NCBI GenBank assembly: GCA_016873115.1
Contig: VGYB01000001.1
Coordinates: forward strand, 1 to 64,000
Source: Planctomycetota bacterium
GTDB lineage: Bacteria; Planctomycetota; Phycisphaerae; Phycisphaerales; SM1A02
DNA length: 64,000 bases
Direction: 5' to 3'
Shown here: positions 1-64,000 of the stretch, one piece after another
How positions within the stretch are numbered: the stretch's first letter is position 1
Layout of the letters: the number at the start of each line of letters is the position of its first letter
Notes under the pieces: model-generated
Seen by the model: only the letters and a program-made list of their open reading frames with translations
Database searches by the model: none
What the model was told of the DNA's origin: nothing
Made by a program: the position numbers and the translations under genes

Positions 1-519
1 CGTGGCCGGCAGGAATCCGTAGCGCTCGCTGTCGCCGCCGACGAACGCGCTGTTCATGCCGAACGCGGGATAGAGGCTCGTGAAGTAGTAGAACTCGGCA
101 GGGTCGCCGTTCACCAGCTCCTCGAAAGTCTCGCTCGCGCCGCCGAGAAAGAGACCCCGCATGTCGAACGAGAGGTAGGGCGCGAGCCGCCACGGCCAGC
201 GGGCCGCGATCGTCGGTCCACCACCGAAGGCATCGGCAGGCATGTGTTCGTCGCTGGCCACCCACGCCGGCAAGCCGGTCTTGAAGCCCGGCAGAACCTG
301 CCCCTGCGCATCCGTGGCGTACCCCGTCCAGGCTGCAAAGATCGAGCGGCCCGAGGCCACCTCGCGTGATTTCCGGGCCACGGCCTGCACGGTCCTGATG
401 GCCGGGAGCAGCAGGGCCAGGATCAGGGCGAGGAGGCCGATCACGACGAGCAACTCCGTCAGCGAGAATCCTCTGGGATTCGCCGGGCGGAGGCTTGCTG
501 GGGATCGGGGAAACGCCAT
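1..519 (-). CDS. Prepilin-type exported protein, C-terminus beyond window
   Basis: The reverse strand is open from an ATG at 519 to the window edge (173 codons seen). The N-terminus has a class III signal: a short basic leader ending RG, then FSLTELLVV and a hydrophobic helix rich in Leu and Ile, as in pseudopilins cleaved by prepilin peptidase. The soluble part starts near residue 45, is rich in aromatic residues and Gly, and resembles planctomycete prepilin-like (DUF1559 / H-X9-DG type) proteins. That subfamily is not proven because the C-terminus is missing. It is divergent from the exported protein at 543, with only 23 bases between starts. It lies far from the pilus locus at 22-36 kb but would use the same peptidase. 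Confidence 0.8.
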   Translation of the reverse strand, partial: MAFPRSPASLRPANPRGFSLTELLVVIGLLALILALLLPAIRTVQAVARKSREVASGRSIFAAWTGYATDAQGQVLPGFKTGLPAWVASDEHMPADAFGGGPTIAARWPWRLAPYLSFDMRGLFLGGASETFEELVNGDPAEFYYFTSLYPAFGMNSAFVGGDSERYGFLPAT

Positions 520-542
520 GCTTCGTGCCTAGGCTCCATCGT

Positions 543-1586
543 ATGCCCCTGCGACCCACGACATGCATCGCGATCGCCCTTGCAGCCACGCTGCCCGCGG
601 TGTCGCCCACGCTTGCCCAGACGACCAACGGCACCTGGACCATGCCAACGCTCGACCGTTGGATGTATCCCTTCAACACCTCGCCCGGTTCGCGGCCGGT
701 CATCAGTGTCTTTGGCTCGGATGCCAACGACCCGAACACCTTCGACAGCCGCGATGGCCAGTTCCTTGTGGGGTGGTCGACGGCGGACCAGATCCCCACG
801 GGTACGCCAGCAGGATCCGTGACCCTGCAGGCCGCCTCGGTCGAGGTCGAGTTCGCCAATGACCTCCTCGTGCAGTACGACCCGACGCAGGATCCTTGGC
901 AGATCTTCGCGCCCACCGCGAGTCCCGACTGGCAGGCTGACAGCGATCCCGGCCAGAGCATCGAACTTCACGGCGCGGGTTTCCGCAACGGCTTCACGGC
1001 AGCGACCTTCCAGGAGTTCTCGCCCTTTGCCCCCGGCGGCACGAACCTCATGGCCCCCAGCGTGCGCTCGGCCTACGCCATGTCCTTCAACGCCGCAGGC
1101 CAGGCCATCGACATCAGCAACAACCCCCGCGAGCGATTCAATCCCAAGGCCTTCGCCATCGGACAGTGCGCCACGCTCCAGCCAGGCGACTTCATCCCCG
1201 TCGGCACGCGCATGAACTTCGATCTGGATGTCGACGATCCGAACATCCGCCAGTATGTGCTCGATGGTCTCGCCGCAGGCAAGTTGCTCTTCACGATCTC
1301 CAGCCTGAGCTTCGTGGTCCAGCAAGGTGGGAACTTTCCCGCGTTCTATGCCAAGGAGAATGCACTGGTGACCATCGGTGCAGCGACGGCCGCGCAGTTG
1401 CGGGTCACGGTGACGATCACGCCTGCGTGCGCACCGGCCGATCTTGACTGCAATCAACGCGTGGATGGTGCCGACCTGGGCCTGCTCCTGAGCAACTGGG
1501 GCGGCGCTGGGTCAGGCGACATCGATGGCAACGGACATATCGACGGCGCAGACCTGGGCACCCTGCTCAGTTCATGGACGGGCTGA
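543..1586 (+). CDS. Exported protein with C-terminal dockerin-like repeats
   Basis: A 347-residue protein. I chose the ATG at 543 because it begins a normal Sec signal peptide (MPLRPTTC, hydrophobic core, cleavage after TLAQ); an upstream in-frame TTG at 495 would add a non-signal extension. The body (residues 30-295) is not recognised. The last 50 residues hold two copies of a calcium-loop repeat (D-x-N/D-x-D-G followed by GADLGxLLSxW), like dockerin type I modules. Similar tails occur on the proteins at 19030 and 21174. In planctomycetes such tails are common and their partner is unknown. The protein is secreted or surface located; no enzymatic motif is visible. Confidence 0.8.
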   Translation: MPLRPTTCIAIALAATLPAVSPTLAQTTNGTWTMPTLDRWMYPFNTSPGSRPVISVFGSDANDPNTFDSRDGQFLVGWSTADQIPTGTPAGSVTLQAASVEVEFANDLLVQYDPTQDPWQIFAPTASPDWQADSDPGQSIELHGAGFRNGFTAATFQEFSPFAPGGTNLMAPSVRSAYAMSFNAAGQAIDISNNPRERFNPKAFAIGQCATLQPGDFIPVGTRMNFDLDVDDPNIRQYVLDGLAAGKLLFTISSLSFVVQQGGNFPAFYAKENALVTIGAATAAQLRVTVTITPACAPADLDCNQRVDGADLGLLLSNWGGAGSGDIDGNGHIDGADLGTLLSSWTG

Positions 1587-1641
1587 GGGCTCCGCAAGGG
1601 CGCAGCACAGCCACATCCGGAACCACCCGGAACCCGTCCAC

Positions 1642-1860
1642 TCAGCCGCAGATCGATTCAAGGATGGCCAGCCGCGCGGCCGCGATGCGCTCCCGAACCC
1701 CGGCAAGCACACCTTCGACCGTCTGGGGTTGGGTCTCCATCAGGTCGGCGATCTCACTGGCGGTCAACCCCTCACCGTAATGCAGCGACAGAACCAGACG
1801 CTCACTCGCTGAAAGCGTCTGGGCAATCATCTTCACGGTCGGTCCGTCTTCGTCGAACAT
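1642..1860 (-). CDS. Small sigma-70 region 4-like helix-turn-helix protein
   Basis: A 72-residue protein. The segment from about residue 13 (LSASERLVLSLHYGEGLTA) through SEIADLMETQPQTVEGVL matches the helix-turn-helix of sigma-70 region 4, and region 2 is absent. I chose the ATG at 1860 because GGAGAG sits eight bases upstream; the open frame extends to 1956 but lacks a comparable site there. With only region 4 it cannot act as a normal sigma factor, so it may be a small regulator or a protein interacting with core polymerase. It lies on the same strand downstream of the HD-GYP gene, with about 120 bases between them. Confidence 0.65.
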   Translation of the reverse strand: MFDEDGPTVKMIAQTLSASERLVLSLHYGEGLTASEIADLMETQPQTVEGVLAGVRERIAAARLAILESICG

Positions 1861-1983
1861 TCGTGCTCTCCATGCACTGCTTCCCTCCCGAACCCGCGAC
1901 GAGCTCACGCGCACATCCTTGCACGACTCAGGGAAGATAACACAAGTTTGGATCATGGGGGCGTTCCCTCCTTGGGAATTCGG

Positions 1984-2580
1984 TCAGGCGGCGGCGTCAA
2001 GCTGGATATCGAGGAATGCCTCGGCAAGTTCAGGGTCGAACTGCGTGCCCCGGCAGCGCTTGACCTCTTGGAGCGCCTCGGCTGCACCCATGGCCTTGCG
2101 GTAGGCCCGGTCGCTGGTCATGGCGTCGAAGCTGTCGACGATCGCCAGGATGCGTCCGTCCACCGGAATCGAGTCGCCGGCACGCATGAACGGATACCCC
2201 ATCCCGTCCCAGCGCTCATGGTGGCTCAAGACGCCCTCGAGTGCATCAGCCACTTCCTCGAAGCGCTGCAGCAGCCGATGCCCGATCAACGGGTGACGGC
2301 GAATCTGCTGGAATTCAAGCTGATCCAGGGGGCCCCGCTTGTTCAACACGGCTTCGCTCACCCCGACCTTGCCCACATCGTGCAGCAGGCCAGCCAACCG
2401 GATGCGGGCGCACGAGGCATCGTCGAGGCCGACATGCCGAGCGAGCGACACGGCCAGATCCGACACGCGTGAGCAGTGCCCACGCACGCCACGGTCCTTG
2501 GCATGGATCAGTCCAGTCAGGAAGGTCACGGTCCCGGCCACGGAGTGGGCCAGGGCCTCTGGTCGCGTCTTGAACATCAT
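1984..2580 (-). CDS. HD-GYP domain phosphodiesterase
   Basis: A 198-residue protein made almost entirely of an HD-GYP domain, the family that hydrolyses cyclic di-GMP or related cyclic dinucleotides. The metal-binding HD pair is in LLHDVGKVG (about residue 67). The second His motif is in HRLL, the HHE motif is in SHHERWDGMGYP (about 119-130), and the downstream D is in VDSFDAMTSDR. No sensory, receiver or membrane segment is present, so input must come from a partner. AAGGA lies five bases before the ATG. The presence of c-di-GMP turnover fits the pilus locus at 22-36 kb, but no direct link is visible. Confidence 0.85.
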   Translation of the reverse strand: MMFKTRPEALAHSVAGTVTFLTGLIHAKDRGVRGHCSRVSDLAVSLARHVGLDDASCARIRLAGLLHDVGKVGVSEAVLNKRGPLDQLEFQQIRRHPLIGHRLLQRFEEVADALEGVLSHHERWDGMGYPFMRAGDSIPVDGRILAIVDSFDAMTSDRAYRKAMGAAEALQEVKRCRGTQFDPELAEAFLDIQLDAAA

Positions 2581-2693
2581 CAGGTTCCTTTCGGCCCCCC
2601 TGCTTCGGCCGCCCCGGGGGGCGACTTTCGGCCGTTTGGCGAATTCTGGAGGGAAATCCGGGCCCGGCTCCGCGCTACCTTTCCCCCGCAGCC

Positions 2694-3410
2694 ATGCGTC
2701 TGGCCCCCTTTACCGCCCTCCGGGCCTCCCAGCACCATGTGACGGCGGTCTCCTGCCCGCCGGCCGACCTCCTTGCCGCGAGCGAGGCCGTCGATCTGGC
2801 GCGCGCCAAGGCCCGCTCGATCGTGGGCGTGCTGCGCCACCAAGAGGTCGTTGGCACCATCGAGGGCATCAGGCCAAGCCCCGCTTCCCACCTGGTCGGC
2901 TTGATCGAAGGCGGCTCCATGATCCAGGAGACCGAACCGTGGCTGTACGCCTACCGCCTCTCGGGGCACGGGCTCAAGGCCACAGGCATCATCGGCCGGC
3001 TGGACGAGGCCGTGCCTGCGGGTACGGCCCCCGAGGATCCCACGGGCGAACGCCACGCGTCCCATCCGGCGCACATCGGTGCCACGCTCGAACTCACGCG
3101 CCTGGTCATCGGGACCTGGGCACCCATGGTGCCCACACTGCTCCTGGACCTCAATGAGCGCCCGCTCTACCACTTCCTCGAGAAGGACACCGGGCTCACG
3201 CACAGCATCTGGTCGCTGCGCCAACCCCTGCCATACCTCAAGTACCTCGCGCCGATCCCGTGGCGCCTGGCACGCACAGCGCATGGAGGAGCGAGCCACG
3301 AACCGGTCCTGGCGTGCGTCTTCGGTGCCGATGAGTGGGCCATTGGCGCGGCACCGCAACTGCGGCTGCGCAGTGGCGTCATCGGCCTTGCGTGCGAGCG
3401 CACCCATTGA
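2694..3410 (+). CDS. Short DUF1015-like protein next to serA
   Basis: A 238-residue cytoplasmic protein. The opening (RLAPFTALRAS) and the central strand (LYAYRLSGHGLKATGIIGRL) resemble the DUF1015 family, usually about 400 residues and of unknown biochemical role. The family often sits beside serA and serC in Bacteroidetes and other lineages, which supports the call. Compared with that family this copy lacks roughly the last third. It ends 34 bases before serA on the same strand, so the three genes probably form one serine-biosynthesis operon. The family call rests on motif memory and is moderate. Confidence 0.55.
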   Translation: MRLAPFTALRASQHHVTAVSCPPADLLAASEAVDLARAKARSIVGVLRHQEVVGTIEGIRPSPASHLVGLIEGGSMIQETEPWLYAYRLSGHGLKATGIIGRLDEAVPAGTAPEDPTGERHASHPAHIGATLELTRLVIGTWAPMVPTLLLDLNERPLYHFLEKDTGLTHSIWSLRQPLPYLKYLAPIPWRLARTAHGGASHEPVLACVFGADEWAIGAAPQLRLRSGVIGLACERTH

Positions 3411-3444
3411 TGGGCGGGCACCCGCTGCGGCTACACTTTCCATC

Positions 3445-4710
3445 ATGGGATCCAAGCCCCAACCGCAATCCCCGTCCATCGATGAACGCATCTCCCGCGT
3501 GCTCGTGATCGATGCGTTCGCCTCGACCGGTGCCGAGGCGCTGCGGCATCTGGGCTGCGATGTGATCCACAACCCCCATCTTGATGCCGACGGTCTGGTG
3601 CAGGCTTGCAGCGACCTCTCGCCTGATGTGCTTGTGGTTCGCGACACACTGGTCCCTGCCGCCGTCTTTGAGGCGTGCCCCACGCTTGGCTTGGTCGTGC
3701 GCAGCGGTTCCGGCACCGAATCGATCGATGTCGAGGCCGCCAACCGTCTTGGCGTGCTGGTGGCGAATTGCCCAGCACGCGGCGCGATCGCCGCTGCGGA
3801 ACTGACCTGGGGACTCATCCTCGCTGCCGATCGACAGATCCCCGCGCAAACCATCGATCTCCAAGCCGGGCACTGGCGCCACAGCCACTATGCCTCGGCC
3901 TCCGGGCTTGCCGGGCGCACCCTGGGCGTGATCGGCCTCGGGCCGGTCGGGCAGGAAGTCGCGCGTCGGGGCCTGGCCTTCGGCATGCACGTGATCGCCT
4001 GGAGCAGGAACATCACTGAAGCGCGTTGCGATGCCTTGGGCATCGACCTCTGCGCCAACCTGGTGAACCTCGCCAAGCTCAGCGATGTCGTCAGCGTCAA
4101 TGTCCCGCAGAGCGCCGAGACCGCCGACATGGTCGGTGAGAAGTTCTTCTCCGCAATGCGGCCGGGGGCAATCATCGTCAACACCTCCAGGCCGGGGGCG
4201 ATCGACGAGTCCGCCCTCCTCAAGGCCGTGCGCTCGAAAGGCATCCGCGTCGCGAGCGATTCATGGGACGACGCCCCCGACGCCATGGACGGCACCTTCG
4301 CCAGCCCGCTCGGCCGCGAACCTGGCGTGATCGGCACGCACGGCATCGCCGCCTGCACCGAGCAGGCCATGGCGGCGATTGCCGACGAAGTCGTGCGCAT
4401 CGTGTCGGCGTGGATCAACGATTTTGACATGCCCGGCTGCGTGAACATCGCGCACTCGACCGGAGCGAGCACGGTGCTCTGCGTGCGCCACCTCAATGTT
4501 CCCGGCGTCTTCGCCCAGGTCTTTGCGGTCCTCGGCAACGCCAAGATCAATGTCGAAGAGATGGACAACATCATCTACGAAGGCGGGCATGCGGCGGTCG
4601 CGCGCATGCAGCTCTCGCGGCGCCCGAGCGTCGAGGACCTTGCCGCGCTGCGGGCATGCACCGCCGTGCTGGCCGTGAATGTCAACACCCTTCGAGGACC
4701 ACGACCATGA
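3445..4710 (+). CDS. serA: D-3-phosphoglycerate dehydrogenase-like, with C-terminal ACT domain
   Basis: A 421-residue 2-hydroxyacid dehydrogenase expected to oxidise 3-phosphoglycerate to 3-phosphohydroxypyruvate, the first step of serine synthesis. The Rossmann motif GLGPVGQE is near residue 167, the substrate Arg is in NTSRPGAIDESAL, and the catalytic His is in GTHGIAACTEQ. The C-terminal 75 residues (HLNVPGVFAQVFAVLG) look like an ACT regulatory domain. Two oddities: the usual catalytic Glu about 29 residues after the Arg is not at its place (the sequence reads ASDSWDDAPDAM), and the Asp that normally binds the NAD ribose is replaced by WSR, a pattern seen in NADPH-using relatives. I chose the ATG at 3445; the frame is open upstream only because it shadows the preceding gene. 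serC overlaps its stop by ATGA. Confidence 0.85.
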   Translation: MGSKPQPQSPSIDERISRVLVIDAFASTGAEALRHLGCDVIHNPHLDADGLVQACSDLSPDVLVVRDTLVPAAVFEACPTLGLVVRSGSGTESIDVEAANRLGVLVANCPARGAIAAAELTWGLILAADRQIPAQTIDLQAGHWRHSHYASASGLAGRTLGVIGLGPVGQEVARRGLAFGMHVIAWSRNITEARCDALGIDLCANLVNLAKLSDVVSVNVPQSAETADMVGEKFFSAMRPGAIIVNTSRPGAIDESALLKAVRSKGIRVASDSWDDAPDAMDGTFASPLGREPGVIGTHGIAACTEQAMAAIADEVVRIVSAWINDFDMPGCVNIAHSTGASTVLCVRHLNVPGVFAQVFAVLGNAKINVEEMDNIIYEGGHAAVARMQLSRRPSVEDLAALRACTAVLAVNVNTLRGPRP

Positions 4711-5849
4711 CCGCTGCCCCCTCCATGAGCAGCTGCGTGCGCCCGACACCGAGCGGACGCGTCTACAACTTCAGCGCCGGCCCCGCCGGCATGCCCGAGC
4801 CCGTGCTGCGCCAGCTGCAGGAGGACCTGTGGGACCTGCGCGGCAGCGGCATCGGCATCATGGAGCATTCGCACCGAGGCAAGGTGTATGACGAGATCAA
4901 TGCCGAGGCGCACGAGTGGTGCCGCAAGGCTGGCCGCGTCCCTGCCGACTGGGACGTCATCCTCATGCCGGGCGGCGCGACGGTGCAGCAGGCGTACCTG
5001 CCCTTCAACTTCCTGCCCGCTGGCCGCACGGCGGACTATCCCGACACCGGCATCTGGACCACGAAGGCCATCGGCGAGGGCCGCAAGGCCGCCGCGATAG
5101 TGGGCGCACACATCCATGTGGCGTTCGAGGGTTCGCGCCTGAAGTACACGCGCGTGCCCAAGGACGGCGAGATGAGCCAGACCCCCAACGCCGCATACCT
5201 CCACTACTGCTCGAACAACACGGTCTTCGGCACGCGGTACCCCACGACGCCGGTCACGACGGTGCCGCTGGTGTGCGATGCGAGCAGCGAGTACTTCGCG
5301 CGCCCGGTCGACTGGAGCCGTCATGTGATGCTGTACGGCGGCGGGCAGAAAAACCTGGGGCCATCGGGCATCAGCCTGGTCCTGGTGAAGAAGGACTTCT
5401 TGGCCACCGCGAATCCAGCGCTCCCGACGATGATGAGTTTCGCGGCGCACGCCGCCGGCGAGAGCCGGCTGAACACCCCGCCCACCTTCGGTGTCCACGC
5501 GATGGGCCTGATGTTCCGCTGGATCGCGGCGCAGGGCGGCCCGGAGGCGCTCGAGCGCGCGGCGATCGACAAGAGCAACCTGCTCTACGACGCGATCGAC
5601 GCGAGCAACGGCTTCTACACCGGCCGCGCCGAGCGCTGGTGCCGTTCGCTCATGAATGTCTGCTTCCGGCTCGCGACGCCCGAACTCGATGCGCGCTTCG
5701 TCGCCGAAGCCGCCGCGCAGGGCATGGACGGCCTGACCGGCCACCGCGACGCAGGCGGCATCCGCGCGAGCATCTACAGCGCGTTCCCCCGCGAGGGCTG
5801 CGTGGCGCTCGCGCAGTTCATGCGCGACTTCGCCAGCCGCAACGCCTGA
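4707..5849 (+). CDS. serC: Phosphoserine aminotransferase
   Basis: A 380-residue PLP enzyme converting 3-phosphohydroxypyruvate and glutamate to phosphoserine, the second step of serine synthesis. The start of the fold is typical (YNFSAGPAGMPEPVLRQ), followed by GSGIGIMEHSHRGK, and the Schiff-base Lys lies in GGGQKNLGPSG. The ending (RASIYSAFPREGCVALAQFM) is also family-typical. The ATG overlaps the serA stop as ATGA, so translation is coupled and this start is preferred to in-frame codons further upstream. Its stop and that of the opposing DUF1080 gene are four bases apart and lie inside a 12-base palindrome (5846-5857). Confidence 0.95.
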   Translation: MTAAPSMSSCVRPTPSGRVYNFSAGPAGMPEPVLRQLQEDLWDLRGSGIGIMEHSHRGKVYDEINAEAHEWCRKAGRVPADWDVILMPGGATVQQAYLPFNFLPAGRTADYPDTGIWTTKAIGEGRKAAAIVGAHIHVAFEGSRLKYTRVPKDGEMSQTPNAAYLHYCSNNTVFGTRYPTTPVTTVPLVCDASSEYFARPVDWSRHVMLYGGGQKNLGPSGISLVLVKKDFLATANPALPTMMSFAAHAAGESRLNTPPTFGVHAMGLMFRWIAAQGGPEALERAAIDKSNLLYDAIDASNGFYTGRAERWCRSLMNVCFRLATPELDARFVAEAAAQGMDGLTGHRDAGGIRASIYSAFPREGCVALAQFMRDFASRNA

Positions 5850-5853
5850 GCGC

Positions 5854-6537
5854 TCAGCGCAGTTTCTTCAGGCGGATGTTGCGGAACTCGATGAACGCGC
5901 CCTCGCTCTGGAGCGCGATCCATCCCGGCACGACCTTGCAGTCGGTGGCCACATTCTGCAGCAGTCCGTTGACCCAGAGCTCCAGCCGTCCCCCATCGAC
6001 CAGGATGCGGTAACGGTTCCACTCGCCCAGCGGCTTCTCGTTGGTGGCGTGTTCCTTGCGCGTGTGCCGTCCGTTGGTGCGGTCCGCTTCGGCCTTCATC
6101 GGGAAGTCACCGATGTTCCAGATGTCGCCCGCATTCTCGCTGTGGAGCTGCGCTTCCATGCTGTTGGGCCACACCATGTCCTCACCGATCGTGCGCAGGA
6201 GCACGCCGCTGTTGCCGGCGCCCTTCTTCGGGTCGAAGCGCCACTCAAGCTCGAGCTCGAAGCTCTCGTACTTCTCCGTGGTCCGGATGTAGCCGATGGG
6301 TTTGCCGGCGCACTTGAGGCAGCCGTCCGCCACGCTCCAGACCGACATCTGGTCCTTGCCCTTCAGGTCGGGCACGAAGGCCGTCCAGCCGGTCGTGTCC
6401 TTGCCGTTGAAGAGCATGGTCCACTCGGCAGCGGGCTCCGCGGCCTGCGTTGCCTTGGCAGCATCGTCCGAAGCGGTCATCGCCACGCCGCCGGCAAGGC
6501 CGGCCAGCACGAGGGTCGCGAGAAGGGTCATCTTCAT
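5854..6537 (-). CDS. Exported DUF1080 (3-keto-disaccharide hydrolase type) protein
   Basis: A 227-residue protein with a Sec signal peptide (MKMTLLATLVLAGLAGGVAM) and one DUF1080 domain. Visible family marks are WTMLFNGKDTTGW, then FELELEWRFDP, NSGVLLR and the closing IEFRNIRLKKL. DUF1080 is a concanavalin-like jelly roll; some members hydrolyse 3-keto-glycosides, and planctomycetes carry many paralogues. The substrate here is unknown. The ATG at 6537 is preferred because it starts the signal peptide. It lies 98 bases downstream of the flavin-reductase gene on the same strand. A second DUF1080 protein is encoded at 7770. Confidence 0.85.
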   Translation of the reverse strand: MKMTLLATLVLAGLAGGVAMTASDDAAKATQAAEPAAEWTMLFNGKDTTGWTAFVPDLKGKDQMSVWSVADGCLKCAGKPIGYIRTTEKYESFELELEWRFDPKKGAGNSGVLLRTIGEDMVWPNSMEAQLHSENAGDIWNIGDFPMKAEADRTNGRHTRKEHATNEKPLGEWNRYRILVDGGRLELWVNGLLQNVATDCKVVPGWIALQSEGAFIEFRNIRLKKLR

Positions 6538-6635
6538 GCCGCGCACGATACCGCTGGACCGACACGAAGGTCGACAGCACCACACCCCCGACGCTTGGCC
6601 AAGACCGTCGGCCGGGAGGCAGGATTGCTGCAACC

Positions 6636-7283
6636 TCACGAACCCTCGATCGCCGCGCGGCCCCACGGCAGGTCGAAGCGATCGCGCGTGGTGCAATAGC
6701 CCAGCCCGGCCATGCGCCCGACCAGATCAAGGCGCGCCGGATCGAGCCGCCCGCGTGCATCGATCGCCTCGTCATCGACATGGACGAGCTCGACCGCACC
6801 GAGCACGAGGTTGCCGCCCGAGGGTGCGCCGGGATTCGTGCGGATGACCTGCAGCGTGCGGCACTCGAACGCGATCGGGCTCTCGGCCACGCGCGGTGCG
6901 CGCACCCGGACTCCTGGCACGGGCGTCAGCCCGGCAAGCTCGAACTCACTCTGACCGTAGGCAAGACCCTCGCCGGCCGCGACGACCTGCCTGATGATTC
7001 GGTGCGGCGCCACGCTCACCGTGAACTCGCCGCTGCCGCCCTCGGCGATGGGCTTTGCATTGCGCAGCGTGTCCTTCTCGGCGCCCGCCTCGTCGTTGGC
7101 CGGACAGAAGCAGAGCGTCATCGGATTGCTGCCGACCCCGCAGAAGAACGAGAACGGCGCGAGATTGACGCTGCTGCCATCCGGCGCGCGCGTACCCACG
7201 ACCGCGATCGGCCGGGGCATGATCGCACCGATCATGAACTTGTAGAGGCGCTCGGCATCGAACGCAGCTGGGTCGAACTGCAT
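6636..7283 (-). CDS. Flavin reductase-fold (FMN-binding split barrel) protein
   Basis: A 215-residue protein of the flavin reductase-like / DIM6-NTAB family, which binds FMN and often reduces flavin for partner oxygenases. The hallmark N-terminus is visible: MPRPIAVVGTRAPDGSSVNLAPFSFF, in which the NLAPFSFF segment contacts flavin, followed by NPMTLCFCP. The partner is unknown and no oxygenase is adjacent. I chose the ATG at 7283; a GTG at 7289 would add two residues, and neither has a clear ribosome-binding site. It sits nine bases after the phosphatase gene, so the two are probably co-transcribed. Confidence 0.8.
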   Translation of the reverse strand: MQFDPAAFDAERLYKFMIGAIMPRPIAVVGTRAPDGSSVNLAPFSFFCGVGSNPMTLCFCPANDEAGAEKDTLRNAKPIAEGGSGEFTVSVAPHRIIRQVVAAGEGLAYGQSEFELAGLTPVPGVRVRAPRVAESPIAFECRTLQVIRTNPGAPSGGNLVLGAVELVHVDDEAIDARGRLDPARLDLVGRMAGLGYCTTRDRFDLPWGRAAIEGS

Positions 7284-7292
7284 GCCCACAGG

Positions 7293-7763
7293 CTACGCGC
7301 CAAGACGGTCGGCGAGCCGACGCACCGCAACCTCCAGATCATCGAACATCCGCGTGAAGCCCTCACGGCCACCGTAGTAGGGATCCTCAAGATCATCACG
7401 CGGCTGGTCATGGTGATGCAGGATCAGCACGAGCCGCTCCGCCGGAGCACCGGCTGCCAGGAGCGCCGACCGGTGGCTCGCGTCCATGCAGACGATCCAC
7501 TCGAAGTCCGTGTGGTCGGTCTCACGGACCTGGCGCGCGAGGCTCGGCACGGGAATCCCCCGCCGTGCGGCTTCGTCCAGCGTCCGGCGGTCCGCACGCT
7601 CGCCAGCGTGCCAGCCGCCGGTCCCGGCGGAATCGACACGAAAGCGATGGCCGCTCCCCCGACGCTCGAGTTCGCGCAGGAAGATCGCCTCGGCCGCCGG
7701 GCTGCGACAGATGTTGCCGGTGCACACGAAGAGGACGCCGACGCGCCCGTCCATCGAACCCAT
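7293..7763 (-). CDS. Low-molecular-weight protein tyrosine phosphatase
   Basis: A 156-residue cytoplasmic phosphatase. The P-loop VCTGNICRSP (about residues 13-22) carries the nucleophilic Cys and the phosphate-binding Arg, and the general acid Asp is in LEDPYYGG near residue 127. Length and order match the LMW-PTP family, which removes phosphate from tyrosine residues, often on exopolysaccharide kinases. No tyrosine kinase or polysaccharide gene is nearby, so the substrate is unknown. It starts six bases after the stop of the upstream DUF1080 gene. A second ATG three codons in (7754) is a possible start. Confidence 0.9.
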   Translation of the reverse strand: MGSMDGRVGVLFVCTGNICRSPAAEAIFLRELERRGSGHRFRVDSAGTGGWHAGERADRRTLDEAARRGIPVPSLARQVRETDHTDFEWIVCMDASHRSALLAAGAPAERLVLILHHHDQPRDDLEDPYYGGREGFTRMFDDLEVAVRRLADRLGA

Positions 7764-7769
7764 CGCGGC

Positions 7770-8531
7770 TCACTCGGCCTTCTGCGGCTCGGGAAGGCGA
7801 CGCACCCAGATGTTGCGGAACCGCAGCGGATCGCCGTGATCCTGCAGGCGGATCGGGAGTTCGGCGGCATGCGCGCTGTACTTGGCACGCGCGCCATGCG
7901 CGGTCGAACCGAGCAGCGCCACATGATCCTGCACGAGCACGCCATTCATGATGAGCGTGAGGTACGCAGGCGTGACCAGCTTGCCATCCTTGTCGAAACG
8001 CGGTGCGCGGAAGACGATGTCATAGACATTCCACTCACCCTGCGGTCGGCAGGCGTTCACCATCGGCGGGTGCTGGCCGTAGCACGAGCCCGCCATGCCG
8101 TCGGCGTAGGTCACGTTGCTGTGCGAGTTGAGGATCTGCACCTCGTACTGGTTCATGAAGAAGACGCCGCTGTTGCAGCCGCCCTGCCCCTTGCACTGGC
8201 GATCGGCGGGCACCATGAACTCCAGGTGCATCTGGCAGTCGCCGAAGGAATCCTTGGTGGTGATGTCACCCGAACCCGGCTTGACGGCCAGTTCGCCATG
8301 CTCGATCGTCCACGCGCAGGCCTTGCCGCCACTGGACCATTTATCGGACGACTTGCCGTCGAACAGCGCCACGGCGTCGCTCGGGGCCGTCGAACCCTGA
8401 AGGGCGCCAGGCGACACGGCCGCAGGCTGGGGGCGCTCCATGTCGTGGACCTTGTACTTGAAGCCATCCTGCGCGGCGGTGGCGGCAACGAGTCCTGCGA
8501 CGAGGCACGAGAGGGCGATGGCGTGGTGCAT
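7770..8531 (-). CDS. Exported DUF1080 protein
   Basis: A 253-residue protein with a short Sec signal (MHHAIALSCLVAGLVAATAAQ) and a DUF1080 jelly-roll domain: VALFDGKSSDKW, then DCQMHLEFMVP, NSGVFFMNQYEVQIL, WNVYDIVFRAPRF and the closing LRFRNIWVRRL. It belongs to a different subtype from the protein at 5854 because it carries a Cys-rich insertion (RQCKGQGGCNSG and GSCYGQHPPMVNACRP) that could form disulfides outside the cytoplasm. It is the first gene of a minus-strand group running to 5854. The substrate is unknown. Confidence 0.85.
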   Translation of the reverse strand: MHHAIALSCLVAGLVAATAAQDGFKYKVHDMERPQPAAVSPGALQGSTAPSDAVALFDGKSSDKWSSGGKACAWTIEHGELAVKPGSGDITTKDSFGDCQMHLEFMVPADRQCKGQGGCNSGVFFMNQYEVQILNSHSNVTYADGMAGSCYGQHPPMVNACRPQGEWNVYDIVFRAPRFDKDGKLVTPAYLTLIMNGVLVQDHVALLGSTAHGARAKYSAHAAELPIRLQDHGDPLRFRNIWVRRLPEPQKAE

Positions 8532-8598
8532 GGTGTTCTCCGTGAGGGTGCACGCACTGTAGCGAGATCTATCATCCCCGACCCCTCAAGGAACCCCC

Positions 8599-10722
8599 AT
8601 GGCACGCGCGGCTGAGCAGAGTGAGATCGTCGGGACCATCCGCACCCAACTTGAGGAACTCTCCCGCGACCTGTGGTGGACCTGGAATCCCGACGGCAGG
8701 GTCCCCTTCGAGATGCTCGACCCCGTGCTCTGGCGCGCCACCAAGCAGTCGCCGATGCAGGTGCTCGATGGCGTCACGGACGAGCGCATCGCCCTGTGTG
8801 CCAGGGATGACCGTTTCCTGGACGCTCTGGCCAAGGCAGGACGATCGCTGGAGACCTACCACGATGCCGCCACATGGTGGGGCCGCGGTGCGAAGGGGGA
8901 CCTGAAGTCGCTGCGCGTCGCCTACTTCTGCAGCGAGTACGCCGTACATGAGAGCATGCAGCAGTACGCGGGCGGCCTCGGCGTCCTGGCGGGCGACCAC
9001 CTCAAGAGCGCCAGTGACCTCGGCATCAGCCTTTGCGCGGTCGGGCTCCTCTACCGACAGGGCTACTACCTGCAGGAGCTCGCCGAGGATGGCTCCACGC
9101 GCGTCTACTGCCCCGAATACGACTTCGACCGCATGCCGGTCGAGGACACGGGCGAGATCATCGTGTGCCCCGTCGGCTCGAGCCGCGTGAAGGCCAAGGT
9201 CTGGTCAATGAAGGTCGGCCGATCGACCGTCTACCTCCTCGACAGCGATGTCACGGGCAACAGCGACAAGGACCGTGAACTCACTCGCGGGCTCTACCGC
9301 GGCGAGCCGTCGCTGCGCCTGCGCCAGCAGGTGCTGCTGGGCGTGGGCGGCTGCATCGCGCTGCAGCATCTCGATGAGCCGGTGACCGTCTATCACCTCA
9401 ACGAGGGCCACGCCGCGTTCGTGGCGTACCAGCGCATCGCACAGCTCGTCAAGGACGGCATGAAGCCCGCCGACGCGAAGGCCCATGTCAAGGCCACCAC
9501 GGTCTTCACCACGCACACGCCGGTGCCTGCGGGACACGACCGCTACGGCGTCGAGGAGGCTTACGAAGCCCTGCGCCCGGTGCTGCGCCAGGCGCGCATC
9601 GAAGAGGACGAGTTCGCAGCGCTCGGTCGTGAGCGGCCCGATGACTTCCGCGAGCCCATCTGCATGACGGCGATCTGCCTGCGGTTCGCCTCGCGCATCA
9701 ACGGCGTGAGCCAGCTCCACGGTGAGGTCAGCCGCGACATGTGGACGAAGGTCTTTGGCTGCGCCCCCAAGGATGTGCCGATCGGCAGCATCACCAACGG
9801 CGTGCATGCGCGCACCTGGATCGATCCCGACGCGGAGGCGTTCTGGCGCAAGGAGATCAACCTGCGGCTGGACCGCCACACCCCCACCATGGACGGCTGG
9901 GAACTGGCTCTGGGCGTCGATCGCTCGCGCTTCTGGGCGCTGCGCAGCCGATTGCGTGCGCGCCTGGTGCACTTCATCCGCGAGCGGCTCGCTCGCCAGG
10001 CGCTTCGCCGAGGCGAAGGCTCCGCCGGCGTGAACGCGGCCATGCAGGCGTTCTCGCCTGACACGCTCACCATCGGCTTCGCGCGTCGCTTCGCCACCTA
10101 CAAGCGCGCACCGCTCATCTTCCAGGATCTCGAGCGTCTAAGGTCGATCCTCAATGACCCGCGGCGCCCGGTGCAACTGGTCTTCGCAGGCAAGGCCCAC
10201 CCGCGTGATCTCCCGGGCCAGGAGTACGCGCAGCGGATCCACGAGCTCTGCAAGCAGGATGGCCTCTGCGGCAAGGTCGCGCTCATCGAGGAATACGACA
10301 TGGAGGTCGGCCGCATGCTGACCGCGGGAAGCGATGTATGGCTCAACAACCCCCTGCGCCCCTACGAGGCCAGCGGCACCAGCGGCATGAAGCCGCCGAT
10401 GCATGGTGGCATCAACTGCTCGATCCTCGACGGCTGGTGGCCCGAGAGTTTCGACGGGCGCAACGGCTGGGCGATCGGCGACACGCAGCCGATGCAGGAC
10501 CGCGAGGCACAGGACCGCAAGGACTCGCAGTCGCTCTACTCGATCATCGAAGGCGAGATGCGCCGCGAGTTCTACGACCGCGACGGCACCGGTCTGCCGC
10601 AACGCTGGATCGATCGCGCCCTGCAGAGCGCCGCCACGGTGCCACCGATGTTCAACACGCACCGCATGCTCGCGGAGTACCTGCGCGAGGCCTACATCCC
10701 TGCCCACCGCGGCGGGCTTTGA
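8599..10722 (+). CDS. glgP: Alpha-glucan (glycogen/maltodextrin) phosphorylase
   Basis: A 707-residue GT35 phosphorylase that releases glucose-1-phosphate from alpha-1,4-glucans. The N-terminus (LEELSRDLWWTWNPDG) is the DUF3417-type domain of the short bacterial class, followed by VAYFCSEYAVHESMQQYAGGLGVLAGDH. Further marks are YHLNEGHAAF, TTHTPVPAGHDRY and FARRFATYKRAPLI. The PLP-binding Lys is expected in EASGTSGMKPPMHGG near residue 597. AAGGA lies five bases before the ATG, and TATCAT at 8570-8575 could be a -10 element with no good -35. It is convergent with malQ, with which it would process imported or stored maltodextrins. Confidence 0.95.
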   Translation: MARAAEQSEIVGTIRTQLEELSRDLWWTWNPDGRVPFEMLDPVLWRATKQSPMQVLDGVTDERIALCARDDRFLDALAKAGRSLETYHDAATWWGRGAKGDLKSLRVAYFCSEYAVHESMQQYAGGLGVLAGDHLKSASDLGISLCAVGLLYRQGYYLQELAEDGSTRVYCPEYDFDRMPVEDTGEIIVCPVGSSRVKAKVWSMKVGRSTVYLLDSDVTGNSDKDRELTRGLYRGEPSLRLRQQVLLGVGGCIALQHLDEPVTVYHLNEGHAAFVAYQRIAQLVKDGMKPADAKAHVKATTVFTTHTPVPAGHDRYGVEEAYEALRPVLRQARIEEDEFAALGRERPDDFREPICMTAICLRFASRINGVSQLHGEVSRDMWTKVFGCAPKDVPIGSITNGVHARTWIDPDAEAFWRKEINLRLDRHTPTMDGWELALGVDRSRFWALRSRLRARLVHFIRERLARQALRRGEGSAGVNAAMQAFSPDTLTIGFARRFATYKRAPLIFQDLERLRSILNDPRRPVQLVFAGKAHPRDLPGQEYAQRIHELCKQDGLCGKVALIEEYDMEVGRMLTAGSDVWLNNPLRPYEASGTSGMKPPMHGGINCSILDGWWPESFDGRNGWAIGDTQPMQDREAQDRKDSQSLYSIIEGEMRREFYDRDGTGLPQRWIDRALQSAATVPPMFNTHRMLAEYLREAYIPAHRGGL

Positions 10723-10732
10723 TCCCGCCGCG
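10708..10732. terminator. Hairpin between convergent glgP and malQ
   Basis: A perfect nine-base inverted repeat (10708-10716 with 10724-10732) separated by seven bases. It spans the glgP stop codon and ends four bases before the malQ stop. It could terminate or protect both convergent transcripts. No U-run follows on either strand, so this is a stem-loop of possible terminator function rather than a textbook intrinsic terminator. Confidence 0.5.
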
Positions 10733-10735
10733 CGT

Positions 10736-12157
10736 TCAGCGCGCGCCCGCACGCGCGCGACCGGTCAGCACCGCGAGCGCACGGAGTCGAGCGGCCGCAT
10801 CCGGGCGAAGGCTCGCAGCGCCTCGCGACTGCAAGCGCCAGTGCCAGTTGCCACGGGCCGTGCCGGGCAGGTTCATGCGCGCCCTGGCACCCAGGCCGAG
10901 CGCATCCTGCATCGCCACGATCGCCGTGTTCGCCGGGCTCGTGAAGGCCAGCCGGTTGAGCTGCGCCGCCGGATCGGATCCATTCCAACCCATGTAGGCA
11001 CGCGCGCGCGCCTTCGCGGCAGGCTGCAACCGTGCCCACCACCCGACCGTCGTGTCGTTGTCGTGGGTGCCGGGGTAGCACACGCAGTGCCGCGGGTGGC
11101 GATGCGGCGCTTCGCCCGAATCATCACCGCAGAACGCGTTGTGCAGGAGCTTCATCCCCGGCAGGCCGAACTCGTCGCGCAGCGCCACGACCGGCGGCGT
11201 GAGCGCACCCAGGTCCTCGGCGATGAGCGGCAGGCTGCCGAGCGCGCGCTCGATCGCACCGAGCAGTTCACGACCGGGTGCGCGTTTCCAGGTCCCCTGC
11301 CGTGCCGTCTTCGCCGAGCCCGGGACCTCGTACGCATGGAAGAACCCGATGAAGTGGTCGATGCGCACGGCGTCGAATCGCTCGACCGCTGCGCGGACGC
11401 GCTCGATCCACCACCGATACCCGGTCCGCCGATGCTCGCTCCATCGGTAGTGCGGGTGCCCCCAGAGTTGCCCGTCGGCGCTGAAGCCATCGGGTGGCAC
11501 ACCGGTCACGACCGTCGGATGACCGTGTCGATCAAGCCGGAAGAGCGACGGATTCGACTGCACATCGGCGGAGTCGAGCGGGACGAAGATCGGCAGGTCG
11601 CCGAGCAGCCGGATGCCCCTTGCCGCAGCGGCCTGCTTGAGCTCGGTCCACTGGGCATCGAAGGTGAACTGCAGGAACGCATGCAGCCCGTGTTCGTCCT
11701 TCATGAATGTGCGCCAGCCCGGCAGCCAGAAGCGCTGCCGCCGTTCGAACGCCTTGAAGGACGAGGAGCGCAGCCCACCCTTGCGCCGGAATGCCTCGAA
11801 CGCCCGCTCGAACCACGGCCACTTGGCCGCGCGGGCCGCGGCGTACCGGCTCGGGCCACGGGCCAGTGCAGGAGCCGCACGCAGCGCCGACCGCGGCAGC
11901 AGTCGATCGCGCACCAAGCCATCGATCGAGATGAAGAGCGGTTCGCCGGCGAACGAACTCGTGCTCGCATACGGCGAGTCGCCAGGGCCGATCGGACCCA
12001 CCGGGAGCATCTGCCACCAGGTCAAGCCGGTGCGCGCCATCCACGCGAGTGCGTCGTGTGCACCGGGCCCCATGTCACCCACACCGAACGCACCGGGCAC
12101 GCTCGACAGGTGCAGCAGCACGCCACCTGTCCGCGCGGCGAAGATCGATGGCATCAT
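10736..12157 (-). CDS. malQ: 4-alpha-glucanotransferase (amylomaltase)
   Basis: A 473-residue GH77 enzyme that transfers maltosyl units between alpha-1,4-glucans. Family landmarks: GGVLLHLSSVPGAFGVGDMG at the start, the PVGPIGPGDSPYASTSSFAG loop, RLLGDLPIFV, the nucleophile Asp in AVRIDHFIGF, the acid/base Glu in PLIAEDLGALTP, and the third acid in YPGTHDNDT. I chose the ATG at 12157 because it overlaps the stop of the upstream amylase as ATGA; the frame stays open to 12370 only as a shadow of that gene. It probably supplies longer chains to the convergent phosphorylase. Confidence 0.95.
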   Translation of the reverse strand: MMPSIFAARTGGVLLHLSSVPGAFGVGDMGPGAHDALAWMARTGLTWWQMLPVGPIGPGDSPYASTSSFAGEPLFISIDGLVRDRLLPRSALRAAPALARGPSRYAAARAAKWPWFERAFEAFRRKGGLRSSSFKAFERRQRFWLPGWRTFMKDEHGLHAFLQFTFDAQWTELKQAAAARGIRLLGDLPIFVPLDSADVQSNPSLFRLDRHGHPTVVTGVPPDGFSADGQLWGHPHYRWSEHRRTGYRWWIERVRAAVERFDAVRIDHFIGFFHAYEVPGSAKTARQGTWKRAPGRELLGAIERALGSLPLIAEDLGALTPPVVALRDEFGLPGMKLLHNAFCGDDSGEAPHRHPRHCVCYPGTHDNDTTVGWWARLQPAAKARARAYMGWNGSDPAAQLNRLAFTSPANTAIVAMQDALGLGARARMNLPGTARGNWHWRLQSRGAASLRPDAAARLRALAVLTGRARAGAR

Positions 12158-14550
12158 CGCGCCTGCCTCCAGACCCGCGCACCGACAGCGGGGATCGAGA
12201 TCGCGTCGATCGAGCGGCCATCGATGGATGGATCGCTGTCGAACACGAGCTCCCATGCACCCCGTACATGGTCGCCGAATGCCGCATCCGGTGCCGCCCG
12301 CTGCACGCGACCCGATCCATTCACGACAACCAGCAGCCGCTCGGAGCCATCCTCGCGCAGCCAGCCCCACAGATCGCGCTCGTCATCCACGAGCACCGTG
12401 GTGAACGAACCGGTGCGCAGGGCCGGATGGGCATTCCTCAGTGCGATCACCCGCTGGTACCAACTGAACTGCTGCGCATCGACTGCATCCTCGGCCAGTG
12501 CATAGGGCTCAAGGTCCGTCCACAGCATCGGCTTGCGGTTGGTGGGGTCGTCGGCTCCGTACATGCCGACCTCATCGCCGTAATAGACCATCGGTGCACC
12601 AGGATGGGTCATCTGGATCAGCGCGGCCAGCCGCATGCGCGCGTACTCCGCGGCTCCTGGCTTCGTACCCAGGTACGACGCGTTCTCCTGCTCGCGACTG
12701 CCGGTCTTGAAGGCGAGATCGCGGTTCAGGAGCATGCTCGCCAATCGATCGGTGTCGTGGCTGTCGTACAGGTTCTGCGCAACGTAGGTGACCTGATCCG
12801 CGTAGGAACGCCGCAACTCGGCGAGCCTGCCATCCATCTCGCTCACGGGAATCGCCTCCTTGCCCTTCGCGATCCACGGCAGCACGGCCTTCGCGAACGG
12901 ATAGTTCATGAGCGCATCGAAGCAGCGGCCATCGACCCACTCCGGCTCGACCGTCCAGATCTCGCCCACGATGTACGCCTGCGGATTGATCGATCGAACA
13001 TGCGCACACCACTCGCGCCAGAAGCCGATCGGTATCTCTTGCGGGACATCGAGCCGCCAGCCATCCACGCCATCACTCGGGTCGCCATCACCATCGGGAT
13101 CCATCCATCGCCGCGTCAGGTCCATCAGGTGCTTGCGCAGCGATGCGCTCGCCAAACCGTCCTTGTCCTTGCGGAAGGCCGGCAACTCCCCGAAGCCCCC
13201 CCAACCCTGGTACACGAACGGCTCCCACGAGGTGATCTCGAACCAGTCCGCGAAGCGGCTCGCCTTGCCCTTCGCCTGCACATCCCTGAAGGCCGGGTGG
13301 CCGGTGCCCACGTGGTTGAAGACGCCGTCGATGATGACCCGCATGCCCATCGATTTCGCTTCCTTGAGGAACTCGAGGAAGAGCCGATCGGACGGCGTCC
13401 AGGTCCACGTCGATGGATCGAGCAGGTCCTCCTTCGCCTCGGCCACGGCGTAATCGCCCTTCACGCCGAAGTGCTCATCGACATGAAGGTGGTTCATGGT
13501 GTCGTACTTGTGGGCCGTGCGCGCCTGGAAGATCGGGTTGAGGTAGATCGCATTGATCCCCAGCGACTTCAGGTAGGGCAGCGCCCAGCGCAGCCCCTGC
13601 AGATCGCCGCCGTACTTGCGCGAGAACACGAAGTGGTTGAAGAAGGTCTGGCCATCCTTCCCTTCCCACTCGCTCGGCTCGTACCACGAGCTACGCCACG
13701 GCCGCACGGGCTGCGGGTCGTTCGCCGCATCGCCGTTGCGGAAGCGTTCAGGAAAGACCTGGTACCAGATCGCGTGCTTGGCCCAGTCAGGCGTGGAGAA
13801 GGTCGGCGCGGGTGCCAGCGAATAGGTCATGGGATCTCGTACGGTCATGGTTCCATCGGTGAAGAGAAAGGTGTACTGCGTTCCGCGTGGTGCCGTCAGG
13901 CAGCCTGACCACCAGGCGAAGGCGCCTCGAGTCGTCTCGGGCGAAAGGTCGATCCAGTCCACGCCATCGGCGGCCACGCGCACGCGCTCCACATCGTGTG
14001 CCAAGGTACGCACGCGCAACCGGACGCTGCCATCGGCGAGCGCGCTGGCACCCAAGAGGGTCCTCGGATCGTGGAGGATCGCGGCTGCCTCGATGCGGCC
14101 ATCGCCGCGCACCCCGTGCGCCGACTGCAGCGCGGCCTGCGCGCCCAGTCTCAGCACCGAATTGAATCCGCCGTACCCATCGGGCTCACGGTCATCATTC
14201 GCCGGATCGGCAATCCACTCGGAACGGCCGCCGCGTGACTGCACGAACTTGTAGCGCACCGTGCCGTCGACACCGATGCGCGCACGCCACACGCCATCGG
14301 GGCCGCGCTGCATCGGGATGGCCGTCGCATTCCAGCGATTGAAGTCCCCCGCCACGGTCATCGAGTCCACGGGCGCACGCGGCCGGTACGACAGCTCGAC
14401 CTCCCACACACCGTCGGGTCTGCGCTTGGCATCGATCGACTTCGGCAGGCTCGGCGCAGCGACCTCACTCGTGGCCATCGGCACCTGCGGCGGGAATGGC
14501 GGAGTCACCATGCCGCAGCCGAGAGCGATGATGAACGACCGTGGGTGCAT
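12154..14550 (-). CDS. GH13 alpha-amylase/neopullulanase-type lipoprotein with N-terminal starch-binding domain
   Basis: A 798-residue enzyme. The N-terminus FIIALGCGM contains a lipobox, so it is likely a lipid-anchored envelope protein. Residues 45-105 look like a CBM48/AMPK-type glucan-binding domain (MTVAGDFNRWN). The GH13 barrel follows with region I VIIDGVFNHVG, the nucleophile Asp in DGWRLDVPQEI, the acid/base Glu in YIVGEIW, and the third acid in YDSHDTDR. It would cut starch or maltodextrins outside the cytoplasm to feed the divergent ABC importer. AGGA precedes the ATG. Only 22 bases separate its start from that of the importer fusion gene, so promoters must lie inside the opposing coding sequences. 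Confidence 0.9.
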   Translation of the reverse strand: MHPRSFIIALGCGMVTPPFPPQVPMATSEVAAPSLPKSIDAKRRPDGVWEVELSYRPRAPVDSMTVAGDFNRWNATAIPMQRGPDGVWRARIGVDGTVRYKFVQSRGGRSEWIADPANDDREPDGYGGFNSVLRLGAQAALQSAHGVRGDGRIEAAAILHDPRTLLGASALADGSVRLRVRTLAHDVERVRVAADGVDWIDLSPETTRGAFAWWSGCLTAPRGTQYTFLFTDGTMTVRDPMTYSLAPAPTFSTPDWAKHAIWYQVFPERFRNGDAANDPQPVRPWRSSWYEPSEWEGKDGQTFFNHFVFSRKYGGDLQGLRWALPYLKSLGINAIYLNPIFQARTAHKYDTMNHLHVDEHFGVKGDYAVAEAKEDLLDPSTWTWTPSDRLFLEFLKEAKSMGMRVIIDGVFNHVGTGHPAFRDVQAKGKASRFADWFEITSWEPFVYQGWGGFGELPAFRKDKDGLASASLRKHLMDLTRRWMDPDGDGDPSDGVDGWRLDVPQEIPIGFWREWCAHVRSINPQAYIVGEIWTVEPEWVDGRCFDALMNYPFAKAVLPWIAKGKEAIPVSEMDGRLAELRRSYADQVTYVAQNLYDSHDTDRLASMLLNRDLAFKTGSREQENASYLGTKPGAAEYARMRLAALIQMTHPGAPMVYYGDEVGMYGADDPTNRKPMLWTDLEPYALAEDAVDAQQFSWYQRVIALRNAHPALRTGSFTTVLVDDERDLWGWLREDGSERLLVVVNGSGRVQRAAPDAAFGDHVRGAWELVFDSDPSIDGRSIDAISIPAVGARVWRQAR

Positions 14551-14572
14551 GCGGGGTTCCTATACTAGATCG

Positions 14573-17008
14573 ATGCTCCGCCGTGGTCGCACGAGTCCTG
14601 GCTCATGGCTGCGCCGCGGGGCCATGACCGTCGTCGGACTCGTCATCGCGTGGGCGTTCCTCCATGTCGCCGTGCGCGAATGGGACCGCGCTGGCGGCGC
14701 CGACGGCCGTACCGAACTGATCGTCATGCACTGGTCCGGCGACGGCGGCCAGGAAGAGGACCAGATCGTCGATGCGAGCCTGCGCGCCTTCGAGCAAGCC
14801 AACCCCGGCATCCGGGTTCGCCGCGTCAACCCCGGCGATGCCGGGAGCTTCTACACCAAGCTGATGACGATGCTCGCCGCCGGCGAACCACCGGATGTCT
14901 TCTATGTCGGCAACGAGCGCGTACCGAGCTTCGCGGACATCGGGCTCATCCGGCCGCTCGAGCCGTTTCTGGAGGCGGACCGCGCAGCCGGCGATCCAAC
15001 GGCCATCGATCTGGCAGACTTCTTCCCTGCGACCGTCGACGCCTTTCGCTTCGACGGCGCGACGAGCGGCAAGGGCGCGCTCTACGGGATTCCCAAGGAT
15101 TTCACGACCGTCGGCTTCTACCTGAACCTCGATCTCTTCGAGCGCGCGGGCGTGGCCGTGCCCGGGAACGATTGGACCTGGGACGACTTCCTCGCGGCGG
15201 CCCGCGCCATCGGCCGGCTCCCCGATGCCACCGGCAGCGAGTTCGTGACATGGGCGGCGATGCTGCGCGCCTACCTCATGACCGAGGGCGTCGATGTGAA
15301 GGGTGCCGACTTTGACCAGATCACGATCGAGGATCCGCGTGCCGTCGCAGCACTCGAACGCCTGCGCGCCTGGCGCCACGACGAGGACAACACGCTCACG
15401 AGCGGCAAGAGCAAGATCGCCACCGGTTCGAGCGTCTTCCTCTCGGGCAAGGTGGGCATGGCGGGTCCGTTCGGTCGCTGGGTCGTACCCAGCTACCGCA
15501 AGATCCCCCCGGCAGGGACACCCGGCGGGTTCCGATGGGACTTCCGCCCCCTGCCGCGCGGCGCGGTCGCCTCCAACATCGTGCTCACGGTCTCCTGGAG
15601 CATCGCCTCGCGCAGCAAGCACCCCGACGAGGCCTGGAAGCTCGTGAAGTGGATGACCGATGACCGCAGCCAGCGTGACTTGGCGAGGCTCGGGTTGGCG
15701 ATCCCCACGCGCAAGGCCGCGGCGATGGGACCGGAGTTCAGCGATCCCACCCAGGAGCCCGCGAACGATGCGGGCTATCTCCTCGCCGCCGAGCGGGCGC
15801 AGGTCGTGGAGTGGCCGGTCAATCCGCAGTTCGAATCGCTCTTCGCCAGCACGATGGATGCCGCGCTCAAGACCGGCACGATCAGCGTGCGCGAGGCGAT
15901 CGACACCTTCCTGCGCGACTGGCGGAGCGAGAGCCAGTCGCCCCTGGCGAAGGCCGACCTCGCGCCGATGCCGTGGCGGAACCTGGCCACGATCGGGTTC
16001 ACCATGGCCGCCGGTGCGGCCGCATGGTTCGTATGGTGGGCGCGCCGATCACGGGCCACGCAGGCCCATCGCAGCGAGGAACGCGCGGGCTGGCTGCTTG
16101 CCTCGCCGTGGGTCATCGGCTTCCTGGCATTCATGGCGTTCCCCGTCGTGATGAGCCTCTTGCTCTCGCTTGCACGCTGGAAGGGCGTGAGCACGCTCGA
16201 GGAAGCGGAGTTCGCCGGCTTGGCCAACTACGAGCGCCTGCTCACCGACGACGCACGGTTGCGGACCTCGCTGCGCGTCACGCTGTACTACGCGCTCATT
16301 GCGGTACCGCTGGGACAGGCGATCGCGCTTGGCGCCGCGATGCTCATGAACCTCAAGGTTCGCGGCATCGCGCTCTGGCGCGCAGCGTGGTACCTCCCGA
16401 GCGTCCTTGCGGGTGTCGGCGTGAGTGTCCTCTGGCGCTGGGTGTTCGATCCCGACGGCGGCCTCATGAACCGCATGCTCGGTGCCGTCATCGGGGCGAC
16501 GGATGCCGTGCTGGCGTGGTTCGGCGCCGGCCCGACCGGCCTCGTCCCACCGGAGTGGTTCGAGGCCGACGCCGCCGTGTGGGGCGCACCGGCCTTCGCC
16601 ATCATGAGCTTCTGGTTCATGGGCGGCACGATGATGGTCTACCTCGCCGGCCTGCAGCAGGTACCGGCCGATCTGCACGAAGCCGCCTCGATCGATGGTG
16701 CCGGTCGCCTGCGCCGATTCGTCAGCGTGACGCTGCCGATGCTCAGCCCCGTCATCCTCTTCAATGTGATCATGGCGGTCATCGGCAGCTTCCAGGTCTT
16801 CACGCAGGCGTTCGTGATGACCGGCGGCGACCCCAACAACCTCACGCGCTTCTATGTGCTCTACCTGTACAACCAGGCCTTCGAGTTCTACGAGATGGGC
16901 TATGCGAGCGCGATGGCGTGGCTGCTCCTGGCCATCGTGCTCGTCCTGACGGTGATCCTCATGCGCACGAGCGCGCGCTTGGTCCATCACGAGGGGGCAC
17001 CTCGATGA
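14573..17008 (+). CDS. ABC sugar importer: binding protein fused to MalF-type permease
   Basis: An 811-residue fusion. Residues 15-34 form a signal-anchor helix. Residues 47-455 look like a CUT1 solute-binding protein ([55 protein letters not shown]). A helix at about 467-488 follows, and then a six-helix MalF-type permease ([20 protein letters not shown]) whose ATPase-contact EAA loop [15 protein letters not shown] lies near residue 702. The binding protein would thus be tethered at both ends in the membrane. I chose the ATG at 14573 because it starts the anchor helix. The stop overlaps the next permease gene by ATGA. Maltodextrin is inferred as substrate from the neighbouring glucan enzymes. 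Confidence 0.9.
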
Positions 17009-17865
17009 CCTGGCTCCGCCCCTGGTTGCAGTCCGCCCTGCTTGCCGCAGGCTCGGTCGTCTTCCTCTTCCCGCTCTGGTGGATGGTGGTCGTGAGCCTC
17101 GAGACCCCCAAGCGCGCCGGTGCGGCCATGACGGGCCAGGATGGCGTGGCGCTGTGGCCCGCCGATCCGCAGTGGGGCAACTACGCCGAGGCGCTTGCCG
17201 AGATGGGCAGCGTGCCGTGGGTCGGGTTCGTCAACGCGCTGGCGAATTCCATCGTGGTGACCACGCTGGTCGTGATCGGCACCGTGCTCAGCAGCAGCCT
17301 GGTCGGCTTCGCCTTCGCGCGCCTGCGCTGGCGCGGACGCGGGGCGCTCTTCACGCTGATGCTCGCCACGATGATGCTTCCCGGGCAGGTCACGCTGATC
17401 CCGCTCTTTCTCCTCTTCCGTGGCCTGGGCTGGATCGACACGATCCTGCCGCTCGCGGTGCCGGCCTTCTTCGGCAACGCCTTCTTCATCTTCATGTACC
17501 GGCAGTTCATCCTGCAGGTCCCGGAGAGCCTCGTCGAGGCCGCCAAGGTCGACGGGCAGGGATGGCTGGGCATCTGGTGGACCGTGATCCTGCCGCTGTG
17601 CCGCCCGGTCACGGCGATCTGCGCGGTCTTCACCTTCATCGGGACCTGGAACGACTTCATGGGTCCGCTCGTCTACCTGCACGCGGAGGAGCAGTCCACG
17701 CTCGCCGTTGCACTCAACAGCTTCCGCAACCAGTACGGCGGGCTCGACGATGTGCACCTGCTCATGGCGGCGAGCCTCGTCACCATGCTCCCCTGCATCC
17801 TTCTCTTCATCGCGGCCCAGCGGCAGTTCGTCGAAGGACTCGCCCGCGGCGCCGTCAAGGGCTGA
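17005..17865 (+). CDS. ABC sugar importer, MalG-type permease
   Basis: A 286-residue inner-membrane protein with about six helices. The EAA loop [21 protein letters not shown] (given in part) lies near residue 180 and docks the ATPase. The C-terminus ([15 protein letters not shown]) is typical of the MalG branch of CUT1 importers. It overlaps the fused binding-protein/MalF gene by ATGA and ends 14 bases before the ATPase gene, so the three form one transport operon. The pairing fits the usual two different permease subunits with a homodimeric ATPase. Confidence 0.93.
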
Positions 17866-17879
17866 CACGAAAGGCAATC

Positions 17880-19004
<1,125 letters not shown>

Positions 19005-19029
19005 TCGGCGCTCAGGCCACGGATGCAGC

Positions 19030-21066
19030 TCAACTGCCCCAGGCGCTCAGCAGCATGCCGAGGTCGGATCCATCGACGATGCCCGACTGGTTGATGTCAC
19101 CCAAGCCGCTGCCGCCCCAGTTGCCCAAGAGGATGCCGAGGTCGCCGCCATTGACGGTCCCCGATCCATCGAGATCGGCGGGGTTGCCCGACGGCGGAGG
19201 GGAGGTGCAGGTTCCCTGCGTGAAGATCGCGCAGGAGTAGGCCCCCAAGCTGATCAGGCCGCTCTGGCCCAGACCATCCCACGGTACGCCGTTGCCTTCG
19301 GTGTCGAAGCATGGGTGATTGGCGTAGTCGCTGCCATACCCCGGCCAGTCACCGTTGAAGACGCAGCGCCAGAGGCCCGGCCGCGGCAGGCCGATGCGGT
19401 AGTTCGAGATCGGGTTGGTGCTGAAGTTGAAGACCACGACCACATCGTCACCAAGACCGCCGTTCTGCCAGCGGTGCATGCCGAGCACCTTGTTGAAGTT
19501 GTTCAGGTGGAACAGGTTGGTGTTCTGTCCCGACAGGCCCTCGGTGCACATGAGATCATTCTTGCGCAGCTTGATCAGGTCGGTGTAGTGGCGAAGCGTG
19601 CCGGCGTAGGTGGTCGCCTTGCTCCAGTCGAGCGGATCACTGTCCTGGAACCAGCCATCCTCGAGGAACTCCTGCCCTTGGAACAGCATGGGGATGCCCG
19701 GGCTCGTCATCACGATCGCACCACCCAGCATCGAGCGCTTGCGGCTGAACCAGCTGCCCGGGTTGCTCGGCCAGATCTCGCTCGGCATGCGCTGCTGGCC
19801 GTTGGCGACTTCATCATGGCTCTCGGTGTAGATGATCCGCTGCTCGATCTGCCCGTTGTAGCTGTACAGGATCGCATCCTTGACCGCGAACATGTTGCGG
19901 TCGGCATCGTTGGATGTGATCAGGTTGCCCCGGATGCTCGGGAAGAAGCCAGCATCCCACTGGCTGTCGAAGCCGGCACCGCCCTCGCCCGTCGTCTTGC
20001 CGATCCACTGATTCAGATCCAGATCCTCGGCGAACATGAACTTCCAGGGCTGCGCGGCATCGACCGAGTCGTTGATCCACTGCAGGAGCGACCAGCCTTC
20101 TGGAATGTCCACGCCGTTCTGGTCGGTGCGTCGGATGTACTTCGTGCCGTCCATGCGGAGGCCGTCCATCCGGAACTCCTCCAGCCACATCATGCAGTTG
20201 TCCTTGATGTACGTGCGCACCTCGTCGCGCGTGTAATCGGGACGCGTGTTCCCCCACGGCGTGTTGAGACGGAAATCGTTGAAGAAGTAACTGCCGCCGC
20301 CGGTGCCTGAGTACCAGTGGTCGAAGCGCCACAGGTCCATGTCATTGGGGCCAAGATGGTTGAAGACCACATCACCCATCACGGCGATGCCGCGGGAGTG
20401 CGCGTCGTCGATGAAACCCTTCAGGTCGTTGGGGGTTCCATAGGCACTCTCAATGCTGTACGGGTACGAGGGGTTGTAGCCCCACGAGTAGTCGCCGGGG
20501 AACTCATTGATGGGCATGAGCGCGATGGCGTTCACGCCCAGGTCCTTGAGATGCTGCAGTTTCTGGCGCGCGTTGGCAAAGTTCCCGGGCACCCCCGCGG
20601 TGGGCGCGAAGAACGCACCTGGGTGCATCTCGTACATCACGAGCTTGCGCCAAAGGGGCATCGTGAACTGGTGCTGCCATGTGTATGTGGCGGGGTTGTA
20701 GATCACGGAGTCACCGACCGAGCTCGTCAGGTCGCGCGCCCGAGGGTCGTTTCGCCACGCAGAGTTGGTCCCGCGCTTGACGAAGAACTTGTAGCGCTGG
20801 CCGGCCGTCACGAAGGCCACATCGCCACTCCAGTAGCCATTGAACTCGTTGCCGAGCTGATACTGCGTCGAGTTCCACCCGTTGAAGGTGCCACCGACAG
20901 CAACGCTGTCTGCGAAGGGCGCGAAGACGCGGAACGTCGTTCCGTACTGGCCGTCCACGGAGTACGGAATGGCACCCACCCCGGGTCGCGTGGACGGAGG
21001 GATTGCCATCGCTGATGCCGTGAGCGCGACCGCGCCGACGACGGCCAAGCAGGTCCCAAACTTCAT
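19030..21066 (-). CDS. Secreted GH13 glucan enzyme (branching-enzyme-like) with dockerin-like tail
   Basis: A 678-residue exported enzyme. The Sec signal starts MKFGTCLAVVGAVALTASAMA. Residues 35-110 resemble a CBM48 domain (SVAVGGTFNGWNSTQY). The GH13 barrel has region I GDVVFNHLGPND, the nucleophile in DGLRMDGTKYI, the acid/base Glu in FMFAEDLD, and region IV YTESHDEVANG. NHLGP and SHDEV favour the glycogen-branching-enzyme branch, unusual for a secreted protein. The last 50 residues carry two dockerin-like repeats (PADLDGSGTVNGGDLGILL). The ATG at 21066 starts the signal peptide. It is convergent with the importer ATPase (25 bases apart) and may act on extracellular starch. Confidence 0.9.
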   Translation of the reverse strand: MKFGTCLAVVGAVALTASAMAIPPSTRPGVGAIPYSVDGQYGTTFRVFAPFADSVAVGGTFNGWNSTQYQLGNEFNGYWSGDVAFVTAGQRYKFFVKRGTNSAWRNDPRARDLTSSVGDSVIYNPATYTWQHQFTMPLWRKLVMYEMHPGAFFAPTAGVPGNFANARQKLQHLKDLGVNAIALMPINEFPGDYSWGYNPSYPYSIESAYGTPNDLKGFIDDAHSRGIAVMGDVVFNHLGPNDMDLWRFDHWYSGTGGGSYFFNDFRLNTPWGNTRPDYTRDEVRTYIKDNCMMWLEEFRMDGLRMDGTKYIRRTDQNGVDIPEGWSLLQWINDSVDAAQPWKFMFAEDLDLNQWIGKTTGEGGAGFDSQWDAGFFPSIRGNLITSNDADRNMFAVKDAILYSYNGQIEQRIIYTESHDEVANGQQRMPSEIWPSNPGSWFSRKRSMLGGAIVMTSPGIPMLFQGQEFLEDGWFQDSDPLDWSKATTYAGTLRHYTDLIKLRKNDLMCTEGLSGQNTNLFHLNNFNKVLGMHRWQNGGLGDDVVVVFNFSTNPISNYRIGLPRPGLWRCVFNGDWPGYGSDYANHPCFDTEGNGVPWDGLGQSGLISLGAYSCAIFTQGTCTSPPPSGNPADLDGSGTVNGGDLGILLGNWGGSGLGDINQSGIVDGSDLGMLLSAWGS

Positions 21067-21112
21067 GGAAGGGAGTCTAGGTCGAGGTGCGCGACATGCC
21101 ACTCATCGTGCA

Positions 21113-21145
21113 CAAAAACAATGGGGTCCCCGCGATGGGGACCCC
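21113..21145 (-). terminator. Rho-independent terminator after the dockerin-tailed gene
   Basis: A perfect nine-base stem (21123-21131 with 21137-21145) and five-base loop lie about 30 bases past the stop of the minus-strand gene at 21174. Read on the minus strand the stem is followed by a T-rich run (complement of 21113-21120). This is the clearest intrinsic terminator in the window and separates that gene from the secreted GH13 gene downstream. Confidence 0.85.
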
Positions 21146-21173
21146 TGGAACCTCAATGCTTCAGGTCAGCGAC

Positions 21174-22199
21174 TCAGGGCTGGCATGGTCCCCATGCTGC
21201 GAGCATGGCACCCAGATCGCTCCCGCCGACCGAACCGTCTCCATCGAGGTCGGGGGACGAGCCGCCCCAACCGGCGAGCAGAACGCCAAGGTCGGCGCCG
21301 CCGATGTCACCGTCGCCATCGAGGTCGGCCGGGCACGGATTGCCACCACCGCCCGCCGACACCGTCACGAACTGCAGGCCGGGGATGGCCTCGAAGTTCA
21401 CCAAGCGCGGCTCGGCCAGATTCGGGCAGCCGTTGCAGCCACCGGTGAACTGGTTCGACAAGTAGTCGTGGTTGCCGCCGTTGATCATCGCCACGACCTT
21501 GATGTCGCCCGTGCCGGAGTAACCCATGATGTTCAGCGGGATCTTCACTTCGACGCCAGTGCCACAGCCCGAGCCGCTGCCGGTGGTCGTTGTGGAGTCG
21601 TACGCCGGCACGCCAGCAGTGTTGCTGTTGTTGGTCGCAATCTCGACACCTTCCTGGCTCACGATGGGAGAACCCGGGGCAGCGTTGCCGATGTACACGC
21701 CCGAGCCGCCACCATTCGTCAGCATCTGCGCCATGTTGGCATAGCACGTGACCGGGTCACCGCCGATGGTCGTGGTCACATAGAAGTCGGCCTCGAAGCC
21801 GGCGTCGAAGGTCAGGCCTGGGTTGTTGGTATCGGTGCCCATGCGGTTCAGGCCGTTGTAATCGACATCGGGGTTGTCGCCGCGCACCGTGTTCTGCCCA
21901 CCGGGGGCGCAGTCGATGAAGAGCTCGAACTTGTTGAAGTTCGATTCCAGGTTGCCGCCAAAGAACAGATAGAGGAATCCACCCTGCACATCAAGCGCCG
22001 CGTGCATGTTGTTGAGTTCGCTGCCGTTGCACTGCCCAACCTGGCCATTGGTCGCGTTGCCGAACTGTGTCGCGGTGTTCTGCGCCCAAAGTTCGGGGAG
22101 GGCGGGTTCGGCATCCAGGGTGCCGTCGATCGCGGGAAGCTGCGCATGGGCCGAAGCCGCACAACCAAGGGCGGCAACCAAATGGATGAATGTCTTCAC
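21174..22199 (-). CDS. Exported protein with C-terminal dockerin-like repeats
   Basis: A 341-residue exported protein. I chose a GTG at 22199 because GGAG lies about eight bases upstream and it opens a Sec signal ending SAHAQ. The body starts LPAIDGTLDAEPALPELWA, like the carbohydrate-binding/DOMON-type family-9 domains that begin with an IDGxxD motif, and contains paired Cys. That family assignment is tentative. The C-terminal 50 residues hold two calcium-loop repeats (PADLDGDGDIGGADLGVLL and PDLDGDGSVGGSDLGAML), nearly the same as in the secreted GH13 enzyme. A strong terminator follows the stop. Confidence 0.85.
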   Translation of the reverse strand: MKTFIHLVAALGCAASAHAQLPAIDGTLDAEPALPELWAQNTATQFGNATNGQVGQCNGSELNNMHAALDVQGGFLYLFFGGNLESNFNKFELFIDCAPGGQNTVRGDNPDVDYNGLNRMGTDTNNPGLTFDAGFEADFYVTTTIGGDPVTCYANMAQMLTNGGGSGVYIGNAAPGSPIVSQEGVEIATNNSNTAGVPAYDSTTTTGSGSGCGTGVEVKIPLNIMGYSGTGDIKVVAMINGGNHDYLSNQFTGGCNGCPNLAEPRLVNFEAIPGLQFVTVSAGGGGNPCPADLDGDGDIGGADLGVLLAGWGGSSPDLDGDGSVGGSDLGAMLAAWGPCQP

Positions 22200-22284
22200 G
22201 GTTTGATCTCCACTGGATGACCAGTCACGACGAACGATCGACACCAGGCACGATGCCCCGGAGTCCCGACTTGACCAATGTCGA

Positions 22285-22312
22285 AGGATAGACCCGGACA
22301 CTCACTCGGCAA
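22285..22312 (-). promoter_or_regulatory. Weak candidate promoter for the exported dockerin-tailed gene
   Basis: On the minus strand TTGCCG (22307-22312) and TATCCT (22285-22290) are 16 bases apart, giving a leader of about 80 bases before the GTG at 22199. Both boxes depart from consensus, and planctomycete promoters are poorly known. The rest of the gap 22200-22463 shows no gene; it holds one copy of a 22-base sequence that recurs at 31442. Confidence 0.25.
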
Positions 22313-22436
22313 GGGGATTCCCAGCGGATTGAAGGGGCGATGGAGCCACGAGCGGCACCGATGCCGGCCCCGCGTTCATCGCTGGATCCACATCAAGGGG
22401 GCTGGAGGTGATGCCAGAAAGGGCGCCCCTCTGACC

Positions 22437-22458
22437 GTCAAGCAAGCCGGATCAGGCG
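22437..22458. repeat. 22-base exact repeat, copy 1
   Basis: This sequence beyond the 3' end of the TPR lipoprotein gene recurs exactly and in the same orientation at 31442-31463, inside the PilN-like gene. Flanking bases differ at both ends, so the match is exactly 22 bases. The core reads AAGCAAGCCGGATCAGG. Confidence 0.8.
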
Positions 22459-22463
22459 CAGGA

Positions 22464-23582
22464 CTAAGACCCGTTTGCCAGAATCTGGCTTGCGAGGACC
22501 TTGCGACGCAGACTCGCCACGACCGTTCGGTCGCGCTCAAGCGCTTCCAGCCGGTCGAGATAGCCATTCGTTCGGTCCAGTTCACCGCGGGCGAAGGCGG
22601 CACCCGCAGCGAGCACATAGCCGTCGGCTGCGTCCGGCTGACGGGACATGAGCCATGCCGCCGATCGCTCCACGCGCGCCCAGTCGCCACAGGCCCAGGC
22701 TGCCTCTCCCAGCAGCACCATGTGCTCAGGCGTCGGTTCACGCATCGAGAGCTCAGCCGTGACGAGTTGATCGCGGGCAGCAGCAGCCGACCCGGTCATC
22801 ATCAGGCACCGAGCGCGAAGGCGCTGCATGTCCTCTCGTTCGGCAAGGCCGGTCGCAGCGGGTGTGGCCAGGGCATCAAGACACCCACGCCAGTCGCCAG
22901 CGCGGAACATGCGCCAGATCGACTCCTCGGTCAGTCCGTTGCCGGACTGCAACGCAGCTTGACGGGCGTGCTGGAGAGCACGCACCTCGTCCCCCTGCAA
23001 TGCATGGAGTTCCGCGCGCAAGGCGCTCAGTGCTGCCGACTGGCCGAAGAACTGGTCGGCCGTGCACAGACGCTCCTCGGCACCTGCAAGATCATCCATG
23101 GCAAGGCAGCACTCCACCCCGGCAGCTGCATACTGCAGGCGCGAAGGCTCCAGGGACCAGGCCATGTCGTAGCGCACGAGCGCGGTTGCGTCATCCGACC
23201 GCCGCTGCGCTTCCACGCCGAGGTAGTACAGGCATTCGTGGCAGGTCGGATCGATCGACAGCGCATACTCGAAGGTCCGCTGCGCACCCTCGTACTGCCG
23301 CATTTCCTGCTGGATCCGACCCCGAAGCGCCAAGTAGGACGCATCCTGCGGGAACCTTCGGATCGCCTGATCGATCGTGTCGAGTGCCAGCTTGTACTGG
23401 CCGTTGATGAGCGATTGCTGGGCCTGGTCGTACGCGATCTGTGCACCGGCCCGGTCGAAGCGCTCGTTGGCGGCGCGCCGGTTCTCGATCCCGCGGGTGG
23501 TCGGCCCGTGGCAGCCTGCAGCGATGATGACCGACAGACCGGCGACCAGCAGGACCGAACCTCGTGAACGGCCGGTCCTCAT
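22464..23582 (-). CDS. TPR-repeat lipoprotein of the pilus/secretion locus
   Basis: A 372-residue lipoprotein. The N-terminus has a hydrophobic stretch ending in the lipobox IIAAGC near residue 24. Several 34-residue tetratricopeptide units follow (for example ANERFDRAGAQIAYDQAQQ, LALDTIDQAIRRFPQDASYL, AQRTFEYALSIDPTCHECLY). It overlaps the secretin stop by ATGA. In type IV pilus systems TPR lipoproteins such as PilF, Tgl or TadD help the secretin assemble in the outer membrane, so a pilotin role is inferred from position and anchoring. Upstream frame before the ATG at 23582 is a shadow of the secretin. Confidence 0.85.
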   Translation of the reverse strand: MRTGRSRGSVLLVAGLSVIIAAGCHGPTTRGIENRRAANERFDRAGAQIAYDQAQQSLINGQYKLALDTIDQAIRRFPQDASYLALRGRIQQEMRQYEGAQRTFEYALSIDPTCHECLYYLGVEAQRRSDDATALVRYDMAWSLEPSRLQYAAAGVECCLAMDDLAGAEERLCTADQFFGQSAALSALRAELHALQGDEVRALQHARQAALQSGNGLTEESIWRMFRAGDWRGCLDALATPAATGLAEREDMQRLRARCLMMTGSAAAARDQLVTAELSMREPTPEHMVLLGEAAWACGDWARVERSAAWLMSRQPDAADGYVLAAGAAFARGELDRTNGYLDRLEALERDRTVVASLRRKVLASQILANGS

Positions 23583-25618
23583 GGCGTGCCTCCGTTGGCG
23601 GGGGTCGTCGGTGCAGTGGATGGTGCGGACTGCTGCGGCGAGGGTTGCGCGTGCAACTGCGGGATGGCCGTGTCCTGAAGGAGCAGATCCATCTGCTCGC
23701 GCCAACCGCCCGGGACGGCGATGGCCGCCCCCTCGCGGATCCGCATCATGGCTGGGAGCACACTGTCCTGACGCAACGCGCTCTCGGCGTGATGGAGCGC
23801 CTTGGCAGCGTCACCGTTGCGCAGCGCTTCCTCGGCCTTGATCTGGTGGTTGAAGACCAGCTGCTCGCGCGTGAAGGGCAGCAGGCCCTGACGCGCACCG
23901 ACGCGCACCGATTCGGTGAACTGCAGCGCAGCGCGGCCTTCGGCGCTCGCCTTCTCGTCGCCCATGAGCGTGGGCGTGACCAGGAAGAGGATCTCCGACT
24001 TCCGCACGATGTCATCCTGGCCCGTCAGCGCATCGCCAAGCACCGGGATGTCCGACACATAGGGCGTCTGCCGGCGATTGCTGATGATCGTCTCGCGGAA
24101 GAGCCCGCCGAGCACCACCGTCTGGCCGTCGCGCACGCGGACATTGGTCTTCACTTCCTGCTTGAATTCGTTGGGAACTTGATAGTCCGCGCCATCGTAC
24201 TTGAGCGTTTGCAGCTTGTAGTCGCTCACGCTCGGCGAAAGCTCCAGCCGGATCATGCCGTCATCGGTGATGAAGGGCCGGAACATGAGCTGGATGCCCA
24301 CATCGAGGAACTCGACGGTCTGCACGCTCACATTGTCATTGACCGTGGTGCTCAGATACGCAACGCGCTCGCCGACATTCACCCGTGCGCGCTGGCGATT
24401 CAGGCAGGTGACGCTCGGGCGGGCCAGCACATTCGAGTCGCTCACCTGGTCCAGGATCTGCAGGAAGGCCGACACATGATTGCCCAGGATGCCGACCTGG
24501 AAGTTCGGACTGGTGCTCGGGGGAGCCTGGAAATTCCGCACCGTGCCTGACTGCGACTGATCGGGATAGACAGCTCCCTCGAAGTTGTCAGGGCCTCCGA
24601 TCAGGCTGTCAACGATCGACTCCGGGCCGTTGAGCACGCTGCCGAAGTCCACGCTGCCGGCTGCGGCAATGTCGAGGCCATAGGCACTCGCATCATCGAT
24701 GGCGGTCTCGATGACCATGCATTCCACCCGCACCTGCTTCGGCGCCACATCGAGCTTCTCGATGAGCTGCTCGATGCGGTCCACATTCTCGACGAAGTCG
24801 AAGACCAGGAGCTTGGCCTCGAGTGCGAAGTCATCGGCACCGATGTCGTCGAAGTCCGGCTGCATGCCGCGTGGCACGGTGCCGCGGACCGTCATGGTGC
24901 CCTTGGCGCTCAGGAGCGGCTTGGCAAACGCCTCGGCATCCTGCGCACCGAGGAAATCCAGGGAAAACACGCGGCTCACCATCTGGCGGCGTTCGGCATC
25001 GATCTCTGCCAATTCCTTCTTCGTGTAGACGAGGATGAAGTCGCCCTCTTGCCGGCTCGCGAAGCCGCGCACCTCGAGCACCGCCTGCAGGGCGGCATCG
25101 AAGGGCACATCGAAGAGGTTGACCGTGACCTTGCCCTTCACGCCTTCGCTCGCCACGATGTTGCGCTGGGTCTTGATGCTGAAGAGCTCCAGCAGCGTGA
25201 CGATGTCCATGCCCTGGGCTTGCAGGGTCACGGTGCCGTGCGGGGTGATCTCAATGGTCGGCACCGGTGGCTGCTCGACGGGTACTGAGGGTTCAACGGG
25301 CTCTGCGACCGGTGCCTCGAGCGCGGGAGATTCCTCGGTGGGTGCTGCCGGCGCGGCCTGGCCGGGGGAGGCGGAAGCCTCACCAGTCGCCGGCGTCGGG
25401 GGGGTTGCTTCCGGCGATGCAGGTGGTGGCGTCGCCGGGTTGGATGGTGGCGGGGCCTGCTGCGCTGAGGCCGGGGGGGCGGACTGGGGCGAGGGCGCAG
25501 ACTGGGCAACGGCCGTGCTTCCGACGCAAAGCATGATCGCCAGCGTCACGACCGACGGCACGCCGAGCGAACGGCTCGCGATGAAGCGCGGCAAAATTGT
25601 CCCATGCGATCCGTGCAT
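23579..25618 (-). CDS. Outer-membrane secretin (GspD/PilQ family)
   Basis: A 679-residue protein forming the outer-membrane gate for the pilus or secreted substrate. The signal peptide ends STAVAQ near residue 40. A Pro/Ala/Glu-rich linker (about 41-120) follows, perhaps crossing peptidoglycan. N-domains follow (VTLQAQGMDIVTLLELFS, SEGVKGKVTVNLFDVPFDAALQAVLEV) and then the secretin core (VLARPSVTCLNRQRARVNVGERVAY, VRVRDGQTVVLGGLFRE, VPVLGD-type loop, EILFLVTPTLM). The C-terminal 100 residues contain a TPR-like helical segment. I chose the ATG at 25618, with AGGGA upstream. Two small hairpins sit just before it. Confidence 0.93.
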   Translation of the reverse strand: MHGSHGTILPRFIASRSLGVPSVVTLAIMLCVGSTAVAQSAPSPQSAPPASAQQAPPPSNPATPPPASPEATPPTPATGEASASPGQAAPAAPTEESPALEAPVAEPVEPSVPVEQPPVPTIEITPHGTVTLQAQGMDIVTLLELFSIKTQRNIVASEGVKGKVTVNLFDVPFDAALQAVLEVRGFASRQEGDFILVYTKKELAEIDAERRQMVSRVFSLDFLGAQDAEAFAKPLLSAKGTMTVRGTVPRGMQPDFDDIGADDFALEAKLLVFDFVENVDRIEQLIEKLDVAPKQVRVECMVIETAIDDASAYGLDIAAAGSVDFGSVLNGPESIVDSLIGGPDNFEGAVYPDQSQSGTVRNFQAPPSTSPNFQVGILGNHVSAFLQILDQVSDSNVLARPSVTCLNRQRARVNVGERVAYLSTTVNDNVSVQTVEFLDVGIQLMFRPFITDDGMIRLELSPSVSDYKLQTLKYDGADYQVPNEFKQEVKTNVRVRDGQTVVLGGLFRETIISNRRQTPYVSDIPVLGDALTGQDDIVRKSEILFLVTPTLMGDEKASAEGRAALQFTESVRVGARQGLLPFTREQLVFNHQIKAEEALRNGDAAKALHHAESALRQDSVLPAMMRIREGAAIAVPGGWREQMDLLLQDTAIPQLHAQPSPQQSAPSTAPTTPANGGTP

Positions 25619-25631
25619 CGGTGCTTCCCTG

Positions 25632-25667
25632 CCCGCATCCTGCGGGTGGTGCCGGGATTCCGGCACC
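25632..25667 (-). promoter_or_regulatory. Two adjacent hairpins in the secretin leader
   Basis: Read on the minus strand, an eight-base perfect stem with a four-base loop (25667 to 25648) is followed one base later by a six-base perfect stem with a three-base loop (25646 to 25632). The secretin start lies 14 bases further on, so the second stem abuts the ribosome-binding site. There is no U-run. They could stabilise the secretin mRNA or tune its translation. Confidence 0.45.
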
Positions 25668-25713
25668 TCGGCTGCATCGGCATTCGCACGGAGTACGGTG
25701 AGAATTGGTGTGT

Positions 25714-26196
25714 TCACGGGCTGGCGTACCAACGCTCCGACATGCCTCCTGTGGTCGGAGCGATCTCAAGTTCCAACCTGTCCGGCGCCCCTGGAATGGA
25801 CAGTTCGACGATGGGCGCCGCGGATCCCGGAGCGACTGCCAAGGCCCCATAATGATTGAAGGTCAGCACGCCGGACGTCACTCCAGCGATGGCCACATGC
25901 ACGTTCATGGCTTCTTCGAAGCCACCCGGACCGAAGGTCACCACGGTGCCCTGATCGCCACGCACGAGCGTGTAGCCCTGCGTGCCGATCGTGAGCACCG
26001 CTGGTTCGGTCGGATTGGCCAGGCTCCACGCCTGGGCCGCCATGACATCGGCGCTCAGTCGTTCACGCGCGGCGATCAGTCGGCCATGGGACGAGTCGAG
26101 CATCGCCGGGATCACCACCGCCGCAAGGCAGCTGACGATCACCAGCACGATGGACACTTCGACCAGGCTGAAGGCTCGGTGGATCCGGTGGCGCAT
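25714..26196 (-). CDS. Minor pseudopilin, GspH-like
   Basis: A 160-residue protein with a class III signal (basic leader, then A|FSLVEVSIVLVIV) and a soluble domain ending RLELEIAPTTGG. It resembles GspH/FimT-type minor pseudopilins that cap the pilus tip. The ATG at 26196 is preferred: GGAG lies seven bases upstream, while the alternative ATG at 26208, directly abutting the upstream stop, has no ribosome-binding site. It is the fourth gene in the minor-pilin operon and is separated from the secretin by 95 bases. Confidence 0.85.
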   Translation of the reverse strand: MRHRIHRAFSLVEVSIVLVIVSCLAAVVIPAMLDSSHGRLIAARERLSADVMAAQAWSLANPTEPAVLTIGTQGYTLVRGDQGTVVTFGPGGFEEAMNVHVAIAGVTSGVLTFNHYGALAVAPGSAAPIVELSIPGAPDRLELEIAPTTGGMSERWYASP

Positions 26197-26208
26197 GGCT
26201 GGCTCCAT

Positions 26209-27957
26209 TCAGAAGTTGACGCGGATGCGGGTGGGGATCGTCTGGGAACCGCCGCGCGGTGGCGGTGCGCCCTCGGTGAGCCCCGTGATGTCATCGAGCG
26301 CGTGGTCGTAGAAGAAGCTGGCCGAGTTGCGCATGATCACGTGGTTGGCGCAGATGCGGCCGTAGATCTCCGTGGTACCGCGCAGCCACACCGGGTTGGT
26401 GGGCATGAAGATCGAGCCGATCACCGAACAGTTGTTGAAGTCCCACAGGAAGATCGAGCTCAGGAACGCCGGATCGGGATAGATGCGCACACGCCAGGGC
26501 TCCATGTACTGCGGCTCGGCCGGCGCATGATCGCTGCAGGCATTCGCCTGCCACTGGCCCATCCAGGCCTTCTTGTGCGGATCCCCCTGCTTGAGCGATG
26601 CATTGGATTCACTCGAGCAGGTCCAGTCCTTCCCCACCCACGAGCTGGCCATCGACATGTCGTAGGCGACGAAGAGCAGGAGTTGCGAGTTCTCCTTGAG
26701 TTCGATGGTGCTGTTGGTGCAGGAGAAGCTCTTGGCATCGAGATCGAACCACATGCGTGCCTTCATCACGATCTTCACGTTGCCGTTGATGATGAGCTTG
26801 CTGTTCTCGAGCTTGAGCTTGTCATCGATCCGGTAGACGCCACTGTTCATGGTGACGGCGCTGCCGTTCACGATGTTCATGTCGCCGCCACCGATCGGGA
26901 TCCCGAAGAACTCGTAGCACTTGATGCGGGTCGGATTGAGCGTGACGGTGGTTGCGCTGTAGGTCTTGTTGCCCGTGATCGTGGTCCCGCCACCGAAGGT
27001 CGGCTCCGCCGGGGGATCGATCGGCCGCGCACTCTCGCCCTGGGGCATGCGCACCAACTCCACCTCATCCGCGCTGCCACCCGACACCGTCACGCTCTGC
27101 GCACCGTATGGATGGTGCAGGTACGCACCGATCTCGTACTCGTAGGAGCTTGGGAGTGCTTCCCAGTTGGCGGAGACGAGCGGGTTGCCCCCCAGGAATC
27201 GGAACAGCGTGTTCGACGTCCCGTACGTCAGGTGCGCCACGCCGGCTCGCGCAGCACGCTTGACCGCCGCCGATTGGCTCGCGATCGCAGTGGACATCGA
27301 CGCCTGAGTTCCGGGCACGTCGACGGGCGCGCCCTCGAAGTACGCACCCTCACCGAGCTCGACGCCCTCCATGCCGAACCACCCTTGCTCAGCCTGCGTG
27401 CCGATGTTGATCGGCAGTTCCTGCTCGCTCGTCGGAGCGCGCTCCCAGCGCCCGATGAAGTTGTCGCCCTCCATGGTCATGAGCTTGTTCGCGAAGATCG
27501 CGTACTGGCCCTTCACAAGGCTTTGCAGGGAGAGCTGGGCCGTCATGCTGTAGCTCGTGCCGCCGATCGAGACGGTGATGCCTGCTTCAAACTCAGTCGT
27601 CGCGGCACCGGGGGCTGCGCCGGTGGCGATGTCAGAGATCGTGACGTTGAGCACGGCGCCATTGCTCATCACATGGTTCTCGAGCAGCACCCCGTCACTC
27701 AGGGCAGCGCGCCACTGTGCAGCGAGGGTCGCATCGGGCTCTTGGAAGATCCGCGCGAGCATTTCGCGCGAGAGGGCAAGCCCCTCGGCTGCAGCCAACC
27801 TGCTCTGTGCGGCCTGCGCCATGTTGGAGCCGATCTCGACGGATCCGGAGCGGGTCTTCACGAAGGCCGTGCCGGCGGTCGCCGCCACGCCGAGTGCGAA
27901 GAGTGCCATGACGAGGGCCGCACCACGGCGGCGCGAACGCTTGGAGCAGGCGATCAT
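26209..27957 (-). CDS. Large PilX/GspK-like minor pilus protein
   Basis: A 582-residue protein whose N-terminus (RRRGAALVMALFALGVAATAG) matches the PilX/GspK class: a basic leader and one helix with an ALVMALF motif in place of the FTLxE sequence of other pseudopilins. The remainder is a large beta-rich region with polar, Gly/Thr/Asn-rich stretches (TFGGGTTITGNKTYSATT) and six or so Cys, resembling other planctomycete PilX-N proteins. Its size, about twice GspK, suggests an extra adhesive or tip domain. It overlaps the GspJ-like gene by ATGA, and the GspH-like gene follows immediately. Confidence 0.75.
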   Translation of the reverse strand: MIACSKRSRRRGAALVMALFALGVAATAGTAFVKTRSGSVEIGSNMAQAAQSRLAAAEGLALSREMLARIFQEPDATLAAQWRAALSDGVLLENHVMSNGAVLNVTISDIATGAAPGAATTEFEAGITVSIGGTSYSMTAQLSLQSLVKGQYAIFANKLMTMEGDNFIGRWERAPTSEQELPINIGTQAEQGWFGMEGVELGEGAYFEGAPVDVPGTQASMSTAIASQSAAVKRAARAGVAHLTYGTSNTLFRFLGGNPLVSANWEALPSSYEYEIGAYLHHPYGAQSVTVSGGSADEVELVRMPQGESARPIDPPAEPTFGGGTTITGNKTYSATTVTLNPTRIKCYEFFGIPIGGGDMNIVNGSAVTMNSGVYRIDDKLKLENSKLIINGNVKIVMKARMWFDLDAKSFSCTNSTIELKENSQLLLFVAYDMSMASSWVGKDWTCSSESNASLKQGDPHKKAWMGQWQANACSDHAPAEPQYMEPWRVRIYPDPAFLSSIFLWDFNNCSVIGSIFMPTNPVWLRGTTEIYGRICANHVIMRNSASFFYDHALDDITGLTEGAPPPRGGSQTIPTRIRVNF

Positions 27958-28682
27958 GATCCACCTCCACAGATTGGATGGATGTCGGGAAACGGCAGAT
28001 GCTCATCGAGCCGTACATCAAGGCGCAGTTCTTCCTCGCCCGTCAACTCGCCGGCATCGTCGAGTCGTTCGCGCATGAACGCGAACTCGATGCCGAGCGC
28101 ACGATTGGTGCAGATGCTCGCCGTGCCGTAGGTGAACCGGGGTGCGGCGGCCACGACGCCGTCACGAGCCATCGGCGCGAGTCCCTCGGCGATCGGGAAG
28201 ATGGTCAGTTGCCCGGCCGCATGGAGGTCCTCGAAGACGCTGTTCCAGTAGTTGGCATCCACCGAGAAATAGCGATCGCCCTGACCTGCCGGGATGGTCG
28301 CCGCGTCGACCACCGCTTCCTTGAGCGACCAGGTGCCGTCGGACTCCTGTTCGAAGAGCAGCCAGTGCAACTCACCCGCCGTCAGGTTGATCAGATCGAA
28401 CGCCGATTCGGCGCCTGAGCCCGAATCCTCAAGCATTTCCGAGGGCAGCCAGAGCAGCGTGCGCTGCTGGCCTTGCTCAAGCAGCATGCGGCTCTCCAGC
28501 AGGAGTCGCGAGACATGTGCCTGCACGGCAGCCGTGCGCACGATGGCCGCCGCACGGACATCCTGCAGTCGCAAGGCGCGGTGGAAGGTGCCGAGGAACC
28601 CAGCCACGGCACCGGCAACCATCGTCACCGTGACGGTGGCCACCATCAGCTCAAGCAGCGTGAAGGCACGAGGGCGCCTCAT
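27954..28682 (-). CDS. Minor pseudopilin, GspJ/PilW-like
   Basis: A 242-residue pseudopilin. The leader MRRPRA is followed by FTLLELMVATVTVTMVAGAVAG, the prepilin helix with Glu at position 5 that guides pilus assembly. The soluble domain is larger than in the H- and I-type neighbours, consistent with GspJ/PilW. Both ends overlap neighbours by ATGA (28679-28682 and 27954-27957), so the I-, J- and K-like subunits are translationally coupled, matching the tip complex they form in type II secretion systems. Confidence 0.85.
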   Translation of the reverse strand: MRRPRAFTLLELMVATVTVTMVAGAVAGFLGTFHRALRLQDVRAAAIVRTAAVQAHVSRLLLESRMLLEQGQQRTLLWLPSEMLEDSGSGAESAFDLINLTAGELHWLLFEQESDGTWSLKEAVVDAATIPAGQGDRYFSVDANYWNSVFEDLHAAGQLTIFPIAEGLAPMARDGVVAAAPRFTYGTASICTNRALGIEFAFMRERLDDAGELTGEEELRLDVRLDEHLPFPDIHPICGGGS

Positions 28683-29143
28683 GGCGATGCTCCCTGCGTC
28701 TCTTCCCAGGTCTCCGGTCGGAATCGACGCAGCACGGCGAGTTCGCGTTCCCCACCATCTTCATCGAGGTCGTAGACCGTCACGGTGATCTGCCAGCCGG
28801 TCAGCACCAATCCGGCAAAGCCCGGGATCGCCTGCGGCTCCGCGGCCACGGTCGTGCGACGCCCCATCTCCTCCATCAGGCCGGGCATGGCCGTGCCGTC
28901 GGAGGCCAGCAGTGCGCCGGGCTCTTCATGGCCGGCGAGATTCGGCACCGTTCCATAGTCGGTCGTGAGCGCCTGCGTCATGCGGCTCTCGGCGCACGCC
29001 GCAGCCAGCGTGATGCGCAGCGCATCTTCCTGTGCGGCGATCCCGGAACCGATCGCCGTCGATGCGGCGGCGGCGGCCATGGCCACGATGACCAGGGCCA
29101 CGAGGCACTCCACCAGCGTGAAGGCACCGCGCACAATGCTCAT
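28679..29143 (-). CDS. Minor pseudopilin, GspI/PilV-like
   Basis: A 154-residue pseudopilin with leader MSIVRGA and helix FTLVECLVALVIVAMAAAAAS. Short size and first place in the operon fit GspI/PilV. I chose the ATG at 29143, which gives the usual short leader; an ATG at 29170 would give 16 leader residues, and neither has a good ribosome-binding site. It opens the minus-strand minor-pilin operon and is divergent from the major pilin gene, with about 230 bases between the starts. Confidence 0.8.
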   Translation of the reverse strand: MSIVRGAFTLVECLVALVIVAMAAAAASTAIGSGIAAQEDALRITLAAACAESRMTQALTTDYGTVPNLAGHEEPGALLASDGTAMPGLMEEMGRRTTVAAEPQAIPGFAGLVLTGWQITVTVYDLDEDGGERELAVLRRFRPETWEETQGASP

Positions 29144-29371
29144 CGAGGGTGTGGTCAGGTGTGGCAACATGTGATTCAGGAAAAAGATCCAATTTGGCCG
29201 AACCGACGCAAGTGAAGATCCGGTAGAGGGATGAGCGAAAAAATCTGATTGATCACTTGAGTCGGCCCTCCGTGCATCCGAAGTTCGTGCTGGCGGCATT
29301 TGGCCTTGCAGGGACCGTCCCTGGCAGCCACCCGCAGACGACACGGTTACCAGCCTTTAGGAGGGCTTCCC

Positions 29372-29779
29372 ATGACGACTCAGTACGCAACGACCAACGG
29401 CAAGAACGGCACCTGGACCAACGGCAAGCGCGGTGGCAAGCGTGCCTTCACCCTGATCGAAATCCTCATTGTGGTGGTGATCCTCGGTGTGCTCGCGGCC
29501 CTGGTCGTGCCGAGCGTGACCAGCGCCCTGGATGATGCGAAGACCGAGGCTGCCGAGGCCCGTGGTTCGCAGATCCTCACCATGGTCACCCGTTTCAACC
29601 AGTTCCAGCCCGGCGGCGCCTCGATCTCCCTGCCCTCGTCGGCCGGTGCGATCACCTCCACCGAACTCGACAAGCTCGTCACCGCTGGCTACTGCGAGAG
29701 CGATGACATCACCAACCAGCTGACCAACGACTTGACGTGGTACTACGACCCCACGACCAAGACGATCGCTCCGCAGTGA
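29372..29779 (+). CDS. Major pilin / GspG-like major pseudopilin
   Basis: A 135-residue pilin. AGGAGG at 29359-29364, seven bases before the ATG, fixes the start. The leader is unusually long, about 25 residues, rich in Thr, Asn, Gly and Lys (TTNGKNGTWTNGKRGGKRA), ahead of FTLIEILIVVVILGVLAALV. The small soluble domain (ALDDAKTEAAEARGSQILTM, ending DLTWYYDPTTKTIAPQ) resembles GspG-type pseudopilins. It heads the plus-strand operon and is followed by a very stable hairpin, consistent with higher expression than the downstream assembly genes. Confidence 0.92.
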   Translation: MTTQYATTNGKNGTWTNGKRGGKRAFTLIEILIVVVILGVLAALVVPSVTSALDDAKTEAAEARGSQILTMVTRFNQFQPGGASISLPSSAGAITSTELDKLVTAGYCESDDITNQLTNDLTWYYDPTTKTIAPQ

Positions 29780-29806
29780 TCCTGTCGGCTGGAACCTGAA
29801 GACGTG

Positions 29807-29840
29807 GCGCGCCGTGCACGGGCAACCGTGCGCGGCGCGC
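29807..29840 (+). terminator. Strong stem-loop after the pilin gene
   Basis: A 15-pair stem (29807-29821 with 29826-29840), perfect in RNA if one G-U pair is allowed, capped by GCAA, a GNRA tetraloop. It lies 27 bases past the pilin stop and 36 bases before the PilM-like start. No U-run follows, so it is more likely a 3'-end stabiliser or partial terminator that raises pilin mRNA over the rest of the operon. Confidence 0.6.
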
Positions 29841-29876
29841 AGTATGAAGGGACCGAGTGAAATTGGAGGGCAAACC

Positions 29877-30893
29877 ATGTTCAAGGCGCTCGCACCACGC
29901 ACGGACATCGCCATCGACTTCGGCACGGACCGCACCAGGCTGGTGCAACTGAGCCAGGACGGGCTCGATGCATCGATCGATGCGGCCGCCGAGTTCGACG
30001 GATCCCCCTTCGCGGTCTCCGGCTCGGAGATCACGATCGAACCCGGCTTCGTGCAGGCCCTGCGCCGCGCGCTCAAGTCCAGCGGCTTCGCCGGACGCCG
30101 ATGCGCCCTGACGATTCCATGCTCATCGTTGCTGATGGACACGGCTGAATTGCCGTCGCTGGCCAAGGACGAACTCCTGCAAGGCGCGATCTGGGAGGCC
30201 GTCGACCGGTTCGGCCTCGATCGCACTGCGCTCCACCTGGGAACCCTGCCGCTCGGCGGCGGAAGCCGTTCCGGTGGCCCGACCGAATACCTGCTCGTTG
30301 GCATTCGACGCCAAATCGCCATGGCCCTGACCGACTGCGTTGCCCGCGTCGGGCTTGAGCCGAGTCGCATCGAAGCTGCGTCGCTCGCCGCACTGCGCAC
30401 TGCCTGGCGTGGCATGAAGATGGCCACGGCGGGCGGCTGCTTTGCCGTCCTTCACCTTGAGGACGGCAAGGCCGGTCTGAGCATCATGTCGGGTTCTGGG
30501 CTCGCGTTCCACCGAACCTTCGACTGGAAGCCCGCGTCAAGCGGAGAATCCCAGGCCGATTGGATCCCCGTCGACGGTGAAGACCCCGGAACGGCGCGGG
30601 TCTTCCGCTGGTACGGCCTGGCGGAGGAAACACTGCAGTGCTTCCGGCACATCGATCGAAAACTCGGTTGTGCATGGCCATCGCAGCTCGTGCTCACCGG
30701 CCCGGCAGCCACCGACCCCGCACTGACCACGGCACTCTCGAGCGTGTGCAGCGTGCATGCCCTGGCCGTAGGGCTCGCGCCCGGCGTGCTCCAGGGCGTG
30801 CTCGACCCCATGGCGGCGCCCTGTACCTGGAGCGCCGCGCTCGGCAGCGCCCTGGCCGGTCAATCCAGCGGCAGCGGGCGGAGGGCCGCATGA
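29877..30893 (+). CDS. pilM: PilM-like pilus assembly protein
   Basis: A 338-residue cytoplasmic protein with the actin-like fold start of PilM (DIAIDFGTDRTRLVQLS, a phosphate-1-type loop), then CALTIPCSSLLMDTAELP and a second-domain LTGPAATDPAL segment. PilM binds the cytoplasmic tail of PilN and couples the ATPase platform to the inner-membrane ring. GGAGG precedes the ATG at 29877. Its stop overlaps the PilN-like gene by ATGA. Sequence similarity is weak, and the call leans on order: pilin, M, N, O, P, ATPase, platform. Confidence 0.8.
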   Translation: MFKALAPRTDIAIDFGTDRTRLVQLSQDGLDASIDAAAEFDGSPFAVSGSEITIEPGFVQALRRALKSSGFAGRRCALTIPCSSLLMDTAELPSLAKDELLQGAIWEAVDRFGLDRTALHLGTLPLGGGSRSGGPTEYLLVGIRRQIAMALTDCVARVGLEPSRIEAASLAALRTAWRGMKMATAGGCFAVLHLEDGKAGLSIMSGSGLAFHRTFDWKPASSGESQADWIPVDGEDPGTARVFRWYGLAEETLQCFRHIDRKLGCAWPSQLVLTGPAATDPALTTALSSVCSVHALAVGLAPGVLQGVLDPMAAPCTWSAALGSALAGQSSGSGRRAA

Positions 30894-31549
30894 TCGAGTT
30901 CCATGTCAACCTCCTGCCACCCGAGGCGTTGCGCCACGCGGGCATCCGGCTTCGCCGACGCATCGTCGCGCTGGCTGCGACCGCCTTCGCAGTCACCCTC
31001 GCCGGGCTTGCGGCCCACAGTTTCAACGAGAGCCGCTCGGCAGCGATCCGGGTGGCTGTGGCACAGGACCTGCGCGAGAGCGCACAGAGCATCGATGATG
31101 TGCACACCATGCTCATGGCCGAGCGCGAGCACCTCAAGCGCCTGGTGTCGTGCCAGCGGACCGTGGCCCTTCCGGCCCAGGCGAGCGACGTGATCGCCAC
31201 GATCAGTCATCTCCTGCCCGAGGGCGTGTCGCTGCACGCGATGAAGATCAGCATCAGCGAAGCCAAGACTGCTGCCGGGCGTGGTCTGGCTCAACCTGCC
31301 CCCACCGGTCAGCCGAACCAGCCCAAGCCCGTGACGCTCGATGTGGCGCTTGCGGGACACAGCATGACGCTCGCCGCCGTCTCGGAATTCGAGCAGCGCC
31401 TTGGAGCACGAACGCCCTTCGTGGGCGTGCGACGAAATGAAGTCAAGCAAGCCGGATCAGGCGAGCAGGCCTTCAGCCTCACCGTGCGCGTCGACCCGTG
31501 GGCCCAGCCCGACGGTGCGGAACGCATCGTCTCGAGGAGCGAACCATGA
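30890..31549 (+). CDS. pilN: PilN-like inner-membrane pilus assembly protein
   Basis: A 219-residue bitopic protein. The N-terminal cytoplasmic tail MIEFHVNLLPPEALRHA carries the NLLP motif by which PilN binds PilM. One membrane helix (about residues 24-42) follows, then a periplasmic coiled coil and a ferredoxin-like domain (residues 95-215). Overlaps with both neighbours are ATGA. The codons at 31442-31463 contain one copy of the 22-base repeat also found at 22437. Confidence 0.85.
   Translation: MIEFHVNLLPPEALRHAGIRLRRRIVALAATAFAVTLAGLAAHSFNESRSAAIRVAVAQDLRESAQSIDDVHTMLMAEREHLKRLVSCQRTVALPAQASDVIATISHLLPEGVSLHAMKISISEAKTAAGRGLAQPAPTGQPNQPKPVTLDVALAGHSMTLAAVSEFEQRLGARTPFVGVRRNEVKQAGSGEQAFSLTVRVDPWAQPDGAERIVSRSEP
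31442..31463. repeat. 22-base exact repeat, copy 2
   Basis: Exact same-orientation match to 22437-22458. Here it is coding, specifying VKQAGSG in the PilN-like protein. Confidence 0.8.
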
Positions 31550-32130
31550 CGATCTGGCCCGCCATCAGCCGCGAGACCGCCTTGGCCGCCGGCACCACGC
31601 TTGCCGGAACGATCGTCGTGCTCGGCATGTTCGTCGTACCGAACTACGCCCGTGCCTCCGATCTGCAGCGCCAGCGCACCAAGCTTGAGCAGAGCACGGA
31701 GCAGTATCTGGCCAAGCGAGCGGACCTCGAGCGCCTCCAAGCCGAGGTGGCCACGCTGCGCCGCAATGTCGAGCAGGAATGGCGGCTCGTTCCCAACTCG
31801 CCCGGCGAGAGTCGGCTCGGCGATGCAGTCAGCCGGAGCGTCGACGGCAAGAGCGTGCTGGAGAACTCGGTCAAGCTCGGAGAGCCGATGGACTTCGCCC
31901 CGGCGGGTTCCAAGCCAGGCGACTTCCAGCGTCGCACGGTGCGCGTGGAGATGGTCGGTGAGTTTGCCGCAGTCTTCGATGTCATCAACTCGATCGACGA
32001 CAGCCGCGCGTGGAACCGCATCTCGAGCATCGATCTGCGTCGCACCGACGGCAGCTCGATCGCGGCCCAGATCGACGTTGAGGAGTACTTCCTGGCGCCG
32101 GCGCGGGCACCCGATGGAGGCACGCCATGA
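31546..32130 (+). CDS. pilO: PilO-like inner-membrane pilus assembly protein
   Basis: A 194-residue bitopic protein with one N-terminal helix (LAAGTTLAGTIVVLGMFVV), a coiled coil (LQRQRTKLEQSTEQYLAKRADLERL, cut here) and a C-terminal ferredoxin-like domain (VRVEMVGEFAAVFDVINSI). This is the PilO/GspM layout, which pairs with PilN in the periplasm. It starts within the PilN-like stop (ATGA) and ends within the PilP-like start (ATGA). Confidence 0.82.
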   Translation: MTIWPAISRETALAAGTTLAGTIVVLGMFVVPNYARASDLQRQRTKLEQSTEQYLAKRADLERLQAEVATLRRNVEQEWRLVPNSPGESRLGDAVSRSVDGKSVLENSVKLGEPMDFAPAGSKPGDFQRRTVRVEMVGEFAAVFDVINSIDDSRAWNRISSIDLRRTDGSSIAAQIDVEEYFLAPARAPDGGTP

Positions 32131-32642
32131 GTGCCATCTCAAGCACCTGGAACGACCTCTGCAGCAAGCTCGGCGTGAACCCCAAGCAGTTCGCGCTGCT
32201 TGGGGGCGTCGCGATCGTTGCCGTCGGCCTCCTGATGTTCAAGGTGGCTGGCCCTGCGAAGCCCGCCAAGGCGGCCGCCGCCAAGCCGGGCCCGGTCTCT
32301 TCCGCTCCAGCCCCCGCCCAACAGAAGCCCGTCGAATTCGCGCTGGAGGAGCATCCGTCTGGTAATCCATTTGCCCCGCTCAACATTCCGGCAGCTGCGG
32401 TCATCCGGCGGGCCCAATCTGGGGAAGACCCAGCGCCCACCCTCGCGGCAGCCCCGCCAGCGTTCGACCTGACGGCCACGCTTTCGGGTGAGTTGGCGGT
32501 CATCAACGGCCGAACCATCCGCCGGGGGGATGTCGTGATCGAGGCATCCACCGGGATTTCTTGGGTCGTACGCGAGATCGGGCTTCGTCATGCCGAACTT
32601 GAAGCCGATGGTCGTCTGATACGGATCGCCCTCGACGGGTAA
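32127..32642 (+). CDS. PilP/GspC-like periplasmic linker protein
   Basis: A 171-residue protein with a membrane helix at about 23-42, an Ala/Pro/Lys-rich linker, and a C-terminal small beta domain (ATLSGELAVINGRTIRRGD) like the HR domain of PilP and GspC, which links the inner-membrane ring to the secretin. It lacks the lipobox of classical PilP and is instead helix-anchored like GspC. It overlaps the PilO-like gene by ATGA and is followed 30 bases later by the ATPase gene. Confidence 0.75.
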   Translation: MSAISSTWNDLCSKLGVNPKQFALLGGVAIVAVGLLMFKVAGPAKPAKAAAAKPGPVSSAPAPAQQKPVEFALEEHPSGNPFAPLNIPAAAVIRRAQSGEDPAPTLAAAPPAFDLTATLSGELAVINGRTIRRGDVVIEASTGISWVVREIGLRHAELEADGRLIRIALDG

Positions 32643-32672
32643 TCACCAGGCTCTTCGGAGACGGGAGGCACG

Positions 32673-34427
32673 ATGGTCCGCAACAACTCAACCCCTTGCC
32701 CTGCAGCCTCGCACCTCGACGCCGCGCCGGCGTCGTTGGGCCAGGTCCTGATGGATTGGGGTGACATCACGCCAGCTCAGTTGCGCGAGGCCCTCGCCAT
32801 CCAGTCATCGAGCACCTGCCGGCTGATGCTGGGCGAAGTCATCGTGCAGCAAGGCTGGATCAACAGTGAACGCCTGCTGCAGGCAGTTGCCACCGCTCGC
32901 GGCCTCACCTTCATCGATGACCTTGCGACCGCTTGCGATCCGGGTGCGCGTGCACTCGTCCCACCCGATCTGCGTGATCGTCACACCGTGATCCCGGTCC
33001 GGCTCGACGGCGGTGAACTCATCGTCGCCACGGCCCAGCCGGAGGATTTCTTCGTGCTCGAGGACCTCACCAAGGCGAGTGGCTTCCGCGTGCGATTCGT
33101 CGTCGCGACGGCCGACTCGATCCGCGCCGAACTCGCCGGCGGCATCGAGGAACCTGCGCCATCGCGTGCAAACGAGCAGGCCGAGGAGATCTTCGCCGAG
33201 GTCGACGAGGCCCAGTTCACGGTCGCGGAGAACGAAGCCGCCGATCTGGCCGCCGAGGACACCACGGGTACCAGCGGCCCGGTCGTGAAGCTCGTGAACT
33301 TCATCATCGCGGGTGCGGTGGCCGATGGCGCGAGCGACATCCACATCGAGCCCGATGATGCAGCGCTGCGAATCCGCTACCGCATCGATGGCGTGCTCTC
33401 GGTCAAGACCAATGTCCCCTGGCGCATGCACGCGGCGATCTCGAGCCGTGTCAAGATCATGGCGCGCCTGGACATCAGCGAGCGGCGCGTGCCGCAGGAC
33501 GGCGAGATCGCGATCAAGGTCAATGGCAAGCCCATCGACCTCCGCGTGAGCACGCTTCCCGGCAAGTTCGGCGAGAAGATCGTCATGCGCGTGATCGACA
33601 CGGGCTATGCCAAGCTCGGCCTGGAGAAGCTCGGCTTCCGCCAGGCCATGCTTGAGCGCTTCCGTGCGGTCATCGACGAACCCCACGGGGTGGTGCTCGT
33701 CACCGGCCCCACCGGCAGCGGCAAGAGCACCACGCTCTACTCCGTGCTGCAGCAGTTCGACACCACCGAACTGAACCTGAGCACCGTCGAGGATCCCGTC
33801 GAGAGCAACCTCGTCGGAGTGCACCAGGCACAGGTGAACGTCAAGGCTGGCCTGACATTCGCGGGTGCCCTGCGCGCCCTGCTGCGTCAGGACCCCGACA
33901 TCATCATGGTCGGCGAGATCCGCGACAGCGAGACGGCACAGGTCGCCGTCCAAGCCGCACTCACCGGCCACATGGTCTTCAGCACACTGCACACGAACGA
34001 TGCCCCCAGTGCCGTGACCCGGCTGCAGAACCTCGGCGTCGAGCCGTTCCTGGTCGCCGCAGCGCTGCGCGGCGTGCTCGCCCAGCGCCTCGTGCGCCGC
34101 ATCTGCAAGCACTGCAAGACCGAGTACGAGCCGGATGCAGCGGAACGCGCCGCGATGGGCGAGTTCGGCGCGCAGGCCGAGCGGCTCTGGAAGGGCGCGG
34201 GATGCCGAGCCTGCCACGAGCGCGGCCTCAGCGGTCGACTCGGCCTGTACGAACTGCTCGCTCCCGACGCCGATGTCCTCGAGGCGATCTCGGCACGGAC
34301 CGAGCCGACAGCGCTCAAGCGCCTCCTGCGCGACAAGGGCTTCGAGACGCTTTGGGTCGACGGATTGCGCAAGGTGATCGAGGGACTCACGACCATTGAG
34401 GAGGTGCACGGTGCCTGCCGCCATTGA
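32673..34427 (+). CDS. gspE: Type IV pilus/type II secretion assembly ATPase
   Basis: A 584-residue hexameric ATPase of the GspE/PilB class powering pilin polymerisation. The N-terminal GspE-II domain (LGQVLMDWGDITPAQLREAL, given in part) is followed by DGASDIHIEP, Walker A TGPTGSGKST near residue 345, the Asp/Glu box in STVEDPVE, Walker B DPDIIMVGEIRD and the His box STLHTNDA. The zinc-binding tetracysteine typical of PilB/GspE is present (CKHC near 477, then CRAC). GGAGG lies five bases before the ATG. The next gene overlaps its end by 17 bases. Confidence 0.95.
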   Translation: MVRNNSTPCPAASHLDAAPASLGQVLMDWGDITPAQLREALAIQSSSTCRLMLGEVIVQQGWINSERLLQAVATARGLTFIDDLATACDPGARALVPPDLRDRHTVIPVRLDGGELIVATAQPEDFFVLEDLTKASGFRVRFVVATADSIRAELAGGIEEPAPSRANEQAEEIFAEVDEAQFTVAENEAADLAAEDTTGTSGPVVKLVNFIIAGAVADGASDIHIEPDDAALRIRYRIDGVLSVKTNVPWRMHAAISSRVKIMARLDISERRVPQDGEIAIKVNGKPIDLRVSTLPGKFGEKIVMRVIDTGYAKLGLEKLGFRQAMLERFRAVIDEPHGVVLVTGPTGSGKSTTLYSVLQQFDTTELNLSTVEDPVESNLVGVHQAQVNVKAGLTFAGALRALLRQDPDIIMVGEIRDSETAQVAVQAALTGHMVFSTLHTNDAPSAVTRLQNLGVEPFLVAAALRGVLAQRLVRRICKHCKTEYEPDAAERAAMGEFGAQAERLWKGAGCRACHERGLSGRLGLYELLAPDADVLEAISARTEPTALKRLLRDKGFETLWVDGLRKVIEGLTTIEEVHGACRH

Positions 34428-35688
34428 GGCCAGCCTGATCGGTGCGACCGACGCCACAGCGCCCCGCAAGTTCGCCTACCGCGCCCGACGCGCAAGCGGC
34501 GAACTCGTGCGTGGCGTCCTCGAGGCCTCGTCCCACGAAGCCGCCGTCCATCAACTCCGGCGCGATGGCCTGATCGTGCTGAGCATCGAACTCGGCGATC
34601 TGGCCGCGGCCGTCGGGCAGAAGGGTGCCATCTCGCGCAACCGGCTGAGCGCACGCTTCAGCAACGACGACGTGATCTCGCTGTGCCAGCAACTCGCGGT
34701 CATGATGAAGACCGGCGTTCCGCTGACCGAGGCCCTTGAGACCTTCAGCGAGCAAGCGGCGCGATCCGAGGTGGCGACGGTCGTCCGTGCCATCAAGGAC
34801 GATGTCTGCGAGGGTGAGGAGTTCAGCGTTGCCCTCGCGAAGTGGCCGCGGATCTTCCCGTCGATCCTCGTGAGCCTCATGCAGGCGGCCGAGGCCAGCG
34901 GCACGATGGATGAAATGCTCTCGCGCGTCGCCAAGGATCTGCTCAAGGCGCGCAAGACCACCAAGCAGGTCCAGGGCGCCATGATCTACCCAGGCATCAT
35001 GCTGGCCGTCGCGATCACCGCCGTGACCGTGATCATGGTCTTCGTGCTGCCGACCTTCGCACCGCTCTTCAAGTCACAGGGCGACCGGCTTCCCCTGCTC
35101 ACCACATGGCTGCTTGCCGCGAGCTGGTTCCTCAAGGGCTGGTGGCATGTCTACCTGCCGGCGCTGGGTGCGCTGTGCTTCGCCGCCTCCGTCCTTGCAC
35201 GGACGGCCCGCGGGCGACTGGCGATCGACTGGGCCAAGCTCAACCTGCCCATCATTTCGCCGATGTTCCGGCAGCTCTACGTGGCACGCATGACCAACAC
35301 CATGGGCTCACTGCTCGCTGCCGGGGTACCGCTGCTGGAGGTCATCCGCATCACGAAGGCCGTGACCGCCAACACCTACTGGGACCGCATGTGGGATGAC
35401 CTGCACGAGCGCGTCAACCATGGGCAGGAGATGAGTCCCACGCTGCTGCAGGCCGTGTTCATCCCCCGCAACATCAGCGCGATGTTCAACGCCGGTGAAC
35501 GCTCGGGCCGCCTTCCCGAGGTTCTCGAGCGCATCGCCGCCTTCGCCGAGGAGGAACTCGACTCGGCCATCAGGACACTGACCGGCATGATCGAACCCGT
35601 GATGATCATCTTCATGGGCGTGGTCGTTGGCGGCATCGCGGCGAGCATCCTGCTGCCGATCTTCCGCATGAGCCAGTCGGTGCATTGA
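34411..35688 (+). CDS. gspF: Inner-membrane platform protein (GspF/PilC family)
   Basis: A 425-residue polytopic protein on which the ATPase acts. Two homologous GspF halves are seen: SLCQQLAVMMKTGVPLTEAL in the first and YVARMTNTMGSLLAAGVPLLEVI (in part) in the second. Helices lie near 190-215, 235-255 and 395-420. The N-terminus is a short cytoplasmic domain (FAYRARRASGELVRGVLEA). I chose GTG at 34411 because AGGAGG at 34398-34403 lies seven bases upstream; an in-frame TTG at 34396 would lie at the site itself. It is the last gene of the plus-strand pilus operon. Confidence 0.95.
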   Translation: MPAAIEASLIGATDATAPRKFAYRARRASGELVRGVLEASSHEAAVHQLRRDGLIVLSIELGDLAAAVGQKGAISRNRLSARFSNDDVISLCQQLAVMMKTGVPLTEALETFSEQAARSEVATVVRAIKDDVCEGEEFSVALAKWPRIFPSILVSLMQAAEASGTMDEMLSRVAKDLLKARKTTKQVQGAMIYPGIMLAVAITAVTVIMVFVLPTFAPLFKSQGDRLPLLTTWLLAASWFLKGWWHVYLPALGALCFAASVLARTARGRLAIDWAKLNLPIISPMFRQLYVARMTNTMGSLLAAGVPLLEVIRITKAVTANTYWDRMWDDLHERVNHGQEMSPTLLQAVFIPRNISAMFNAGERSGRLPEVLERIAAFAEEELDSAIRTLTGMIEPVMIIFMGVVVGGIAASILLPIFRMSQSVH

Positions 35689-35733
35689 GGGGCCGCATCC
35701 TGGCCGTAGCCCCTGCGAGGGCCGAGCAGCCGC

Positions 35734-37041
35734 TCAACGACCGAGCACGCGCGAAGCAAGCCCTCGCACATCGACCACTCCGAACACATCGAGCGCTGCC
35801 AGCAGCAGCGCGACCGACAGCAGGGCAATCACGATGCCCATCAGACGCGATGATCCCGGCGCACCGGTGGAGGAAGCCGTCGAAGCGGCACCGGCGGCCG
35901 CGTCCGCAGACCCCCGTGACCCCGAACCACGCGCCGTCGATCGCTGCCCCGCCCCGCCGGGCCGCTGCGTCGCCACCGTGACGGGCTTCGGCACGAGCAC
36001 CGTGCGCAGCGCCGTTGCCAGCGCCCCGGCATCGGCATGACGAGCGCCCGGATCCTTGGCCAGGCACCGTGAGACGGCATCGGTCAGCGCGTCGGGCGCC
36101 TGCGGCATGGCTTCGCGCAGGTCGGGCACCTTGCCCCGCGAGACGGTCTGGATCGCCTCGGCCACCGGTACGCCGCGTACATCGTAGGGATACGTCTCGG
36201 TGAGCAGTTCGAAGAGGATCATGCCGAGCGCGTAGACATCGGTACGCGCATCGATCCGGTCGCGCTGGCCCAGGCACTGCTCGGGACTCATGTACTGCAG
36301 GGTGCCGACGAGCTGGCCTGTCTCGGTCCGCACGCCAAAGCGGGACGAGTCCTCCTGGGCTGCACGGGCAATGCCGAAGTCGATCACCTTCACTTGTGCG
36401 CGCACATCGACGAGGATGTTGCCCGGCTTGAGATCGCGGTGCACGATGCCCTGCGCATGCGCATGCGAAATGGCATCGCACACGCGTACGAAGAGTTCCA
36501 GACGGCCCCGCAAGGGCAGCGATTGCCGACTTGCCCAATCGGTGAGATCGATGCCGTCGTCAATGAACTCCATGGCGAACCACGGGAAGATCGCCTGACC
36601 GTCGTCATGAAGACCGCTCGCATGCAGCCGTGCAATGCCAGGATGGTCGAGCTTGGCCAGGATCGCCGACTCCTGCTGGAACCGTCGCATCGTGATGTCG
36701 GTCACGCCCCCGCGCGAGAGCACCTTCACGGCGGCTCGCGAGGGCTGGCCTTCGCGCGTGCCTTCATACACACGACCCATCCCACCGGATCCAATGAGCC
36801 GCTCGATGCGGAAGCCGCCGAGCTCAAGACCGAGCATCGGATCCACGGCCATGTGACGCGGCGGGACTTCGGGCACCACGGACTCGGCGTTGGTGGGCTG
36901 GTGCGCGAGCAACCGCTTGGCTTCCTCGCGGACCAGCACATCGTCAGTGCGCTCGCAGAGCCACTCGTGCACATGCTGGATGCCCTCGACCTGCGCCTGC
37001 CTCACCAAGCCTCGTACGATCGATCGCTGCTCCGGTGTCAT
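35734..37041 (-). CDS. Membrane-anchored Ser/Thr protein kinase
   Basis: A 435-residue Hanks-type kinase. The Gly-rich loop IGSGGMGRVYEG is near residue 83, the ATP Lys in AAVKVL, the catalytic loop in VHRDLKPGN, the metal site in VIDFGIA, and the activation segment ends GTLQYMSPEQ. After the domain comes an Ala/Gly/Ser-rich linker and a membrane helix at about 401-425 with a short tail. It overlaps the histidine kinase gene by ATGA, so it is the third member of an H-NOX / histidine kinase / Ser-Thr kinase operon. Cross-talk between the two kinases is inferred from coupling only. Confidence 0.92.
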   Translation of the reverse strand: MTPEQRSIVRGLVRQAQVEGIQHVHEWLCERTDDVLVREEAKRLLAHQPTNAESVVPEVPPRHMAVDPMLGLELGGFRIERLIGSGGMGRVYEGTREGQPSRAAVKVLSRGGVTDITMRRFQQESAILAKLDHPGIARLHASGLHDDGQAIFPWFAMEFIDDGIDLTDWASRQSLPLRGRLELFVRVCDAISHAHAQGIVHRDLKPGNILVDVRAQVKVIDFGIARAAQEDSSRFGVRTETGQLVGTLQYMSPEQCLGQRDRIDARTDVYALGMILFELLTETYPYDVRGVPVAEAIQTVSRGKVPDLREAMPQAPDALTDAVSRCLAKDPGARHADAGALATALRTVLVPKPVTVATQRPGGAGQRSTARGSGSRGSADAAAGAASTASSTGAPGSSRLMGIVIALLSVALLLAALDVFGVVDVRGLASRVLGR

Positions 37042-37925
37042 GCCGACCTCCGTTGCACGGGCCCATCGATCGGGAGATCGACCGTGACGGTCGTCCCCTG
37101 CCCCACGACGCTCTGCACCGCGATCCTGCCACCGAGCATGAGCACGATCTGCCGGGTGATGCTCATGCCGAGTCCGGTGCTGGCAAAGCGCAAATCCTCC
37201 TCACGACGCACGGGCTGGAATGGCTCGAACAGCCGATCGAGCTGGCTGCGATCCATGCCGCGCCCGGTATCGACCACCTCGATGCGATAGCCGTCCACCC
37301 CGAGCCGCGATGCCTGCACCGTGATCATGCCACCCATGGTGTGCTTGGCGGCATTGGACAGGAGATTCAGGAGGACTTGACGCAACCTGACCGGGTCGGA
37401 GGTGACCGTGCCGAGGCCGGGCTCGACCTTGGTGTGCACGACGGACCGGTTCTCCATGACCATGGGTACGGCAATCGCGATCGACTCCTCCATGACCGCC
37501 GGGACCTCGACCGGCTGGAGCGCGAGCTCGAGCTTGCCCGACTCCGCCTTGCTGTAGTCGAGCACATTGTTGATCAGGGCCAGCAGGCCACGCCCGGCGA
37601 CCATGATGCGCCGAGCGTCCTCGATGACCTGATCGCCGCGAGCGTCCTCGGCGATCATCTCGGCATAGCCGATGACGGCATTCAGCGGAGTGCGCAACTC
37701 GTGGCTGAGGTCAGCGAGGAAGAGACCCTTGGCAGCGCTGTGGCGCTCGGCCTGTCGCCGGGCAGTGTCGAGTTCCCCAACCATGCCCTGCAACCGGCTG
37801 AGCGCGGCGTAGAGGTCGCGCGACTTGTTCTCCAAGAGCGTCTCGGCTTGCTCGCGTGCCGAGCGCTCCCGGGCCAGCATGCGGCGAAGCAGCTCGATGT
37901 CCTCGATGCCCCCCTCGCCGCTCAC
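37038..37925 (-). CDS. Soluble sensor histidine kinase coupled to H-NOX
   Basis: A 295-residue kinase without membrane helices. An N-terminal coiled coil (residues 8-65) leads into HisKA with the phosphorylated His75 in LADLSHELRTPLNAV. The ATPase domain has the N box (LLNLLSNAAKH, about 185-195), G1 DTGRGM (219-224), an F box FEPF, and G2 STGLGM. I chose GTG at 37925 because it overlaps the H-NOX stop as GTGA; the frame upstream is a shadow. No own sensor domain is present, so the neighbouring H-NOX probably provides input, as in known H-NOX/HahK pairs. No receiver protein lies nearby. Confidence 0.9.
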   Translation of the reverse strand: MSGEGGIEDIELLRRMLARERSAREQAETLLENKSRDLYAALSRLQGMVGELDTARRQAERHSAAKGLFLADLSHELRTPLNAVIGYAEMIAEDARGDQVIEDARRIMVAGRGLLALINNVLDYSKAESGKLELALQPVEVPAVMEESIAIAVPMVMENRSVVHTKVEPGLGTVTSDPVRLRQVLLNLLSNAAKHTMGGMITVQASRLGVDGYRIEVVDTGRGMDRSQLDRLFEPFQPVRREEDLRFASTGLGMSITRQIVLMLGGRIAVQSVVGQGTTVTVDLPIDGPVQRRSA

Positions 37926-38461
37926 GAACGCCTCAGTTCGAAGATCGCCTCGCGTGCTCCGTCGCGGCCGAGCGGGTGACGCGCGAGCTCGTAGCGCCCA
38001 CCCCAATGAGACATGGCTCCGCGCAGCAGTCCGTCTGCCAGCGAGGCGAAGGGGCGCTGCGATCGATACTCGAGCACGAAGACATCGCCCTGCCATCGCG
38101 TGACGAATGATGGCAGTTCTGCATCCGGATAGAGCTTGCGCACCTCGACATGCACCACGCCATCGAGGCTCTCCAGGAATGTGAAGATGTCCGCATGCCC
38201 GGCCACCGCGAATGGGAATCGCTGCGACAGAACGCCGAACAGGTGCTCACCGAAGGCCTTGAGCAGGTCGTCGGGCGACACCCCGGTCTTCCTGGAGAGC
38301 GCCGTCAGGAGGGCGACGGCTTCCTCATGCGGGTAGGTCCCGACCGCCGTATAGGCCCCACCAGACGGCACCTTGCTCTCGGTGATCAGGGCATCCCAGG
38401 TGGCTTCGCCGAAGCGAGCCGTCACCAGTTCGCCAAATTCCCGAAAGACAATGCCCTTCAT
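37922..38461 (-). CDS. H-NOX heme nitric oxide/oxygen sensor
   Basis: A 179-residue single-domain H-NOX. It starts MKGIVFREFGELV. The proximal heme ligand is His104 in VVHVEVRKLYPDAELP, and the heme-propionate motif YxSxR is Y132-R-S134-Q-R136. The position corresponding to the oxygen-stabilising distal Tyr of thermophilic H-NOX proteins (nine after the motif Tyr) is Leu here, which suggests selectivity for nitric oxide over oxygen; that is inferred from alignment by eye. It is the first gene of a three-gene signalling operon and is coupled by GTGA to the histidine kinase. Confidence 0.92.
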   Translation of the reverse strand: MKGIVFREFGELVTARFGEATWDALITESKVPSGGAYTAVGTYPHEEAVALLTALSRKTGVSPDDLLKAFGEHLFGVLSQRFPFAVAGHADIFTFLESLDGVVHVEVRKLYPDAELPSFVTRWQGDVFVLEYRSQRPFASLADGLLRGAMSHWGGRYELARHPLGRDGAREAIFELRRS

Positions 38462-38512
38462 GGTGCGATACACGATACGGGCGGCCCGACGGGTGCGCCC
38501 AGAGGAACCGCC

Positions 38513-38818
38513 ATGAAGATCGTGCTCGTCCTGCTCACCTTCGCCACCGTGCTGCTCGCCGGCCAGATCATCATGGCCGAACGGCTCTCCGATCCAAGCA
38601 TGCTCGCGGCAGTCAAATGGTCCGCCTTCGGGCTTCTGGTCGTCGGTGCCATCGCCATGGCACGGGATGGCTCTGCCACCTGGTGCGGACTCCTCGCTGC
38701 CGTGGCGGTCATGATCAACCCGCTTTGGCCACTCTCGATCCCTGCCGAGTACGGCAACCATGTGCTGGCCACCGCGGCGGCCATCACTGGCGCAAGCGTC
38801 ATCCGCAAGTGGCAGTGA
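38513..38818 (+). CDS. Small integral membrane protein, unknown function
   Basis: A 101-residue protein with three or four hydrophobic helices (VLVLLTFATVLLAG near the start, AFGLLVVGAIAMA, GLLAAVAVMINPLWP and a final ATAAAITGASVI). The layout resembles small DUF6804-like membrane proteins; that link is uncertain. AGAGGA precedes the ATG. It is divergent from H-NOX, with 51 bases between starts, so they may share a control region. No function is assigned. Confidence 0.65.
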   Translation: MKIVLVLLTFATVLLAGQIIMAERLSDPSMLAAVKWSAFGLLVVGAIAMARDGSATWCGLLAAVAVMINPLWPLSIPAEYGNHVLATAAAITGASVIRKWQ

Positions 38819-38875
38819 TGCCAGGACCGCGCAGGCGGGCACCGTTGGTGCCGCGGCGACGGATCCGCACTCGGC

Positions 38876-40366
38876 TCAGGGCACGATGAAGATGAGCGCT
38901 CCGCCAGGCTCGATGCCTTCGGACTCGCTCTTCATCCGACCCGCCGCCACCTGTCGGTCCCGCACACACACCCCGACGCCGAACCGGCGATTGGGGACGG
39001 TCACGGTTGGACGCAGCGCGTAACGCTCGGACCACCCGCCGGCCGCTGGCACGAAGACCGTGACCGCACCAAGCCGATCGCCGAGTGTCTTCGCCGTGGC
39101 GTCGCCGACCGCGATGAAGCCATCACCAAGGTCGAATGATGTCCCGAATCCACCGCTGCTGGAGGCATTGGCCTTGAGTTCCCCCGTGGCAGACCATTGC
39201 CCGACATCTTCGTAGGTGAAGAGGCGAGCAACGGTCGTCGGGACATCCGTGGCTCGGATGACCAACAGGTTGCCACGCATGGCAAGACGGTTGCCGAAGC
39301 CGGCCCATGCACAATCGGCTGGCGGTGCGATCGACTGACGAAGCGCCCAGACACCATTGGCACCACGACGGTAGATGTGCACCGCGCACTCGCCCGATTC
39401 CTGTATGGGCTGCTTCGGGCTCGGCTGCCAGGCCTTCGGGCTGGTGATCGCAAGCTGGTCGCCGGAGGCCGCAATGGCACCACCGAACCAGATGGCCTTG
39501 ATTGCAGGATCCGGAGAGAGCGAGCCTGCGCCAGACCAGAGGCCATCCTTGAGCGTGAAGAGGTACACGCGTGGTGCATCGACGATCGCCCGCCCCTGTT
39601 CGCCACGGAACTTGGTGTCGACCGCGCTCACCGCCAGGAACCCATCGCCCATCGCCATGGCGCTGCCAAATGCCGGTTCGGCGCGCGTGGCTGGCGGCAT
39701 CAGGCGCTGGACCTGCTTCCAACCTGACGCAGCCGGGTCACGCCTCCACACGACGACCTGGCCCGCGCGACCAGGTGTCTCGGCGCTCGTGAAGAGCCAG
39801 TCGTCGTTGCCCACCACCGACTGGAGCACGGTTTCCGAAACCGTCGTGTCGCTGATCCCCGCAAGTTCGGAAGTACCGACCCAGGCTCCGTCGACTTCGG
39901 CAAAGGTCGCGATCTGGCCGTTGAATCCTCCCGTTCGGACACGCTCCGGACCGGTGACGATGAGGCGGCTTCCTGCCCAGCCGATCACCGATCCAAAGGT
40001 CGGCGAAACGGTGGGCTGCGAAGCATCAAGCACCGCGCTCTCGCCGAGCTCGATCAAGGGGACAGGTGCGGTGGACTCTGGAACCACCTGCGTCGCGGGG
40101 CGATCGATGGCCTCCTGTGCAGTGGCGACGGAGGGCGCGGTCGTGCGAACCGGAACCGATGCCGCCCCGGCCGGAGTCGTGGGTGCAACACGGGCGGGGG
40201 TTTCGGCGGACGCTGAAGCCGGCGCCTGCATCGCGACGGTGGGCTCGGTCGCAGCCGTCTGTGCCGGACCGGCGGAGGCCTTGGGCTGGCATCCCATGGC
40301 CATGCAGGCCAGGATCAGGGCGACAGCGGAACTGAACGCGGGCAAACGCAGCGAATCGAGGTGCAT
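38876..40366 (-). CDS. Exported lipoprotein with FG-GAP-like beta-propeller repeats
   Basis: A 496-residue lipoprotein. The signal starts MHLDSLRLPAFSSAVALI and ends in the lipobox MAMGC. A low-complexity Ala/Thr/Pro/Val linker (about 30-95) follows. The rest has repeated units alternating a short FG-S/T motif with a GD-x-hydrophobic strand (TFGSVIGWAG, AFGSAMAMGDGFLAV, WFGGAIAASGDQLAI, GFGTSFDLGDGFIAV, RRFGVGVCVRDRQVA), about seven, as in FG-GAP propellers. The signature is shared with other planctomycete proteins of unknown role. It is divergent from the squalene-cyclase-fold gene, with 21 bases between. Confidence 0.78.
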   Translation of the reverse strand: MHLDSLRLPAFSSAVALILACMAMGCQPKASAGPAQTAATEPTVAMQAPASASAETPARVAPTTPAGAASVPVRTTAPSVATAQEAIDRPATQVVPESTAPVPLIELGESAVLDASQPTVSPTFGSVIGWAGSRLIVTGPERVRTGGFNGQIATFAEVDGAWVGTSELAGISDTTVSETVLQSVVGNDDWLFTSAETPGRAGQVVVWRRDPAASGWKQVQRLMPPATRAEPAFGSAMAMGDGFLAVSAVDTKFRGEQGRAIVDAPRVYLFTLKDGLWSGAGSLSPDPAIKAIWFGGAIAASGDQLAITSPKAWQPSPKQPIQESGECAVHIYRRGANGVWALRQSIAPPADCAWAGFGNRLAMRGNLLVIRATDVPTTVARLFTYEDVGQWSATGELKANASSSGGFGTSFDLGDGFIAVGDATAKTLGDRLGAVTVFVPAAGGWSERYALRPTVTVPNRRFGVGVCVRDRQVAAGRMKSESEGIEPGGALIFIVP

Positions 40367-40387
40367 GGCCGTACTGTACGGCACACC

Positions 40388-41731
40388 ATGATCATCGTTG
40401 CCCTGTTCAGCCATGCACTTCTGGTCGTACCGCCCTACCAAGAACCGACCGTGCCGCTCGACCCACGCATCAAGGGTGAGCGGATCACGAGCCTTGCCCC
40501 ACCTGAAGCCACGGTGACCCGCCCGGTCGTGGCACCGATCCACCGGATCACCGGCTCGGCAACCGAGAGCGGCCTCGCGACCGACCTTGACGCACGCGCT
40601 CGAGTCGCCTTGCGGCGTGGACTGGGCTGGCTCAGTGCAGCCCAGGATCCGTCAGGCGGATGGTTGGTCGCGAAGGCGGCAGCGGGCACCGATCAACCCC
40701 GGCCCAGCCAAGCCGCTTCCACGGCCGTGACCGGTTTGGCCATGAAGGCCTTTGCGCAGGCAGGCGATGCCACAGACGATGCCACCATCGCGCGCGCCCT
40801 GGGTTTCATCAAGGCCCAGACCTTCCCCACGGGGACCTTCGTACCCGATCCCGCAGGGAGCCTCGGCAACTATGTCGCGGCCTCGATCGCGATGGGATTG
40901 GCGGCCCTCGACCGCCCGAATGAGCTCCCGATGCTCGAGCAGACCGTGGAGTGGCTCCGCCAGAACCAGTGGGACCACACCGAAGGGCTCGCCTCGACCA
41001 AGGACTGGTACGGCGGTGCGGGCTACGGCAACTGGGGGCGCCCCGATCTATCCAACACGCAACTCCTTCTCGATGCCTTGCACGACGCCGGCGTGAGCCA
41101 GGATGATCCCGCCGTGCAACGAGCGCTCGCCTTCGTCACGCGCACGCAGAACCTCAAGTCCACCAATCCCTCATCGTGGGCCCAGTCCGGCAGCGATGAC
41201 GGCGGTTTCGTCTACACGCCTGCCAACGGCGGCGAGAGCTTCGCAAGCGAGGATGCCGGCGAAGGCCGATACGGCGAGAAGCTCCCAGCCGGCACGCCGC
41301 GCACGCTCCGCAGCTACGGCAGCATGACCTACGCGGGACTCAAGAGCCTGCTCTACGCCGGTCTGTCGCCGGATGACCCGCGCGTGAAGGCCGCACGGGG
41401 CTGGATCGCGCTGCATTGGGGCTTCGAGTCGAACCCAGGCCTCGGCACGCAGGGTCTCTTCTACTACCGCCATGCCATGGCCCGCGCGCTCGCCGTGAAC
41501 GGTGAACGCACGATCACCGATGCCAAGGGCACGGTCCATGATTGGCGTGTCGAGCTCATCGAGAGCCTGCTTGCTGCCCAGCGCCCCGATGGTTCATGGG
41601 TCAACGCCACCGCACGATGGCAGGAAGACAAGCCGGAACTCGTGACCTGCTACACACTGCTTGCCCTCGAGGAAGCCCTCAAGCCGAGCCTGACGCCAGC
41701 CGTGGTCACCCCCGCTCGACCGGCACCGTGA
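40388..41731 (+). CDS. Exported squalene cyclase/prenyltransferase-fold repeat protein
   Basis: A 447-residue protein with a short signal-like start (MIIVALFSHALLVVPP) and an alpha-barrel made of repeats of the prenyltransferase/squalene oxidase type: LGWLSAAQDPSGGW, ALGFIKAQTFPTGTF, TVEWLRQNQW, DDGGFVYTP and ESLLAAQRPDGSWVN. The catalytic DxDD of hopene cyclases is not visible, so enzyme activity is doubtful. Planctomycetes encode many secreted members of this fold of unknown role. I chose the ATG at 40388. Its 3' end overlaps the opposing ctaA by 26 bases. Confidence 0.75.
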   Translation: MIIVALFSHALLVVPPYQEPTVPLDPRIKGERITSLAPPEATVTRPVVAPIHRITGSATESGLATDLDARARVALRRGLGWLSAAQDPSGGWLVAKAAAGTDQPRPSQAASTAVTGLAMKAFAQAGDATDDATIARALGFIKAQTFPTGTFVPDPAGSLGNYVAASIAMGLAALDRPNELPMLEQTVEWLRQNQWDHTEGLASTKDWYGGAGYGNWGRPDLSNTQLLLDALHDAGVSQDDPAVQRALAFVTRTQNLKSTNPSSWAQSGSDDGGFVYTPANGGESFASEDAGEGRYGEKLPAGTPRTLRSYGSMTYAGLKSLLYAGLSPDDPRVKAARGWIALHWGFESNPGLGTQGLFYYRHAMARALAVNGERTITDAKGTVHDWRVELIESLLAAQRPDGSWVNATARWQEDKPELVTCYTLLALEEALKPSLTPAVVTPARPAP

Positions 41732-43190
41732 GGAACCACGCCCAGGCCATCGCGGCGCTCGCCAGGAGCAGCGCGCCAGTGGCTTGGTGGGCCGTGGTGA
41801 AGACGACCTCGAGCGTGGGAATCACGGCACTGTCGCGCTTGAGCACCCACACAAGCGCGAGGAACCCCAGCACGACCTGAAGCGTCACCAGACCGTGCAG
41901 TGCCGCGCCCGTCCGACGCAGGCCGTTCGATCCAGCACACGCCACCTTCGTCACCGCATCGCCCGATGCACCGGACGTTGCACCCTCACGCATGGCCTTG
42001 ATGCCCACCCAGATGCACGCCACCAACGCCACCACGGACCATGACAGGTGCGCGTGCATCGCCCACTTGGGCGATGCCGGGGCACCGCCATCCGGGCTCG
42101 GGATCTGAAGATGCCGGTAGAGCGCGCCCAGCACCAATTGCACCAGCAGGATCACGATGAGCGCCACGGCCGGGTTGGATGCCATGCGCGTGACGGCCGC
42201 GCGGCGCTCGCGCCACGCAGGGCACGAGGCCACCGCGAGCACACAGAGTCCGGCAAAGACCACCTGCCCGAAGACACCGTGCATCACGGCAAAGGCGACG
42301 CTCGGTGCCAGGTCTTCGCTCGCCTGCGACAGCGTGATGGCCCCGGTCACCCGCATGCCGCCCATCAGCCCCTGCAGCGTGACCGCAGCCAGGAGCGCCG
42401 TGGCTCCCCACCGGATCGATGCCGGTGAACGGTTGGCCCACGCGAGCGCGGCCAGGACCAGCGTGGTCAGGCCCACGAGGGTCCCAAAGAGCCGATGCAC
42501 ATGCTCGTAGTACACCCCGCCCTTCATCTCGCTGATCGGATAGAGCAGCATGTTGTGCCCGAAGGTGTTGGGCCAGTCCGGCACGGCAAGGCCTTCTTCC
42601 AACCCGGTCACCAGGCCGCCGGTGATCAGCAGCAGGAACACCGTGCTGGCTGCGACCGTCGCAAACAGGTTGACCGGATCGCTCCCCTGCCGGTCACGCA
42701 CCATGCCGCCCATGCGTGCAGCGACCCAGCCCCCGAACATGCTCAGCGCGATGCTCGCTCCGTAGAGACCGCCGATCCACAGCAGGCCTGCGCGCCAGAC
42801 CTCACCCGCATCGCGCGAGAAGAGACTCCCGATCACGAGCAGATTGACCGTCGCCGAGACGGCGCCGACCTTCCACGGGGTGGCGGCGCCCCGTCGAGCG
42901 GCGAGCCAACCCAAGACCGCCGGTGCCGACAGCGTCAGCGCAAAGAGCGCTTCGCCGGCAAGCAGGCCCGGTCGCATCATCGCGATGTAGCCCAGCGTCC
43001 ACATGCACACGGTCGCGGCGAAACCGAGCGCAAGGTCACCGCCCCGCAGCGCTCCCGCTCCGAGTGCGCGCAGCATCGGCACGGCGATCGCCAGGAGGAC
43101 AGCCAGCGCGGCAACTGCGCCGGCGTACAAGGCGAGGAATCCCGGGAGCGAGAACGATGGATCGGCTTGGGCAACAAGGGAGGGCATCAT
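41706..43190 (-). CDS. ctaA: Heme A synthase with extended N-terminus
   Basis: A 494-residue membrane protein. The C-terminal 320 residues match CtaA/COX15, which oxidises heme O to heme A: the motif GGLVTGLEEGLAVPDWPNTF, the heme-ligand region YYEHVHRLFGTLVG, the middle MHGVFGQVVFAGL and MHAHLSWSVVAL, and the closing TAHQATGALLLASAAMAW. The N-terminal 170 residues hold about five extra helices not seen in ordinary CtaA. It is divergent from ctaB, with about 23 bases between starts. It serves the aa3-type oxidase encoded at 45-50 kb. Two adjacent ATG codons (43190, 43187) are possible starts. Confidence 0.9.
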   Translation of the reverse strand: MMPSLVAQADPSFSLPGFLALYAGAVAALAVLLAIAVPMLRALGAGALRGGDLALGFAATVCMWTLGYIAMMRPGLLAGEALFALTLSAPAVLGWLAARRGAATPWKVGAVSATVNLLVIGSLFSRDAGEVWRAGLLWIGGLYGASIALSMFGGWVAARMGGMVRDRQGSDPVNLFATVAASTVFLLLITGGLVTGLEEGLAVPDWPNTFGHNMLLYPISEMKGGVYYEHVHRLFGTLVGLTTLVLAALAWANRSPASIRWGATALLAAVTLQGLMGGMRVTGAITLSQASEDLAPSVAFAVMHGVFGQVVFAGLCVLAVASCPAWRERRAAVTRMASNPAVALIVILLVQLVLGALYRHLQIPSPDGGAPASPKWAMHAHLSWSVVALVACIWVGIKAMREGATSGASGDAVTKVACAGSNGLRRTGAALHGLVTLQVVLGFLALVWVLKRDSAVIPTLEVVFTTAHQATGALLLASAAMAWAWFLTVPVERG

Positions 43191-43213
43191 GGATGCATAT
43201 GCTAGGAGCGCCC

Positions 43214-44191
43214 ATGGACGAAGACCGTTCCACGATTCCCCCACCCCGCAGCGTGCTGCGCACGCTGGCCGACCTGACCAAGTTCCGGCTCAATGCGCTG
43301 GTGGTGCTGACGACCGCAGCAGGTTTCGTGGTGGCCAGCGCCATGCCGGGCGCCAATCGGTCGTGGACCCTCCTTGGATGGTGCGTGCTGGGTACCGCTT
43401 GTGCTGCCGCGAGCGCCGCGATCCTGAACCAGGTGCTCGAGGCCGGCCCCGACGCGCGCATGCGACGCACCGCCGGGCGACCACTCCCCACCGGCCGGGT
43501 ACGCCGCGTGAGTGCATGGGTCATGGCGCTGGTGCTTGGGTATGCGGGCTTCGCGATCCTGGCCAGTTTCGTCAACCTGCTGGCTGCCGGTCTCGCCGTC
43601 GGCAACATCGTGCTCTACGCAGCCATCTACACGCCGCTCAAGCGCCACACCACGCTGAACACGATCGTGGGTGCCGTCACCGGTGCCTTGCCACCCATGA
43701 TCGGCTGGGCTGCATCCACCGGTGAACTCACGGTCGGCGCGTGGGTGATCGGTGGCGTGCTCTTCCTCTGGCAGATGCCGCACTTCCTGGCACTGGCCTG
43801 GATGCTCCGTGACGACTACGAGCGCGGCGGCTTCGCCATGTTGCCTTCGCGCGACCCCGATGGCGCAATCACGGCCACCGCGAGCCTGGCCACCAGCCTG
43901 CTGCTGGTCCCGGTTGCGTTGCTGGGCGTGCATGTCGGTGCCGCAGGCTTCCTCTTTGCCTTGGTGGCCGTGGTGGCCGGATCGGGGCTCTCGCTGCTTT
44001 CGTTCCGGTTCCTGCGGGAACGCAGCCATGCCCGGGCACGCACGCTCTTCCTGGCCAGTCTGGTCTACCTGCCCATCGTGCTGGGTGCCATGTGCATCGA
44101 TCGCGGAGCGGTCTCTGTCGAGGCCTCGCTGCGTGGAGGCGCAGCCAATGTGCCACTCGAACCCGTGAAGGAGCCGCCACTCGATGCCTGA
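43214..44191 (+). CDS. ctaB: Protoheme IX farnesyltransferase (heme O synthase)
   Basis: A 325-residue UbiA-family membrane enzyme that adds a farnesyl group to heme B to make heme O. The first Asp-rich region is modified to NQVLEAGPDARMRRT, followed by RPLPTGRV, YTPLKRHTTLNTIVGAVTGALP (in part), FLWQMPHFLALAW and YERGGFAMLP. Nine helices are expected. AGGAG precedes the ATG at 43214. Its stop overlaps the DUF3179 gene by eight bases. Confidence 0.95.
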   Translation: MDEDRSTIPPPRSVLRTLADLTKFRLNALVVLTTAAGFVVASAMPGANRSWTLLGWCVLGTACAAASAAILNQVLEAGPDARMRRTAGRPLPTGRVRRVSAWVMALVLGYAGFAILASFVNLLAAGLAVGNIVLYAAIYTPLKRHTTLNTIVGAVTGALPPMIGWAASTGELTVGAWVIGGVLFLWQMPHFLALAWMLRDDYERGGFAMLPSRDPDGAITATASLATSLLLVPVALLGVHVGAAGFLFALVAVVAGSGLSLLSFRFLRERSHARARTLFLASLVYLPIVLGAMCIDRGAVSVEASLRGGAANVPLEPVKEPPLDA

Positions 44192-45170
44192 TGCGACGAC
44201 ACCAGCGCGCGCTGGGCTCGGGCTGGCCGTGCCGATCGCACTCGCGGCCATCGGCACGATGGCCGCGCTCGGCTTCGCACTTGCCGGCCTCGTCTCGGGG
44301 TCGCGCCCGTTGGGTGATGGTCGTGATCCCGCAACCTACGGCTTTGACCTCTCTGGCTTCGCCGGAACGCCCGGCATCGTGAGCGGCAGCGGGAATCCGC
44401 GCGACTTCCTGCAGCCCTTGGCCGTCACGACCACCATGACCGGTACCTCGATGGCGGAGTGGAACGCCACGCAACGAACGAAGTACGTGGTCAGCACCGA
44501 CCGCGTCGTGGGCATGACCCTCGGTGGCGAGTCGCGTGCCTGGCCACTGAGCGTGCTCAATGTGCACGAGGTCATCCATGACACGCTTGGCGGCGTGCCC
44601 ATCGCGGTCACGTACAGCCCGCTCTGCGACTCGGCGATCGTCTTCGACCGTCGCGTCGCTGGTCGCACGATCGAGTTCGGCATCAGTGGGCTGGTGCTCG
44701 ATTGCAACCTGCTGCTGTATGACCAAGGCGGTCCGGGGCACACACCGTCGCTCTGGTCGCAACTGGGTCTTGAGGCCGTGAGCGGTCCGCTCGCGGGAAC
44801 CGCGCTGCAGCCGATGGCCGGCGTTCGCCTCGAGCCATGGAAGGACTGGCTCGCGGCCCACCCCGGCACCACCGTGCCCACCCCCGACGACGCCATGCGC
44901 AAGCGCATCAAGGCCACGAGCTACGAGCGGTACTGGCTTGCGGGCAAGCCCATGTTCGATGTGTCGAGCCCGGCGCCCGTGGGTGAGGGCCAGCCCACGA
45001 CGATGGAGCGGGTCGTGGCGACCCTGCAGCCAGATGGCTCATGGCTCGTCACGCCGCCGTCAGCCGCGCCCGCCGAGGGCGTTCGGATCCCCTGCCTGTG
45101 GTTTGCATGGCATGCCTTTCATGGCACACGCTCGACCGTCGATGGCTTTGGCCCCAAGGCCACGCCCTGA
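44184..45170 (+). CDS. DUF3179 protein, membrane-anchored
   Basis: A 328-residue protein with one N-terminal helix (LGLAVPIALAAIGTMAALGF) and a DUF3179 domain outside the membrane. Visible family marks are ESRAWPLSVLNVHEVIHDTLGG (in part), VTYSPLCDSAIVFDR with its single conserved Cys, and the C-terminal WFAWHAFHGT. The function is unknown. It overlaps ctaB by eight bases and converges on the oxidase operon, so a link to oxidase maturation, perhaps metal or heme handling through the Cys, is a guess from position. Confidence 0.75.
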   Translation: MPDATTPARAGLGLAVPIALAAIGTMAALGFALAGLVSGSRPLGDGRDPATYGFDLSGFAGTPGIVSGSGNPRDFLQPLAVTTTMTGTSMAEWNATQRTKYVVSTDRVVGMTLGGESRAWPLSVLNVHEVIHDTLGGVPIAVTYSPLCDSAIVFDRRVAGRTIEFGISGLVLDCNLLLYDQGGPGHTPSLWSQLGLEAVSGPLAGTALQPMAGVRLEPWKDWLAAHPGTTVPTPDDAMRKRIKATSYERYWLAGKPMFDVSSPAPVGEGQPTTMERVVATLQPDGSWLVTPPSAAPAEGVRIPCLWFAWHAFHGTRSTVDGFGPKATP

Positions 45171-45179
45171 TCGGGCCGC

Positions 45180-45788
45180 TCAGTCGAACGAGCCCACCCA
45201 GAGCGTCGCGTAGAGCGCCAGCCAGATCACGGCCAGCGTGTGCCAGTACATCGTGCACTTGGTCAGACCGAGCACCGCCTCGTGGTGATCGTGCGACTTC
45301 ACCAAGCGCATGATCACCGCATACATCGCGCCAAGACCGCCGAGGACATGCAACGCATGCAACGCAGTGAGCACATAGAAGGTCCAGGCGTACAGGCTGT
45401 CCTGCAGGGGCAGTGCACGCCACATCTGGCTCCAACCCAGGCCTTGCACCGCGACGAATGCCCAGCCGAGGGCGAAGGTCGCCCAGGCGGAGGTGATGGC
45501 GCGGTCGTCACGATCTGACCGTGCGGCGGCAAGCGATCGCTGCATGGTCCAGCTTGATGCGGCGAGCAGCAGTGTGCTCAAGATCAACTCCCACGGCAGC
45601 CCCGGCGAACCATCAGGACGCCAGCCGGGCTCATCGCCCGTTCCCAGGCGCACCACCAGGTAGGCCATCATCGTGGCGACGAAGACCATGGCAATGACCA
45701 CGAGGAAGAGCCACATGCCGAGGAGCCCGGCACTCGAACGCGCCTGGGGCGTGGCGAACGGCTCGCGTGCTGGATCGCTGATGGGCAT
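45180..45788 (-). CDS. Second heme-copper oxidase subunit III-like protein
   Basis: A 202-residue membrane protein with five helices, matching the COX3 fold: GLLGMWLFLVVIAMVFVATM at the start, TFYVLTALHALHVLGGLGAM in the middle and YWHTLAVIWLALYATLWVG at the end. A full-length subunit III is encoded separately at 46301, so this is a paralogue, a smaller CyoC/CtaE-like form. It is last in the minus-strand respiratory operon, after a hairpin. It could be an alternative subunit or an assembly factor. Confidence 0.85.
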   Translation of the reverse strand: MPISDPAREPFATPQARSSAGLLGMWLFLVVIAMVFVATMMAYLVVRLGTGDEPGWRPDGSPGLPWELILSTLLLAASSWTMQRSLAAARSDRDDRAITSAWATFALGWAFVAVQGLGWSQMWRALPLQDSLYAWTFYVLTALHALHVLGGLGAMYAVIMRLVKSHDHHEAVLGLTKCTMYWHTLAVIWLALYATLWVGSFD

Positions 45789-45813
45789 GCGTGGTCAGAG
45801 TAGGCATGAACGA

Positions 45814-45841
45814 CGAGGCGGACCGCATGGGGTCCGCCTCG
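45814..45841 (-). terminator. Hairpin between oxidase subunit IV and the second subunit III gene
   Basis: An 11-pair perfect stem (45814-45824 with 45831-45841) and a six-base loop in the 80-base gap. No U-run follows on the minus strand, so it is probably an attenuating or stabilising stem-loop rather than a full terminator. It would set the second subunit-III gene apart from the rest of the operon. Confidence 0.45.
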
Positions 45842-45868
45842 AGGAAGGTCACATGGTCTGGACGCCCG

Positions 45869-46297
45869 TCACGGGAGGTCCGGGCTCTTCTGCGCCGCGA
45901 TCGGCGCATTCGGCGCATCCTTGTCGAGAACCGCCTGGACATCGGCAGGGTTGCCGATGTACTGGGAGTCGCGGTACTGGCTGGTGTCCATCAGGCAGAA
46001 GGCCATCATGAGCACCACGAACACGACGCCGCTCAGGAAGATCAGCTGGTTGAAAGGCCGATCCCAGCGAAGGTGCATGAAGAAGAGCGACACGAGCGTG
46101 GCCTTGAGGCCGGCGATCGCGAGCGCCACGAGCAGGTTCGCCTCGCCCAGATCCACGTAGCGCACCGCCACCGTGATCACGGTCAGGACGATGAGCGCAC
46201 CGCCGGTGGCGAACAGGATCCACGGAGCGACGAGGTGGCCGACGAGCGGCTGGCCGGCATGCCCGGCATCACTGGAGCTGGTGTGTGCGTGTCCCAT
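45869..46297 (-). CDS. Cytochrome c oxidase subunit IV (prokaryotic type)
   Basis: A 142-residue protein with three helices (WILFATGGALIVLTVITVAV, LLVALAIAGLKATLVSLFFMHL and LIFLSGVVFVVLMMAFCLM, each shortened as needed). KATLVSLFFMHLRWD is the hallmark of prokaryotic COX4/CtaF. The C-terminal 40 residues are soluble. It starts three bases after subunit III, so both are co-translated. Confidence 0.88.
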   Translation of the reverse strand: MGHAHTSSSDAGHAGQPLVGHLVAPWILFATGGALIVLTVITVAVRYVDLGEANLLVALAIAGLKATLVSLFFMHLRWDRPFNQLIFLSGVVFVVLMMAFCLMDTSQYRDSQYIGNPADVQAVLDKDAPNAPIAAQKSPDLP

Positions 46298-46300
46298 GGT

Positions 46301-47293
46301 TCAGTCGATGAGGTAGAAGAGCGGGAAGAGGAAGATCCACACCAAGTCGACGATGTGCCAGTACAGGCCCACGAGATCGACCGGCGTGTAGTACTTGGGT
46401 CCGAACTCGCCGCGACCGGCGCGCACGATCAGCCAGCCGATCACGCCCATGCCGACGAGCACATGGATCCCGTGCAGCCCCGTCATGGCGTAATAGATGG
46501 CAAAGAAGAGGTGCGTGTTGGGCGGCATCGCGGCGTCCTCTAGGTGCAGGGCCTCGTCGCCGTGGGTGGCGGGGTCAGCCGCATGCTCGGCCGCCTTGGC
46601 GTCGATCACGGCCGGGGCCATGCCCGCGGGCCCCGCGGCCGGCGGGGCGATCGCGGTCTGCTCGCCTGCGGGCATCTGCACGAACGCCGGCATGGCGAGC
46701 TGCTGTGCCGTCACCGTTCCGGCCGACATCGTGGTCTGTGCGGGTGCAAGCGGCACCGGGGCCTTGGACGACAGCTCGGCTGACTGCAGGCCGCCGTCAT
46801 CGGTCACCGGCTTGTAGAAGCCCTCACCCCACACCAAGTGCACATGGAACTTGTGCGTGTACTCGAAGTACTTGATGACCATGAAGCCCGCGGCACCGGC
46901 CATGGTCAGCCAGAGGCAGACCACCAAGGCGGTCTTGCGACCGGTCTGCGCGAAATAGACACCCATGGCCATCGTCAGGCTGCTGAGGATCAGCACCGCC
47001 GTGTTGATCCCGCCCAGGGTGGTGTCCAGGTACGCGCTCGCGTACGTGAACACATCGGGGTAGCGGTTGCGCAGCACCGCATAGCCCACGAACAGCGCTC
47101 CGAAGAAGAGCACTTCCGTCACGAGGAACAGCCACATGCCGAGCTTGGCGCTGTCGAACTGCTGCGCCGGCGTCTCGAAGTGGTGCGCCAGGAACGGGTA
47201 TTCGGCGTTGTGATGACCATGACCACCGCCGTGCCCATGGTCGTCATGGCCATCGGCTGCGTGGTGGTCGCCGGCGGGTGCGTGTGCGCTCAT
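46301..47293 (-). CDS. ctaE: Cytochrome c oxidase subunit III
   Basis: A 330-residue membrane subunit. A His-rich N-terminal tail (about 15 His in the first 37 residues) is followed by KLGMWLFLVTEVLFFGALFV, GVYFAQTGRKTALVV and the C-terminal TGLHGIHVLVGMGVIGWLIV and LYWHIVDLVWIFLFPLFYL. Between the fourth and fifth helices there is an Ala/Pro-rich insertion (about residues 160-260) absent from ordinary subunit III. The His-rich tail may bind copper or zinc. It starts four bases after subunit I. Confidence 0.93.
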   Translation of the reverse strand: MSAHAPAGDHHAADGHDDHGHGGGHGHHNAEYPFLAHHFETPAQQFDSAKLGMWLFLVTEVLFFGALFVGYAVLRNRYPDVFTYASAYLDTTLGGINTAVLILSSLTMAMGVYFAQTGRKTALVVCLWLTMAGAAGFMVIKYFEYTHKFHVHLVWGEGFYKPVTDDGGLQSAELSSKAPVPLAPAQTTMSAGTVTAQQLAMPAFVQMPAGEQTAIAPPAAGPAGMAPAVIDAKAAEHAADPATHGDEALHLEDAAMPPNTHLFFAIYYAMTGLHGIHVLVGMGVIGWLIVRAGRGEFGPKYYTPVDLVGLYWHIVDLVWIFLFPLFYLID

Positions 47294-47297
47294 CGGT

Positions 47298-48980
47298 TCA
47301 AGCCTTTGCCGCTGGGGGTTTCACGGTGACGTAGCCCTCACCGCGCTCGTCCCAATGCAGGTTGGAGAAGTCGTATGGATCGCCCACCTTGGGGGCCTCA
47401 TGGAAGTTGTAGTAGGGCGGCGGGCTCGCGCACTCCCACTCGAGCGTGGCGCCGCCCCACGGGTTGGCCGGAGCGCGCTTGCCGCTGACCAGGCTCTGCA
47501 CCAGGTACATCGCGGTGAGCAGGAAGCCGCTGGCCATGATGTAGGAGCCGATGGTGGAGATCACGTGGTAGATCTGGAACTCGGGCTGGTAGTCGTAATA
47601 CCGGCGCGGCATGCCGTGGCTGCCGAGCATGAACTGCGTGAAGAAGGTGATGTTGAAGCCGACGAACACGATGGCGCAGGCGATCATGCCGAGCTTCTCG
47701 TTGTACATGCGGCCGGTGATCTTGGGCCACCAGTGGTGCAGCCCGCCCACCATCGCGATCAGCGCGCTGCCCATCATCACGTAGTGGAAGTGCGCCACCA
47801 CGAAGTAGGTGTCGTGCAGGTGCACATCGGTGTTGAGCGTGGCCAGGTGAAGGCCCGTCAGGCCACCGATCGTGAAGAGGACGATGAACGCCAGCGCGTA
47901 CAGCATCGGCGTGTTCAGCGAGATGGACCCCTTGTACAGCGTGCAGATCCAGTTGAAGATCTTCACGGCGCTCGGGATGGCCACGCTGAACGAGATCGCC
48001 GAGAACAGGGTGTTCATGAGCGAGCTCTGGCCGCTGGTGAACATGTGGTGGCCCCACACGATGAAGCTGAAGATGGCGATGGCCACCGAGCTGAAGGCGA
48101 TGAATCGGTAGCCGAAGATCTGCCGGTGGCTGTGGACGGCGATGAGCTCGCTGATGATGCCCATGGCGGGCACGATCATGATGTACACCGCCGGGTGGCT
48201 GTAGAACCAGAAGAAGTGCTGGTAGAGGACCGGGTCGCCGCCCATCGCCGGGTTGAAGATGCCGATGTTGGCGATGCGCTCGACCACCACGAGCGCCAGC
48301 GTGATCGCCAGCACCGGGGTGGCCAGGACCTGGATCAGCGCGGTCGCATAGAGCGCCCACAGGAAGAGCGGCATGCGGAACCAGGTCATCCCCGGTGGGC
48401 GCAGCTTGTGAATGGTCACGATGAAGTTCAGCCCCGTGAAGATGCTCGAGAAGCCCAGGATGAACACGCCCACAATCACGGGGATCACGCCGCCGGCCGT
48501 GGTGGTCGTCGAGTACGGGGTGTAGAAGGTCCAGCCGGTGTCGAAGGAACCCATCACCAGGCTGACGACGGTGCAGATCGCGCCGCTGATCCAGAGGTGG
48601 TAGCTGAACAGGTTCAGGCGCGGGAACGCCACATCCTTGGCACCGAGCATGATCGGCAGCACGAAATTGCCCAGCGCCGCTGGGATGCTCGGGATGATCA
48701 CCAGGAACACCATCACCGCCCCGTGCAGGGTGAAGAAGTGGTTGTAGGTCTCGGCATCGATGATGGTGCGGCCCGGAGTGAGCAGCTCGGTGCGGACGAG
48801 CATGGCGAAGATCCCGCCCACGAAGAACGACAGCAGCACGCCCACCGTGTACAGCACGCCGATGCGCTTGTGGTCGAGCGTGAGGAGCCACGACGGGATG
48901 CCCTTGTCGTGGATCAGGTAGTTGTCGCTCTCGGGCGTGTCGTAGGTCGGGGCTGCAGGGCGGGCTGGCAGGGTCGTCAT
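47298..48980 (-). CDS. ctaD: Cytochrome c oxidase subunit I, A2-type heme-copper oxidase
   Basis: A 560-residue subunit with 12 helices that reduces oxygen at the heme a3-CuB centre. Low-spin heme ligand His is in [10 protein letters not shown], and the CuB and Tyr-linked site is [17 protein letters not shown]; the paired His is [10 protein letters not shown], and the heme a3 ligand is in [11 protein letters not shown]. The YSHP motif, without the Glu of the A1 class, places it in the A2 subfamily, typical of caa3 oxidases. It lies between subunits II and III in one operon. Confidence 0.97.
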
Positions 48981-49028
48981 GTCTGGTACCTCGTGTGTCT
49001 CGGGTCGTTGTTCAGGTGGTGGCTGGGC

Positions 49029-50150
49029 TCACTTCGCGCTCGCGGTCGGCGGCGCCTTGAGCCATGCTCCGGTCTTGGGATCGAACTCGTCGAGCTTCTT
49101 CATCATGCCGATCAAGGCATCGATCCCCTTGTCGTTGATCTGGCCCTTGAAGGTCGGCATCACATTGCCGTAGCCCTGGACCAGGTGCTCGCCCGGGTTG
49201 TAGATGCTGGCGCGGATGTAGTCCTCGGCCGTGGCGTACTGCTTGCCCGGACCGATCAAGCTTGAGTAGGTCGAGCCGTCGGCGAAGGCGCCGTTGCTGC
49301 CCCCAGCGCCGGTGACGCGCTCCCAGATCCCCTTCCAGCTCGGCCCGATGCCCTTGGTCCCGTCGAGCGAGTGGCACTGCGCGCAGCGCGCGTAGAGCTT
49401 GGGACCGGCCTTCCAGTAGAGCTCATCTTCGGGGATCTCGTCGAGCCAGTTCGCCTGCTTGATGGTCCACGCATCGAACTGGTCCTGGGGCAGCACGAAC
49501 ACGCGTCGGTTCATGTTGCTGTGGCCCGTCCCGCAATACTCGGTGCAGAACAGGTGGTGGCCGTCGGTCGGCCGGTCCATGCCCGTCGGGTAGTCGCACT
49601 GGAACCAGAGGTGGGTGTAGCGACCCGGCACCAAGTCCTGCTTCACGCGGAACGCCGGGATGAAGCAGGAGTGCAGCACATCGCTGGCGCGCATGATCAG
49701 GCGCACCGGCTTGCCGGCGGGAATCACGAGGTCGTCGGACTGCGCACCGTTGGGGTACTTGAACTGCCAACTCCACTTGTAGGCCGTCACATTGATGTCG
49801 TAGCTCTCCTTCGGCGGCGTACGCACATCGAGGTAGCCGATGAAGCCGAAGACGAAGAGGAGGACGCAGATCAGCAGCGGGCCGACCGACCACGCCAACT
49901 CGAGCGGGCCGTTGTGGTCGGGACCGTCGGTGCGGAACTTCGTGCCGACCTTGTGGCGGTACTTCCAGGCGAAGTACACCGTGAGCACGGTGTTCAGCAC
50001 CAGGAACACCCACATGATGAGGTTGATCCACCACATCATCGAATCGACGTTGGACGCATGGGCGCTCGCGCCGATCGGCATCCAGAAGGTGGGCGGGGTC
50101 GGGCCGTCGGTGGCTTGGGCGAGGGTGAGCATGGTCAGCATGGACATCAT
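49029..50150 (-). CDS. ctaC: Cytochrome c oxidase subunit II with fused cytochrome c (caa3 type)
   Basis: A 373-residue subunit. Two helices (about 38-60 and 85-110) precede the CuA domain, whose ligands lie in DVLHSCFIPAF and FCTEYCGTGHSNM. The C-terminal 110 residues are a cytochrome c domain with CAQCH and a downstream Met in YGNVMPTF. This defines a caa3 oxidase that takes electrons directly from alternative complex III. The start is uncertain among ATG codons at 50150, 50147 and 50141. It lies 16 bases after the SCO gene. Confidence 0.95.
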   Translation of the reverse strand: MMSMLTMLTLAQATDGPTPPTFWMPIGASAHASNVDSMMWWINLIMWVFLVLNTVLTVYFAWKYRHKVGTKFRTDGPDHNGPLELAWSVGPLLICVLLFVFGFIGYLDVRTPPKESYDINVTAYKWSWQFKYPNGAQSDDLVIPAGKPVRLIMRASDVLHSCFIPAFRVKQDLVPGRYTHLWFQCDYPTGMDRPTDGHHLFCTEYCGTGHSNMNRRVFVLPQDQFDAWTIKQANWLDEIPEDELYWKAGPKLYARCAQCHSLDGTKGIGPSWKGIWERVTGAGGSNGAFADGSTYSSLIGPGKQYATAEDYIRASIYNPGEHLVQGYGNVMPTFKGQINDKGIDALIGMMKKLDEFDPKTGAWLKAPPTASAK

Positions 50151-50166
50151 GGGGATTTCGTCGGGT

Positions 50167-51039
50167 TCAGCAGGCCGCCGCCATCGGCGGCTGGAGTCGT
50201 CGGGCGCGCCGCTCCCGCAGCAGGGCCACGCCGACGGCCGCGACGATCGCGACCACGGTCAGCGCTCCACCGAGCTTCACGAGACGGAACACGAAGGGCA
50301 CGTAGGAATTCGTCGAGGCGTCGTACTGGAAGCACCAGAGCATCACGCGATCCATGCTGCTGCCGATGGTGCCTTCGCTGCCTTCGACGAGGGAGAGCCG
50401 GAAGGTCTCCGACGGGAAGCGAACGCCATGCAGGTAGCGCGTGATCACGCCCTTGGGCGAGACCACGATCATGCCGCCCGGATGCGAGTAGTCGCCGTTG
50501 TCGAGGAGCTTGAACCGGAACCCAACGGCCTCGGCAAGACCATGGGTCGACCCGACGGGTCCGGTGAGGAAGTGCCACCCCTTCTCGGAACCCTTTCGGC
50601 CGTACTCGACCACATAGCCGGCCTTCTTGGCACGGGCGAGTTCGGCATCCTCGGAGGGGTTGATGCTGACGGCGACGACATCGAACTCGCTACCGACCGT
50701 CCAATCGATGCCCTGCAAGCCGCGCACGGCCTCGTTGAGCACCAGGCTGCACATCATTGGGCACTTGAAGTACCCGAGGTGGATGAGCAGCGGGCGGCCG
50801 GGCTTGAGCAGGTCGGCCAGCGTCACGCTGGTGCCGTCATCGTCGGTGAACCGAAGGTCCATGGGCACCGTCTCGCCAAGGTGCTCCACGAACTCGACAC
50901 CTTCGAGTTCCCTGGGAAGTTCGTTGCTGAGCGCGGCCGATTCACCCGGCGCCAGCACGGGACCGCTCCCCTGCCCCACGGCCACGACGGGCAGCATCGA
51001 TGCTGCGGCGAGTGCGAGGATGGCGAGTCGGATCTTCAT
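50167..51039 (-). CDS. SCO1/SenC copper chaperone for the CuA site
   Basis: A 290-residue exported thioredoxin-fold protein. The signal ends VVAVGQ, the copper site is CPMMC (about 96-100) with the third ligand His in DNGDYSHPGGMIV, and a C-terminal helix (about 255-275) anchors it. SCO proteins deliver copper to CuA of oxidase subunit II, encoded next in the operon. I chose the ATG at 51039 over a TTG two codons upstream. The C-terminal membrane anchor is an addition to the usual N-terminal one. Confidence 0.92.
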   Translation of the reverse strand: MKIRLAILALAAASMLPVVAVGQGSGPVLAPGESAALSNELPRELEGVEFVEHLGETVPMDLRFTDDDGTSVTLADLLKPGRPLLIHLGYFKCPMMCSLVLNEAVRGLQGIDWTVGSEFDVVAVSINPSEDAELARAKKAGYVVEYGRKGSEKGWHFLTGPVGSTHGLAEAVGFRFKLLDNGDYSHPGGMIVVSPKGVITRYLHGVRFPSETFRLSLVEGSEGTIGSSMDRVMLWCFQYDASTNSYVPFVFRLVKLGGALTVVAIVAAVGVALLRERRARRLQPPMAAAC

Positions 51040-51058
51040 GGTCAAACCGTAGGTCTGG

Positions 51059-51433
51059 TCAGGGGTTGGTGGCCGGAGGAACGGCGGGCGTTGGTGGTGC
51101 AGAAGGCTTGATTCCCTCGGCCACCAGGGCTTCCATGGCCTTCTCGACCGGGATGCGGATCGAGGTGCGTTCCTTGCCAGCGGCGTCGGTCATGGTGTAG
51201 GTGCCGTAGCCGGACAGCAGCGCCTGCTGCTCGGCCTTGAGGGCAGCCGGACCGAGATCCGGGGCATCGATGACCTTGGCCGCGAACTCGCGCTCGGCGG
51301 CGATGAAGTAGACGCAGCACACGAAGACAATCGTGGCCACGATCAGCAGGGTGCCAACGATCGACACGACCCAGGTGCCCACGGGCTCGGGGTCGTCAAT
51401 TTGCGCGGACGGGTTGGCGGGTGCAGTGGACAT
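51059..51433 (-). CDS. One-TM hypothetical protein in the act-cox operon
   Basis: A 124-residue protein with a single N-terminal helix (about 21-43, GTWVVSIVGTLLIVATIVFV) and a soluble outer domain (GYGTYTMTDAAGKERTSI, PVEKAMEALVAEG) ending in a Pro/Ala-rich tail. I do not recognise the family. Its place between actF and the SCO gene, with ten and nineteen bases on either side, makes an accessory subunit of the ACIII-caa3 supercomplex or an assembly factor a reasonable inference. Confidence 0.7.
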   Translation of the reverse strand: MSTAPANPSAQIDDPEPVGTWVVSIVGTLLIVATIVFVCCVYFIAAEREFAAKVIDAPDLGPAALKAEQQALLSGYGTYTMTDAAGKERTSIRIPVEKAMEALVAEGIKPSAPPTPAVPPATNP

Positions 51434-51442
51434 GGGTGTGGC

Positions 51443-52780
51443 TCAGATGTTCTGGAACGCGATGCTCTCGCCCAGACGCGGGTCACGCACCGGGACGAGG
51501 TTGTTGCGGGAGAGCGTGCGTGCGGTGCGCCAAGCGAACAGGCAGAGCATGCCGCCGATGGTGCAGAGCGTGGCCAGCGTGAAGAAGCCGACCGGTGCAT
51601 CCTTGTTCTTCTCGGCGAGCTCGGCATAGGTTGTGGCATCGGCCAGACCCGCGGGAATCACCGGGACGATCAGCCAGTAGAGGTCGACCGCCGACATGAA
51701 CAGCATCCAGGCGGCAGCCACCGCAAGCGTCACGTTCCAGCGCTTCATCCAGCGGCTGATCATGAAGACGAACGGCACCACGAAGTGGCCCGCGATGAGC
51801 AGCCAGCTGAACACGGTCCAATCGCCCAACTGCCGGGACATGAACCATGTGGTCTCCTCGGGGATGTTGCCGTACCAGATCAGCATGTACTGGCTGAAGC
51901 CGATGTAGGCCCAGAAGACGATGCCGAAGGCGAAGATGTACTTGCCCAGGTCCTGCAGGTGCTCGCGGGTCACGATGCCCTTCAGCGCTCCGAGCGACTG
52001 CAGGCGGATCGTGACCAGTGCCATGGCACTGAAGCCCGCGGTGCAGCAGACGGTGAAGAAGTAGACGCCGAACATCGTGCTGAACCAGGTCGGGGTCAGC
52101 GACATCATCCAGTCGAACGCCGCGAAGCTGATCGTCAGCCCGAAGAGGATGATGCCGGGGCCGGCGAGCTTCTGCAGGCGCTCGGTGGTGGCCGTGCCGC
52201 CAACCGTGTCCTGCGCGGTCGAACCCTTGAAGAAGATCGTCGCCAGCACGGCCCAGACCGCGAAGTAGATCGCTGCGCGCAGCACGAAGAAGTTCGGGTT
52301 CAGCCAGCCGGCCTTCTTGAGCACATTCTCGTACTCGGCCGGCTCATGCTGCTGCATGTGCTCGAGGTTTGCCCACGGCCACAGGACATCGAGTCCCATC
52401 GCGTGCACGCCGGGCTCATGGTGCTGTCCACCCTTCCACCACAGCCAGAGCAGCGGCAGCATGAAGGGAATCCACAGCCAGCGCAGGTTGGAAGCGAGCA
52501 CCTCGGCCGGACGCCGGACCGCCACCGACCATCCCGAGCGGGTCAGGAACTGGATCATCGTGAAGAACAGCCCACCCAACGAGATCGCGAGGATGAAGGT
52601 GAACGACACGAGGTAGAGCTTGGCCGTGGCGTTGGCATTGCCGCCCTTCCAGGCGAGCCATGCGGCTGCAGCGAGCAGCACCACCGCGGCAGGCAGCAGG
52701 CGCCCGGCAATGCGGGCGATCGCGGCATCGGCGCGCGTGTTCGAGGGGCCAAGGTCGGCGTGATCGTGCGAGTGGCTCAT
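51443..52780 (-). CDS. actF: Alternative complex III subunit ActF (NrfD-like)
   Basis: A 445-residue membrane protein with about ten helices (FILAISLGGLFFTMIQFLT, RWLWIPFMLPLLWLWW, FFVLRAAIYFAVWAVLATI and so on), matching the ActF/NrfD-like quinol-oxidoreductase membrane subunit of ACIII. ActF is thought to help form the quinol-binding or proton-conducting part together with ActC. It overlaps actE by ATGA. The His-rich start (MSHSHDHADLG) is shared by other membrane subunits of this operon. Confidence 0.88.
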   Translation of the reverse strand: MSHSHDHADLGPSNTRADAAIARIAGRLLPAAVVLLAAAAWLAWKGGNANATAKLYLVSFTFILAISLGGLFFTMIQFLTRSGWSVAVRRPAEVLASNLRWLWIPFMLPLLWLWWKGGQHHEPGVHAMGLDVLWPWANLEHMQQHEPAEYENVLKKAGWLNPNFFVLRAAIYFAVWAVLATIFFKGSTAQDTVGGTATTERLQKLAGPGIILFGLTISFAAFDWMMSLTPTWFSTMFGVYFFTVCCTAGFSAMALVTIRLQSLGALKGIVTREHLQDLGKYIFAFGIVFWAYIGFSQYMLIWYGNIPEETTWFMSRQLGDWTVFSWLLIAGHFVVPFVFMISRWMKRWNVTLAVAAAWMLFMSAVDLYWLIVPVIPAGLADATTYAELAEKNKDAPVGFFTLATLCTIGGMLCLFAWRTARTLSRNNLVPVRDPRLGESIAFQNI

Positions 52781-53460
52781 TGCACCTTGCTCCGTTGGTC
52801 AGGCGGGACATCCTGCAGTTGCGCATCAAAACTGCGCTGCAGGGCCTTGACGTACGCGACGATCGCCCAGCGATCGTCGGTGGGGATCTGCGTGCCGTAG
52901 CCGGCCATGTTGCGGATGCCGTGCGTGACGGTGTTGAAGAGCTGCCCGACCGGCTGCACCGTCACCGTGGGGTCATGGATGTTCTTGGCCTGCACCCAGA
53001 CGGTGCCGTTCACCGGACCCGATGCGTTGGTCACCAGTTCGAGGGCACGACGGTTCACGGTGCCGTTGCCCTCGCCCGCGTAGCCGTGGCAGGCGGTGCA
53101 GTAGATGTTGAAGCGCGCCTGGCCTCGGCGCAGGAGATCCATCGACACCGGCAGGTCGCGCGGCATCGTGGTGACCCATTGGCCATCGACCACGCCGAAG
53201 TTGCGATGGGTGTCTTCCATCGCCTCATCGCGGGCAACCGTTCCGGCCGGCTGTGGGCGTGCCGAGCGGCCATCCGCGAAGAGCACCGACTCGGTCTGCG
53301 GCTTGAACTTCGGCTGCACATCCATGTCGAGGAACGGATGCAGCGGCGGCTTCTCGCTGGTGGTGTTGCGCGACTGCACCGCAAGGACCGGCGGGATCAG
53401 CGCGGCGCAGGCCGCCACGATGCCGAGGTAGAAGAAGATCTTGGGGGGCATCTGCATCAT
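52777..53460 (-). CDS. actE: Alternative complex III subunit ActE (monoheme cytochrome c)
   Basis: A 227-residue exported protein with an N-terminal anchor (FFYLGIVAACAALIPPVLAV) and one cytochrome c site CTACH near residue 121; the axial Met is probably in GIRNMAGYG. The start of the domain (SMDLLRRGQARFNIYCTACHG, shortened) matches ActE. It carries electrons from ActA to the oxidase. ATGA overlaps mark both ends. Confidence 0.92.
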   Translation of the reverse strand: MMQMPPKIFFYLGIVAACAALIPPVLAVQSRNTTSEKPPLHPFLDMDVQPKFKPQTESVLFADGRSARPQPAGTVARDEAMEDTHRNFGVVDGQWVTTMPRDLPVSMDLLRRGQARFNIYCTACHGYAGEGNGTVNRRALELVTNASGPVNGTVWVQAKNIHDPTVTVQPVGQLFNTVTHGIRNMAGYGTQIPTDDRWAIVAYVKALQRSFDAQLQDVPPDQRSKVQ

Positions 53461-54077
53461 GACTCGACCACCTCCACGCTGGAAGCGCCCAGCGACCTCA
53501 GGAACTCGCCCGTCTTCGAGCGCAGGAACTGCGGGTCGCGCGCCTCGATCGAGATGAAGAAGCCGTCATCGGTCGCACGGCCGAACCCGGGGTGCTTGAG
53601 CAGCGGGTGGTAGAGCTCCGGCAGCTGGTTGAACGCCAGCATGCCGAAGGCCGCCGTCAGCGAGCTGAGCAGGATGGTGACCTCGAACATGACCGGCACG
53701 AACGCAGGGAACGAGAGCAGCGGCTTGCCGCTGATCAGGAACGGGTAGCCGGTGACCCAGACCAGCGCCCAGATGCTGTAGTCGAAGGAGTTCGTGAACG
53801 ACTGCAGCAGGACGCCCAGCGTGCAACCCGCCGCACCAACGCCGAAGACAACCACCGGGAGGATCGTGCGGCTGATGCCCATCGCCTGGTCGATCCCGTG
53901 GATCGGGAACGGCGAATGGCAGTCCCAGTAGCGGTAGCCGGCCTTGCGAACGGCCTCAGCCGCGTGCATGAGTTCGGCCGGATTGGCGAATCGGGCCACA
54001 AGTCCCCAGGTCTGCGCGACGGATGGTTCCGTCGAGGCTGGGGCTGAGGGCGATGATGGTGTCGCGAACGTCGTCAT
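53457..54077 (-). CDS. actD: Alternative complex III subunit ActD (DUF3341)
   Basis: A 206-residue membrane protein with two helices (about 77-98 and 110-135) and a soluble start GLVARFANPAELMHAAEAVR followed by RYWDCHSPFPIHG, the mark of DUF3341/ActD. The C-terminus (FFISIEARDPQF) is also typical. ActD packs against ActC. The ATG at 54077 is preferred because the conserved domain begins soon after it. The gap to actC is 25 bases. Confidence 0.9.
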   Translation of the reverse strand: MTTFATPSSPSAPASTEPSVAQTWGLVARFANPAELMHAAEAVRKAGYRYWDCHSPFPIHGIDQAMGISRTILPVVVFGVGAAGCTLGVLLQSFTNSFDYSIWALVWVTGYPFLISGKPLLSFPAFVPVMFEVTILLSSLTAAFGMLAFNQLPELYHPLLKHPGFGRATDDGFFISIEARDPQFLRSKTGEFLRSLGASSVEVVES

Positions 54078-54102
54078 GATCTGTGGTGCTCGTCTGGTCT
54101 CG

Positions 54103-55625
<1,523 letters not shown>

Positions 55626-55629
<4 letters not shown>

Positions 55630-58600
55630 GAGTGCTCCTTGCCATGCGCATCGTGGCCGGGCGTGCCGTGACCATGCCCATCGTGCGCCGAGGGGCGCTC
55701 AATGGCCGGGTTCGTGACGCGCGCGACATAGCGCAAGCGGGTCTTGGTGTTGAGTTCCTCGAGCATCTGGTAGCTCGTGGGCTGGCGGTGCAGACGCGAG
55801 ACCTTGCTGTTGGGATCGTTCAGATCGCCGAAGACGATCGCGCCGCTCGGGCAGGCCTGCTGGCACGCCGTCACGATCGCGCCGTCGGCGACCTTCCAGT
55901 CGGGGCTTCCGGCCGAGCCGCCCTTGCGGGCCCACTCGTTCTTCGCCTCGATGCGCGCGCGGCTGATGCGCTGCACGCAGAAGGTGCATTTCTCCATCAC
56001 GCCGCGGATGCGCACGGTGACATCAGGGTTGAACTGCAGTTGCAGCCAGCGGTCGGGACCCTCGCTGATGTAGTACTCAGGCTGCGTCTTCAGCAGGCCT
56101 TCCTGGCGTTCGGGGGTACGCTTGTGGTAATTGAAGAAGTTGAAGCGGCGCACCTTGTACGGGCAGTTGTTGCTGCAATAGCGCGTGCCGATGCAACGGT
56201 TGTAGACCATCGAGTTCAGCCCGTCCGCGTCATGCACGGTCGCGGCCACCGGGCAGACCTGCTCGCACGGTGCGTTCTCGCACTGCATGCAGGTGACCGG
56301 CTGCACGGCGAAGCCCGTGGGCGAGCCCTGCGGACCCTTGAAGTAGCGGTCGATGCGCATCCAGTGCATCTCGCGGCCGCGCTTGACCATCGCCTTGCCG
56401 ACGATGGGGATGTTGTTCTCGGCTTGGCAGGCGGTGATGCAGGCGCTGCACCCGGTGCAGGTGCCCAGGTCGACGCTCATCGCCCAGCGGAACTTGGCGC
56501 CGTCGAGGTTTGACTCTTCCCACAGCGACAGGCGATGCACGACATGCACGCGATGCTTGGCGAAATCGGGGTGATCGCGGTATTCGCCCAGGGTCGCCTC
56601 GCGCACCAGGCCACCGAGGCGCTCGGCCACGCCATCGGCGGGCACATTGGGCTTGAGCGCGGAGACGGTGGCATCGAACGGATTGATCGCACCGTGGTCC
56701 TGCGTGTGGGCGAACTCGTACGAACCCGGCTCCTTCGTGAACGTGCAGGCGCTGCTGAAGGCACCCGGAACCATGACGGCGTAGCCATCGAAGCCGCATC
56801 CCTCGGCGAGCCGGCCCGCGGCTGCGCCACGGCCGTAGCCCAGCGCCAGCGAGGCGCAACCGTCGGCATGGCCGGGCAGGACCCAGGCGGCGGCGACGAC
56901 CGAACCCGACGGGGTGGTCACGCGCACCATGCTGCCAGCCTTGATGCCCATGCGCGATGCCATCGGTGGCGACACGAGCAGCGCGTTGTCCCAGGTGATC
57001 TTGGTCACGACATCCGGCAGTTCCTGCATCCAGCCGAGGTTGGCGAACCGACCGTCGTGCACCTTGGAGTCGAAGAACAGCTCCAGCTCCCCGTCAGTCG
57101 CGATCGACACCGGCGCGGCCGCCACCTTGGCGGTGTCGACCGTGAGCGAAGCCTGCGGCTTGGCGTTCGTGCCGGGCCACCATCCCTCGCTGAGGGCCGA
57201 GCGCCATGCCAGCTCGAAGTCGGCGCCTGACAGGCCGCTCTTGCGGGAGTAGACCTGACGCGTGAACTCATAGCCAGTGCGGGGCTCGCTTCCCGCGAGG
57301 CGGAGCATCAACTCGACCGCGGACAGGCCGCCGGCCTCGGCACCCATCATCGGAAGGATCAGGGGCTGCTGCAGGGACAGCGTGCCGTCCCATGCCGCAC
57401 CGTCGCCCCAGCACTCGAGTGGATGGGCCGAGGCAATGACCCAACCGTGGCCGCACGCGACCGATGATTCGTCGTTGCGGTACGCCAAGCGGACCACATT
57501 GGGGATCTTCGCGATGAGTCCCGCCACGCCGAGCGACGCGGGCGCGTCGTAGGCAGGGTTGCCGCCGAGCACCACCAGCGTGTCGATCGAGGCCGCATCG
57601 CGGGCGAAGTCCGCGATGCCCGGGAGGGCGGCGGGTGCAGGGATGTAGCTGACGGTGATGCCGGCGGCACCGAGCTTCTGGTTGATCGCGGCAGCGATCG
57701 CATGGACCGCCGCGGGCTGCCTCGGGCCGGCGACGACGAGCGCCCTCCCCTTCGCCTCCTGCAGGTCCTTGATCATCGCCTCGGCAACCTTGGCGTCATC
57801 GCCCTCAAGGCGCGCCTCGCTGGCGGTGGCGCAGCCGGGCACGGCACCGAGCCGATCCGCGACCATCGCTGCGATCGCCTGCACTTGAGACGGCTCGACG
57901 GCGATGCGCTCGTCGGCGTTCATGCCCGTGAGGGTCAGGCGGCTCTCGACGCAGTAGAGACGGGTGAGTTGCTGCTGCTTCGGATCGGTCGAGTCGAGTC
58001 GACGGCCCTTCGCGTAGTCGCCCGCGAAGCGCACGCTGGACGGGTGATCCGCCAGGAAATCGCTGCCGAACGAGACCACGACCTTGGCCTTGCCGAAGTC
58101 AGGCAGCACACGCTTGGCGGCACCGAACGCGATTGCGGTGCCAGCCTGCTCGTGCGTCAATGCAGCCGGCGCGTGCACATAGACGCGAGCCTTCGGGAAC
58201 GCCTTGGTGACGAGTTCGAGCGCCCGCGCGTGCGCTTCACCGCTGCTGGCTTCGGACAGGATCGCAAGACCCTCCCCCTGCTTGGCGCGGAGCGCATGTG
58301 CGTGCGTCGCCCACCAACCATCAAACTCAGGCAGGCTCGAGGGAGCGCCCTTCTGCGTGGTCGAGCGGATGCGATCAGGGTCGTAGAGCTCGAGGATCCG
58401 AGCCTGCGTCATGGCTGACGAGCCCCCGCTCGCCGAAGGATGCCGCCCATTGCCATCGAGCTTGATCGGGCGGCCTTCGTAGCTCGTGGCCATCGCCGGC
58501 ACAGCAACGCCATCGACCTGCAGGCAGGTGGCGAACGCCACGGGGTGGCCCGCGATGCGATTCTCGGTGCCGCGAGCGGCTGGAACGATCTTGGTCTCGG

Positions 58601-58853
58601 GCCAACGCAGGCAGCCGCTGCTGGCGACGCCGGCAAGCGCGAAACTCGCGCCCATCACCTTGATGAACTGCCGACGATCCTCCTCGGAAGCCTCGCTCGC
58701 GCCCTCGGGGAACTCGCGGTCAAGGAAACTGCGGAACTCCGGGGTCTGCTGCAATTCCTCGACGCTGCGCCAGTGGGCGCGGCCCGTGGGAGCTGGCGCC
58801 GAAGGTGCTTCGGACGCTCGGGTTTCGCAGGCGGTCGTGGTCGTCTGGTCCAT
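55626..58853 (-). CDS. actB: Alternative complex III subunit ActB (FeS and molybdopterin-fold protein)
   Basis: A 1075-residue exported subunit. A twin-arginine signal ([16 protein letters not shown] at 60-61) indicates export by the Tat pathway, for which tatC lies nearby at 60522. The middle is a molybdopterin-oxidoreductase-like fold that lacks a cofactor in known ACIII. From about residue 798 the C-terminal quarter is a four-cluster ferredoxin: [52 protein letters not shown] and CQQACP. It takes electrons from ActC and hands them to ActA and ActE. ATGA overlap with actC. Confidence 0.96.
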
Positions 58854-58898
58854 GTCTGGTCGAATCCTGGTGGTTCTAAGGTGGATCGCGGCGTGCGG

Positions 58899-59552
58899 TC
58901 AGCGATGGCATGTCGAGCAGTTCTCGCTCGGGTTGATGTGGTAGAGCTTCTTGAGCGCTTCGCGCTCCTCCGCCGTCATCTCGGTCCGCTGGTCCCAGGA
59001 GAGCTGGGTGATGCGATCCAGCGGACGGAGGTTGTCGGTCGGGTTGCGGTGGCACTCAAGGCACCAGCCCATGCTCATGGGTGCAGCCTTCTGCACGACT
59101 TCCATCTGGTCGATGCGACCGTGGCACTCCACGCAGGAGACACCCCGATTCACGTGCGCACTGTGGTCGAAATAGGAATAGTCGGGCAGGTCATGCACAC
59201 GCGTCCACAGCACTGAACGACCGCTTTCGTAGCTCTCGCGCACGGGCTTGAGCCTGGGGCTGTCCTTCTGCACCTGCGTGTGGCAATTCATGCAGGTCTG
59301 CGTCGCCGGCACGCTCGCGTGAGCGGCGCGATCCACGGTGGTGTGGCAGTAGCGGCAATCGAGTCCCAGCTGGCCCACATGCAACGCATGGCTGTAGGGC
59401 ACGGGCTGCGCAGGCTTGTAGCCAACTTCGATCGTCTTCGGGCTCCACGCGTACGCGATGAGGAACACGATGTACAGCGGAGCGATCGCGCCGCCTACGG
59501 CAACCAAGGGCAGGACGGCGTTCGACCAACGGGGGAACAGGAATCGGCTCAT
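58899..59552 (-). CDS. actA: Alternative complex III subunit ActA (pentaheme cytochrome c)
   Basis: A 217-residue exported protein with an N-terminal membrane anchor (about 10-34) and five CxxCH heme sites: CRYCH, CMNCH, CVECH, CLECH and CSTCH. Five hemes and the order match ActA. Additional His residues (PYSHALHVGQLG, FDHSAHVNRG) serve as axial ligands. It is the first gene of the operon running to 45180. A candidate promoter and CRP-like operator lie upstream. Confidence 0.96.
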   Translation of the reverse strand: MSRFLFPRWSNAVLPLVAVGGAIAPLYIVFLIAYAWSPKTIEVGYKPAQPVPYSHALHVGQLGLDCRYCHTTVDRAAHASVPATQTCMNCHTQVQKDSPRLKPVRESYESGRSVLWTRVHDLPDYSYFDHSAHVNRGVSCVECHGRIDQMEVVQKAAPMSMGWCLECHRNPTDNLRPLDRITQLSWDQRTEMTAEEREALKKLYHINPSENCSTCHR

Positions 59553-59566
59553 AGAGTGAACCCTAT

Positions 59567-59582
59567 TGTGAAAACTTTCACG
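59567..59582 (-). promoter_or_regulatory. CRP/FNR-family-like operator upstream of actA
   Basis: TGTGA, six bases, then TCACG matches the CRP-type consensus TGTGA-N6-TCACA with one mismatch. The inner 14 bases (59568-59581) form a perfect palindrome of GTGAAA and TTTCAC around two bases. It lies about 15 bases from the actA start and, if the adjacent promoter is right, near +15, a position that would favour repression. Confidence 0.5.
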
Positions 59583-59595
59583 AAGGTCTCCGAAT

Positions 59596-59625
59596 AGGTT
59601 AGGTGCGCCCGCTCGGAGGAGTCAA
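59596..59625 (-). promoter_or_regulatory. Candidate promoter of the act-cox operon
   Basis: On the minus strand TTGACT (59620-59625) and TAACCT (59596-59601) are 18 bases apart, giving a leader of about 35 bases. The -35 box matches five of six consensus bases, the -10 box three of six. Confidence 0.4.
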
Positions 59626-59649
59626 GGCAAGGGAAGAATGGGAGATCTG

Positions 59650-59668
59650 GTCCTATACATTATAGGAC
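59650..59668. promoter_or_regulatory. Perfect 8-base palindrome in the actA-tatD intergenic region
   Basis: GTCCTATA and TATAGGAC flank the three bases CAT. On the minus strand the palindrome contains TATAAT (59659-59664), an exact -10 hexamer, though no -35 lies at the right distance. A repressor bound here could close a second act promoter and affect the divergent tatD gene. Confidence 0.45.
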
Positions 59669-59708
59669 TTCCTCGAGCGGTGGATGCGAGCGCAGTTAGC
59701 CTCGGCCC

Positions 59709-60512
59709 GTGATCGATACGCACTGCCATCTGACCTTCCCGCAATTCGTCGATCGCGTGGATGAAGTCATGGCCAACGCCGCCGCAGCCGGGGTCAGCCA
59801 GGTCATCACGATCGGTACATCGAGTCCGGACGCCCGCGCGTGCCAGCGGGTCGCCAACGCCCACCCTTGCGTGTGGTTCTCCGCTGGCCTGCACCCCCTG
59901 CACTGCGACGATCCGAACGACTGGAACGAGTTGCGCGAGTGCGCCCGTGACACGCGGTGTGTGGCGTGGGGCGAACTTGGCCTGGACCGCTTCCACCGGA
60001 CGCCATCCCTTGAGCACCAGCGGGGAGCGCTCCATGAGCATCTGGGCCACATCGTCCAGTGGACCGACCAAGGGCTGGCCAAGCCGATCATCATCCACTG
60101 CCGGGATGCCTTCGATGACCTCATCCCGATCCTGAAGGCGAGCGGGTTGCCGCCAGCGCGCTTTGTCTTCCACTGCTTCACGGCCGGACCGCGTGAGATG
60201 CAGATGCTGCTGGAGTTCGGTGCCAGCGTGTCCTTCACCGGCGTGGCCACCTACCGCAATGCGCCTGCGCTGCGCGAGGCCATCGCCATGGTGCCTCTTG
60301 AGCGCATGATGGTCGAAACCGACGCCCCCTTCCTCTCACCGGAGCCAGTGCGATCGGTGCGCCCCTGCGAACCGGCGTTCGTCGTACACACCGCACGCGC
60401 CATCGCGGTGCAGCGGGGCCTGGCTGCGACCGAGCTCGAGTCGATCCTCGACCGCAACGCTCGAGTGTTCTTCGGTCTGCCCACGCCCGATCCGGCCCAC
60501 GCCGCGTCGTAG
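59709..60512 (+). CDS. tatD: TatD-family metal-dependent DNase/hydrolase
   Basis: A 267-residue TIM-barrel hydrolase. Metal ligands are the HxH in IDTHCHL, the Glu in WGELGLD, His in IIIHCRDAFDD and FHCFTAG, and the Asp in VETDAPFLSP. TatD proteins are 3'-5' exonucleases; despite the name they are not needed for Tat export. The start is a GTG at 59709 with no clear ribosome-binding site, but the conserved MIDTHCH begins exactly there. tatC follows nine bases downstream. Confidence 0.95.
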   Translation: MIDTHCHLTFPQFVDRVDEVMANAAAAGVSQVITIGTSSPDARACQRVANAHPCVWFSAGLHPLHCDDPNDWNELRECARDTRCVAWGELGLDRFHRTPSLEHQRGALHEHLGHIVQWTDQGLAKPIIIHCRDAFDDLIPILKASGLPPARFVFHCFTAGPREMQMLLEFGASVSFTGVATYRNAPALREAIAMVPLERMMVETDAPFLSPEPVRSVRPCEPAFVVHTARAIAVQRGLAATELESILDRNARVFFGLPTPDPAHAAS

Positions 60513-60521
60513 GATCCCACC

Positions 60522-61544
60522 GTGCCCCTGGACCAACGCAAGCCCGACGACGCCGTGATGAGCTTTGCGGATCACTTGGAGGAACTGCGCAAGCGGATCT
60601 TCCTGGCTGCACTGGTCCCCCTCCCCTTGGCGATCGGCCTGTTCTTCGTGGCGCCCCGGATCAGGGCCATCCTCACGGATCCAGTGCTTGAGGCGTTGCG
60701 CGCCGAAGGCCTGCCCGCCCAGCTCCAAGTCATGTCGCCGATCGAGGCGCTCGCGATCGACATGAAGCTCTCGCTGATCGGTGCAATTCTGGTCAGCCTG
60801 CCGTGGGTGCTCTATCAAGCCTGGCGATTCATCTCGCCCGGGCTGTATGCACACGAGCGACGCTTTGCGCACTTCCTCGTGCCGCTCAGCACGGTGCTGG
60901 CAGCCTGCGGGCTGGCGTTGATGTACTTCGCGATCCTTCCCTTGATGCTGCGCGGGCTGATCGCCATGAGCGGCAACATCCCGACGCTGGTCGAGATCAC
61001 GCCATCGAGCGAAGCGGTCGGCCCCACGCTGCCGCTCCTCTCCATTGACCCGGCTTCACCGGCACCCGGCAGTTCGTGGGTCAACACCACCGAACACACG
61101 GTGCGCGTGGCGGTGCCCTACGGCGACTTGGGCACCCAGGCCGAGATCCTGTCCCTCCCCATGGTCCGCCCCGGAACGCTGATGCAGGTCTATCACCTGT
61201 CCAACTACATCAGCCTGATCATCATGCTGGCGCTCGGCGTGGCCCTGGGCTTCCAAGTGCCGGTCGTGACGCTGCTCCTGGGTTGGATGGGCCTCGTGGA
61301 TGCACCGATGCTGCGGCGTTGGCGAAAGTTCGCGTTCTTCGGGGCGCTGGTCGTGGCAGCGATCGTGGCGCCCGGGGACATGGTGAGCCTGCTGTTGCTG
61401 ACCGGACCGCTGTATCTGCTCTACGAACTCGGCATCCTGTTGCTGGTCTTCGCACCAGCAAGCCGAGTGGCTCGTGGTGCCGTGACGCGCGGACTGGTCG
61501 GGCTCGACCGTGGCGATGGTGACGAACGCTCCGACGAACGCTGA
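60522..61544 (+). CDS. tatC: Twin-arginine translocase subunit TatC with enlarged periplasmic loop
   Basis: A 340-residue membrane protein recognising twin-arginine signals. Landmarks are SFADHLEELRKRIF, PIEALAIDMKLSLI, LPWVLYQAWRFISPGLYAHER (in part) and the end RWRKFAFFGALVVAAIVAPGD. Between the third and fourth helices lies a loop of about 85 residues (about 145-225), against about 25 in E. coli. The GTG start at 60522 has AGGA seven bases upstream; an ATG at 60558 is an alternative. It probably exports ActB, encoded nearby. tatA and tatB are not here. Confidence 0.95.
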   Translation: MPLDQRKPDDAVMSFADHLEELRKRIFLAALVPLPLAIGLFFVAPRIRAILTDPVLEALRAEGLPAQLQVMSPIEALAIDMKLSLIGAILVSLPWVLYQAWRFISPGLYAHERRFAHFLVPLSTVLAACGLALMYFAILPLMLRGLIAMSGNIPTLVEITPSSEAVGPTLPLLSIDPASPAPGSSWVNTTEHTVRVAVPYGDLGTQAEILSLPMVRPGTLMQVYHLSNYISLIIMLALGVALGFQVPVVTLLLGWMGLVDAPMLRRWRKFAFFGALVVAAIVAPGDMVSLLLLTGPLYLLYELGILLLVFAPASRVARGAVTRGLVGLDRGDGDERSDER

Positions 61545-62080
61545 TGCGCATCCACCGATCCAGGATCAGGCGACGTCGGCGACGGCTCCCGCCGGGCACG
61601 ACCGTGACCGACCTGCTCATGATGCGACGCGCCCTTGATCTGGCCCGATCGGCGGCCGATCAAGGAGAGATTCCCGTCGGGGCCGTCGTCTACCGCGACG
61701 GACTGGTGCTCGGGGAAGCCGCGAACAACCGCGAAGCATCGACCGATCCGACAGGCCATGCGGAGGTGGTGGCGATGCGCCAAGCTGGTGAGCGCCTGGG
61801 ATCATGGAGGCTTTCAGGCTGCTCCATCGCCGTGACGCTTGAGCCATGCAGCATGTGCGCGGGCGCCCTGGTCAACGCACGCATGGCACGCATCGTGTTC
61901 GGAGCGAGCGATCCCAAGGCCGGGGCGTGCGGCAGCCTCATGAATGTGCCGCAGGACACCCGGCTCAACCATCGATGCCCAGTCCTTGCCGGGGTCCTGA
62001 GCGGGCCATGCGCACAGGCACTCCGCATGTTCTTCCGGCGCCGGCGGTTGGAGCGACGGGCCGCGCAAGTGTCCCGATAA
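61544..62080 (+). CDS. tadA: tRNA adenosine(34) deaminase
   Basis: A 178-residue zinc deaminase that makes inosine at tRNA wobble position 34. The catalytic HAE is in TGHAEVVAMR and the zinc Cys pair in LEPCSMCAGAL; RIVFGASDPKAGACGSL and LNHRCPV are also typical. Its ATG overlaps the tatC stop by one base (TGATG). The first 20 residues are an Arg-rich extension; a GTG at 61604 would give the usual family length and may be the true start. The gene is unrelated to export despite its place. Confidence 0.93.
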   Translation: MRIHRSRIRRRRRRLPPGTTVTDLLMMRRALDLARSAADQGEIPVGAVVYRDGLVLGEAANNREASTDPTGHAEVVAMRQAGERLGSWRLSGCSIAVTLEPCSMCAGALVNARMARIVFGASDPKAGACGSLMNVPQDTRLNHRCPVLAGVLSGPCAQALRMFFRRRRLERRAAQVSR

Positions 62081-62186
62081 CCGGATTTGGCCGAAAGATA
62101 TCCCTCACCGCAACTTGTGGGGGCACCCCGCGTAACCGATGGTAGAGGACGACCGGGCTCAAGGCCCGTGCGGAGGGAGAGAGGGC

Positions 62187-63542
62187 ATGGAACAACATCG
62201 TTCTCGCATCGCCATGTCGTGGCGCTTGGCCTTGTGCCTAGGCGCCTCTGTTGCGTTGGCGATGTCGGTTGGTGAGTGGGCAGCCGCCGACCTCATCACG
62301 CGCCCGCAGGCTCCAACGTCCGACCAGCCCCCGAAGCCCATCGATGAGAACGGCATCATCTCCGAGCGCTGGATCGGCGATCGCCTCGTGTCGTTCGGGG
62401 TGACTGAGGCCATAGCCGAAAGCCTGCTCAAGGTGCAGCTGCCGGACGGGTCATGGGTCAGCGTGAACTCCAAGGATGGCGTGTCGGCCAGTGGAACGAT
62501 TCTGTCGACCGCAGTCTCCGACGGCCGCGAGGACTTGGACGAGACCATCACACCCGGCGCCGCCATGGCCAGCCCGAACGTCCACTACGGCATTCGCGTC
62601 GTGGGCGGCAGCACACTTGAGCACTCGATCCTCGTGTCGCCCATCTTCGACGACTCTTCAGGGGCCGATGCCTTCCCCGAGATCATCCTCGCCGGACCAG
62701 CTCCGGCGGTTGGCGCGGTGATCCGGGTCATGATCGGGGGAACGCTTGCCAACCCGAAGTACGCCGAGCAGTCCATCACGCTCGATGCAGCTCGAATTGC
62801 GACCGGCGCCATCGGCGAGTCCGTGTCGTTCGGGGGGCGCGTCATGCCGGTCGTGGCGATTGGCTTCGACCTGACTGAGTTCGGCGTCAAACTTGATGCC
62901 CCGGTCATCGGGCTTCAGATCACCGCCCCCCTCTCGACCGCGTCATCGGCCGATGGTCGCATCAATGGAGATGACGTGGCCTTCGCTGGTCGCGGACCGT
63001 TCCAGGATGCAGACGCGGGCAGCATCTTCGCCTCACGGTTCGTGTCACGCAGCAACCCCACCTTTGCGACTGTTGGCGTGGACGCCGGCTTTGACTTCAG
63101 CGAGATCAGCTTTGCCTCGACAGCCGCGCGTTCAGGAGCGACGCGCAGCGAAGCTCCGCTCAACCAATCGTCACAGGCCAACACAAGCACACGGCGCCAA
63201 CAGCTGCTTTCCCCACCGCCGTTCGATCCTGACGATCCAGACCCGGATCCAGACCCAGACCCGGATCCAGACCCGGATCCAGACCCGGATCCAGACCCGG
63301 ATCCAGACCCGGTCAATCCACCCGACCCCACCGACCCTGACGGACCGGATTGGCCGGATGACACGGATCCCGAAGATCCCGCGAATCCGAATTCAAATTT
63401 ACCCGATCCGCCGGGAGGTGGTATGGACTGGCCGGATCACCCCGATGATCCCGATAGTCCCGATGTGCCGGATGTCCCGGCACCCGGAGCGATCGTTCTC
63501 ATGTTCGGTGGCTCGCTCCTGAACTCTCGCCGTCGGCGCTGA
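62187..63542 (+). CDS. Exported surface protein with Asp-Pro repeat and PEP-CTERM-like tail
   Basis: A 451-residue protein. The ATG at 62187 follows GGAGGGAGAGAGGGC and starts a Sec signal peptide (core LALCLGASVALAMSV). Residues 50-340 are a predicted beta-rich domain with no recognised family. Residues 347-375 are an acidic Asp-Pro repeat, followed by more Asp/Pro-rich sequence. The C-terminus VPAPGAIVLMFGG, SLLNSRRRR is a PEP-CTERM-like sorting signal: a Pro-x-Pro motif, hydrophobic helix and Arg cluster. It is probably sorted by an exosortase-type system that is not in this window. Confidence 0.8.
   Translation: MEQHRSRIAMSWRLALCLGASVALAMSVGEWAAADLITRPQAPTSDQPPKPIDENGIISERWIGDRLVSFGVTEAIAESLLKVQLPDGSWVSVNSKDGVSASGTILSTAVSDGREDLDETITPGAAMASPNVHYGIRVVGGSTLEHSILVSPIFDDSSGADAFPEIILAGPAPAVGAVIRVMIGGTLANPKYAEQSITLDAARIATGAIGESVSFGGRVMPVVAIGFDLTEFGVKLDAPVIGLQITAPLSTASSADGRINGDDVAFAGRGPFQDADAGSIFASRFVSRSNPTFATVGVDAGFDFSEISFASTAARSGATRSEAPLNQSSQANTSTRRQQLLSPPPFDPDDPDPDPDPDPDPDPDPDPDPDPDPDPVNPPDPTDPDGPDWPDDTDPEDPANPNSNLPDPPGGGMDWPDHPDDPDSPDVPDVPAPGAIVLMFGGSLLNSRRRR
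63225..63311 (+). repeat. Tandem 12-base repeat encoding Asp-Pro units
   Basis: Repeats of GACCCGGATCCA, with two degenerate units at the 5' end, translate to an acidic Asp-Pro chain inside the surface protein. Such runs can change length by slipped-strand replication or recombination without shifting the frame. Confidence 0.9.
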
Positions 63543-63558
63543 GCGCAACGAGCATCTC

Positions 63559-63592
63559 GAACGGAGCAAGAGCCATCGCTTCTGCTCCGTTC
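63559..63592 (+). terminator. Terminator-like hairpin after the surface-protein gene
   Basis: A perfect ten-base stem (63559-63568 with 63583-63592) starts 17 bases past the stop. Inside the loop four more pairs can form after one mismatch. The U-run that follows is weak (CTGTTCC). Confidence 0.6.
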
Positions 63593-63647
63593 CTGTTCCC
63601 GGGCGGTTGCCTCATCGCGTCCAGCATCGCGAGGTACAACATCAGTC

Positions 63648-64000
63648 ATGCCTGAACGCGCGATCGACGCGGTGATGTTCGACCTCGGCGGCGTGCTCGT
63701 GCGCATCCGTCGCGACTGGACAGCGCAGTGCACGGCCATCGGAATGGCGCCTACACCGCGATCGCTCGAACCCGCCATGTGCATCGCGCGGAGCATCGCA
63801 CTGGACGGCTGGCAGCGCGGCGACCATTCGCTCGAGACCTGCGAATCCGTCTGGGCATCGTCGCTCGAGCCTGGAACGCCGGCATCCACAGGCCGCGCGC
63901 TGCTCGAGGCGATCGTGGACGCTCCGTATGACGGAACCGTGGAACTGATCGACGAGTTGCATGGGCTCGGTGTCGTCACTGGCTGTCTTTCCAACACCAA
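63648..64000 (+). CDS. HAD-superfamily hydrolase, C-terminus beyond window
   Basis: The frame is open from the ATG at 63648 to the window edge (117 codons seen). Motif I FDLGGVLV (nucleophilic Asp at residue 12) and the start of motif II (LSNTN, last residues seen) fit a subfamily IA HAD phosphatase, like YihX. The cap helix region lies between. The substrate cannot be told. It is separated from the surface-protein gene by a terminator-like hairpin, so it probably has its own promoter. Confidence 0.85.
   Translation, partial: MPERAIDAVMFDLGGVLVRIRRDWTAQCTAIGMAPTPRSLEPAMCIARSIALDGWQRGDHSLETCESVWASSLEPGTPASTGRALLEAIVDAPYDGTVELIDELHGLGVVTGCLSNT

Follow-up and report, generated by a model that had tools for sequence, protein, structure and literature searches.

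A sugar-binding protein and a CUT1 permease share one polypeptide in a putative alpha-glucan importer of a freshwater planctomycete

Introduction

A gene at 14573-17008 (+) of the window, as we call the whole 64,000-nucleotide stretch of freshwater planctomycete DNA analysed here, raises the question of whether a sugar importer can work with its binding protein built into the permease. Standard sugar importers depend on having free binding protein in large excess. Standard CUT1 systems are made of four separate gene products (PMC11212667), and in the maltose system of E. coli the solute-binding protein (SBP) is present in 30-50-fold excess (PMC9045158). A sequence-only reading of the window had proposed that this gene joins an SBP and a MalF-type permease in one chain. 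We asked whether the fusion is real, how the chain would be laid in the membrane, what it is likely to import and how widely such fusions occur.

Results

A binding protein and a permease share one open frame

As the sequence-only reading had claimed, the gene encodes a single 811-residue polypeptide made of an SBP and a CUT1 permease; the frame, Pfam, phmmer and AlphaFold2 agree. In the family-database search, SBP_bac_1 (residues 64-367, E 1.6e-36), SBP_bac_8 (71-392, E 2.1e-30) and BPD_transp_1 (625-797, E 8.2e-11) all exceeded the curated Pfam cut-offs. Residues 57-403 match solved sugar-binding proteins by phmmer, and residues 495-798 match the solved CUT1 permeases 7cad_A and SugA 8ja7_A. 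The AlphaFold2 model (mean pLDDT 77.8) begins with a helix at 9-41, which is followed by a two-lobed SBP (about 46-455), a second helix at 468-492 and then the permease helices. The N-terminal helix and the linking helix described earlier are thus present, as they are in the alignment. Superposition of residues 45-456 on Lmo0181 gave a Z score of 43.5 and an rmsd of 2.4 A over 382 residues, which, with the Pfam and phmmer matches, confirms the N-terminal half as a binding protein. The EAA loop of the permease, also noted earlier, is intact, and E703, A704, D708, T720, P722 and L724 are invariant among the 39 sequences aligned. The coordinates are collected in Table 1.

Table 1. Features of the fused gene and its surroundings in the window
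Feature	Position	Strand	Evidence or remark
Alpha-glucan (glycogen) phosphorylase	8599..10722	+	Phosphorylase and DUF3417
GH77 4-alpha-glucanotransferase	10736..12370	-	6.5e-136
Divergent GH13 neopullulanase/cyclomaltodextrinase-like enzyme	12154..14550	-	Alpha-amylase 6.9e-47, CBM_48
TATACT, -10-like hexamer	14561..14566	+	ends 6 nt upstream of fused-gene ATG
Fused SBP-permease, 811 aa	14573..17008	+	translation without stop, Pfam, family-wide frames, AlphaFold2
N-terminal anchor helix, about residues 17-41	14621..14695	+	conserved WAFxxVxxR, R35 invariant
Extracytoplasmic sugar-binding domain, about residues 46-455	14708..15937	+	Pfam SBP_bac_1; superposition on Lmo0181
Short linker with conserved SPL...MPW, residues 456-467	15938..15973	+	alignment
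Connector membrane helix, residues 468-492, sequence poorly conserved	15974..16048	+	AlphaFold2 and alignment
CUT1 permease domain, residues 504-806, EAA loop at 703-722	16082..16990	+	BPD_transp_1; UgpA/SugA-like
Second CUT1 permease, MalG/UgpE type	17005..17865	+	BPD_transp_1 1.1e-17; UgpE 116.7 bits
CUT1 ATPase, UgpC/MalK type with TOBE domain	17880..19004	+	ABC_tran, TOBE_2; NCBIfam PRK11650
GH13 alpha-amylase/branching-enzyme-like protein	19030..21102	-	signal-like N-terminus, dockerin-like C-terminal repeats

A sequencing or assembly error might have fused two adjacent genes, given that the order SBP-then-permease is common and that split relatives are present in the same family. A frameshift near 15960 was checked and excluded: the frame is open there in the window and in the relatives whose contig spans the junction. 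All eight same-genus relatives compared have the fused gene, 90-94% identical (contig ends cut three of them), and more distant genomes retain it at 40-64% identity. Of the 181 genomes of the family, 98 carry the fused frame, and so do 20 of its 45 genera, with no internal stop among the matches listed. About 80 genomes of the order have near full-length matches. When 392 genomes were sampled evenly across the phylum, 29 had a match at E <= 1e-105, including some from families far from that of the window. Independent genomes, 40-93% identical, repeat the same stop-free frame together with an added connector helix, which rules out a frameshift or assembly artefact and leaves an error only a negligible chance. 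The joining of a CUT1 SBP and the first CUT1 permease in a single real polypeptide is therefore confirmed.

Three details of the alignments stand beside this. A short insertion at permease residues ~632-655 (~16466-16537) is shared by the window and a genus mate and is missing from most other aligned relatives. One full-length fused copy (G271:C134:7226-9580) has an in-frame TGA, either from decay or from a sequencing error. Two genomes, G010 (L020 and L145) and G138, bear the fused importer plus a split paralogue, a natural pair for comparison.

The fused chain has the partners of a CUT1 importer

A separate second permease and an ATPase lie downstream, in line with the earlier description. 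The start codon of the second permease and the stop codon of the fused gene overlap (ATGA), and the ATPase scored 432.3 bits against the NCBIfam model PRK11650 (UgpC; cut-off 432). With regard to CUT1 membership, we found two different permease chains with BPD_transp_1 in both, a conserved EAA loop in the fused chain, a MalK/UgpC-type ATPase with a C-terminal TOBE domain, and a sugar-binding part of the SBP_bac_1 type. The one departure is that the SBP has no gene of its own and shares a frame with the permease. One SBP per permease, as had been supposed, follows from both being on the same chain.

The label "MalF-type" stood only in part. CUT1 affinity holds, but the permease part scored 87 bits with UgpA and 85-92 bits with SugA-type chains, against 44-47 bits with MalF, and the MalF_P2 domain (PF14785), detected in the E. 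coli control, had no match in the window's own genome.

We also searched that genome (95.9% complete) for a free sugar-binding protein that could serve the fused permease, and found none. The fused protein holds the sole strong SBP_bac_1 domain. Two weaker SBP_bac_1 matches were considered as separate SBPs and set aside, both also matching SBP_bac_6/SBP_bac_11. A free SBP might still be encoded in the missing part of the genome.

A conserved anchor helix and a variable connector

About 5 residues separate the anchor helix from the binding domain, and about 13 separate the C-terminal end of that domain from the connector helix. A hydrophobic segment occupies the connector position in all 53 fused proteins examined; in the split relatives the permeases have short N-terminal extensions and the SBPs are encoded by separate genes. 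The connector helix is needed because the binding domain finishes outside and the permease starts inside.

The two helices differ in conservation. In 39 sequences, the anchor positions R35 (100%), V32 (97%), F29 (92%) and W27 (90%) are strongly conserved, and mean entropy is 1.72 bits in the anchor helix, 2.45 bits in the connector helix and 2.32 in the cytoplasmic loop after the connector. A conserved anchor next to a variable connector argues against a cleaved signal peptide. These alignments suggest that the anchor is kept as a functional helix and that the connector serves as a passive bridge.

Alternatively, the chain may be cut after insertion, either in the linker (456-467) or after the N-terminal helix, and a free or singly tethered SBP would then work as in a standard CUT1 system. 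The linker is indeed conserved in the same 39 sequences (S456 85%, P457 92%, L458 92%, then W468 100%), and its motif SPL...MPW could be a processing site. Moreover, the N-terminus of more distant fused families, judged by eye, resembles an ordinary cleavable signal peptide. However, the N-terminal helix of the window clade is itself conserved and followed by an invariant Arg, and cleavage in the linker would not free the binding domain, which that helix would still hold. We know of no protease site for cleavage of the fused chain in the linker or at the N-terminus, and consider such a cut quite improbable. An uncut, doubly anchored chain is the reading that we follow below.

Neighbouring genes point to alpha-glucan oligosaccharides

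The maltodextrin-type context proposed earlier was borne out in the genomes compared. A GH13 neopullulanase-type gene adjoins the fused gene in all 24 neighbourhoods, from several families, divergent in the window clade and co-directional in the f5/f6 family loci. Most of the 24 neighbourhoods, and most of those in the window clade, also have GH77 and glycogen-phosphorylase genes close by. The GH13 alpha-amylase/branching-enzyme-like gene occurs in part of the neighbourhoods compared; the protein of the window may possibly act in extracellular glucan processing. The second permease is downstream of the fused gene in every neighbourhood (n=24). Several neighbourhoods are without an ATPase gene nearby, so a shared ATPase is likely there.

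The binding domain itself gives a mixed picture. Its predicted fold comes closest to that of a cycloalternan (alpha-glucan)-binding protein, and several malto-oligosaccharide-binding proteins also rank high; beta-1,2-glucan-binding proteins superpose well too. Its best sequence relative is the arabino-oligosaccharide-binding protein AbnE (phmmer, E 3.6e-26), and for this reason the assignment of the cargo rests mainly on the neighbours. The AbnE match and the beta-1,2-glucan superpositions would both suit an importer of another sugar (arabino-, beta-gluco- or mixed oligosaccharides) that stands beside alpha-glucan genes incidentally. Such an importer is unlikely in view of the nearest fold and of the GH13 neighbour conserved in several families, with GH77 and phosphorylase at most loci. 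The conserved neighbours support alpha-1,4-glucan oligosaccharides, and alpha-glucan oligosaccharides are the likely cargo.

Some further features of the locus were noticed. In the window's genus (window, L036, L038) the glycogen phosphorylase gene has the opposite orientation to that in the other families compared. Among the relatives with the divergent layout, most have a counterpart of the -10-like hexamer in Table 1, of the TANNNT type (TATACT, TATGCT, TATTCT, TATAGT and similar), about 12-16 nt before an in-frame start; the f5/f6 clade, which has a same-strand GH13 gene upstream, mostly lacks it. Because the hexamer is so close to the start, a leaderless transcript of the fused gene is predicted. 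Three putative secreted proteins, encoded at 495-1586 (+), 19030-21102 (-) and 21174-22301 (-), end in dockerin-like repeats that read DLDG...VxGxDLGxLLxxWG. One of the three is a GH13 enzyme, and the repeats are possibly a shared surface or sorting tag.

Fusions of this kind extend through and beyond the phylum

The architecture had been thought to look uncommon. This did not hold: it is carried by more than half of the family's genomes, and comparable CUT1 fusions of binding protein and permease were seen in other Planctomycetota families and in Verrucomicrobiota-type genomes. Planctomycetota fusions of ~860-990 aa have related permeases and remote binding domains (L138-L142, L166, L167); the 809-aa L168 resembles them. 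L143 (787 aa) and L174 represent further types, again combining related permeases with very different binding domains. Fusions of ~920-1000 aa are found in Lentisphaerota, Kiritimatiellota and Verrucomicrobiota (L092, L094, L095, L097, L100, L180-L185). A model of this last group matched 62 of 240 sampled genomes of the Verrucomicrobiota/Kiritimatiellota-type phylum, mostly as single open frames; in this group the match to the permease domain falls into two parts, as though interrupted by an insertion. Among plasmid records, matches reached only <60% identity, and where the listed ones carry annotated features, binding protein and permease are encoded by different genes. We found no description of SBP-permease fusions of PVC bacteria in the literature searched.

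A permease tree of 103 rows needs 5 changes between fused and split states, of which the starred branches force only 1, with the positions of the Verrucomicrobiota-type clade and L143 unsure on their long branches. A single origin for the two largest Planctomycetota groups of fusions, imposed as a constraint, was not rejected (p-AU 0.203). The tree thus suggests, at most, more than one fusion event. Tentatively, and with some doubt, we suggest that CUT1 importers of Planctomycetota and Verrucomicrobiota-type bacteria may repeatedly have become machines with one covalent receptor, in which related permeases were kept with differing binding domains; the window lineage would be doubly anchored, its N-terminal helix working rather than serving as a signal sequence.

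Discussion

We are fairly confident that the locus encodes a CUT1-type ABC importer for alpha-1,4-glucan oligosaccharides whose sugar-binding domain lies within the first permease chain, with one SBP acting in cis per complex. The N-terminal helix would anchor the chain with the binding domain outside the membrane, and the connector helix would return it to the inner side. There the permease part would pair with the second permease, which is a chain of its own, and with two copies of the ATPase, giving a predicted single binding domain per complex. The tethered domain would bind sugar, close and dock on its own permease, and ATP would drive the transfer of the sugar. The local concentration raised by the tether may stand in for the large excess of free SBP, and uptake kinetics would change accordingly, as had been supposed earlier. 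By our own estimate, a tether of ~5 nm would give some millimolar, close to the level of free binding protein in the periplasm of E. coli; for OpuA, the local concentration of the tethered domains is comparable to millimolar free SBP (PMC11065425).

A widespread lineage that would fix one receptor per transporter, and whose family includes both fused and split members, offers natural pairs, and these could show what the excess of free SBP serves. There is also a warning for annotation, since labels such as "permease" or "binding protein" cover half of these ~800-1000-residue chains.

Compared with known systems, the importer resembles E. coli MalEFGK2 in its CUT1 layout, alpha-glucan context and EAA loop, but MalE is separate there, and MalF has a P2 domain that was absent in the search of the window's genome. 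The closest solved permease chains are of the SugA type (LpqY-SugABC), and the closest NCBIfam models are UgpA, UgpE and UgpC (UgpBAEC); in both systems, unlike here, the binding protein is a separate gene product. GlnPQ and OpuA likewise have binding domains covalently joined to the membrane subunit; the connection in OpuA consists of a short linker plus a membrane anchor (PMC11065425). They differ in belonging to other SBP and permease families and in having a homodimeric membrane part with two or four substrate-binding domains (SBDs), whereas the window importer would carry one SBD on a heterodimer.

A fused MalE-MalF maltose/maltodextrin importer, probably from Bdellovibrio bacteriovorus and with a binding domain that we take to be PDB 6FFL, has reportedly been characterised by Licht et al. 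2019 (Res Microbiol 170:1-12). As far as the accessible part of that publication goes, it too has a single maltose-type solute-binding domain joined to the first CUT1 permease, the specificity of the window domain being suggested by its neighbours. PDB 6FFL is titled "Maltose/maltodextrin transport permease homologue", yet its 388-residue chain matches the SBP part. The window SBP matches it only remotely (phmmer, E 3.7e-4 over residues 64-145) and, if 6FFL is indeed the domain of that importer, is only a distant relative, so the two fusions probably arose separately. An architecture known, in the accessible sources, from one published maltose importer is thus common across a whole bacterial group. 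The kind of fusion is already on record, and the window protein is a new and probably independent member of it.
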